From: Crocosphaera sp.
GTDB lineage: Bacteria; Cyanobacteriota; Cyanobacteriia; Cyanobacteriales; Microcystaceae
Reading direction: 5' to 3'
Length of the DNA stretch: 37,157 nt
Assembly: GCF_030064895.1 (NCBI RefSeq)
Contig: NZ_JASJEB010000085.1
Location: forward strand, 1-37,157
Below, in pieces: positions 1 through 37,157 of the stretch (positions within the stretch are counted from its first letter, which is position 1; each line of letters begins with the position of its first letter). The notes beneath the pieces were generated by a model. It did no database searches, was not told the origin of the DNA, and was given only the letters and a program-made list of their open reading frames with translations. Both the position numbers and the translations under genes were made by a program.

Positions 1-355
1 TTTAATCATTAAATAATCAATAGTTAGTAATAGATAAAAATTACAGACTGTTATTGGGGTCAAATCTCCATATTCCTTATTATATAAGGCTTTCAGGCTT
101 GTTCTCAATTCTCTCATGAATAATGCAGGTTAAGTAACCTGAGTTCGGAGTTCGGAGTTGGATTTTTTTCAAGGAAAGAATCAGTGTTTGAGACTTCTGA
201 TTTTGACCAAACATTGAACATCTTTCATTTTGGTTTCAAGCCTCTCCCTTTAGGGAGAAAGAAGTTTGGGAGAGGTTTCAAGCCTACTTCCAAACGAAAT
301 TTTATTATGTCCTCATCGTTTCTTATTTCTGAGATATCATTACTTATTACAATAA
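1..355. other. Gene-free lead-in with short repeats
   Basis: I see no gene in this stretch. It holds three heptamer-like units (GAGTTCG, GAGTTCG, GAGTTGG) near 139-159, and the small inverted repeat listed separately at 232-285. The end of the stretch is the upstream region of the Rpn-type gene that starts at 356. No clear Shine-Dalgarno sequence precedes that start. Confidence 0.5.
232..285. repeat. Small hairpin flanked by 12-bp direct repeats
   Basis: GGTTTCAAGCCT occurs at 232-243 and again at 274-285. Between and overlapping these copies, CCTCTCCC (241-248) and GGGAGAGG (268-275) form a perfect 8-bp inverted repeat. The arrangement resembles a small dispersed intergenic repeat rather than a terminator, because no T-run follows. 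Function is unknown. Confidence 0.5.
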
Positions 356-1192
356 ATGTATGATTCCATTTGTAAATTCATCGCTGCCCAATTCCCTGAA
401 GATATGGCAAGATGGTTATTAGGAAAACCCATCCCCTTAACTGAGTTAAAGCCATCAGAACTATCTTTAGAACCCATTCGCGCTGATAGTTTAATCTTTT
501 TGCAATCGGAGGATTTAATTTTACATATTGAGTTCCAAACTCAACCAGATAAAGCTATTCCTTTTAGGATGTTAGATTATCGCATCAGAGGTTATCGTCT
601 TTATCCACAAAAAGAGATGATTCAAGTGGTAATTTATTTAAGAGAGAATTCTTCAGAATTAACTCAACAAACCGTCTTTGAATTAAGCAAAACACGCCAT
701 GAATTCGATGTTATTCGCTTATGGGAGGTTCCTACAGACATTTTATTACAGTCTAAAGGATTATTACCTTTTGCTGTTTTAGGTCAAAGTAAAAATAGAG
801 AAAATATTCTCAGACAGATTAGCCAACAAATTGAGGATATTCCTGATAAAAGAGAAAAAAGCAATCTTGCTGCTTCTACTTCTATCTTAGCTGGTTTAGT
901 ATTAAGTAAGGACATCATTCAACGTTTACTAAAGGAGGACATCATGAAAGAATCTGTTATTTACCAAGACATTGAAGAAAAAGGAAAGGAAAAAGGAAGA
1001 CAGGAAGGAGAAGCTAACCTCATTATACGTCAACTAGATCGTCGTTTTGGTCAACTTTCTACAGATTTACTAACTCAAATTAGAGGTTTATCTGTTGAAA
1101 ACTTAGAAGATTTAGGAGAAGCTTTATTAGACTTTAAAAGCGAGAACGATTTAACACAATGGTTGTCTAATGTCTTAAAAAGTGCTGAATAA
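356..1192 (+). CDS. Rpn-family PD-(D/E)XK nuclease-like protein with C-terminal DUF4351
   Basis: This 278-residue protein has the architecture of the Rpn/PD-(D/E)XK transposase-like proteins common in cyanobacteria. The N-terminal part (YDSICKFIAAQFPED, then ADSLIFLQSEDLILHIEFQT at about 44-63) carries the nuclease-fold core; the E-x-Q of HIEFQT is the usual ExK/ExQ-type strand. A charged linker (EEKGKEKGRQEGEA) leads to a C-terminal DUF4351 helical region (IIRQLDRRFGQL, LSVENLEDLGEALLDF). Family members have been linked to recombination-promoting DNA cleavage in E. coli, but cyanobacterial copies are mostly uncharacterised. Start chosen: the ATG at 356, which gives the family's usual MYDxICKF opening. 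It stands alone on the plus strand. The family call is confident; activity is an inference. Confidence 0.85.
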   Translation: MYDSICKFIAAQFPEDMARWLLGKPIPLTELKPSELSLEPIRADSLIFLQSEDLILHIEFQTQPDKAIPFRMLDYRIRGYRLYPQKEMIQVVIYLRENSSELTQQTVFELSKTRHEFDVIRLWEVPTDILLQSKGLLPFAVLGQSKNRENILRQISQQIEDIPDKREKSNLAASTSILAGLVLSKDIIQRLLKEDIMKESVIYQDIEEKGKEKGRQEGEANLIIRQLDRRFGQLSTDLLTQIRGLSVENLEDLGEALLDFKSENDLTQWLSNVLKSAE

Positions 1193-1218
1193 AATAACAT
1201 CAAAAATCTGTTTTATCA

Positions 1219-1271
1219 GGTGGGCAAAAATTACGATTTTATAAAACAAATAAATATCTAATTTGCCCACC
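1219..1271. repeat. Palindromic element with GGTGGGCAAA / TTTGCCCACC ends
   Basis: GGTGGGCAAA at 1219-1228 and TTTGCCCACC at 1262-1271 are perfect 10-bp inverted arms around a 33-nt AT-rich centre. A second element with the same arms lies at 28332-28390. The arms match exactly while the centres differ, so this is a dispersed intergenic repeat rather than a gene-specific terminator. Confidence 0.75.
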
Positions 1272-1334
1272 CTAATTTTTTACTATTTTTGGTAATGCTA
1301 TAATATAGTTACTTAAGGAAACAGGGAAACAGTC

Positions 1335-1796
1335 ATGGTACAAATACCATCTCAATCTAACCTAAAAAAATTATATGAAATAGACGATTATCTTTGGATA
1401 GAAAAAACCATTAAACTCTTACAAGAAAAAAAATTTAATGAGTTAGATATAGAAAATTTAATTGAGGAATTAGAAGATTTGGGTAGAGAGAGAAAAAACA
1501 AAGTAGAAAGTTTACTAAGACAGATCATAGTTCATCTTTTGTTGTTAGAATATTGGTCAAAAGAATATCAATATAACTCTGCTCATTGGAAAGCAGAGAT
1601 TACTGAATTTAGATTTCAAATAAATGGTATTTTAACCAAAAACTTACAAAATTTTTTAGCTAATAGACTTGAATTAATTTATCAAAATAGTCTTAAATAT
1701 ACTAAAAGAAAAACTGAACTTAATACCTTTCCTCAAAAATGTCCTTATAGTCTAGAACAATTATTAGATGAAGATTGGTTCCCGACAAAATTATAA
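1335..1796 (+). CDS. DUF29 family protein
   Basis: This 153-residue protein matches the DUF29 family, a small all-helical family strongly expanded in cyanobacteria. Visible family features are the N-terminal YEIDDYLWIEKTIKLLQEKK, the acidic helix IENLIEELEDLGRERKNKVE (about 40-59), the core VHLLLLEYW (about 66-74), and the C-terminal CPYSLEQLLDEDWFP. There is no signal peptide or membrane segment. The start ATG at 1335 is followed directly by the family core. It overlaps nothing, and its stop lies only 2 nt from the convergent HEAT-repeat gene. No biochemical function is established for the family; genes of this kind often sit among other accessory genes, as here. Confidence 0.85.
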   Translation: MVQIPSQSNLKKLYEIDDYLWIEKTIKLLQEKKFNELDIENLIEELEDLGRERKNKVESLLRQIIVHLLLLEYWSKEYQYNSAHWKAEITEFRFQINGILTKNLQNFLANRLELIYQNSLKYTKRKTELNTFPQKCPYSLEQLLDEDWFPTKL

Positions 1797-1800
1797 ATTG

Positions 1801-2934
1801 TTAATTTTCATTCTTTTTTAATCCTGAAATTGCGTGTAATTTTACAGATTTATTAGAATCATTGGATAGTTTTTTGAGACAATTTATAGCTGTTTCATTT
1901 CCTAATTCTCCGAAAGTAACTGCCATCTTCTGCTTGATCTTTGTTTCTTGACTAATAGGGTTATTTGATAATAAAAATTCTTCTAAAATTTCACTGCTTT
2001 GATGTCTAAATATTTCACTTTTTGTAGTTGCTAATAAATCAATTATTATCTGACAAAATTCTATATCTTCAGTAAATAATGCTTGTTTTAAATAAATTAA
2101 TGCTTGAGATGATTCTGTCCAACTCAAAGCTTTAATTACTGCTTTTTTTAGTTCTATAGGAGTTGTTTTTTTCTGGAGAACTATAGATAATTCTTCTATT
2201 GCTTCATCTGTTTCAATTTTTCCTAAAGCTAGGGCTGTTTCTTGACAAATTTCTAAATTTATGTCATAAAGTAAAGGCTTTAAATGGGTAACAATATCAA
2301 ATTCTGTTGTTAATTGTGACTGCATTCCTAAAACGATAATAGCTTCTTTACGAACCCCAGAAACAGGATCATTTAACCTATTAATAAAGATAGGAATCAG
2401 TCGTTTTTGATGAAAACTACCCAAACATTCTAAAGCGATCGCCCTAATTTCTGGGTCAGGATCATTAACAACTTCTAACAAAGGTTTAATGGTATCTGAA
2501 TGACGAATTTGTGCTAATGCTTTAACAGCTAATAATCTAGAAGATTCATGCCTTTGTAGTAACATTTCTAGGCTTTCAATAGCAGAAATACCCATTTTTG
2601 TCAACCCTTCTGCTAGGATATTTAATAAGTCTTCTTCCTCTATTGTTTGTAATAATTGAGTAAAAGAAATAATAACTTTCAGATCATTAAATTCTGACAA
2701 AATACGAGCAACAAACCAACGATATTCAACCTCAATATTCTCATCTTCTAAGATAATTAATAAAGGTTCTATTATTTTTTCCCCAAGTTTAGGAAATAAT
2801 TTAGACACATCCCAACGCTGCTGAAAATCTCCTGATTCTAACAAGAATATTCCTAGTTTTATCAGTTCAAAATCATCAGTTTTTTTTTGATAAATTGCTG
2901 TTTTAAATTGTTGAATAGCTTGATCATTATCCAT
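1801..2934 (-). CDS. HEAT-repeat protein
   Basis: This 377-residue protein is built of repeated two-helix HEAT units. Examples are VKALAQIRHSDTIKPLLEVV, then PDPEIRAIALECLGSF and NDPVSGVRKEAIIVLG. The DPxxxVRxxA/AxxALG pattern recurs at roughly 31-residue spacing from about residue 55 to the C terminus. No lyase or protease residues are visible, so the phycobilin-lyase branch of HEAT proteins (CpcE/NblB) is possible but unproven. It starts 12 nt after the stop of the kinase-like gene on the same strand, so the two are probably co-transcribed. The protein may be a scaffold or partner of that kinase; this is inference from position only. Confidence 0.8.
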   Translation of the reverse strand: MDNDQAIQQFKTAIYQKKTDDFELIKLGIFLLESGDFQQRWDVSKLFPKLGEKIIEPLLIILEDENIEVEYRWFVARILSEFNDLKVIISFTQLLQTIEEEDLLNILAEGLTKMGISAIESLEMLLQRHESSRLLAVKALAQIRHSDTIKPLLEVVNDPDPEIRAIALECLGSFHQKRLIPIFINRLNDPVSGVRKEAIIVLGMQSQLTTEFDIVTHLKPLLYDINLEICQETALALGKIETDEAIEELSIVLQKKTTPIELKKAVIKALSWTESSQALIYLKQALFTEDIEFCQIIIDLLATTKSEIFRHQSSEILEEFLLSNNPISQETKIKQKMAVTFGELGNETAINCLKKLSNDSNKSVKLHAISGLKKNEN

Positions 2935-2946
2935 AGATTTAAGCCC

Positions 2947-4881
2947 TTAATCTATAACAGTAATATTGAGTTCATAATTAACAATTTCCTGGCTTTTTGA
3001 AACAACAGTGAATTCATAATAACCGCTTTCAATTAGTTCTCCAGACCATTGATGATTTGTAGAATCTTCTAACATATTATTTCTTCCCGTAGGTGAATAA
3101 ACAGAAAGAAGTAAATTGCGATCTCCTTCTAATTTCACCTCAATTCTTTGGTTCGCTTTTAAGTTAGCAACATAAGCATTTCCTTCACCTGACTCTAATT
3201 TTTTAAGACGTTGAATAGCCCCATTTTGCTCTAATTCAATTCCTAATCTTTCGTAACTATCACCTTCTTGTAAAGAAGCTATGGTATCTGCAATCATAGC
3301 ATTCCAAATTTGACCAATAGGTTCGTCAATAAAATCCTCATTTTCTTGTTCAGGAAAAGCAGCAAAAAAACGCCCATCAACCAAATCATACAAAGCACGA
3401 CTACTTAAAAATAAACGATTAGCTCTTTGCTTCCAAACCCTTCTTTGACTCCGAGTATAACTGCCAATATTTTCTAATGATTCTGAACTCAAAGACTCAA
3501 CACCCTCTAATACCTGAATAGCGGTTTCATCCCATCTATCACGCCAATTAATATCGTCTTTACCATTGCTCAAAATCTTGTCTCTTTGCTCAGGATATTT
3601 ATCCCAAAAAAGTTCATCAACTACCCCAACAAACCAACTATGATCTAATCCCAATTGACGACGACGAGTGCGTATTTCTGTTTTCCGTTCTAACTCTTTA
3701 TCGCTAATATTAGGGTTTGAAGATTCCTCCGACAAGACCTCTGTAGGTTGGCTATCTTCTTGAGTATTAAGGATTTGAGAAATCCATAATTTCCCTGCCC
3801 ACCATCCCATTGTCCCTGAGCCTAAAATTAGCATCAAAAGTAAAAACAACTTACCTAAACAGCCAGTAATAGGACTATTTTTGCGGTTGGTTACTGTCAT
3901 ATTTTGTTCGGTTTTTTGCCTAGAAGAAACGATCACTTTTGTTGGAGAAGTTTGAGGCATTATAGCAGACTTCACCACTTGGGTGGGAGGGGTAAGAGGT
4001 TGAGAAGAAGATTGGGTGAGTAGTGCTATGATTTCTTGCGCCGAAGAATAGCGATCGCCTGGATTTTTGGCCAACATTTTTGCTAGAATCTGGCTAAAAT
4101 CAGAACTAATGGGCAACTCTGAGGAAAACATACCGCTTAAATTGTCACTTTCTTGTAACTGTAATGGTTCTTTTCCAGTTAATAAAGTGTAAGCAGTGGC
4201 TGCTAACCCATATAAATCACTATTGGCTGTGACGATCCCTTGTTCGATTTGTTCCTTGGGTGCATATCCAGGTTCACCCACTTGTATAATTTTAGTGGTT
4301 AATAATTCTGGGTGTTTAAAATAGGTATTGGCAATAGTTGATAACTGTTTAACACTGCCAAAATCGATTAAAATGGGTAGATTATCTGTTTGACGACATA
4401 TAATATTATCAGGGGTAATGTCCCTATGAATAATTCCCGTTTCGTGGAGATAATGAAGAACGGGTAAAACTTCTAATAAAAATCGTTTAATTGCTGTTTC
4501 TGTAAACAGTTTTCCTGTTTTTAATCCTTGTTCTAATTGTTGACGATAGGTTAATCCTTCCACATAGTCTTGTACCAAAAAGAGTTTAATTGTATTTTCC
4601 TGTTGGCAAGAAAATAGTTCCCGAAAACTAGGTATTTGAGGATGCTCTAAAGTATAAAGAATTTGTGCTTTGCGCTGAAATAATTCTTCTGTTTTTTTTA
4701 GGGCTAAAACATCATGGACATCGGGAGCAAATTCCTGGAGAACACAACGATCATTAAAACGATGACTATCTCCAGCTAAATAAGTTCTTCCTAGTTTCCC
4801 TTGACCGAGTTGACGTAGAATCAGAAAACGGTCATTGACCATAGTTTGAGGTTGTAACCCAGTATTCATAGCAAAACTCAA
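2947..4881 (-). CDS. Membrane-anchored Ser/Thr kinase-like protein, probably degenerate in the N-lobe
   Basis: This 644-residue protein has a kinase domain (about 17-290), a linker, one transmembrane segment (about 345-362, LFLLLMLILGSGTMGWW) and an extracytoplasmic part ending in a beta-rich PPC-like domain (about 560-644). The glycine loop GQGKLG, HRDITPDN (152-159) and DFG (173-175) are present. The VAIK-type lysine of the usual cyanobacterial CVLKEFAP motif is Gln (CVLQEFAP, Q49), and the alpha-C Glu of the REA motif is Lys (FQRKA, K71). Both partners of the Lys-Glu salt bridge are thus changed, so it may be a pseudokinase or use an altered ATP mode. HRDI-T/S-PDN without the usual Lys is normal in cyanobacterial relatives. 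It lies between the SepF-like gene and the HEAT gene on the same strand. Confidence 0.85.
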   Translation of the reverse strand: MSFAMNTGLQPQTMVNDRFLILRQLGQGKLGRTYLAGDSHRFNDRCVLQEFAPDVHDVLALKKTEELFQRKAQILYTLEHPQIPSFRELFSCQQENTIKLFLVQDYVEGLTYRQQLEQGLKTGKLFTETAIKRFLLEVLPVLHYLHETGIIHRDITPDNIICRQTDNLPILIDFGSVKQLSTIANTYFKHPELLTTKIIQVGEPGYAPKEQIEQGIVTANSDLYGLAATAYTLLTGKEPLQLQESDNLSGMFSSELPISSDFSQILAKMLAKNPGDRYSSAQEIIALLTQSSSQPLTPPTQVVKSAIMPQTSPTKVIVSSRQKTEQNMTVTNRKNSPITGCLGKLFLLLMLILGSGTMGWWAGKLWISQILNTQEDSQPTEVLSEESSNPNISDKELERKTEIRTRRRQLGLDHSWFVGVVDELFWDKYPEQRDKILSNGKDDINWRDRWDETAIQVLEGVESLSSESLENIGSYTRSQRRVWKQRANRLFLSSRALYDLVDGRFFAAFPEQENEDFIDEPIGQIWNAMIADTIASLQEGDSYERLGIELEQNGAIQRLKKLESGEGNAYVANLKANQRIEVKLEGDRNLLLSVYSPTGRNNMLEDSTNHQWSGELIESGYYEFTVVSKSQEIVNYELNITVID

Positions 4882-4969
4882 AAATTTTTACCTAAATATT
4901 TATTAATTGCTATAATTATAGGCAATGTCTGGGCTTTAAAGTTGTCAATGCTATGCTTTCTCATCATAC

Positions 4970-5314
4970 TCAGGTTAAGATGTCTTTTAAACGTGGAGAA
5001 GGGGAAGTTGGAGCAGGTCGTTGGGATTGTATCTCTACTTGATTGGGAACAAACATAAACGTCTTTTCGGCGATCCAAAAGGTTTGTCCATCAATGGCGC
5101 AAGCTCCTCCTGCCATCCAGTCAACGACCCGTTGTGCTTTATCTGTGCTTAATTGATCCAAGACTAAAATAACTACTTTTCTAGCTTGCAAAAGTTGCAA
5201 AGCTTCACGGGTTTCTTCAACTACCTTGATGTTTTTGACAACAACCTCTGATTGAAGGTTCTGGTCAGCAGACCAATCAAATCTAGGAATACGACTCATT
5301 GATTTTTCTTTCAT
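4970..5314 (-). CDS. Short SepF-like (DUF552) protein
   Basis: This 114-residue protein consists almost entirely of a SepF core domain. It shares with the full SepF encoded at 13768 the pattern VVV, then LxxRKxVxLxL, AQRxVDxxAGGxxAIDG (residues about 60-77) and a final IxExxFxFxPNxVE. It lacks the N-terminal amphipathic helix that anchors SepF to the membrane (MILDKLKRW in the other copy) and lacks a long linker. SepF proteins polymerise and tether FtsZ to the membrane at the division site; without the anchor this copy could act as a modulator. Two starts are possible: ATG at 5314 or the in-frame ATG five codons later (MSRIPRFDW). The kinase-like gene follows 88 nt downstream. Confidence 0.8.
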   Translation of the reverse strand: MKEKSMSRIPRFDWSADQNLQSEVVVKNIKVVEETREALQLLQARKVVILVLDQLSTDKAQRVVDWMAGGACAIDGQTFWIAEKTFMFVPNQVEIQSQRPAPTSPSPRLKDILT

Positions 5315-6158
5315 AAGAAAGCTATAAAAATGATTAATACTATCGATTAAAATTATTAATCGGTCACTTTATCTAAGGATGTTAATAGATGGTTTCCATT
5401 TGAAAAAATAGATCATTAATAAGTAGATGATTTAAAAGGGGTTTATTAAAAGATACCACTGCTAGTATATCTGAATTACAAGAGTGATTAAGTAATATAA
5501 GTAACATTTTGTCTTAAAATTTAAGTTTTAAGGGAATCCTGGCTAAAAGCTTAAGGAGCAATACCATCAGCTTATGGTGTTATTCCAGAACTATTAGGAG
5601 CAAACTCCTTCTAATAGTCACATTTAGTCAGATTCTAACAATTATTTCTAATTTTTATATGCACCTCCTTAACACACACGTAATTTAAAGAAATTTAATA
5701 ATTTTGTTTTATAGCAGGCAAATCTCCCTGTAATCCCTTCTATGGAAGTTAACACATTTTTAAAAGGCAGATCATTAAATAAGTATAAAGCTTGTTTGAG
5801 TCCCATCTTGCCAAATAGTGAAGAAGTCATAGTTCCTCAACTCCCTAAAAATGATATGGTTTAGCACCCACAAAAAAATCTTTAGGTAAGAAAAATTAAT
5901 TTTAATTTTTCTAGAGAGTTATGGTTTCAAGAGTTTTCAGTTAATACGAGAAAAACTATTAGTTTATTACCATAAATGTGAGAGAAGAGTAAATATACCG
6001 ATAGCAGGACATCATGCAAAGTTTTAATACAATTATGTTCCGAAAGCTCATAAATACGATATTATCGGAGTAATAAGAATATCTATAAACACTGAAGACT
6101 TTAACTTAACAATTTAATATTCAAAAAAAAGTTTAATAGGAAGACAGGAGGAAATAGT
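5315..6158. other. Divergent 844-bp intergenic region with two adjacent hairpins
   Basis: No coding sequence is supported here. Two inverted repeats sit side by side at 5555-5586 and 5590-5618. In the first, ATACCAT (5561-5567) faces ATGGTGTTAT (5574-5583) around a 6-nt loop, and the pairing extends imperfectly outward. In the second, ACTATTAGGAG (5590-5600) faces CTCCT and AATAGT (5605-5618) with a small bulge. There is no T-run, so a small RNA or leader is as likely as a terminator. The 3' edge contains AGGAGG at 6146-6151, the ribosome binding site of the next gene. Confidence 0.4.
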
Positions 6159-7484
6159 ATGACTGTAGAACATCGCTGTCCCTTGTGTAACTCACCCCTT
6201 TGGCCTCATGTAAGGAGTGGACATCTGACCTGGTTTTGCCGACACTGTGAACAAGAAGTACCCTACAGTGTTGAAGAAAACCAATCCGAGAGGGTTGAAA
6301 GTTATGGCACAAAATTGACACCTCAAACACCTCAGCTATCAACACCTCCAGTTCCTCAAACTTTCAGCCTTAAAGAAATTTTACAAACTACGATCAACGG
6401 GATCGCTCAATTTTTGCAAGCGGATCGAGTTGTCATCGCCCAAATGATGCCATCGGGAGAGATGACAGTAGTAGAAGAATGGAGGCAACGACCTTGGAAA
6501 ACCTTGCTTCATTGTCACATCAGTCACTTTGTCAGCTTAGCGAATCTTCAAGCTTGGCAACAAGGGGACATAGAGGCGATCGCAGATGTGAGTCAACCAG
6601 ACCCGCAAACTTCGACCATGATGGCTTTGGATAGCCTTTTTGATGTTAAAGCCAAAATTATTGTTCCCATTCGTCAACGAGACCCTCAAGCAAAGCCTAT
6701 GCATGGTTCAAGTCACTCTAGTCATAGTAGTAAAAAGACTCACAGTTTGTGGGGACTGATTATGGTCCATCAATGTTCGAGTCCCCGTCAATGGACTTCT
6801 TCAGAACTGGGTTTTTTGTCGTTATTATCCACTCAATTAATTATTTCTATCCAACAAGACCACTTTTATCAACATCTAAATCAAATTAATCAAAAATTAG
6901 AAGAAATTTCTTTTCAAGATCGTTTAACTCAGATACCTAACCGTCATTATTTTGAACATTATTTTAACCAAGAATGGCGACGTATGGCCAGAGAGAAACA
7001 ACCCCTTTCTTTAATCTTATGCGATGTAGATTTTTTTAAAGCTTATAACGATACTTTTGGCCATGTTCAAGGTGATCGCTGTTTACAAGAATTAGCTCAT
7101 ACCCTTAAATATACTTTAAACCGTCCAGGAGATATGGTTTCCCGTTATGGAGGGGAAAAATTTGTTATTATTTTACCCAATACTAAAGTGTCAGGGGCGG
7201 TTCATGTTGCGGAACAAATACGAACGGCTATTCAACAGTTAAAAATGCCGGCAGCGACAGAGCAAGTAAATAAATACGTCACCATTAGTTTAGGTGTTTC
7301 TACTGTTATTCCCTCGCCACAAACATCAGCGAGACAATTATTAAATGATGCAGATAAAGCTTTATATAAAGCTAAAGAAAAAGGACGGGATCAAGTATTT
7401 TTTCGAGGACAAGAACAATTCAATCCCTCTCCTCAATTAAATCACCATCAACCTACCTTAATGACTGCGCCTGTAATAGAATAG
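6159..7484 (+). CDS. Zinc-ribbon, GAF and degenerate GGDEF protein
   Basis: This 441-residue protein has three parts. A zinc ribbon has C7xxC10 and C27xxC30. A GAF domain spans about 72-232 (LKEILQTTINGIAQFLQADR). A GGDEF domain spans about 250-410, with the substrate-site aspartates in LCDVDFF (D289, D291). The signature reads RYGGEKFVII (331-335), so the fourth residue of GG(D/E)EF, a metal-binding acid needed for diguanylate cyclase activity, is lysine. The inhibitory I-site RPGD (322-325) is intact at the usual five-residue distance. The protein may therefore bind c-di-GMP as a receptor instead of making it. The ATG at 6159 has AGGAGG 7 nt upstream. There is no membrane segment; a cytoplasmic sensor is likely. 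Confidence 0.85.
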   Translation: MTVEHRCPLCNSPLWPHVRSGHLTWFCRHCEQEVPYSVEENQSERVESYGTKLTPQTPQLSTPPVPQTFSLKEILQTTINGIAQFLQADRVVIAQMMPSGEMTVVEEWRQRPWKTLLHCHISHFVSLANLQAWQQGDIEAIADVSQPDPQTSTMMALDSLFDVKAKIIVPIRQRDPQAKPMHGSSHSSHSSKKTHSLWGLIMVHQCSSPRQWTSSELGFLSLLSTQLIISIQQDHFYQHLNQINQKLEEISFQDRLTQIPNRHYFEHYFNQEWRRMAREKQPLSLILCDVDFFKAYNDTFGHVQGDRCLQELAHTLKYTLNRPGDMVSRYGGEKFVIILPNTKVSGAVHVAEQIRTAIQQLKMPAATEQVNKYVTISLGVSTVIPSPQTSARQLLNDADKALYKAKEKGRDQVFFRGQEQFNPSPQLNHHQPTLMTAPVIE

Positions 7485-7498
7485 ATAATATCAAACCG

Positions 7499-7870
7499 AT
7501 GGATCTTTTAAAAGATTATGTTGCCTATTTTTTTAGTCAAGGCATTACAGATACTAAAGAGAATATCATAAAATTACAACAATAGTTCAATAATAACCAT
7601 GTATAATCTATTTCCATCCATAATTTAACCGAAGTAAATGAACATTTATTATCGCAATTATTTTCAGTAATTATTATTGATAATCATCTCAAAAAACACA
7701 TAATTGAAAATTTGTTTAAAAAATTACACAAATACCCTGCTCTCCAAGAAACTCCTATTATTGCCTTGAGTAAAAAAGCAGGAAATGGAATTCCTTGGTT
7801 AGAGAGAAAATTAAAATTAGAAGATTATGTTTTAAACCCTTTTAATGAAGATCAATTAGTTGACTATTGA
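7499..7870 (+). pseudogene. Decayed response-regulator receiver-like gene
   Basis: One reading frame from ATG 7499 to TGA 7868-7870 is interrupted by two in-frame stops, TAG at 7583-7585 and TAA at 7604-7606. The frame reads MDLLKDYVAYFF before the first stop. After the second stop it contains receiver-like strands SVIIIDN, TPIIALS and the terminal DYVLNPFNEDQLV, which resembles the conserved Lys-Pro region of CheY-like domains with Asn in place of Lys. It starts 14 nt after the GGDEF gene on the same strand, so it was probably its operon partner. Translational readthrough or sequence error are alternatives, but two stops make decay more likely. Confidence 0.6.
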
Positions 7871-7952
7871 AAGAATTTATAATCTACACATCCAGCTTTA
7901 GCAAAAAGCGATATTTATTGATTTTCTCGCTAATAAAATAAGATATTGTAGA

Positions 7953-8633
7953 TTAGTTTTTAGCAGGAATATATTTAGCTAACTTAGCAGCAAGATTAGC
8001 AAAAGGCATACTTTGTAACCAAACCTTACCCGGGCCAGTTAACTTAGCCAAAAATAAACCTTCTCCACTAAATAAAACATTTTTTATCCCTTTAACAGAT
8101 TCAATTTCAAAATTAACTGTGGGTTCAAATAAAGCAATATGGCCAGGATCAACCAAAAGTACTTCTTGGGGTTTTAAATCATAGCTTTGCATTTCTCCTG
8201 GAATTTCTAAAAATGCCTTTCCCGGTCCGGTTATTTTTTGTAAAATAAACCCTTCCCCTCCAAATAAACCAGCACCCAATTTTTTGCGAAAATGTAACTC
8301 TATTTCCACAGTTTCTTCAGCACACATAAAGGCATCTCTTTGACAAATTAAACTCTGTCCAGGTGTTAATTGAAAATCTAAAATTGTCCCAGGAACCTCC
8401 ATTGTAAAAGCAACCATTCCCTGACCGGAATTACAATTATAACTGGTCATAAATAAAGACTCTCCAGCTAATGCCCTGCCAATACCAGCCATTAGCCCAC
8501 CTCTGGTGTTTGTCTTCATTTCTATGTCTCCTTTCATCCAGGCCATACCACCAGACTCGGTAAAAATTGACTCTCCCATCATCAGATGAGTTTCTAAAAT
8601 TTGCATTACGGTTCCGTGAATTTTGTACTGCAT
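7953..8633 (-). CDS. AIM24/TIGR00266 family protein
   Basis: This 226-residue protein matches the AIM24 (TIGR00266) family in length and sequence. Family landmarks include ESGGMAWMKGDIEM near residue 26, FMTSYNC near 61, TPGQSLICQRDAFMC near 89, GEGFILQKITGPGKAFLE near 126 and the second GEGLFLAKLTGPGKVWLQ near 191. The two GEGxFLxKxTGPGKxxL units show internal duplication of the beta-rich fold. There is no signal peptide. Mitochondrial Aim24 is linked to inner-membrane organisation; the bacterial role is unknown. The start ATG at 8633 gives the usual MQYKI opening. It is a single gene on the minus strand. Confidence 0.9.
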   Translation of the reverse strand: MQYKIHGTVMQILETHLMMGESIFTESGGMAWMKGDIEMKTNTRGGLMAGIGRALAGESLFMTSYNCNSGQGMVAFTMEVPGTILDFQLTPGQSLICQRDAFMCAEETVEIELHFRKKLGAGLFGGEGFILQKITGPGKAFLEIPGEMQSYDLKPQEVLLVDPGHIALFEPTVNFEIESVKGIKNVLFSGEGLFLAKLTGPGKVWLQSMPFANLAAKLAKYIPAKN

Positions 8634-8758
8634 TGATCGTTAAATAAATCGACTTCATTCTCTGTATAGTATGAGATTAAATACTTCTATATAGGAGGAT
8701 ATTTAAGGAGAATTTAATATTTACTTACCTTGACTGATAATGTACTTATTGAAAAATA

Positions 8759-8856
8759 TATAGTGTTTTTCGGACTCATGAAGTACACCTAATATCGCCC
8801 CTCCGAACTCCTAAAACTAGAAAACTGTGTACCTCACAAGTATGAGAATTGTTATA
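8759..8856. repeat. MITE-like element, copy 1 of the TATA...GGTACAC family
   Basis: The ends are imperfect inverted repeats of about 29 bp. The left end reads TATAGTGTTTTTCGGACTCA followed by GAAGTACAC. The right end read in reverse is TATAACAATTCTCATACTTG followed by TGAGGTACAC. The interior carries ACTCCTAAAACTAG, which is shared with the copy at 25775-25846. No coding capacity is present, so it would need a transposase in trans. It fills most of the 318-bp gap before sppA. Confidence 0.65.
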
Positions 8857-8951
8857 CCCTCTTTTAAAGAATTGTTATATAATAGATTATTAATAACCTT
8901 TTCTTGGATAAGCGAAAGTTACCAAGAAAAATTTTATTTATGATAGATTAA

Positions 8952-10742
8952 ATGATGAACTTTTTAAAACAAACCCTTGCCAGTATTATAGGAACTCTAG
9001 CAGGATTATTTTTATTTGTGTCCTTAGGTGTTAGCAGTTTAGTTATATTATTGATTACTGTAGCGAGTGTAGACACAGAACCCACAATTAAAGATAAATC
9101 AGTATTAGTATTTGATCTTTCTACAGAGATTCGAGATCGAGAACCCATCGTTAATATAAGGGAAATATTATCAGATAGGGAGCGTTCAGTATTAACCTTA
9201 AGTCAGGTTATCAAAAACATTGAAAAAGCCAGTAAAGATAATCGCATTAAAGCTATTTTTTTGGATGGAAGTAACGCCAGTGGTGGCAGTGGTTATGCCA
9301 GTTTTGCTGAGATACGAGAAGCCCTAATAAAATTCAAAGAAAGTGGTAAAAAAATTATTGCTTATGATGTTAACATAAGTGAGCAAGAATATTATTTAAC
9401 CTCATTAGCTGACACCTTAATAATTCATCCTTTGGGGTTAATGGAATTAAATGGAATAGGTACAGAACCTTTATTTTGGACAGGGGCATTTAATAAATAT
9501 GGAATTGGGGTTCAAGTAGTAAGAGTAGGAGATTATAAATCAGCAGTCGAACCTTATACAAGAACTCAACTCAGTCCAGAAAATCGGCAACAATTAGAAT
9601 TTTTACTTGGTAGTATTTGGAATAATTATATTCAAAAAGTTGGCGAAAGTCGTCAAATAAAATCTGACGATTTACAAAAAATTGCCGATAATCAGGGTAT
9701 TTTATATCCCCAAGAAGCACAAGAACTAAAATTAATTGATAAAGTTGCACATAGAGATAACGCAATTTCAATTTTACAAGAAATTACAGAAAATAAAGAA
9801 GAGTTAAGACAAGTTTCATTTAATCGTTATACAAATATCCCAGTTACAGGGATAGAAAATAATAGTTCTAATAATAAAATTGCTGTTGTTTATTTAGAAG
9901 GTTCTATTGTTGATGGAGTAGGAACCAGAGAACAAATAGGAGGAAGTCGCTTTGCTAAAATATTACGTAAAATTAGAGAAGATGAGCAAATCAAAGCAGT
10001 AGTGATTCGCATCAATAGTCCTGGAGGAAGTGCGACGGGATCGGATATTATTTTACGGGAAATTCAATTAATTCAAGAGACAAAACCTGTGATTATTTCT
10101 ATGGGTAATGTAGCAGCATCTGGAGGGTATTGGATCGCTACAGGAGGAGAACACATTTTTGCTCAACCCAACACCATTACTGGTTCAATTGGAGTATTTG
10201 GACTTTTATTTAATATCCAAGAAATTTCCAACAATAATGGCATTACTTGGGATGTTGTAAAAACAGCAAATTTTGCCGATTTAGGAACAGCAACACGACC
10301 AAAAACTGAGCAAGAATTAGCCATTTACCAAAAATCAGTTAACCGTGTTTATGACTTCTTTTTAGAAAAAGTTGCCACATCTCGTAATCTAAGTAAAGAG
10401 AAAGTTGCTAGTATTGCACAAGGTAGAGTCTGGTCGGGAAAAACAGCAAAAAGTATAGGATTAGTCGATAGTTTTGGAGGTTTGAATGCTGCGATACAAT
10501 ACGCAGCCGAAAAAGCAGAATTAGGGAAAGATTGGGAAATTAAATCTCATCCTAGTTCCCAAGGATTTCCTAATTTATTTATTAATAATACTTTAGACGA
10601 AGGGATAACCATAGTCAATAATTCTGTCGATCCTTTAACCCAAGAATTTTTGAAATTTCAAGAAGAATTAAAAGTTATTCAAAACTTTAACGACCCTCGA
10701 GGGGTTTATTCTATTCTTCCTTTTAATTGGCAATTACGGTAA
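8952..10742 (+). CDS. sppA: Signal peptide peptidase SppA (protease IV, 67-kDa type)
   Basis: This 596-residue protein has an N-terminal membrane anchor (about 8-38, ASIIGTLAGLFLFVSLGV) and the tandem protease IV domains of the long SppA type. The catalytic dyad is visible: Lys196 in GDYKSAVEP of the first domain and Ser390 in VAASGGYWIA of the second. The preceding INSPGGSATGSD forms the oxyanion-side loop, and TGSIGVFG follows. SppA is a serine-lysine protease that degrades cleaved signal peptides and membrane fragments in the cytoplasmic or thylakoid membrane. In cyanobacteria a paralog is tied to high-light phycobilisome and photosystem acclimation; which paralog this is cannot be told here. 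Tandem ATGs at 8952 and 8955 are both possible starts. Confidence 0.95.
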   Translation: MMNFLKQTLASIIGTLAGLFLFVSLGVSSLVILLITVASVDTEPTIKDKSVLVFDLSTEIRDREPIVNIREILSDRERSVLTLSQVIKNIEKASKDNRIKAIFLDGSNASGGSGYASFAEIREALIKFKESGKKIIAYDVNISEQEYYLTSLADTLIIHPLGLMELNGIGTEPLFWTGAFNKYGIGVQVVRVGDYKSAVEPYTRTQLSPENRQQLEFLLGSIWNNYIQKVGESRQIKSDDLQKIADNQGILYPQEAQELKLIDKVAHRDNAISILQEITENKEELRQVSFNRYTNIPVTGIENNSSNNKIAVVYLEGSIVDGVGTREQIGGSRFAKILRKIREDEQIKAVVIRINSPGGSATGSDIILREIQLIQETKPVIISMGNVAASGGYWIATGGEHIFAQPNTITGSIGVFGLLFNIQEISNNNGITWDVVKTANFADLGTATRPKTEQELAIYQKSVNRVYDFFLEKVATSRNLSKEKVASIAQGRVWSGKTAKSIGLVDSFGGLNAAIQYAAEKAELGKDWEIKSHPSSQGFPNLFINNTLDEGITIVNNSVDPLTQEFLKFQEELKVIQNFNDPRGVYSILPFNWQLR

Positions 10743-10823
10743 GAGAATACAGACATAAAATCCCCCCAAAACCTTTTATAAAAGGGGGCAGACAAAAGGC
10801 AGAATACAGGAGGCAAAGATAGG

Positions 10824-11966
10824 GTGTATCTGAAAAATATTCATTTATATGCTTTTCGTAATTATCATGAACAAACTCTTAATTTGCAGTCACAAAAGAC
10901 AATTTTGTTAGGAAATAATGCTCAAGGAAAATCCAATTTACTCGAAGCAGTAGAACTCTTAGCAACCTTAAAAAGTCATCGAACAAACCGTGATCGCGAT
11001 CTTATTTTAGAAGGAGAAAAAACAGGACAAATTTTAGGAATAGTGGAACGAAACTACGGGGAGTCCCAACTAGGAATAACTTTTCGTTCCCGAGGAAGAC
11101 GTAGTTTAATGTTAAATCATGAAAACTTACGCCGTCATCTAGAATTTTTAGGCCATATTAACGCAGTAGAATTCTCTTGTTTAGACCTAGAATTAGTAAG
11201 AGGTTCACCGGAAACCCGTCGCAGTTGGTTAGATACCCTTTTAATCCAACTTGAACCCGTTTATGCTAGTATTATTCATCAATATAATAAAGTTTTACGA
11301 CAACGAAATGCCTTATTAAAAGTAATTCGTAAGACAGTAGAAGAACAATCCATAACTAATAATTTATCAGCAGAAATGTCCCAATTAAAATTATGGGACC
11401 AACAGTTAGCAGAAGCAGGAACCAGAGTCACTCGAAGACGAAGTCGAGTTATTAAAAGAATAACCCCTTTAGCACAAAATTGGCATAAAGAAATTAGTAA
11501 CGGCACAGAAAATTTAGAGATTAATTATTTACCTAATATTTCAATTGATAGCGAAGAACCCCAACAAGTACAACAAGCTTTTTTAGATAAAATAGAACAG
11601 CGTCGTATAGCTGAACAACAACTTGCTACCAGCGTTGTTGGACCCCATCGAGACGATGTAGAATTTAACATCAATCATACTCCGGCTAAGTCTTACGGGT
11701 CCCAGGGACAACAAAGAACCCTTGTTTTAGCCATCAAATTAGCCGAATTACAATTAATTGAAGATGTCATAGGAGAACCCCCTTTATTACTATTAGACGA
11801 CGTTTTAGCCGAACTCGACCCCAACCGACAAAACCAACTATTAGAGGTGATTCAAGGACGGTTTCAAACCATAATCACCACCACCTATTTACACTCTTTT
11901 GATACACAATGGTTAAAATCATCTCAAATCATGAAAGTTGAAGGGGGAAAACTTTTTCAAATGTAA
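10824..11966 (+). CDS. recF: DNA replication/repair protein RecF
   Basis: This 380-residue SMC-like ATPase has the RecF order of motifs: Walker A GNNAQGKS (30-37), the ABC signature SYGSQGQQRTL, and Walker B LLLLDDVLAELD near 318-329. It opens MYLKNIHLYAFRNY, typical of the family. RecF binds ssDNA-dsDNA junctions and helps load RecA through RecOR at gaps. The start is GTG at 10824 with AGGAGG at 10808-10813, 10 nt upstream, which supports this initiation codon. It follows sppA by 81 nt on the same strand and faces the HDAC-family gene convergently. The gene is intact and of normal length. Confidence 0.96.
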   Translation: MYLKNIHLYAFRNYHEQTLNLQSQKTILLGNNAQGKSNLLEAVELLATLKSHRTNRDRDLILEGEKTGQILGIVERNYGESQLGITFRSRGRRSLMLNHENLRRHLEFLGHINAVEFSCLDLELVRGSPETRRSWLDTLLIQLEPVYASIIHQYNKVLRQRNALLKVIRKTVEEQSITNNLSAEMSQLKLWDQQLAEAGTRVTRRRSRVIKRITPLAQNWHKEISNGTENLEINYLPNISIDSEEPQQVQQAFLDKIEQRRIAEQQLATSVVGPHRDDVEFNINHTPAKSYGSQGQQRTLVLAIKLAELQLIEDVIGEPPLLLLDDVLAELDPNRQNQLLEVIQGRFQTIITTTYLHSFDTQWLKSSQIMKVEGGKLFQM

Positions 11967-11968
11967 GC

Positions 11969-11997
11969 AAAAAACTACTTAGTTAAAAATGTAGTTT
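11969..11997 (-). terminator. Intrinsic terminator for the deacetylase gene
   Basis: AAACTAC (11972-11978) and GTAGTTT (11991-11997) form a 7-bp stem with a 12-nt loop. Read on the minus strand the stem is followed by a run of six T (complement of 11969-11974). It lies just after the stop of the minus-strand gene at 12002 and between convergent genes. The stem is GC-poor, so the strength is uncertain. Confidence 0.5.
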
Positions 11998-12001
11998 AAA
12001 A

Positions 12002-12919
12002 TTATAATTGATAAAATTGATGAACATTTTTCGCTGCACGATGTAATAGAGAATGTCGATAAACTAAAGATTTCAAGTCTTTTGCATAGCCTCCCCCAAT
12101 GACACTAGCAACAGGATATCCTTCTGCAATACAACTACTTAAAACTAGCATTTCTCGGCGATAAATTCCCGTATCTGTTAAACTTAATTTCCCAAAATGA
12201 TCATTAGCATGAGTATCAACCCCCGCATCATATAAAACTAAATCTGGTTTAATTTCTGATAGTAAATCCGAAACATATTGCGACAAAATTTGTAAATAAC
12301 CATCATCATCTAATCCTTTTGGTAAAGAAACATCTAAATCACTTTTTTGTTTTTCTCTGGGAAAATTCGACTCACAGTGCATAGAAAAAGTGAACACTGT
12401 CTCATCATTTTCAAATATTTTAGCAGTTCCATCTCCTTGATGAACATCGAGATCAATAATTAATACCCTTTGAACTAACTTTAATTGTTGTAAAACACGA
12501 GTAGCGATCGCTAAATCATTAAAAATACAAAACCCCGAACCATAGTTAGGAAAAGCATGATGAGTTCCCCCGGCCGTATTACAAGCTAAGCCGAATTTCA
12601 AGGCTAATTTTGCCGTTAAAATGGTTCCTCCAACGGCGAGACAAGTCCGTTTAACTAATGCTTCACTCCAAGGTAAACCAATGCGTCTTTGTGCTTTATA
12701 CGTTAAACTTCCTCCACAATAGGCAGTTATATAATCAGGACAATGAACTAATTCTAACAACGAATTCTCAGGAATTTTTGGAGTGTAAATATGATGAGAA
12801 TCAATAATATTTTCTCTCAGTAATAATTCATAAAGTAAGGAGAATTTTGCCATTGGAAATCGATGTCCATCAGGGAGGGGAACAACATACTGATGATGAT
12901 AAACAATAGGTAAATTCAT
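12002..12919 (-). CDS. Histone deacetylase-family (AcuC/HDAC11-like) deacetylase
   Basis: This 305-residue protein belongs to the arginase/deacetylase superfamily. Visible active-site elements are GGTHHAF (tandem His), the zinc ligands of IDLDVHQGDGTA (Asp and His), and LYDAGVDTHANDHFG with the third Asp ligand. GGGYAKD near the C terminus supplies the glycine-rich turn. The length and motif spacing match the short class related to HDAC11 in bacteria. Likely substrates are acetyl-lysine in proteins or acylated small molecules; long-chain deacylation is known for HDAC11 itself, but I cannot assign it here. The gene is convergent with recF and has its own terminator. The start ATG at 12919 precedes the family opening LPIVYHHQY. 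Confidence 0.9.
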   Translation of the reverse strand: MNLPIVYHHQYVVPLPDGHRFPMAKFSLLYELLLRENIIDSHHIYTPKIPENSLLELVHCPDYITAYCGGSLTYKAQRRIGLPWSEALVKRTCLAVGGTILTAKLALKFGLACNTAGGTHHAFPNYGSGFCIFNDLAIATRVLQQLKLVQRVLIIDLDVHQGDGTAKIFENDETVFTFSMHCESNFPREKQKSDLDVSLPKGLDDDGYLQILSQYVSDLLSEIKPDLVLYDAGVDTHANDHFGKLSLTDTGIYRREMLVLSSCIAEGYPVASVIGGGYAKDLKSLVYRHSLLHRAAKNVHQFYQL

Positions 12920-12954
12920 CGTTAATATTATTTTAAAGGAACCAAATCAGAATA

Positions 12955-13076
12955 TATAGCACTTCTCATACTTGTGAGCTACAGAGGTTATCGCTTTGAG
13001 GCAGGAGGCAGGAGGCAGGGGGCAGGAGGCAGGAGGCAGGAGTTAGGTGTACCTCATTAGTCCGAGAAACGCTATA
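12955..13076. repeat. MITE-like element with internal GAGGCAG heptamer tandem array
   Basis: The ends are near-matching inverted repeats. The left end is TATAGCACTTCTCATACTTG then TGAGCTACA. The right end in reverse is TATAGCGTTTCTCGGACTAA then TGAGGTACA. They are the same family as the arms at 8759-8856 and 25846. The interior at 12998-13042 is six tandem heptamers: GAGGCAG three times, GGGGCAG once, GAGGCAG twice, then GAG. Heptamer tandem repeats are common in cyanobacterial intergenic DNA; here they lie inside a terminal-inverted-repeat element. Confidence 0.75.
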
Positions 13077-13313
13077 GCATTTTTCTCTTTGTGTGACGGG
13101 CAAAAGTTATACCTTGGAATCCATCCTATTTATTCTAGAAGATTAGTCTTAGATTAATAGCAATTTTATTGACTAATTTAGTAATTTTCGTGATGCTAAC
13201 AATTTTGATTTCACTTAACCTATAAAGTATACCTTCCACTTAAGTTTCAAAGTCGAACGCGGAACAAGCTTCGGCTGAATGTTTATCCAGATGGAAGCAC
13301 TGTTATCTTTACA

Positions 13314-13431
13314 GCAGTTTTCATTTGCATAGATTAAACATTAAAATGTTAACAGTCCCCACACTCCCTACCCCTCCCACACCTCCCAGACTCACTCAAC
13401 CGAAATATTAATACACTCAACTGAAAACTGC
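13314..13431. repeat. MITE-like element with AGCAGTTTTCA ends
   Basis: GCAGTTTTCATTTG (13314-13327) and CAACTGAAAACTGC (13418-13431) are inverted repeats matching at 13 of 14 positions. The right end continues as ATAGCAG when read in reverse, echoing the TATAGCA ends of the other elements in this window. The interior has a C-rich stretch of loosely repeated CTCCCAC-like units (about 13357-13389). No coding capacity is present. Confidence 0.6.
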
Positions 13432-13463
13432 TATCACGGCCGTTGACCTCTACAAGTATGTGT

Positions 13464-13493
13464 AGTAGGGGTTAAGGGCCGTTAACCCCTACT
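13464..13493. repeat. Perfect 12-bp hairpin repeat
   Basis: AGTAGGGGTTAA (13464-13475) and TTAACCCCTACT (13482-13493) form a perfect stem around the loop GGGCCG. A related half, GGCCGTTGACC, lies just upstream near 13439-13448. The hairpin resembles dispersed palindromic repeats of cyanobacterial genomes and has no T-run. Confidence 0.6.
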
Positions 13494-13767
13494 TGTTCAA
13501 ATTGGGATAACTCAGTGATTTTTCTGGGAACATCTGAGGGGAGAGTAACGACTAGATGAGAAAGCTGTGCAAACCCCGAATAAGAAAGGTTAACTTTTTC
13601 ATAAAGTAAGATCAGTCTTATCATCAAAACCGAGGAAAAAACAGCAAAGCAATGGGATGTATTTTTTCTTTAAATCTTATTAGAATAGGAAAAGAAAAAA
13701 CCTATCTTTTACAAACCCCAAACCACCTTTTCTTAATAACGCTTTGTAAAATCAGTGAGATGTCAAG

Positions 13768-14355
13768 ATGATTTTAGATAAACTGAAACGCTGGGCCATT
13801 ACCGAACCAGTTGAAGACGATTCTGAATACGATGATCCCAACTATGTTGAAATAGACGGCAACTCGGACTTTGAAATCGAAGACCCACAACCAACACCTC
13901 CTATACCCCAAGAAACCGAACCCCTTCCTTGGAGTAAGCCAATGGCATCCAATCTGAATGCAGAATTAAACATGAGAAACAATAAAGGTAATGTGGTCCC
14001 TATGCCTGGAATTAATAATATTGCTGAAGTGGTAGTCGTCGAACCCCATTCCTTTGATGAAATGCCCCAAGTTATCCAAACCCTTCGGGAACGGAAGTCT
14101 GTGGTTCTTAACCTCAATGTGATGGAACCAGAAGAAGCTCAAAGAGCAGTTGATTTTGTTGCAGGTGGAACCTACGCCATTGATGGCCATCAAGAACGAA
14201 TTGGGGAAAGTATCTTCCTTTTTACACCTAACTGTGTCAAAGTGAGCAACCTCTCTGGTACAGTTCATGATGTCCCTGAGATTCCCGTTAACCCTTCTCG
14301 TACTCCCTCTCCTGTGGCTAACTGGGGAGCAGATGTTAACCGTTTGGTTCAGTAG
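13768..14355 (+). CDS. sepF: Cell division protein SepF
   Basis: This 195-residue protein has the full SepF layout. The N-terminal amphipathic membrane-binding helix is [11 protein letters not shown]. An acidic, proline-rich linker (about 15-75) follows. The SepF core (about 85-170) includes [28 protein letters not shown] and [14 protein letters not shown]. SepF (Cdv2/YlmF) polymerises and links FtsZ filaments to the membrane at the division septum; in cyanobacteria, which lack FtsA, it is a main FtsZ anchor. The start ATG at 13768 gives the complete amphipathic helix. proC follows 80 nt downstream, and a sepF-proC neighbourhood is widely conserved. A second, truncated SepF-like gene sits at 4970-5314. 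Confidence 0.95.
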
Positions 14356-14435
14356 TGGGTAACTCAAGCTTCTCCTCAGCAGTTTAAGGGAAGCTTAATC
14401 CTTATTTTTTTAGTGAATTTTACCATTGAAAACTT

Positions 14436-15245
14436 ATGTCTATCAGACTAGGTATCATTGGAGGCGGAGTGATGGCAGAAGCGATACTCACCCGTCTTTT
14501 AGCATCGCAACTTTATCCAGCTAATACTCTATTGGTGAGTGAACCCCAAACTTCAAGAAGAGAGTTTTTAGCCCAAACCTACGGGGTTGGGGTAACAGAC
14601 AGCAATCAAGAGACTTTACAAGCAACTGAGGCTCTGTTATTAGCTATCAAACCTCAAATCTTAGACAAGGTTGTTTCCCAGTTAACCTTAGATGGGGTAG
14701 AAAATTACCCTTTAGTTCTGTCAATTTTAGCGGGAACCCCCTTAAACCGTCTGGAAAAAGCGTTTCCTAACTTTCCTGTTATTCGGGTTATGCCCAACAC
14801 TCCGGCTACGGTAGGGGCCGGCATGACAGCGATCGCACCAGGGACTCGGGTTGAACCTTCTCATCTCACCCTAGCTACCTCTATATTTGGGGCTGTGGGT
14901 GAAGTGGTGGAAGTGTCAGAATCATTAATGGACGGCGTTACAGGGTTATCGGGATCGGGACCTGCTTTTGTGGCCTTGATGATCGAAGCTTTGTCCGATG
15001 GCGGAGTTGCCTCTGGTTTACCGAGAGCGATCGCAACTAAACTCGCTATACAAACGGTGTTGGGAACAGCTACCTTGATCAAAGAAACAGGTTTACATCC
15101 TGGGGAGTTGAAGGATAAAGTTACCAGTCCGGGAGGAACTACTATCGCCGGGGTAAGCAAGTTGGAAGAAAAAGGCTTTCGTTCTGCTGTTATCGAAGCG
15201 GTTAAAACAGCTTATCAGCGATCGCAAGAGTTAGGCAAAAAATAG
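14436..15245 (+). CDS. proC: Pyrroline-5-carboxylate reductase
   Basis: This 269-residue enzyme reduces 1-pyrroline-5-carboxylate to proline with NAD(P)H, the last step of proline synthesis. The N-terminal Rossmann motif is LGIIGGGVMAEAI. The NTPATVGAGMTAI stretch and the C-terminal signature (GLSGSGPAFVALMIEAL, then GVASGLPR, then SPGGTTIAG) match ProC. Length and motif spacing are normal. It lies between sepF and sfsA on the same strand, and sfsA starts only 7 nt after its stop, so co-transcription is likely. Confidence 0.97.
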   Translation: MSIRLGIIGGGVMAEAILTRLLASQLYPANTLLVSEPQTSRREFLAQTYGVGVTDSNQETLQATEALLLAIKPQILDKVVSQLTLDGVENYPLVLSILAGTPLNRLEKAFPNFPVIRVMPNTPATVGAGMTAIAPGTRVEPSHLTLATSIFGAVGEVVEVSESLMDGVTGLSGSGPAFVALMIEALSDGGVASGLPRAIATKLAIQTVLGTATLIKETGLHPGELKDKVTSPGGTTIAGVSKLEEKGFRSAVIEAVKTAYQRSQELGKK

Positions 15246-15252
15246 CGTGACA

Positions 15253-15975
15253 ATGGATACTGATTTTATTTACACCTATTCTCCTCTCATTCCTGGTATT
15301 CTCAAGAAACGTTACAAGCGTTTTTTAGCGGATATTGAGTTAGAATCTGGGGAAATAATCACGGCCCATTGTGCCAACACTGGTCCCATGATTGGAGTGT
15401 GTGATACCCATAGTCGGGTTTATATTTCTAAAAGTAATAATCCCAAACGAAAATTGGCTTATAGTTGGGAATTAATTGAGGTAGAAAATACATGGGTTGG
15501 TATTAATACTTTTTTGCCCAATCGGGTTATTAAACAAGTTTTAGAACAAGAAAAATTTCCCCCTTTACAAGGACAATATAATCAAGTTCGTCCCGAAGTT
15601 CCCTATGGAAAAAATAAAAAAAGTCGCATTGATTTTCTTTTAAGGAATGAATCTGAAAAGAACCCTATTTATTTGGAAGTAAAAAATACAACTTTGGCTA
15701 AAGATAATACGGCCCTGTTTCCTGATACTGTTACCACTCGTGGGCAAAAGCATTTACAGGAATTAATGGACTTATTGCCAGATGCTCAACCGATGATGTT
15801 ATATTTTATTAACCGGGGAGACTGCGATCGCTTTTCTCCTGCGGATGATTACGATGCAGACTATGGTAAATTATTTCGGGAAGCTGTTGAAAAAGGGGTG
15901 AAAATTCTACCCTGTCGCTTTGAGATTACACCCCAAGGAATTCGTTATTTAGGACTCGCAGAATTGGTTTTGTGA
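15253..15975 (+). CDS. sfsA: SfsA family protein
   Basis: This protein of about 240 residues matches SfsA (sugar fermentation stimulation protein). Landmarks are KKRYKRFLADIEL, the ANTGPMIGV motif near residue 38, SRIDFLL, IYLEVKNTTL and the terminal FRxAVEKGVKILPCRFE. The conserved acidic and lysine residues in RIDFLL and LEVKN fit the nuclease-like fold proposed for the family. Its function in cyanobacteria is unknown; the E. coli protein binds DNA and affects maltose metabolism. The ATG at 15253 is preferred to the in-frame GTG at 15247, which lies 2 codons upstream and only 1 nt after the proC stop. Confidence 0.9.
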   Translation: MDTDFIYTYSPLIPGILKKRYKRFLADIELESGEIITAHCANTGPMIGVCDTHSRVYISKSNNPKRKLAYSWELIEVENTWVGINTFLPNRVIKQVLEQEKFPPLQGQYNQVRPEVPYGKNKKSRIDFLLRNESEKNPIYLEVKNTTLAKDNTALFPDTVTTRGQKHLQELMDLLPDAQPMMLYFINRGDCDRFSPADDYDADYGKLFREAVEKGVKILPCRFEITPQGIRYLGLAELVL

Positions 15976-15991
15976 ACAACTCAAAATTTAA

Positions 15992-17284
15992 TTAATGAGT
16001 GGAACCATTGACATAATAATCTCTTGTTCCTTTAGCGTCTAATGCGTCTCCTAAACGGTTTAACGCATGAACATAAGCTGCTGTTCTCATAGAAACTCCG
16101 TTTTGTTGTGCGATGGACCAAACTTCTTGGGCCTCACTCATCATTTTATCTTTCATTCGTTGATTAACTTCTGTCTTCGTCCAATACAAACCACTCCGAT
16201 TTTGTACCCATTCAAAATAACTAACTGTTACCCCTCCTGCGTTGACTAAAATATCAGGAAAGACATAGATTCCTTTCTCATCTAAAATTGTATCAGCAGC
16301 AGAATTAATCGGACCATTGGCAACTTCAAATATAAACTTTGCTTTAATATTATTGGCATTTTCTGCTGTTATTTGATTTTCTAGAGCTGCCGGAATCAAA
16401 ACATCCACATCTAACTCCAATAACTCCTCATTGGTGATACTTTCATGTTCACCAATATCGCAAACTGTATCTTGACAATAAATAGCTGCAATCCCTTGAT
16501 GTTCTTTTTTGTAGTTACGAATACTAACAATATCTAATCCTTGTTCAGCATAAATTCCTCCTTTAGAATCACTAACTGCTACCACTTTGTAGCCAACTTT
16601 TCCTAATAATTCTGCCACCACCGCACCAGCTTTTCCAAACCCTTGTACGGCAACTGTTGTCTTTTCTGGTATCATTTCAAACTTAGGAAGTATGGTTTGG
16701 ATAACATAATAAGCACCGGTTCCGGTCGCTGTATCTCTTCCTTGACTACCTCCCATAGTTTGGGGTTTACCTGTAACTACACCAGGACTAATTTTGCGTT
16801 GGATAATACTATATTGATCCATCATCCAACCCATGATCATTTGATTAGTATAGACATCCGGAGCAAGGATATCAATATCAGGGCCAATAAAGTCAGCGAT
16901 CGCCTCAATATAACCCCTACTGAGACGTTCTAATTCTTGTTTTGAAAGTTCTTTAGGATTAAGGGTTATTCCTCCTTTAGCACCCCCAAATGGCAGGTTT
17001 AATAAAGCACATTTAAAGGTCATCCAGAAGGCCAAAGATTGCACCTCATCCATAGTTACATGAGGATGATATCGAACCCCACCTTTTCCCGGTCCTCTGG
17101 TATCATCATAACGCACTCGATAGCCTTGAAAAATTCGTAACGAACCGTCATCCATTCTGACAGGAATGGAGACACTTAAACTGGTTTTAGGATATTTTAA
17201 ACGTTGAATAGCATCATCAGAAATTCTGGTATATCTTAATGCTTTTTCCAGTCTTGTACTAGCATCAGCAAGTAGTCCATTCAT
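15992..17284 (-). CDS. gdhA: Glu/Leu/Phe/Val dehydrogenase, probable glutamate dehydrogenase
   Basis: This 430-residue enzyme interconverts glutamate with 2-oxoglutarate and ammonia. The substrate domain holds GPGKGGVRYHP and PFGGAKGGI with the catalytic lysine, and the Rossmann domain begins VAVQGFGKAGAVVAE. IPAALENQI and ANGPINSAAD follow in the usual positions. The length equals that of hexameric cyanobacterial GdhA. Coenzyme preference (NADP in Synechocystis) cannot be read with confidence. It is convergent with sfsA with only 16 nt between the stops, and no separate terminator is visible. Its upstream region (17285-17548) is shared with the end of trpF. Confidence 0.95.
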   Translation of the reverse strand: MNGLLADASTRLEKALRYTRISDDAIQRLKYPKTSLSVSIPVRMDDGSLRIFQGYRVRYDDTRGPGKGGVRYHPHVTMDEVQSLAFWMTFKCALLNLPFGGAKGGITLNPKELSKQELERLSRGYIEAIADFIGPDIDILAPDVYTNQMIMGWMMDQYSIIQRKISPGVVTGKPQTMGGSQGRDTATGTGAYYVIQTILPKFEMIPEKTTVAVQGFGKAGAVVAELLGKVGYKVVAVSDSKGGIYAEQGLDIVSIRNYKKEHQGIAAIYCQDTVCDIGEHESITNEELLELDVDVLIPAALENQITAENANNIKAKFIFEVANGPINSAADTILDEKGIYVFPDILVNAGGVTVSYFEWVQNRSGLYWTKTEVNQRMKDKMMSEAQEVWSIAQQNGVSMRTAAYVHALNRLGDALDAKGTRDYYVNGSTH

Positions 17285-17548
17285 AATTTCTTTATTCCTT
17301 ATCTTTTAGAAACATTTTCAAGGGTAATTTAGCAATTATTCGTTAATAAAAAGCAACAGACTCTAAACATTCCTTGATTGATTAATAAAGGAACAAAATT
17401 CGGAACTTAAGATGTGGAAACTGTTGCTCATTATCAATTGTTTTTGATCAATCTTTATCCAATCGATAAGTTATTTTGACCAAAAAATTTTGCTTCTTAA
17501 TTAAATTTTAAGATATTAAAGTGGCAATAGTTAACCCCAACTTAGCAA

Positions 17549-18190
17549 TTATTTATGTTCAACTCCGTGGTGTAATTTTGTAAATAATTGAGTTACTTTA
17601 CTTATGTCTTTATCTCCAGGCCGTCGCTCAACCCCACTGGATAAGTCGATACCATCAGGGGCTAAATTGTCAAGAGCTTGTAAAATATTGTTAGGGTTAA
17701 GTCCTCCTGCTAAAAACCAGGGACGATCAGGCTTAAAAGTGGCTAAAATATCCCAATTTAACGTTTTTCCCGTTCCTCCTAACTGTTGAGGATCGTAAGC
17801 GTCTAAGAGTAAAGTATCGATGGCCTCCACATACGGAGGAATATTCTGCAAAGAAGCAACCGTTTTAATTCTAAAGGCTTTAATAATTTCCAAATCAGGC
17901 CATAATTGTTTAACCTGAGCGCAAAATTCTGGTTTTTCTTCTCCATGTAGTTGTATTGCTGTTAATTTAGCCACCGTTAAAACCCTTTCAATCTCTGTTA
18001 AGCTGGCGTTGGCAAAAACCCCAATACGGTCTATGCTGGTGGGGATAACTTCAATAATTTCTTGAATTTGTTGAGAGTTGATATAGCGGGGAGATCGCTC
18101 AACACATATAAAACCGAGAGCAGTTGCACCCAATTCTGCGATCGTTTGTCCTTGTTGGGCTTGAGTAATGCCACAAATCTTAACACGCAT
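17549..18190 (-). CDS. trpF: Phosphoribosylanthranilate isomerase
   Basis: This 213-residue (beta/alpha)8 enzyme catalyses the isomerisation of N-(5-phosphoribosyl)anthranilate in tryptophan synthesis. The catalytic cysteine is in VKICGIT (C7) and the general acid aspartate in DTLLLDAYD. The phosphate-binding parts are WFLAGGLNPNN and GIDLSSGVERRPGDKD. Length is normal. It stands alone, as trp genes usually do in cyanobacteria. The start ATG at 18190 directly gives the MRVKICGIT opening. Confidence 0.96.
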   Translation of the reverse strand: MRVKICGITQAQQGQTIAELGATALGFICVERSPRYINSQQIQEIIEVIPTSIDRIGVFANASLTEIERVLTVAKLTAIQLHGEEKPEFCAQVKQLWPDLEIIKAFRIKTVASLQNIPPYVEAIDTLLLDAYDPQQLGGTGKTLNWDILATFKPDRPWFLAGGLNPNNILQALDNLAPDGIDLSSGVERRPGDKDISKVTQLFTKLHHGVEHK

Positions 18191-18279
18191 TTTTCTTAAC
18201 CCCCAATAATTGTTTTGTCAGTAACAAATTGAACTGCTAACTGAATAATGGTCTTACTGAATTTTTACGGAAGAAGTAT

Positions 18280-18386
18280 TATAGCAATAGACAGGCTAGT
18301 TAGGACACATAAATTATATTTTAAGGGAACAGGGAACAGGGAACAGGGAACAGAAAAATGTCCTAATAGCTTTGGCGACTGCTATA
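18280..18386. repeat. MITE-like element with internal GGGAACA heptamer array
   Basis: Inverted ends are TATAGCAATAGACAGGCTAG then TTAGGACA on the left and, in reverse, TATAGCAGTCGCCAAAGCTA then TTAGGACA on the right. The interior has four perfect tandem GGGAACA units at 18326-18353. The architecture equals that of 12955-13076, but with a different arm sequence and heptamer. It lies between divergent trpF and the FHA gene and may carry or disturb their promoters. Confidence 0.7.
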
Positions 18387-18501
18387 TATAAGCCTAACAA
18401 GGATCTATTATAATAATAAGTTTCAGTACTGTGTCATACTGTTTTTTGAGCCAGGTAATGAAAACTCAGTGGTGAACCATTCTCTCTAAGCTAGAATTTC
18501 G

Positions 18502-18921
18502 GTGATTACTCTAACTTTACTCCATCCGACCAAAACCACCCCTATCCAAAATTGGAAATTTGAAACAACAGCGACCATTCGCATTGGTCGTTCTAACGAT
18601 AATGAGGTTGTTCTCTTCAGTGCTGTCGTCTCTCGTCATCATTTAGAAATTCGCCACGAAAAAAATCACTGGGAACTTGTTAGCGTGGGAACCAATGGCA
18701 CTTATATTGAGGGAAAATTAGTGAGTCAACAACAGGTTACTGATGGTATGATGATACGCTTAGCGAGTTCTGGGCCAACAATTAAAATTTGTCTGTCCTC
18801 AGAAGAGTCATCAGTTAAGTCTCAACTTGCTCAAATTAATAAATCTCATTCATCCTCTCCTGTTCAAAATAGAAACCCATCAACGGAAGATACCATTCCC
18901 AGTGAATCTCGTGTTGATTAG
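18502..18921 (+). CDS. FHA-domain protein
   Basis: This 139-residue protein is a single forkhead-associated domain. It shows the phosphothreonine-binding pattern IRIGRSNDNEVVL (about 27-39), the VSRHHLEI strand (about 43-50) and the TNGTYIEG loop (about 66-73), followed by a Ser-rich tail. FHA domains bind phosphothreonine peptides, so the partner would be a Ser/Thr kinase substrate. No kinase gene adjoins it; the nearest is at 2947-4881. The start is GTG at 18502, since no ATG is suitably placed before the domain. There is no clear ribosome binding site. Confidence 0.88.
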   Translation: MITLTLLHPTKTTPIQNWKFETTATIRIGRSNDNEVVLFSAVVSRHHLEIRHEKNHWELVSVGTNGTYIEGKLVSQQQVTDGMMIRLASSGPTIKICLSSEESSVKSQLAQINKSHSSSPVQNRNPSTEDTIPSESRVD

Positions 18922-19303
18922 ATGATCCTATGCTGATTTAGCCCGGATAACATCTTTAGGAATTTTGATCCCTGATAAGTCTAGACCATCAAATTGTAGG
19001 GCAGTGGCTATGTGAAAATGTTATAAGAACTTAATCAACCACTGCATTTCACTTTCATCAAAATATTCATAATTCTTGAATAAAATTGCCAATCTTTTTT
19101 CTAAGGCTAAGAGCATTCTTTGTTTCTTGTCTCGCTTCTTCTCTTTCATACTTTCTTGACGAAGATAACGATCTGTTCACACTCCCTGCACTCCCCGTCA
19201 TCCCAAACCTAATTACGGCTATCCTCACTGCATTCCTGGTCAAAAAACGATAAAGTATGAAATATAGTATTAAGAAATGTAACAAGCGGCAACTCAGAAA
19301 CTT
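18922..19303. other. 382-bp gap with a possible gene remnant
   Basis: No complete gene is supported. On the minus strand a frame at 19021-19149 would encode 42 charged residues (MKEKKRDKKQRMLLALEKR at the start, then YFDESEMQWLIKFL at the end). Its composition looks like the tail of an accessory protein, possibly of Rpn or Uma2 type. I cannot assign it, and it has no upstream part. The rest of the gap is the upstream region of the clpC-like gene; no promoter is clear. Confidence 0.3.
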
Positions 19304-21673
19304 ATGTTTGAGAATTTTACCGATAAAGCCATCAAAGCCATCATGCTGTCCCAAGAAGAGGCGCAGCGCATGGGACAGAACTTAGTGGGAACAGAACACC
19401 TATTATTGGGGTTACTGGGTCAGGGAAACTCTTTATCCGCCAAAGTTTTACAAAGTATGGGCTTAAACTTAGCCACCACTAGACAAGCGATCGAACGTTT
19501 AAAGGGTAAAGGGGGAGGGTTTAGTCCGAGTAATTTGCCATTTACTCCCACCGTAAAACAAATTTTAGAAAAATCCTTTGAAGTAGCGCGTAAAGATAAT
19601 AGTTTCGTCACCCCAGAATACATATTGATGGTGCTGTTAAGTGACTCTGACACAGTAGCAGTAAAGGTTTTAATTTCTCAAGGTATTGATATTCAGGAGT
19701 TACGTACTACCCTAATTAAAAAGTTAGGGGAAGAGGAAGCCGTGCCAGTAACCGCAGGAGAAAAAGCCTCTCCATTTTCTGGTTCTTCCCAATATAAGGC
19801 TACTTTGGAACAATTTAGTACAAATTTGACCCAAAAGGCTAGAGAAGGGAATATAGACCCAGTTGTGGGGCGATCGCGAGAAATTGAGAGAGTGATCCAA
19901 ATTCTTGGTCGTCGTAGCAAAAATAATCCTGTGTTGGTTGGGGAACCTGGGGTGGGTAAAACAGCGATCGCCGAAGGGTTGGCCCAACGGATAGTAGAAG
20001 GTGATATCCCCGAAATTTTACAAGATAAACAAGTATTCGCCCTAGATATGGGGTTATTAGTGGCAGGAACTCGCTTCCGTGGGGACTTTGAGGAAAGATT
20101 AAAGTCTATTGTCAAGCAAGTTAAAGAATCTGACAACATTATCCTGGTTATAGATGAAATACACACCTTAGTGGGTGCTGGAACTATGGGTGGGGTAATG
20201 GATGCAGGGAACCTATTAAAACCGGCTTTAGCTAGGGGTGAATTACAATGTTTGGGGACAACTACCCTGGATGAATATCGTCAGTACATCGAGAAAGATG
20301 CAGCCTTAGAAAGACGATTTCAACCAGTGATGGTGGGAGAACCCTCCGTAGAAGAAACTATCGAAATTTTACAGGGGTTATGTAAAGAATATGAAGCCCA
20401 TCATCAAGTCAAGTTTTCCCCCAAAGCTTTAGAAGCGGCTGCTAATTTAGGAGATAGATATATCAGCGATCGCTTCTTACCAGATAAAGCTATTGATCTG
20501 ATCGATGAGGCCGGATCTCGTATTCATTTACGGCATTCTTTACAAACAAAAATGCAGCCTTCTTTTGAGGAAGAAAATGAAGCTCCTGTTATTAATCCTG
20601 AGTCTTTAGTTCCTGTGGTTGATGAAGAAGATATTGCTCAAATTGTAACTGCTTGGACCGGTGTTCCGGTTAATCAACTGACCGAAACTGAGTCAGAATC
20701 TTTGATGTATTTAGAGGATAATTTACACGAAAGGATTATTGGTCAGGATGCGGCTGTAGAAGCTGTATCTCGGGCAATCCGTCGATCCAGAATTGGCTTA
20801 CAAAATCCCAAGCGTCCCATTGCTAGTTTCATTTTTGCGGGTCCTACTGGAGTTGGTAAAACTGAATTAACTAAAGCATTGGCTGAGTTTTTATTCGGTT
20901 CAAAAGAGGCTATGATTCGTTTAGATATGTCGGAATATATGGAACGTCATACGGTGTCTAAATTAATCGGAACTGCACCCGGTTTTGTGGGTTATGAAGA
21001 GGGAGGACAATTAACGGAAGCAGTACGGCGTAAACCTTATAGTGTGGTTCTATTTGATGAGATCGAAAAAGCTCATCCTGATGTCTTTAATTTATTGTTG
21101 CAACTGTTAGAAGATGGACGCTTAACCGATAGTAAAGGACGTACGGTTGATTTTAGAAACACTTTAGTTATTATGACTTCTAATCTTGGTTCAAATGTGA
21201 TTGAGAAAGGGGGTTCTAACTTCGGGTTTGAAACAGAAAATGACGATGACAATGTTAACTACAAACGCATTCAAGCAGCAGTTAATGATGAGTTGAAACA
21301 GTATTTCAGACCTGAATTTTTGAACCGTTTAGATGAGATGATTGTGTTCCGTCAACTCACTAAATATGAAGTAACAGAAATTGCTGATATTTTACTAGCT
21401 GAAGTGGCTAAACAATTGCACGAACAAAGGGAAATTACTTTAACGGTTAGTGACGCTTTCAAAGCTTTAGTGGCTGAGGAAGGTTATGATCCCAGTTACG
21501 GTGCAAGACCTTTACGCCGTGCCATTATGAGACGTTTGGAAGATAGTTTAGCTGAGTCAATTTTAGCTGGTAATATTCAGGATGGTGACACTATACTGGT
21601 TGATATTTCTGAAGATAAACAAGTAAAAATTGAGTCTGTTCTACAACCGGATTATGCTTATGCTGATCGTTAG
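19304..21673 (+). CDS. ClpC-type AAA+ chaperone paralog lacking the middle domain
   Basis: This 789-residue protein has two Clp N repeats (about 1-145), D1 with Walker [10 protein letters not shown] (213-221) and Walker B IDEIH (283-287), and D2 with GPTGVGKT (513-520) and VVLFDEIE (581-588). A ClpP-docking loop is likely at FGF (640-642). The segment between DEAGSRI (401-407) and EEDIAQIV (441-448) is only about 35 residues. Housekeeping ClpC has about 80 there, including the coiled-coil middle (UVR-like) domain, so that domain is missing. The total is also about 30 residues shorter than typical cyanobacterial ClpC. It probably unfolds substrates for ClpP/ClpR, but with different adaptor control. 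The N domain is divergent, which supports a paralog rather than the essential ClpC. The gene has a strong terminator. Confidence 0.9.
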
Positions 21674-21711
21674 GTTTTTGTTATAAAGATGTTAAATTTA
21701 CAATCAATAAT

Positions 21712-21746
21712 GCACCATATTGTCTATATAGGTATGGTGCTTTTTT
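21712..21746 (+). terminator. Rho-independent terminator of the clpC-like gene
   Basis: GCACCATA (21712-21719) and TATGGTGC (21733-21740) form a perfect 8-bp stem with a 13-nt loop, followed directly by TTTTTT (21741-21746). It lies 38 nt after the stop codon. This is the clearest intrinsic terminator in the window. Confidence 0.9.
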
Positions 21747-21904
21747 GTGCAATAAATCTATATTACAGAAGTACAAAAATTAGTTATAATTAGAATATTG
21801 TTCATATCCTTACCATAATTCTTAGTGCTATATGGATTTTTCGAGAAATATAGCAATAGCAATTTAAAATTTTGTACAACTTACAATTGTTCGTATTTTT
21901 GATA

Positions 21905-22259
21905 ATTATTAAAACAATAAAATCTAATTTTTTTCAATCATTGTTTGTTCTTTTAATTCCGTGGTTAAGACATCTATAGCATTTCCCAGACTGATGAGGT
22001 ACAGAGTTTTTGCATTTAATATGGTGGAAGCTTTTAGGAATTAAAAATAGAATTACTAAATGGGAAAAATATATTTTTTTACAATTATTATACTCTGTTT
22101 TAATACGGTGGCAAATATATCTATATCCTAGACAAACTGAGTTAAATGATAACTTTGCTGAACCGAATTATTTTTGAGTTTTGAAAATTATTAAAAGAAT
22201 AAAATCTAATTTTTACAATCATTATTTGCTGTTTTCATTCCGTGGTCAAGATATCTATA
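21905..22259. repeat. Degenerate direct repeats in the clpC-GH13 gap
   Basis: A unit of about 74 bp at 21905-21978 recurs at 22187-22259. Both begin ATTATTAAAA and contain AATAAAATCTAATTTTT, a TTCCGTGGT core and a final ATCTATA. A third, more diverged unit lies near 22082-22146 and shares ATATCTATATCCTAGA with the last copy. The repeats are AT-rich and non-coding. They fill most of the 707-bp gap between the terminator and the GH13 gene. Confidence 0.55.
21975..22004. repeat. Single arm of the TATAGCA...GAGGTACA element
   Basis: TATAGCATTTCCCAGACTGA followed by TGAGGTACAG matches the arms of the elements at 8759-8856 and 12955-13076. No convincing partner arm is present; a weak candidate is near 22047-22072. 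It looks like a remnant overlapping the end of the direct repeat. Confidence 0.5.
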
Positions 22260-22326
22260 TCCTAGATACACTGAGTTGAATTCTAACTTTGCCCAGCCTA
22301 CGAGTTTCTAGGAAATTTATGATTGT

Positions 22327-22354
22327 TTGACACAAATCAAGTAAACTGTATAAA
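22327..22354 (+). promoter_or_regulatory. Sigma70-type promoter of the GH13 gene
   Basis: TTGACA at 22327-22332 matches the -35 consensus exactly. TATAAA at 22349-22354 fits a -10 box with a 16-nt spacer. The distance to the GTG start at 22381 allows a short leader of about 20 nt. No Shine-Dalgarno sequence is seen in that leader. Confidence 0.55.
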
Positions 22355-22380
22355 TATTTACAAGTAAAATTTTAACCCCC

Positions 22381-24315
22381 GTGACACAACAATCCATCGA
22401 AACCATCAAAAGAGATTACCCTTATCAATATTTCGGGGCCCATCCTAATCAGAATGAAACCACATTCCGAGTCTATGCACCCCGTGCAACAAGGGTTAGT
22501 CTCTTGCGTGAAGGGAACGGATGGGATTGTTTTGCCGAGACAATGACCAAAAATGAAGAAGGGGTTTGGGAGATCACTATTCCTGAAAATCTGACTTGGA
22601 AAGAGTATAAATATTATATTGAGAATCATAGTGATTATTTAAGCCAACCCTACGGAATGTCCCGTATTGATCCGTTTAGTCCTCAGTTGGCAGTCACTTG
22701 GGGAAACGATGACACCCGTAATTTTAATAGTATTGTCGGCGATCGCAATTATTTTAACTGGAGTCATAAGCATATTGATCTGCCCCATGAACCGATGAGC
22801 ATTTACGAAATGCACCTATCTACATTTCATGACGGAAACTATCGCGATATTGCCCACAAAATTGTCGATCATTTGGGTTATATGGGTTTTACCCATGTTC
22901 AGATTATGCCCCCATTTCAGACTCCTATTCATGAATCTTGGGGATATTTAGTCGGTTGTCCTTACGCTATTTATGAACGTCACGGGACGGTAGACGATTT
23001 CAAATATTTAGTTAACCACTGTCATGCTCACGGTATTGGGGTTATTGTCGATGTTCCTTTAGGGTTTGGGGTACAAGACTGGGACTGTGGCCTAGCAAAC
23101 TACGACGGCACCGATCTCTATCATCATTCTGGCTCAAAAGGTTGGAATAATCAATGGAATAGTCGTATCTATAATGTGGGAGATGTTTATGTTCAAAATT
23201 ATTTGATTGGACTCTGTACTTATCTCTATCACGAGTTAGGAATAGATGGTGCGCGCATCGATGCTGTAGCTGCTCAAATCTTTTTAGACTACGATCGCGG
23301 TTTTTGGGACTGGCCAAAAAATGATCGTGAACAGGTTGACTCAGAAAACTGGGACCTCTTTAATGGTTTAGGAGGCGATCGCTATTTTGAAGAGCGAGGA
23401 TATTGGTTATCTGAGGCCGTAGATTTTGCTGGAATGCGTTTTTTACGAGACTTACACGCCCGTTTACAGCATACTGCACCCAAGTTTATTACCATTGCTG
23501 AAGAATCACGACGGGTATTCCCTAGATTAGCTTGTCCGGTGCATGAGGGGGGACTAGGTTTTACTTATGCTCAAAATATGGGGGAAATGCACCGTATCCG
23601 CAGTTATTTACAAATTCCCATCGAACAGCGTTTAATTGAACATATTGAGATCCTCATCCATAATAACAGTGCGGAAACTATGGTTAACGCCATGAATACC
23701 CACGATGAGTGTGCCAATGGGAAGGTACGACTGATCACAGAATTAGGTAATCATGTTCCTTTGATTGGTTTGGCGGCACTTTGTTGGTTTCGTCCGGGTG
23801 CACCAATGATTTTTCAGGGGGATGAGTTTGGGGAAGAGGGTTATTTTGATGTTTTTCAGGGCGTTGACTGGTCAAAAACTGGGGACTATGCAGCTATTCA
23901 TCAACAACAAATTTCTAACAATTTTCACGATCTTAATCACCTTCTTCGTAATGAACCGGCCTTAGCTCGTCATAACATCCATTCTATGATTCGTAATGGT
24001 TCTAATAATGAACGCAAATGGTTTAGTTTTATCAGATGGGGTAGTGATGTTGGTTTTGAGTCCGATAAGTGGGAAGATCACAAGGATGATATTATTTTTG
24101 TGCGCAATGAAACTCCTTATCAAGTTGAGTGTAATGTGGAGATATATGTGCCGGTGGTTGGAGAATACAAGGTTATTTATAATTCCATTGATCAGCGTTA
24201 TATTGGTTCTCAGCACTACAATCAACATGACCCTTATTGGACGATTCATAGTTCAGGACAATTCCTTTATTTTGATGTTCATCCCTTTCAAAATATTGCC
24301 TTTAAATTAAAATAA
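22381..24315 (+). CDS. GH13 alpha-1,4-glucan branching enzyme-like protein
   Basis: This 644-residue protein has an N-terminal CBM48-like beta domain (about 15-100, FGAHPNQNETTFRVYAPRAT) and a GH13 barrel. Region II is DGARIDAVAA (nucleophile D294), region III TIAEES (acid E374), and region IV MNTHDE (D442), all GlgB-like. Region I reads DVPLGF (224-229), where GlgB has D-x-x-x-x-H, so the conserved His is Phe. GGLGFTYAQNMGEMH also resembles GlgB. It probably acts on glycogen or semi-amylopectin, as a divergent branching isoform of the kind found in starch-making unicellular cyanobacteria; substrate and activity are inferred. The GTG at 22381 is used because it is the only start near the promoter that keeps the full CBM48. 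Confidence 0.82.
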   Translation: MTQQSIETIKRDYPYQYFGAHPNQNETTFRVYAPRATRVSLLREGNGWDCFAETMTKNEEGVWEITIPENLTWKEYKYYIENHSDYLSQPYGMSRIDPFSPQLAVTWGNDDTRNFNSIVGDRNYFNWSHKHIDLPHEPMSIYEMHLSTFHDGNYRDIAHKIVDHLGYMGFTHVQIMPPFQTPIHESWGYLVGCPYAIYERHGTVDDFKYLVNHCHAHGIGVIVDVPLGFGVQDWDCGLANYDGTDLYHHSGSKGWNNQWNSRIYNVGDVYVQNYLIGLCTYLYHELGIDGARIDAVAAQIFLDYDRGFWDWPKNDREQVDSENWDLFNGLGGDRYFEERGYWLSEAVDFAGMRFLRDLHARLQHTAPKFITIAEESRRVFPRLACPVHEGGLGFTYAQNMGEMHRIRSYLQIPIEQRLIEHIEILIHNNSAETMVNAMNTHDECANGKVRLITELGNHVPLIGLAALCWFRPGAPMIFQGDEFGEEGYFDVFQGVDWSKTGDYAAIHQQQISNNFHDLNHLLRNEPALARHNIHSMIRNGSNNERKWFSFIRWGSDVGFESDKWEDHKDDIIFVRNETPYQVECNVEIYVPVVGEYKVIYNSIDQRYIGSQHYNQHDPYWTIHSSGQFLYFDVHPFQNIAFKLK

Positions 24316-24357
24316 TATCAGCAATTAACACTTAACAACATCAGGTTTTAAAGCGGA

Positions 24358-24430
24358 CGAACACGGAGGGATTTGAACCCCCGACACCCAGGACCGGAAC
24401 CTGGTGCTCTATCCACTGAGCTACGTGTCC
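24358..24430 (-). tRNA. tRNA-Arg (anticodon CCG)
   Basis: On the minus strand the 73-nt sequence begins GGACACGTAGCTCAGTGG and ends CCCTCCGTGTTCG. The acceptor stem GGACACG pairs with CGTGTTC through one G-U pair. The D arm is GCTC/GAGC, and the anticodon stem CCAGG/CCTGG encloses the loop TTCCGGT with anticodon CCG. The T arm GGGGG TTCAAAT CCCTC has the normal TTC. Discriminator G. CCA is not encoded. It decodes CGG, an arginine codon. Confidence 0.95.
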
Positions 24431-24656
24431 ATACATACCCTCTTACAATAACACGATTTTTTAGAGAATAGTTAATAATTAAGTTTTAGTTAAGAATATG
24501 CTGATTATTACGTATTTTCTCGGAAAGCCTAAATTTCTCTGTAATTTCGCTGCTTTGATCTGAATGCCGGTATGATTAAAATAGTGATAAATCTGATCAG
24601 ACAATCAAAAAACCTGAGATGATGGAATTCTATGAGTTAAGGGTCAAGAGTCTGCT

Positions 24657-25649
24657 GTGAGTCATACTCCTATATTAATGCCAAATCTGTCGGTGTCTTC
24701 ATTGTCAGATAATAACCGTCTCAGTCTGTTTTCTGGATCTTCTAATATTCTTTTAGCCCAAGAAGTCGCCCGTTATTTAGGGATGGACATCGGTCCGATG
24801 ATTCATAAGCGGTTTGCTGATGGTGAACTATATATCCAAATTCAAGAATCAATACGAGGGTGTGATGTTTATTTAATACAACCTTGTTGTAATCCGGTCA
24901 ACGACCATTTTATGGAATTATTGATCATGATTGATGCTTGTCGTCGGGCATCAGCTAGGCAAATTACCGCGGTAATCCCTTATTATGGTTATGCCAGGGC
25001 AGATCGTAAAACCGCTGGCCGTGAATCTATTACTGCTAAATTAGTGGCCAATTTAATAGTTGAAGCCGGTGCTAATCGGGTTTTGGCTATGGATTTACAT
25101 TCAGCACAAATACAAGGTTATTTTGATATTCCTTTTGACCATATTTATAGTACACCAGTTTTATTAGATTATTTTGCCACCAAGGATCTTTCTGATATCG
25201 TCATTGTTTCCCCTGATGTAGGTGGGGTGGCCAGAGCAAGGGCCTTTGCGAAAAAGTTAGATGATGCACCCTTAGCCATTATTGATAAACGTCGTCAGTC
25301 CCATAATGTAGCGGAAGTGATGAATGTCATTGGGGATGTTAAGGGCAAAACAGCCGTATTAGTAGACGATATGATTGATACAGCGGGAACCATCACCGAA
25401 GGGGCTAAATTGCTCCGTGAAGAGGGTGCAAGACAGGTTTATGCCTGTGCTACCCATGCAGTGTTTTCTGGCCCTGCCATTGAGCGTTTATCCAGTGGAG
25501 TATTAGAGGAAGTAATTGTTACCAATACCATTCCTGTGCCAGAAGAAGCTCATTTTCCCCAGTTAACAGTTTTGTCTGTTGCCAATCTTTTAGGTGAGGC
25601 AATTTGGCGTATTCATGAGGATACTTCCGTTAGTAGTATGTTTCGGTGA
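24657..25649 (+). CDS. prs: Ribose-phosphate pyrophosphokinase
   Basis: This 330-residue enzyme makes PRPP from ribose 5-phosphate and ATP for nucleotide, His and Trp synthesis. The ATP-site and flexible-loop stretch YGYARADRK is near residue 118, the AMDLHSAQIQGYFDIP stretch near 145, and the PRPP loop VLVDDMIDTAGT near 239-250. Family length fits with a short N-terminal extension. The start is GTG at 24657; the in-frame ATG seven codons on (MPNLSVSS) is an alternative that loses nothing conserved. A 9-bp hairpin follows the stop by 4 nt. Confidence 0.96.
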   Translation: MSHTPILMPNLSVSSLSDNNRLSLFSGSSNILLAQEVARYLGMDIGPMIHKRFADGELYIQIQESIRGCDVYLIQPCCNPVNDHFMELLIMIDACRRASARQITAVIPYYGYARADRKTAGRESITAKLVANLIVEAGANRVLAMDLHSAQIQGYFDIPFDHIYSTPVLLDYFATKDLSDIVIVSPDVGGVARARAFAKKLDDAPLAIIDKRRQSHNVAEVMNVIGDVKGKTAVLVDDMIDTAGTITEGAKLLREEGARQVYACATHAVFSGPAIERLSSGVLEEVIVTNTIPVPEEAHFPQLTVLSVANLLGEAIWRIHEDTSVSSMFR

Positions 25650-25653
25650 ACTA

Positions 25654-25681
25654 CCCCAACTAAGCTACGCTATAGTTGGGG
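25654..25681 (+). terminator. Hairpin directly after prs
   Basis: CCCCAACTA (25654-25662) and TAGTTGGGG (25673-25681) make a perfect 9-bp stem with a 10-nt loop. It starts 4 nt after the prs stop and may end transcription, but no T-run follows. The flanking GCTTCCAAGCC and later GAGGCTTCCCAC also resemble remnant ends of IS605-type transposons in cyanobacteria, so a transposon relic is an alternative. Confidence 0.5.
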
Positions 25682-25774
25682 CTTCCAAGCCGAAACCGAG
25701 AAGTACAACTACAGCACTCAGGACGGTTTTATTCGTCTTCGAGGCTTCCCACTTCATAGGGAGGTGCTTTCTAT

Positions 25775-25846
25775 ATATCGCGCCTACGAACTCCGAACTC
25801 CTAAAACTAGAAAACTGTGTGCCTCACAAGTATGGGAACTGCTATA
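25775..25846. repeat. Truncated copy of the TATAGCA...GGTACAC element
   Basis: The interior ACTCCTAAAACTAG and the right arm (reverse TATAGCAGTTCCCATACTTG then TGAGGCACAC) match the element at 8759-8856. The left arm is absent. It lies in the 314-bp gap between prs and the epimerase-like gene; nothing else is recognised in the gap apart from the hairpin after prs. Confidence 0.6.
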
Positions 25847-25963
25847 GTATTTTTAGGTGGGGACTTATGCGTGACATTTTTGTTAATTATTGTTATTTTG
25901 GCGGAAGTCAACTATACTTCTAACCAATTGTTATTTGTTATTCAAATTTTATCTTAATTAACA

Positions 25964-27028
25964 ATGAAAATCGTTCTAGTAACTGGGTCAGCCGGACTGA
26001 TTGGTTCTGAATCAGTCAAGTTTTTCTGTAATAAAGGCTATACAGTGGTAGGTATTGATAATGATATGCGTCGTGTCTTTTTTGGAGAAGATGCTTCGAC
26101 TGAATGGAACCGCATTCGTTTGACTGAAGAGTACGGCGATCGCTATATCCATTATAGTGCTGATATTCGTGACAAAGATGCGATCGCAGAAATTTTTAAA
26201 ACTTACAGCACTGATATTGAGTTAATTATTCATACAGCAGCGCAACCTTCCCATGACTGGGCAGCGAAAGATCCCCACATGGATTTTACTGTCAATGCCA
26301 ATGGAACCTTAGTATTATTAGAACATACCCGTCAAATTTGTCCAGAAGCAGTCTTTATTTTCTGTTCCACCAATAAAGTCTATGGAGACACCCCCAATTA
26401 TTTACCCCTAATAGAACAAGAATTTCGTTGGGAAATAGATGCTAATCATGGCTACTATCAAGGCATTGATGAATCCATGAGTATTGATCAATGTAAACAT
26501 TCCTTGTTTGGTGCTTCTAAAGTAGCGGCCGATGTTTTAGTTCAGGAATATGGGCGTTATTTTGACATGAAAACTGCATCTTTTCGTGGTGGATGTTTAA
26601 CAGGGCCTAGTCATTCCGGAACGAAGCTGCATGGCTTTTTATCCTACCTGATGAAATGCACCATGACGGGGGATAAATATCAAGTTTTTGGCTATAAAGG
26701 TAAACAAGTTCGGGATAATATTCATAGTTTTGATTTAGTTAATGCTTTTTATCACTTTTATCAAAATCCCAGAGTAGCAGAAGTTTATAACATTGGAGGT
26801 AGTCGTCATAGTAATTGTTCCATGTTAGAAGCGATCCAACATTGTGAAGCCATTAGTGAGAAAACACTAGATTGGGAGTACGTTGAGACTAATCGGATTG
26901 GAGATCATATCTGGTGGATTAGTGACGTAGAAAAATTCAAGAATCATTATCCTAATTGGCAATTCACTTATAGTGTGATCGATATTCTCAAAGAAATTTA
27001 TCAAGATAATGTAGAAAGATGGAGTTAA
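25964..27028 (+). CDS. NAD-dependent epimerase/dehydratase (CDP-paratose 2-epimerase-like)
   Basis: This 354-residue extended SDR protein has the cofactor motif TGSAGLIG (7-14) and the family stretches [30 protein letters not shown] and [13 protein letters not shown]. It resembles enzymes annotated as CDP-paratose/tyvelose epimerases. The usual YxxxK reads FGASK (F182, K186), and the Ser in CST (S135) is present. The Phe seems characteristic of this subgroup in my recollection, so it may use a different proton donor or serve another reaction on nucleotide sugars. The protein is cytoplasmic. A GtrA-like membrane gene follows 88 nt downstream, which would fit lipid-linked sugar or cell-surface glycan work. 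Confidence 0.8.
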
Positions 27029-27116
27029 ATTCATGAACTTGAATTTCATCACAAATTAAAGTTTGAATAGCTCAAAAAATTAAGTTGGATAATTTTGAGT
27101 AACTGAAGTAAGAACT

Positions 27117-27389
27117 ATGCTGAAGCAACCGGTAAAAAGAAAAATATTAAAATTCCTTTTAGGGGGAAGCCTAGCGGCTTTAATAAATATCATAATGATG
27201 ATAATATTGATTAAAAATTTAGGTTTTAACTCTCCTATTTTACATAATATAGCTAATATTATCTCCATTGAAATTTCTTTGGTTACAAGTTTTTTTATTT
27301 ATCGTCTCTTAGTAACGAAAACCAAGGTTTTGTTTTTGGTCGCTTGGTATTTCCTCTCTGGATATTTGCATTTTTTCTTATATACTTAA
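27117..27389 (+). pseudogene. GtrA-like membrane protein, truncated
   Basis: The 90-residue frame opens RKILKFLLGGSLAALINI, the usual start of GtrA-like proteins, and continues through FFIYRLLV with two or three membrane segments. GtrA proteins have about 120-150 residues and four segments; the last part is missing here. Shifting frame at about 27325 gives another hydrophobic run (VFPLWIFAFFLIYLIPIL) to a stop near 27413, so a frameshift is possible. GtrA-like proteins move or support lipid-linked sugars across the membrane. It follows the epimerase-like gene by 88 nt. Confidence 0.5.
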
Positions 27390-27397
27390 TTCCCATC

Positions 27398-28258
27398 TTA
27401 CGCCAATTTTACTAACACTTTGTCTCCACTGCGTTTCACAGGATAAGCTTCGAGAAACATTCCTGGAGAGGTGAGACATTCTCCTGTTTCTAAATCATAC
27501 TTAAACCCATGATGTAAACAGGTTAAAATACCATTTTCTACTTCTCCTGTATCCAATGGCATTGCTAAGTGCATACAACTGTTACGATAACCTTTGATTA
27601 TGTTATCTTTTCTCACTAAAATTAACTTTAACCCTTCAATTTCTAAGGGTAAGATACCTCCATTGGGAATCTCATCTACTCTCGCCAAAGCAACCCAACC
27701 CACCTCTTGCGAAGTAGCAAAAGGACTATCAATTTTTTCCCCTGTATAAGTGACCGTATGATTGACAGAAACAACCTTGGTAATTTCAGGACAATAGGTT
27801 TTTATCGCTTGTTCTATACCTTGTTTCATAGTTAAAGTTGAAGCAGGACAATTACTACAAGTTCCCACTAATTTAACTTCTACAGTGTCAGGTAATTTGA
27901 TAGCGATTAATTCTACATCCCCGTGATGGCTTTTTAACCCTGGTCTGACGGTTTCTAAAGCTTGTTCAATCCTTTGTTTTAGGGAAGGTGTAGGGGGTTT
28001 AATTAACTCATGATAGCGCAGAACTCCGTAAACTAATTCGTCTTCTACTGCTTCCTGTAAAGCAGGGAAGGCTTCTTTTTTAAGAGTTTTAATCAGACGG
28101 GTTAAAGCTTCTTTGTGTAAGCTTTCAATAGCTTCTTTTAATCTTTCGACGACAACTTGTTGATTTTTATCCCATTGATTAACTATTTGTTCATAACGAC
28201 TAATTTCCCCAATTAGTTCTTCTAAATTTTGTGTTTTTTCAGTTGTTGATTGTACCAT
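27398..28258 (-). CDS. NifU-domain and Rieske-domain fusion protein
   Basis: This 286-residue protein joins an N-terminal helical region (1-85), a NifU C-terminal-type Fe-S scaffold domain (about 92-165, with C134xxC137 in GTCSNCPAS), and a C-terminal Rieske [2Fe-2S] domain (about 185-286). The Rieske ligands are C228-x-H230 (NSCMHLAM) and C247-x2-H250 (TCLHHGF). The NifU domain carries Fe-S clusters to target proteins, and the Rieske domain moves electrons, so a combined assembly and redox role is plausible but unproven. It is the last gene of a minus-strand group with two small membrane proteins and a TPR protein, but 245 nt and a palindromic repeat separate it from them. Confidence 0.88.
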   Translation of the reverse strand: MVQSTTEKTQNLEELIGEISRYEQIVNQWDKNQQVVVERLKEAIESLHKEALTRLIKTLKKEAFPALQEAVEDELVYGVLRYHELIKPPTPSLKQRIEQALETVRPGLKSHHGDVELIAIKLPDTVEVKLVGTCSNCPASTLTMKQGIEQAIKTYCPEITKVVSVNHTVTYTGEKIDSPFATSQEVGWVALARVDEIPNGGILPLEIEGLKLILVRKDNIIKGYRNSCMHLAMPLDTGEVENGILTCLHHGFKYDLETGECLTSPGMFLEAYPVKRSGDKVLVKLA

Positions 28259-28331
28259 TTTATAGTGTAATTATTAAATTATGGTGAGTGTCCTAAGAAG
28301 ATTTTTCATAAACTCCAAATCACAGAAGTAG

Positions 28332-28390
28332 GGTGGGCAAACTTGGAAAAAAATATGATGTAATCAAGCAAATTATTTTTTTTGCCCACC
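28332..28390. repeat. Second palindromic element with GGTGGGCAAA / TTTGCCCACC ends
   Basis: GGTGGGCAAA at 28332-28341 and TTTGCCCACC at 28381-28390 are perfect inverted arms with a 39-nt centre. The arms are identical to those at 1219-1271. The element lies in the 245-bp gap upstream of the NifU-Rieske gene and may affect its expression. Confidence 0.75.
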
Positions 28391-28503
28391 TGAAACTCAT
28401 TAGTTCGTTATAGCATTACAAATCATGGTTAGGACATTACTGAGATTCCTAGTTACCTCGGAATGATAATTATCCATTGTCCATTATTTTTGTCTTACTA
28501 TAT

Positions 28504-28728
28504 TTACTGCATTTTCAAATCTTTGAGTAAAAATGGCATCATTATTCCTGTTACTAGACTAGAAACGGTAATCACAAAAGCGAGATTTAATCCCATTTCA
28601 CCCAGACCAACTAATAATAAAGAACCAATCAAAACCCCTAAAGTTACTTGACGATAAAAATAAACCGGGTTACGGAATAATTTACCTTTAAAAAATAACT
28701 TTGCTGAGTACCAAGCTAAATCTAACAT
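28504..28728 (-). CDS. Small membrane protein of unknown function (74 aa)
   Basis: I do not recognise this family. The protein has two predicted membrane segments (QVTLGVLIGSLLLVGL and LAFVITVSSLVTGIMMPFLL), with a basic N-terminal part (FFKGKLFRNPVYFYRQ) that favours the inside. The ATG at 28728 is preferred to the TTG at 28734, since AGGAG at 28738-28742 (minus strand) lies 9 nt upstream. That AGGAG overlaps the stop of the preceding 89-residue membrane protein, so translation is probably coupled and the two products may form a complex. Confidence 0.65.
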   Translation of the reverse strand: MLDLAWYSAKLFFKGKLFRNPVYFYRQVTLGVLIGSLLLVGLGEMGLNLAFVITVSSLVTGIMMPFLLKDLKMQ

Positions 28729-28740
28729 AATCAAAAACTC

Positions 28741-29010
28741 CTAAACAAACTTGAGAACAACTAAACCAATTGTAGCTACAGGAAGGACTCCTGTTGGTCC
28801 CAATAAACTGCCCAAAATAGCTGCTAGCTCATACCCTAAATCTTTTCCGGCTAAAAGAATGCCACCTATCGCCCCGGCAATCATAGAAACAAAACCAGCA
28901 AACAATAACCAGAAAATTCCCGTAATGAGAGTAATTTCTCCCGTGACTACATTAGTAAAAAAATCCTGAATACTTGGATTATTGGCAACGTATGCGATCA
29001 AATCATTCAT
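28741..29010 (-). CDS. Small Gly-rich membrane protein (89 aa)
   Basis: I do not recognise this family. Two hydrophobic segments are clear: GIFWLLFAGFVSMIAGAIGG and a C-terminal stretch ending VLPVATIGLVVLKFV. A Gly/Ala-rich part (GGILLAGKDLGYELAAILGS) lies between. AGGAG lies 10 nt before the ATG. Its stop codon overlaps the ribosome binding site of the next small membrane gene, which suggests a co-translated pair. It begins 61 nt after the TPR gene on the same strand. Confidence 0.65.
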   Translation of the reverse strand: MNDLIAYVANNPSIQDFFTNVVTGEITLITGIFWLLFAGFVSMIAGAIGGILLAGKDLGYELAAILGSLLGPTGVLPVATIGLVVLKFV

Positions 29011-29071
29011 AGATACAAGTCTCCTAATATTAACTAGAGTACAAACTTTATGATCTCAATATTATGTAGAG

Positions 29072-30049
29072 TTATTGAGATAATGCTGCTATTTCTCGGT
29101 CGATATCTTGCAACATTTCTGTGACAATATCCACCCGTTCCCATTGTCCATAGTCCCCGAATATTTGTTTCGCTTCTTGATAGTAACCTTGGGACTTTTT
29201 TAAATTATTGGGGTTTCCTGCTTCTGGGTGTTCAATATCATCCGGTAAGTTAAACAAAACATTCGCCTTATTAGCAATAGTATTGGCGTATTCGATGGGG
29301 GTATCTTTACGAGTTCTTACCTTCAACGCCTCATCATAAGCTGCTAATGCTTTCAAATTATTATCAATGGGATGGGAGGTATTAAGATACTGTAAAGCGT
29401 TGGCTAAATTGTTTTGTAGCATTGCATATTCACTGGGATGATCGATCAATGTCACCCATTTCAACGCTGATTCAAAAGACTGTACTGCCATCCCCTGACG
29501 CATTTTTTCTTGATCAGAACTTAACGGTAAAGACAGATAGGCGATCGCAATATTATTCTGTAAAATGGCAAATTCTTGAGGATAACTTTCACCCGTGAAT
29601 ACTTTAGCTGCTTCTTGATAAGCTTGGATAGTATCTTGCATGGTAGCCTGTCCGAAGTTAACCAAGCCTTGCAACACCACCCCTAAGTTCATCTGCGTTT
29701 CTGCAACTTCTTCCGGGGAAGCGTGTTCTTCTAAGATAGGTAAAGAATTTTCGTAGGCGGTTTTGGCCTCTAAGAGTAATTCCGACCCTTCACTGGGAAT
29801 AGTCCTTAAAGCCGTCCCCATTCCCGATAAACATCTCGCTTTTAACAAAGGCAGATCAGGGTTAGCTAATTCTAAACCTCTGCGGTATAGGAAAATAGAA
29901 TCTTCTAGTTGTTGGCTATTTTTTGGCTTCTTTTGCAACCCAGCAGCCATTTCTATCAACATTTCCACTTTTTCCGTAATGGTAGCTGTTTCAGACTCGA
30001 TCGCAGCTAAGGCAGCCTTTACATTGGCATCACTAATAGTCGGTGTCAC
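29072..30049 (-). CDS. Tetratricopeptide-repeat protein
   Basis: This 325-residue protein consists of TPR-like helical repeats. Repeated units include AETQMNLGVVLQGL, FAILQNNIAIAYLSL, YAMLQNNLANALQYL and YANTIANKANVLFNL, each followed by a second helix such as AVQSFESALKW or ALAAYDEALKV. The spacing between Q/N-N units is about 40-50 residues, which fits long TPRs. There is no signal peptide or catalytic motif; a scaffold role is likely. The start is GTG at 30049 (MTPTISDANV). It leads the minus-strand group with the two small membrane proteins and the NifU-Rieske fusion. Confidence 0.8.
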   Translation of the reverse strand: MTPTISDANVKAALAAIESETATITEKVEMLIEMAAGLQKKPKNSQQLEDSIFLYRRGLELANPDLPLLKARCLSGMGTALRTIPSEGSELLLEAKTAYENSLPILEEHASPEEVAETQMNLGVVLQGLVNFGQATMQDTIQAYQEAAKVFTGESYPQEFAILQNNIAIAYLSLPLSSDQEKMRQGMAVQSFESALKWVTLIDHPSEYAMLQNNLANALQYLNTSHPIDNNLKALAAYDEALKVRTRKDTPIEYANTIANKANVLFNLPDDIEHPEAGNPNNLKKSQGYYQEAKQIFGDYGQWERVDIVTEMLQDIDREIAALSQ

Positions 30050-30661
30050 GGTATTAAATATAATAGATAAGTGTTCACAAAAATAGGTAACAAACCTTTC
30101 TATATTGGTTCATTAATTAGAGAGTTTTCCCCTTATTAGCCATAGTATTTACCATCCTGTACAAGCAGGATACTTGTGTCACAGTTTTTCTATGGTTATC
30201 TGTCATACTTAACTCTATTTAAGCAATAGGTTCAGAGCTTGTTGATATTTCTTGCTTTTTTCTTAAGATTATTGTCAGAAAACTTGGTTTTAAGTCCGTT
30301 GATCGGCACAAAATATCTAGCCATTGCGTCTATGGGTTAGAAAGGAATTTTTTGCTAAGTCTTCATGTTCAATCTTTGATTTAGACGGGGCCCGGCAAAA
30401 AGCAGGACTTGTGTTATCTTACAAGGGACAGGGATACTTATAAGGTACGGTCAAGAATTTTATTCCGAGACACGACCTCTTGCCCGACCTGCAATTATCT
30501 ATATCGATTTATTGCTTTCACTGAGGCATTAGTAAGGGAAGGTCTTACTTTTCGGTGCGGACACCACCTTTCTCAGTAGCACCTTGTAATCGGTGAAAAA
30601 GAATCCCCAACTATAGTCTAAAATTTAGTTGGCGGAGTGTTCAAAGAAGGGAGAATGCGCC
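30050..30661 (+). promoter_or_regulatory. 612-bp divergent gap with a candidate structured leader
   Basis: No coding sequence is supported. Inverted repeats cluster before the Rieske oxygenase start: GTAAG/CTTAC (30532-30536 with 30544-30548), GGTGC/GCACC (30554-30558 with 30579-30583) and CCAACTA/TAGTTGG (30607-30613 with 30626-30632). Further upstream are ATCCTG/CAGGAT (30154-30171) and two copies of a GCAGGA-CTTGTGT motif (about 30165 and 30402). A folded 5' leader or small RNA is plausible. I cannot match it to a known riboswitch. Confidence 0.35.
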
Positions 30662-31711
30662 TTGACCACCCTATTGCGTAACTGTTGGTATGTTGCCTTA
30701 CCTGGAAAAGACCTCAAACCAGGCAAAATGGTGCATAGAAAAATGCTTGGGGAACCTATCCTCATAGGACGACGTGAAGACGGGCAAGTGTTCGCCATGC
30801 GTGATATTTGTCCCCACCGAGGCATCCCTCTAAAGTATGGATGGATGGAGGAGAATGATGTTTGTTGTTGTTATCATGGTTGGAGATTTAGCACCGAAGA
30901 TGGTAGCTGTCAGGAAATTCCATCTCTAACAGAACACGATAACTTGGATATCAGTCGTATAAGAATACCTACTTATGTTTGTCGAGAAGTACAAGGACAT
31001 ATTTGGGTGTATTTTGCAGAAGATAGCAAAAAAGAGGTTGATCCAGCCGATATACCTCCTGTTCCTACCATTCCGGACTTCGGTAAAATTGCCCCAGGGG
31101 TTTCAGAAACAATTCATTTCGCCTGTCATATTGACCATGCTATCATTGGGCTGATGGATCCGGCTCACGGTCCCTATGTTCATAGTTCCTGGTGGTGGCG
31201 TAGTGGCCCTCGTAAATTTCGTGTCAAAGAAAAACAATACGAACCAGTTTCCCAAGGGTTTCGTCTTGTTCCTTATGAGATGCCTGTGAGTGCGCGGCCT
31301 TACAAAATTTTAGGAGATAAGGTTTCGATTGAAATCGTCTTTGAATTACCCAGTGTCAGGACAGAAATATTAAGAGGCGATCGCTATTCTGCTTGTTTAT
31401 TAACGACGATCACCCCCATCGATGAAACGGAATGTATTGCTTTTCAGAGTATTTATTGGACAATTCCTTGGATGGGGCTATTTAAACCCTTATTAAGTCT
31501 CTTAACCCGTAAATTCTTGGCACAGGATCGAGATGTGGTCATCCAACAACAAGAAGGTTTGGCTTATGATCCCTCTCTGATGTTAATTGATGATGCCGAT
31601 ACTCAGGCTAAATGGTATTTTCGCATTAAACAGGAATACCAAAAAGCAATAGCGGAAAATCGACCCTTTAAAAATCCCGTGGAACCAAAAATCTTGCGTT
31701 GGAGAAGTTAA
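30662..31711 (+). CDS. Rieske non-heme iron oxygenase
   Basis: This protein of about 349 residues is an aromatic-ring-hydroxylating-type oxygenase alpha subunit. The Rieske ligands are CPHRG (C50, H52) and CYHGW (C69-x2-H72). The mononuclear iron site is in DPAHGPYVH, with two His after the Asp. The start is TTG at 30662, because AAGGGAG at 30647-30653 is 8 nt upstream; a TTG at 30629 has no ribosome binding site and would add 11 weakly plausible residues. The substrate is unknown; relatives include chlorophyll-catabolic and carotenoid or sterol oxygenases, and reductase partners are not adjacent. argC follows 142 nt later. Confidence 0.85.
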   Translation: MTTLLRNCWYVALPGKDLKPGKMVHRKMLGEPILIGRREDGQVFAMRDICPHRGIPLKYGWMEENDVCCCYHGWRFSTEDGSCQEIPSLTEHDNLDISRIRIPTYVCREVQGHIWVYFAEDSKKEVDPADIPPVPTIPDFGKIAPGVSETIHFACHIDHAIIGLMDPAHGPYVHSSWWWRSGPRKFRVKEKQYEPVSQGFRLVPYEMPVSARPYKILGDKVSIEIVFELPSVRTEILRGDRYSACLLTTITPIDETECIAFQSIYWTIPWMGLFKPLLSLLTRKFLAQDRDVVIQQQEGLAYDPSLMLIDDADTQAKWYFRIKQEYQKAIAENRPFKNPVEPKILRWRS

Positions 31712-31853
31712 TAACCTCAGTGGAGACTCGGGAAACTCAAGAGACGAGGTGATCGCTGAACTTCACAAAAGCTTTTGATTCCAAGTCTTGTTTTAAGATT
31801 ACAATTCGGTCAGTTCCGATATTATTGAGAAGTTAGATTAGGAATTGATAAAT

Positions 31854-32912
31854 ATGGGTGAGTTAGAAAAAATATCAGTGGGAATTATTGGTGCTTCGGG
31901 ATACGGCGGAGTCCAATTAGTTAGACTCTTACAAGAGCATCCCTTAGTAGAAATTGTCTATTTAGGGGGTAAAGGAAGTGCTGGTCAAGCCTACGCTGAA
32001 CTATATCCCCATTTGGGTCATGCAGTGGATCTAACCATTGAAACCATTGATGTCGAGGCGATCGCTTCCCGTTGTCAGGTGGTATTTTTAGGACTACCGA
32101 ATGGCCTTGCTTGCGATCTTGCTCCCCCATTGATAGAAAAAGGCTGTAAAGTATTAGACTTATCGGCTGATTATCGCTTCAAGAATTTAGAAACCTATAG
32201 TAGTTGGTACAATAAAGATCGTGAGGACTTAGAAACAGCTAAAAAAGCAGTTTATGGACTTCCAGAACTATACAGAAATGAAATTAAATCTGCTTCTTTG
32301 ATCGGCTGTCCAGGGTGTTATCCTACTGCTAGTTTAATGGCCTTATCTCCTTTACTCAAACAAGGGTTGATCTTGCCTGAAACCACCATTATTGATGCTA
32401 AGTCAGGAACTTCCGGGGGAGGGAGACAAGCCAAAACCCATCTCTTACTCGCAGAAGCTGAAGGCTCATTTGGGGCTTACGGAGTAGCAAAACACCGTCA
32501 TACACCAGAAATTGAGCAAATTTCTTCTGATTTAGCCGGTCATGAAGTAAGAGTACAGTTTACTCCCCATTTACTGCCAATGGTTCGGGGAATTTTAGCG
32601 ACAGTTTATGCCACCCTCAGAGATCCCGGACTTGTCAGAGAGGATTTATTGACCATTTACAGTGCTTTTTATCGTTCCTCTCCTTTCGTCAAAATTTTGT
32701 CTAACGGGGTTTATCCGCAAACAAAATGGGCTTGTGGAACAAATTTATGTTACTTGGGTATAGAAACCGATCCCCGAACCGATCGCGTGATTGTGCTTTC
32801 TGCTATTGATAACTTGATCAAAGGGCAGGCCGGGCAAGCAGTACAATGTCTTAATATTATGATGGGATGGGAAGAGACTTTAGGGTTACCTCAACTAAGT
32901 TTTTATCCCTAA
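31854..32912 (+). CDS. argC: N-acetyl-gamma-glutamyl-phosphate reductase
   Basis: This 352-residue enzyme reduces N-acetylglutamyl phosphate with NADPH in arginine synthesis. The N-terminal motif is [17 protein letters not shown], and the catalytic Cys is in the [10 protein letters not shown] motif near residue 150. The [17 protein letters not shown] stretch and [12 protein letters not shown] are typical of the family. The ATG at 31854 is preferred to the in-frame TTG at 31845, since an AGGA at 31840-31843 lies 10 nt upstream of the ATG. Length is normal. Confidence 0.96.
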
Positions 32913-33003
32913 AAATAGCTAAAATCAAAACCCATGCTAAAAATATTAGTCATCAACCAAAACACGGCCAATTTTAGGGACGACGCTGCAGGTGTATAGA
33001 AAA

Positions 33004-33492
33004 TTAGATATTGTTTCTTAAACCACATAATCCTGCATAAGCAATAGCGATCGCATCTACACTATCATCGATGGGTAATTCCTCTAAATTAAACAAGGTT
33101 GAAATCATTTCAGCGACTTCTTTTTTCTTAGCTTTTCCATCTCCTAAATGACATTTCCAACTAGCTTGATGAAGAAAAATAGGCTCAATTTTTGCCTCTC
33201 TATAACAAACTAAATTAATCACCCCTAATGCTTGCATCACACCTCCTGCTGCTTTAATTGTACGGTTAAAAAAGGGCATTTCTATGGCAATACCTTGGGG
33301 TTTAAATTCTGTTAGTAATTCTTTTAAATCTGCTTCTATTTCTATGAGTCTTTGAGAAGTAGATAACTTTTTATTAGTTTCAATGGTTCCATAATCAATA
33401 ATAATAGGGAGTTCTTGATCATTTTCTTGTAACATTGCCCAGCCGACTATTGCCAGTCCTGGATCAATTCCTAACCAATTTTTTTGAGACAT
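33004..33492 (-). CDS. ruvC: Holliday-junction resolvase RuvC-like
   Basis: This 162-residue protein has the RuvC fold and acidic catalytic residues: D10 in LGIDPGL, Glu in AIEMPFFN, and the late Asp residues of IDDSVDAIAIAYAG. GGVMQALGVINL and the lysine-rich KAKKKEVAEMI fit junction-binding parts. RuvC resolves four-way DNA junctions with RuvAB. It starts 16 nt after the NUDIX gene on the same strand, so the two may be co-transcribed. Length is normal for short cyanobacterial RuvC. Confidence 0.9.
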   Translation of the reverse strand: MSQKNWLGIDPGLAIVGWAMLQENDQELPIIIDYGTIETNKKLSTSQRLIEIEADLKELLTEFKPQGIAIEMPFFNRTIKAAGGVMQALGVINLVCYREAKIEPIFLHQASWKCHLGDGKAKKKEVAEMISTLFNLEELPIDDSVDAIAIAYAGLCGLRNNI

Positions 33493-33508
33493 TTTACCTT
33501 ATAACTGT

Positions 33509-34060
33509 TTACTTTTTACTGATAAATTCTAACCCCATAAAAATCGTAGCAATAGTACCAGCAACACAAATTTCTCCAGACATTATTTTATTAACAACCT
33601 GAGCAACAGGAACTAAAAAAACTTCAATTTCTTCTGTAATATCTAACTCTATTTTACCTGTTTTCTCTACATTTAAACCTAAAAAAATATGAATTTTATT
33701 ATCATCTTTAACAGGATTATCATAAATAGTGTTCATAAATATTAATTGTTGAGCAATATAGCCCGTTTCTTCCTCTAGTTCTCGCTTAGCTGCCGTCAAA
33801 CTATCTTCTTTTTCAGGGTCAAAAGTTCCTGCGGGTAACTCCAATAAAATCTCTTGAACACCATGACGATATTGACGAACAAAAACAATTTCGTTGTTAG
33901 GAGTAATGGGTAAAATTAAAGCAATTTCAGGACGAACATTAACAAAATAATCATCAATAATCGTACCATCAGATAATTGTACTTGATCTTGTCTTACCCG
34001 ACACCATTGGTTATCAACAATAAAATCAGACTTAAGAATTTTCCAGTTTTGAAGGGTCAT
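33509..34060 (-). CDS. NUDIX hydrolase, ADP-ribose pyrophosphatase-like
   Basis: This 183-residue protein has a Nudix box reading AGTFDPEKEDSLTAAKRELE followed by EETGY, with the REx2EE metal-binding core. The G-to-E spacing is 6 rather than the canonical 5 residues, as in some ADP-ribose branches. The preceding FVRQYRHGVQEILLELPAG is typical of ADP-ribose pyrophosphatases (NudF type). It probably hydrolyses ADP-ribose or related nucleoside diphosphates. It lies downstream of the broken hydroxylase gene and upstream of ruvC on the minus strand. Confidence 0.9.
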   Translation of the reverse strand: MTLQNWKILKSDFIVDNQWCRVRQDQVQLSDGTIIDDYFVNVRPEIALILPITPNNEIVFVRQYRHGVQEILLELPAGTFDPEKEDSLTAAKRELEEETGYIAQQLIFMNTIYDNPVKDDNKIHIFLGLNVEKTGKIELDITEEIEVFLVPVAQVVNKIMSGEICVAGTIATIFMGLEFISKK

Positions 34061-34119
34061 ATTTCCTTTTAGTAATAGTTATGCAAAAAATTAGTAAACC
34101 CACACTTACTCTCAGCAAC

Positions 34120-34477
34120 TCATTCAGCCCACTGACGTAACAGATTAGCATGATTTTTGGCTAATAAATCAAATTCTACAGACTTACCTTCTTTAGCAAA
34201 GATAGAACGACGTACTGTGTCAATATCAAACAAAATTTCCCTTTTACTGCTATCTCGGATTAAACTTTGAATCCATCCTACAACCACTAATCTTGTTCCT
34301 GTTTTCACCCTTGCTACTCGATGCAAAAAGGTAGAAGGATAGAAAATAATTGAGCCTGCCTGTAGTTTATACGATAAATTCGCCTCTGGTTTTTCAATGA
34401 CCAATTCTCCCCCCTCATAACTTTCAGGAGAACTCAAGAATAAGGTAAAAGAGACATCCGAGCGAAAAAACTGTTTA
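34120..34477 (-). pseudogene. 3' part of a split PKHD-type hydroxylase (Fe(II)/2-oxoglutarate oxygenase)
   Basis: This fragment encodes the C-terminal part of a PiuC/YbiX-like oxygenase. It has QFFRSDVSFTLFL, then SPESYEGGELVIE, the distal iron ligand His in PSTFLHRV, the GTRLVVVGWIQSLIRD motif, and DTVRRSIF. Its reading frame is open up to 34477, where the transposon ends. Joined to the upstream fragment (36855-37060) at the GG boundary it gives one 187-residue open frame without a stop. A TTG start within it is not credible as a gene start, because the domain is cut. Confidence 0.85.
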
Positions 34478-34565
34478 CCGTTCCTATAAACTTACTCAAA
34501 GTTGATCATTTGAATAAGCGCAGACCGAACAGCCTTGTCTGCTAAGGTCAGGGAATCTCACCCTG
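34478..34565 (-). ncRNA. Candidate right-end guide RNA (reRNA/omega RNA) scaffold
   Basis: The stretch from the end of tnpB to the element boundary has inverted repeats GCAGAC/GTCTGC (34520-34525 with 34537-34542) and CAGGG/CCCTG (34549-34553 with 34561-34565); the second overlaps the tnpB stop. Right-end RNAs of TnpB systems fold like this and carry a guide read from adjacent host DNA. The guide here would be the minus-strand bases 34477 to 34458. This is inference from position and structure; no expression evidence exists in the sequence. Confidence 0.45.
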
Positions 34566-36174
34566 AAGAAAAAGTGCCAATGGGCTTGCTAGTCACCCCC
34601 GTCTGTTTTAAGACAGACTTCGATGATAGCGTGACCTTTTCTATGCTGTTAGCATCCCTATTCGAGAAAAAGCGATGTCTGGGTATGCCCTGACACTTTT
34701 TCTGGTATTTTCGCCATAAACTCCAAACGTGCTTACTATCATCCACTGGTTCAAGTAAGGCGGACTTGGCTGACGAAGGTAATCTTTCTGATAGTCTCAA
34801 AGCACGACGGGCTAAAACTAAGCCAGAAGCCATTGAACTATCAAGTCCATACATAGACATAAATTTGCTAATACCAATCAAACTTGAATAAGCAGGATTG
34901 AGACAAATTAATTCAATACCAATTCTTTGACAACGACTGGCTAAAATTTGATGGAATTTACTATAAGCAAAATTAGATAACATTCTCGCATATTTACGCC
35001 CTTTTTCCCCCAAAGCTGCTTTCTTTTTTTGAAAGTCTAATTTTTCTATTACCAGAGGACATTGATATTTCATGGCTAAGTCGACTAAGACTTTACATAC
35101 ATCCCCAAGTGTCGCAGTAGTTTGTTCATTTCTTCTATCGGCTAAGTTAAAAGAAATTTGACCTTTATCTCGTAAATTTCCTTCTCTATCAATAAAAGCC
35201 CATCCCACTAAATTAGGGTTAAAATCGACTCCAATGGCTCCATTTTTTCGATGTGATTGGTAAGGAATCTTTATCTGATTAGTGGTACAAAATATATACC
35301 ATTTATCTTTTTTATAAACAAAACGATAACTTAATGCTTGCTGATTATCTAATGCCCAATCAATAGTTTTTTGTCCATAAGTAAATTTAACACTTTCAAT
35401 CACTATTTTAGAAGTTCCTCTCATAACTTTATAGTTAGGATGAGTTTTATATTTATCGATAAGACTTGGAGGAATAGTAATAGCTAAAACTCCAGAACTT
35501 AACTGACAGTTTTGACATCCTGCTGTTTCATCTTTACTTCCTACATAACTAAATTCATGGTGACGGCGACTTTTCCAATCTTGTAACCATTCTTCATGGC
35601 AACTATAACCATTAGCTTCTAGATTAAATTGAGCATTCCATAGTTTTCGAGAACCAAATATAAGTTTTGGTTTATGAGTTTTGAGATAATTTAATTTAGT
35701 TCCTAAGCGATGAAGTTTTCGCTTTTTATGATGTAGTTTAGCTAAACTGTTTGCCCTTGGTGTTTTCTTGTTATGTTCTAGAGAACAAGCAGGATAATCT
35801 TTTCTTTTAGCAGAAGCTGTTTTTGAAGCGAACAATGGCTCTAACTTAACTCGATAAGTTAAATTTTTAAGACTTTTCTTTATGTGTTTAATCTTTTCTG
35901 TAACTTCTGTTATTTGTAATTGATAGCATTCTTGACGAGATTTTATTTTTCCTTGCAGAAATATTCTAATTGAATTAAATTGACGAGCATTAATTCCATA
36001 AATTAGTTGATATTCTTTCTTTAGTTCTTTTAAAGATTTTCCTTGTTTTAAAGATTGATGTTGTTCTAAATCTCGATAAAGTTGCCTTTCAATGGTACTA
36101 AATAATTTAGCAACATCAGCTAAGAAGCTAGATATTTCTGAAGGAGCTATAGTTGAGTAAGTTACGCTCTGCAT
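34558..36174 (-). CDS. tnpB: TnpB-related RuvC-type nuclease of an IS607-family element
   Basis: This 538-residue protein is longer than most TnpB (about 400). A basic helical N-terminal region (1-170) precedes a wedge-like part with GSKDETAGCQNCQL (212-225), then the RuvC-like nuclease with D317 (IGVDFNP), E377 (LVIEKLD) and D445 (YGLDSSMASGLVLARRAL). Between the last two there is no CxxC...CxxC zinc ribbon, unlike canonical TnpB; instead NPAYSSLIGISKFMSMYGLD lies there. This matches the large TnpB-related group. It is expected to be an RNA-guided DNA nuclease. It starts 3 nt after tnpA, and AGGAG within the last tnpA codons is its ribosome binding site. Confidence 0.85.
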   Translation of the reverse strand: MQSVTYSTIAPSEISSFLADVAKLFSTIERQLYRDLEQHQSLKQGKSLKELKKEYQLIYGINARQFNSIRIFLQGKIKSRQECYQLQITEVTEKIKHIKKSLKNLTYRVKLEPLFASKTASAKRKDYPACSLEHNKKTPRANSLAKLHHKKRKLHRLGTKLNYLKTHKPKLIFGSRKLWNAQFNLEANGYSCHEEWLQDWKSRRHHEFSYVGSKDETAGCQNCQLSSGVLAITIPPSLIDKYKTHPNYKVMRGTSKIVIESVKFTYGQKTIDWALDNQQALSYRFVYKKDKWYIFCTTNQIKIPYQSHRKNGAIGVDFNPNLVGWAFIDREGNLRDKGQISFNLADRRNEQTTATLGDVCKVLVDLAMKYQCPLVIEKLDFQKKKAALGEKGRKYARMLSNFAYSKFHQILASRCQRIGIELICLNPAYSSLIGISKFMSMYGLDSSMASGLVLARRALRLSERLPSSAKSALLEPVDDSKHVWSLWRKYQKKCQGIPRHRFFSNRDANSIEKVTLSSKSVLKQTGVTSKPIGTFSSG

Positions 36175-36177
36175 ATT

Positions 36178-36783
36178 TTATATCTCCTGAGCAATGTCTC
36201 TTAATTGTTCGACCATTTTTTTATTCTTGTGACTTCTTGACCCATATAATCTAGCAGAAAAGACAGTTATTATTTCTAAAACATCCTGCGCTAAATCTTC
36301 CTCATAACTTGACTCTTCTGTCCTGTTAATAATAACCACTTCTGTGCCAAAATGCTCACACAAGCTAAAAATTAATTCACTGCCAAATCTTAATAATCTA
36401 TCTTTTTGAGTTAAGACTAAACGCTCTACTTTGTTATCTACAATTAAACGAATTAATTTTTGTAATCCCCGCTTATTATAATTCATACCACTCCCTAAAT
36501 CTTTGATAATTTCATATTGCCATCCTTGTTGAGCGCAGAATAATTCTAATACCTCAATTTGTCTTTCTAGGTCTTTTTTCTGGTCATGAGAACTTGTCCT
36601 TGCATAGCCAATGGTATAAGAAAGTTCTTTGTCGATTCCTAAAAGTTGACATAGTTCATACCGCCGATGACCATTAGCCGTTCTTTGAGGAATTAACTTT
36701 CCTTCGGCTTCCCATCGTCTGAGGGTGCTTGTACTAACCCCTTTGAGTTTAGCTGCTTCAGAAATTGATAATAACTTACTCAT
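36178..36783 (-). CDS. tnpA: IS607-family serine recombinase TnpA
   Basis: This 201-residue protein opens with a MerR-type helix-turn-helix (about 5-45, SISEAAKLKGVSTSTLRRWE) followed by a serine-recombinase domain. The catalytic Ser64 is in YARTSSHDQKKDLERQ, and the arginine-rich TQKDRLLRFG is also conserved. IS607 transposases cut and join at GG dinucleotides with little target choice. The frame is intact and ends in a coupled overlap region with tnpB. Left-end sequence of about 70 nt separates its start from the hydroxylase fragment. Confidence 0.93.
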   Translation of the reverse strand: MSKLLSISEAAKLKGVSTSTLRRWEAEGKLIPQRTANGHRRYELCQLLGIDKELSYTIGYARTSSHDQKKDLERQIEVLELFCAQQGWQYEIIKDLGSGMNYNKRGLQKLIRLIVDNKVERLVLTQKDRLLRFGSELIFSLCEHFGTEVVIINRTEESSYEEDLAQDVLEIITVFSARLYGSRSHKNKKMVEQLRDIAQEI

Positions 36784-36854
36784 ATTTCTATGATAGCTTA
36801 TCTTATGAGTAATATTGAGTAGCTTTAGTTAAGTTTTGTGTAGCAGTCCCCAAA

Positions 36855-37060
36855 CCCTTCATCAAAGCGTTGTCTGTATGGCTACCGTAGTTCATATCTG
36901 GTTCATAGCGACTAAACCGTAGGGAGTGAATATGTTTAGGCTGAATGGCCAGTTTGAATAATAAGTTACGCTGTAGGGCGTTAATAACTAAATCTTGTAG
37001 GGGTTTTACCTCTGGAGAAGTTCTATCCAGTTGGCTATTACTGACATCTTGCACCTTCAA
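36855..37060 (-). pseudogene. 5' part of the split PKHD-type hydroxylase
   Basis: This fragment encodes the middle of the same oxygenase: NSQLDRTSPEVKPLQDLV, FKLAIQPKHIHSLRFSRYEP and the iron-binding HxD of NYGSHTDNALMK. It stops at the GG where the transposon begins. Similarity appears to extend a few residues upstream (GFY, to about 37078), but the usual first 35-40 residues of the family are absent; a heptamer repeat begins at about 37079. The gene is therefore broken at two places. Confidence 0.8.
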
Positions 37061-37080
37061 ATAAAATCCTAGTTTTGTTA

Positions 37081-37108
37081 GAGGCAGGAGTTGAAAGGCA
37101 GGAGGCAG
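37081..37108. repeat. GAGGCAG heptamer tract at the broken 5' end
   Basis: GAGGCAG (37081-37087), GAGTTGA, AAGGCAG (37095-37101) and GAGGCAG (37102-37108) form four heptamers in register. The unit is the same as in the array at 12998-13042. The tract abuts the hydroxylase fragment where its N-terminal coding sequence should begin. Inverted ends, if any, lie outside or are not recognised. Confidence 0.5.
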
Positions 37109-37157
37109 AAGGAGTAATAGCTAGATATAATCTTAAATAGCCAATTATGAGCAATTT

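What the first reader, a model, noticed from the sequence alone, without database searches (positions are those of the whole stretch)
34478..36854. IS607-family transposon inserted in a hydroxylase gene, with base-exact boundaries recovered by frame repair
Joining minus-strand host DNA at GG (36856-36855) to 34477 gives ATG AAG GGT AAA CAG and one open 187-residue PKHD-type frame that runs through the expected M-K-G-K-Q-F-F-R junction. The alternative neighbouring GG (36857-36856) is out of frame. The HxD ligand lies on one side of the insertion and the distal His on the other, so insertion abolishes the iron site. Clean excision would restore this part.
Basis: partly seen in the sequence, partly recalled or inferred. 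Interest (0 to 1): 0.75.

Follow-up and report, generated by a model that had tools for sequence, protein, structure and literature searches.

The report
Jumping gene inside a hydroxylase gene

Summary
Window 34478-36854 (minus strand, 2377 bp) is an IS607 element (serine transposase tnpA, tnpB, right-end RNA) between GG and GG. Seven of 8 other Crocosphaera genomes searched hold the uninterrupted site, ungapped; the junction is exactly GGTAAACAG in 2 of 7 and one synonymous base off in 5 of 7. Corrections: (1) the 187-residue frame starts inside a second insertion, a 226-bp repeat (window 37040-37157 plus the end of contig C83). The gene is in three pieces with no other copy found, so IS607 excision alone would not restore it. 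(2) GG stands at both ends, so three equivalent boundary notations exist. (3) Siblings read M-G-G-K-Q, not M-K-G-K-Q. New: tnpB is a divergent 538-aa protein without zinc finger; its 3' end overlaps a covarying reRNA without Rfam match, whose predicted guide is host DNA after the element, with GGG in the TAM position. At the probable third RuvC catalytic position this copy has Ser where its nearest relatives have Asp, so cleavage is uncertain. A new member of a known kind, with a modest lead about TnpB.

The parts
34478..36854 (-).
   Evidence: empty site in 7 of 8 other genomes of the genus; left end shared with two other copies
36855..36857 (-). host GGG before the left end: exchange GG (36856-36855) plus one more host G; presumed TAM of the TnpB
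   Evidence: frame and sibling alignment fix the third G as host DNA; at least GGG at 10 of 10 left ends looked at
34478..34479 (-). GG at the right end, followed by host TAAACAG
   Evidence: relatives' right ends read GGA(A/G)CGG or TGAACGG
36178..36783 (-). tnpA, IS607 serine transposase, 201 aa, N-terminal MerR-type HTH then resolvase domain
   Evidence: NF033518 212.2 bits against cut-off 110; PF00376 and PF00239; only match over the cut-off in the assembly
34558..36174 (-). tnpB, divergent TnpB-family protein, 538 aa, no zinc finger
   Evidence: TIGR01766 42.1 bits against 32; below the cut-off of NF040570, 34.5 against 100; AlphaFold2 model pLDDT 81.7 matches Cas12f, IS607 TnpB and RuvC folds
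34478..34656 (-). reRNA (omega RNA) scaffold overlapping the 3' end of tnpB and the right end
   Evidence: 26 of 45 pairs with two-sided changes in 5 sequences, 85.7% of cells paired against 68.8% shuffled and 38-44% slid; fold z -3.9; no Rfam match in the element up to E 1
34458..34477 (-). predicted 20-nt guide, host DNA directly after the right end
   Evidence: inference from IS607 TnpB/reRNA architecture (PMC10711439 passages)
36805..36844 (-). four repeats resembling CTTACTCAA (a word taken from the right end) at left-end positions 11, 22, 32 and 42; presumed TnpA binding sites
   Evidence: 5 hits within 3 mismatches (two of them overlapping) in the first 80 bases, reached by 13 of 5000 shuffles; interior windows at most 3
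36855..37039 (-). hydroxylase, middle fragment, with HxD (36880-36872)
   Evidence: NF003974 positions 43-104
34120..34477 (-). hydroxylase, 3' fragment, with distal His (34323-34321) and stop
   Evidence: NF003974 positions 106-221
37040..37157 (.). part of a second insertion: 226-bp repeat with near-inverted ends (ACTCACATCTTGC / GCAAGATGTCAGT), AAT on both sides; the rest is at the end of contig C83
   Evidence: copies elsewhere in the genome; contig C83 carries the hydroxylase 5' end and the other repeat end

Best explanation
An IS607-family element entered the hydroxylase gene of this Crocosphaera by serine-recombinase exchange at a host GG inside GGG. TnpA cuts at the dinucleotide, joins the circular element's GG to the host GG, and leaves no duplication. 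The right end encodes an RNA whose 3' part is host DNA beyond the element; with TnpB it is expected to recognise GGG followed by that sequence, i.e. the uninterrupted site, so that sites emptied by excision are cut and refilled from a sister copy. Shown here: insertion, boundaries, empty sites in relatives, open tnpA and tnpB frames, conserved RNA structure, GGG at the left end. Inferred: that the element still moves, that the RNA is made, and that TnpB cuts (doubtful, because the probable third RuvC position is Ser).
For: one of five joins is open throughout; 7 of 8 other genomes have the empty site with no gap; IS607 TnpA over its cut-off, inverted domain order; no terminal inverted repeats; spaced left-end repeats; two other copies start at the same left-end base; GGG at 10 of 10 left ends printed; covariation; the RNA model finds the structure at tnpB 3' ends of relatives; TnpB/Cas12f/RuvC fold; IS607 insertions at GG, (G)GG preferred; PMC6188088 passages; GG exchange, circular intermediate, GGG TAM of ISXfa1; PMC10711439 passages.
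Against: No read or expression data. TnpB has no Pfam family, is below the NCBI guided_TnpB cut-off (34.5 against 100) and has Ser447 where its close relatives have Asp. Only one other copy is in the assembly, damaged in tnpA and cut by a contig end. The left-end GGG may reflect TnpA target preference alone. The L062 RNA taken alone folds no better than shuffles.
Confidence: 0.93

Rival explanations
1. The element is an IStron or another self-splicing insertion, so that the hydroxylase mRNA is repaired and the insertion is harmless.
For: IS elements with group I introns (IStrons) are known (PMC4227781, start of abstract in the listing).
Against: No intron family reached E <= 1 in 34300-37157; the right end is accounted for by the reRNA; and the gene is also broken by the 226-bp repeat.
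Confidence: 0.02
2. The split comes from a mis-assembly that joins a hydroxylase end to a mobile element by chance.
For: Draft assembly of 188 contigs; the window ends in a repeat at which several contigs break.
Against: Both junctions of the IS607 element lie inside one contig, the two host halves restore one frame, and 7 of 8 relatives show the same sequence without the element. A false join would hardly restore the frame to the base.
Confidence: 0.02
3. TnpB here no longer cuts; the element moves by TnpA alone and TnpB at most binds DNA through its RNA.
For: Ser447 against Asp in the nearest relatives; the window lies inside the Asp clade with support 99/97; the other candidate acids D478 and D507 lie in model stretches with pLDDT under 50.
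Against: D317 and E377 are kept; D445 lies two residues away; tnpB is open over 538 codons, and 222 aligned codons of its first part show dN/dS about 0.3-0.4 against the second copy. Relatives with H, G or A at 447 keep the first two residues, so another third ligand is possible.
Confidence: 0.3

Closest known systems
IS607 family elements (IS607, IS1535, ISC1926) as described in PMC6188088 (passages)
   Same: TnpA with N-terminal HTH and C-terminal serine recombinase domain; GG at the termini and at the target; no terminal inverted repeats or target duplication; (G)GG targets; direct repeats about 10 bp apart in the left end, as in IS1535
   Different: tnpB belongs to a divergent long branch; copies in this assembly: one intact and one damaged
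ISXfa1 (IS607 TnpB and reRNA, PMC10711439, passages)
   Same: reRNA at the right end running into host DNA; GGG in the TAM position; GG crossover
   Different: the reRNA here has no Rfam match; this TnpB lacks the zinc finger typical of TnpB; whether the base after the right end is part of the scaffold here was not tested
ISFba1-type IS607 TnpB with RAGATH-18-derived reRNA (PMC11061315, passages; PDB 8iaz)
   Same: IS607-associated TnpB with structured right-end RNA and G-rich TAM; among the fold matches of the model
   Different: 387 aa against 538 aa; no Rfam match of the RNA here; TAM there AGGAG or GAGGG
Cas12m2 (PMC10442227, passages) and TldR (PMC13418256, listing only)
   Same: RNA-guided proteins related to TnpB that act by binding; Cas12m2 has a non-canonical RuvC triad
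   Different: the Cas12m2 triad (HDD) is altered differently; nothing here shows a regulatory target

Membership tests
IS607 family | TnpA of the IS607 serine transposase family with inverted domain order | tested here: met
   NF033518 212.2 bits, cut-off 110; MerR HTH at 6-42, Resolvase at 58-187
IS607 family | insertion at GG without target duplication | tested here: met
   7 of 8 other genomes of the genus show the uninterrupted site, ungapped
IS607 family | no terminal inverted repeats | tested here: met
   6 of 20 or 1 of 20 identical end bases, by register
IS607 family | transposition through a circular intermediate | not testable with these tools
   needs cells or DNA
TnpB / OMEGA RNA-guided nucleases | RuvC-type fold of TnpB/Cas12 | tested here: met
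   model pLDDT 81.7, pTM 0.64; Foldseek: Cas12f E 9.8e-09, ISFba1 TnpB 3.8e-06, RuvC chains TM 0.57-0.65 by target length; query-normalised TM of the ten best matches only 0.21-0.35
TnpB / OMEGA RNA-guided nucleases | D-E-D catalytic triad | tested here: inconclusive
   D317 in 37 of 38 rows (1 gap), E377 in 37 of 38; position 447 is Ser in the window (D 8, H 13, G 12, A 2, S 1, gap 2 of 38). That 447 is the third position rests on motif order and helix start; the profile alignment with canonical TnpBs does not carry through that stretch
TnpB / OMEGA RNA-guided nucleases | four-cysteine zinc finger between RuvC-II and RuvC-III | tested here: not met
   no CxxC between residues 377 and 447 of the translation (by eye)
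TnpB / OMEGA RNA-guided nucleases | NCBI guided_TnpB model over its cut-off | tested here: not met
   34.5 against 100 bits; the domain model TIGR01766 is over its cut-off, 42.1 against 32
TnpB / OMEGA RNA-guided nucleases | structured reRNA at the right end with guide in host DNA | tested here: met
   structure: covariation; guide by position only; expression not tested
PKHD-type hydroxylase (YbiX) | match to the family model | tested here: met
   NF003974 matched in three pieces, 1-53, 43-104 and 106-221; the last alone exceeds the cut-off, 175.3 against 143

The most novel reading that the evidence does not exclude
The element carries an RNA-guided protein from a widespread TnpB clade without zinc finger in which the third RuvC catalytic position is not fixed (Asp, His, Gly, Ala, and Ser here) while the first two acidic residues and, in many members, the reRNA fold are kept. 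The window copy would be a loss of the third Asp within the Asp clade (S-S-D to D-S-S), i.e. a TnpB that still finds the uninterrupted site with its host-derived guide but nicks, binds or cuts it in another way.
Probability: 0.3. Interest if true: 0.55.

Novelty: new member of a known kind. Interest (0 to 1): 0.36.

Why it matters
The case gives an empty/filled pair, exact to the exchange dinucleotide, for an IS607 element whose predicted guide, TAM position and target can all be read from the sequence, in a genus rich in such nucleases (9 of 9 Crocosphaera genomes have guided_TnpB matches over the cut-off). It also marks a TnpB branch in which the need for the third catalytic Asp can be tested with natural variants.

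Tried and rejected
Considered and rejected: an IStron (no intron hit); chance or false assembly; the peptide RDANS at tnpB residues 506-510 as the missing RuvC-III motif: it is read from the reRNA hairpin 1 (GCUAACAGC), the G006 relative reads GANS there, and the model has pLDDT under 50 there; D478 as substitute: D in 21 of 38 rows, mainly cyanobacterial, and in a segment with pLDDT under 50. A profile alignment with 18 canonical Crocosphaera TnpBs aligned RuvC-I and -II but not the third motif. The plasmid search found 84 records, none with 80% of the query in one place; the 20 rows listed match left-end and tnpA sequence. The viral collection gave 3 tnpB relatives. The left end of the G006 relative L062 could not be fixed: the DNA it shares with the G005 copy starts only at tnpA. 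Searches of the paper library for TnpB with variant catalytic residues listed 15 of 80, 12 of 25, 4 of 4 and 12 of 64 papers; none of those titles or abstract starts describes this clade. That is not proof of absence, and a large TnpB survey that I recall (Altae-Tran and others 2023; recalled, not read) may include it. The counts overlap: the D-type loci L136, L137, L138, L148 and L149 appear to be the same as L065, L063, L064, L067 and L066.

Full report
Setting. The window is the whole of contig C145 of a 5.5-Mb, 188-contig draft genome.

Observation. On the minus strand the hydroxylase reads ...ATG AAG GG, then the element, then (GG) TAAACAG... Of five left joins tried, only 36855/34477 leaves one continuous frame. 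The flanking pieces match NCBIfam NF003974 (PKHD/YbiX type) at 43-104 and 106-221. HxD and the distal His are on opposite sides.

Empty sites. One search covered 9 genomes: the own one and 8 others of the genus. Seven of the 8 others contain the uninterrupted gene (G001, G002, G004-G008); G003 gave no match. BLAST of the joined flanks covers 362-385 bases with equal lengths on both sides in 7 of 7, and the MAFFT alignment has no gap at the junction. The junction is GGTAAACAG in 2 of 7 (G004, G005) and GGTAAGCAG in 5 of 7. All 7 proteins read M-G-G-K-Q; the window reads M-K-G-K-Q, two or three base changes just before the exchange site. The window's pieces show no loss of constraint against siblings (dN/dS 0.085-0.147 in 7 of 7 comparisons; sibling pairs 0.050-0.167), so the insertions look recent.

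What the frame argument adds. Three G precede the left end but two precede the host DNA at the right end. Frame and sibling length show that the third G is host DNA, so the target was GGG, of which two bases were exchanged. This matters because GGG is the TAM of ISXfa1 TnpB (PMC10711439, passages) and (G)GG the preferred target of IS607 TnpA (PMC6188088, passages). The ten left ends that I printed all have at least GGG there: the window, C90 and G008 copies, four related IS607 elements of the genus (their own first base may be G) and three copies in genome G160 (one of these, L135, placed by resemblance only). Only for the window is the third G shown to be host DNA.

A second insertion. The first 118 bases of the minus strand (37157-37040) recur at 100% identity over 95-119 bases at six other places of the genome, and weaker or shorter at more; 29 matches including the window. 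The hydroxylase 5' end lies at the end of contig C83, followed by the other end of the same repeat. The two contig ends overlap by 8 bases, and further copies span the overlap. The repeat is 226 bp, has near-inverted ends and is flanked by AAT on both sides, near codon 43 of the gene. A family search finds the hydroxylase only in these three pieces, so the assembly shows no intact copy. That C83 and C145 are neighbours is inferred from these facts.

The element. tnpA is over the IS607 cut-off and is the only such match in the assembly. It and the left end are 92% identical over 689 bp to a remnant in C. watsonii WH 8501; tnpA dN 0.027, dS 0.32. The second own-genome copy (C90) has a deletion in tnpA and is cut by the contig end. 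Four repeats resembling CTTACTCAA, a word taken from the right end, stand 10-11 bp apart in the left end (a further copy with one mismatch on the other strand lies at the start of tnpA); this resembles the spaced motifs of IS1535 (PMC6188088, passages).

tnpB. No Pfam family. Relatives: 57 loci in genome contigs and 3 in viral contigs, and 18 of 388 genomes of the order at E <= 1e-80, the own genome included. An AlphaFold2 model (30 sequences, pLDDT 81.7, pTM 0.64) matches Cas12f, IS607 TnpB (8iaz) and RuvC chains; query-normalised TM-scores are low (0.21-0.35 for the ten best), so the match is of the RuvC core and general layout. D317 and E377 are practically invariant. Position 447, near the start of the helix 446-458, is D 8, H 13, G 12, A 2, S 1 and gap 2 of 38. 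Among 23 further loci of the order, 9 have D, 13 G and 1 A (five of the D loci repeat earlier ones). The window lies in the D clade (99/97, 35-row tree) and alone has Ser, with an Asp two residues earlier (D-S-S against S-S-D).

reRNA. Right ends of the window and four relatives align from GCUAACAGC to the terminal CGG. A structure taken from the window's own fold is kept by 85.7% of cells, with 26 of 45 pairs changed on both sides; of 500 shuffles none reaches four of the five measures and one reaches the fifth; slid versions pair 38-44%. The structure derives from one of the five rows, which favours it somewhat, and five sequences are few. The window RNA folds better than 200 of 200 shuffles (z -3.9); the L062 RNA does not (z -0.97; 36 of 200 as good). 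The covariance model matches 21 of 67 sources at E <= 2e-6, including the five it was built from and near-copies of them; the others are at tnpB 3' ends in Chlamydiota, Pseudomonadota, Verrucomicrobia, an unnamed bacterium, Bacillota (L080, about 290 bases beyond the frame) and a viral contig. Of the 14 G/A-type loci of that call none passes 0.01, 7 of 14 G/A-type loci pass 0.001, weakly, and 9 of 9 D-type loci strongly. Rfam gave no match up to E 1 in the element; the one match in the stretch (E 0.17, below its gathering score) lies outside it. Across the genus the model finds the RNA in 3 of 9 genomes.

Mechanism. The simplest account is the IS607 life cycle: circular intermediate, GG exchange, and reRNA-guided TnpB that recognises GGG plus the host flank, i.e. 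the empty site. Insertion, boundaries and RNA structure are shown; movement, transcription and cleavage are not. The Ser447 change makes cleavage by this copy uncertain.

Verdict. The thing is a new member of a known family. The less ordinary parts are the double disruption of the gene and the TnpB branch with a variable third catalytic position.

Noticed in passing
window 37040-37157; contigs C83 (end), C137, C76, C139, C102, C156, C174, C28 of the same genome: 226-bp repeat with near-inverted ends (ACTGACATCTTGCA type) in several copies, often at contig ends; sits in the hydroxylase near codon 43.
   Followed up: yes
L005, L011 (G002:C219, C200) and window 36178-36783: tnpA and left end about 72% identical to the window's are followed in G002 by guided_TnpB matches over the cut-off (G002:C200:14300-15358 and C219:13975-15033), so similar IS607 transposases pair with very different TnpBs.
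   Followed up: no
L068-L121 and L139-L157: TnpB relatives with His, Gly or Ala at the position of the third RuvC acidic residue, in Cyanobacteriota, Pseudomonadota, Chlamydiota, Bacillota and viral contigs.
   Followed up: partly
L045 (G005:C133), 1375-2280 minus strand: Element with an internal deletion that fuses the start of tnpA to the end of tnpB in one open frame of 302 codons, right-end RNA kept.
   Followed up: no
L092, 2848-6042: A tnpB relative inside an open frame of 1065 codons in Cyanomargarita; the extra part was not examined.
   Followed up: no
9 Crocosphaera genomes: 10 to 84 guided_TnpB matches per genome (the number of candidates scored was limited), a heavy TnpB load.
   Followed up: no
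window 29072-30049 (-): 325-codon frame with no Pfam match at E <= 0.001.
   Followed up: no
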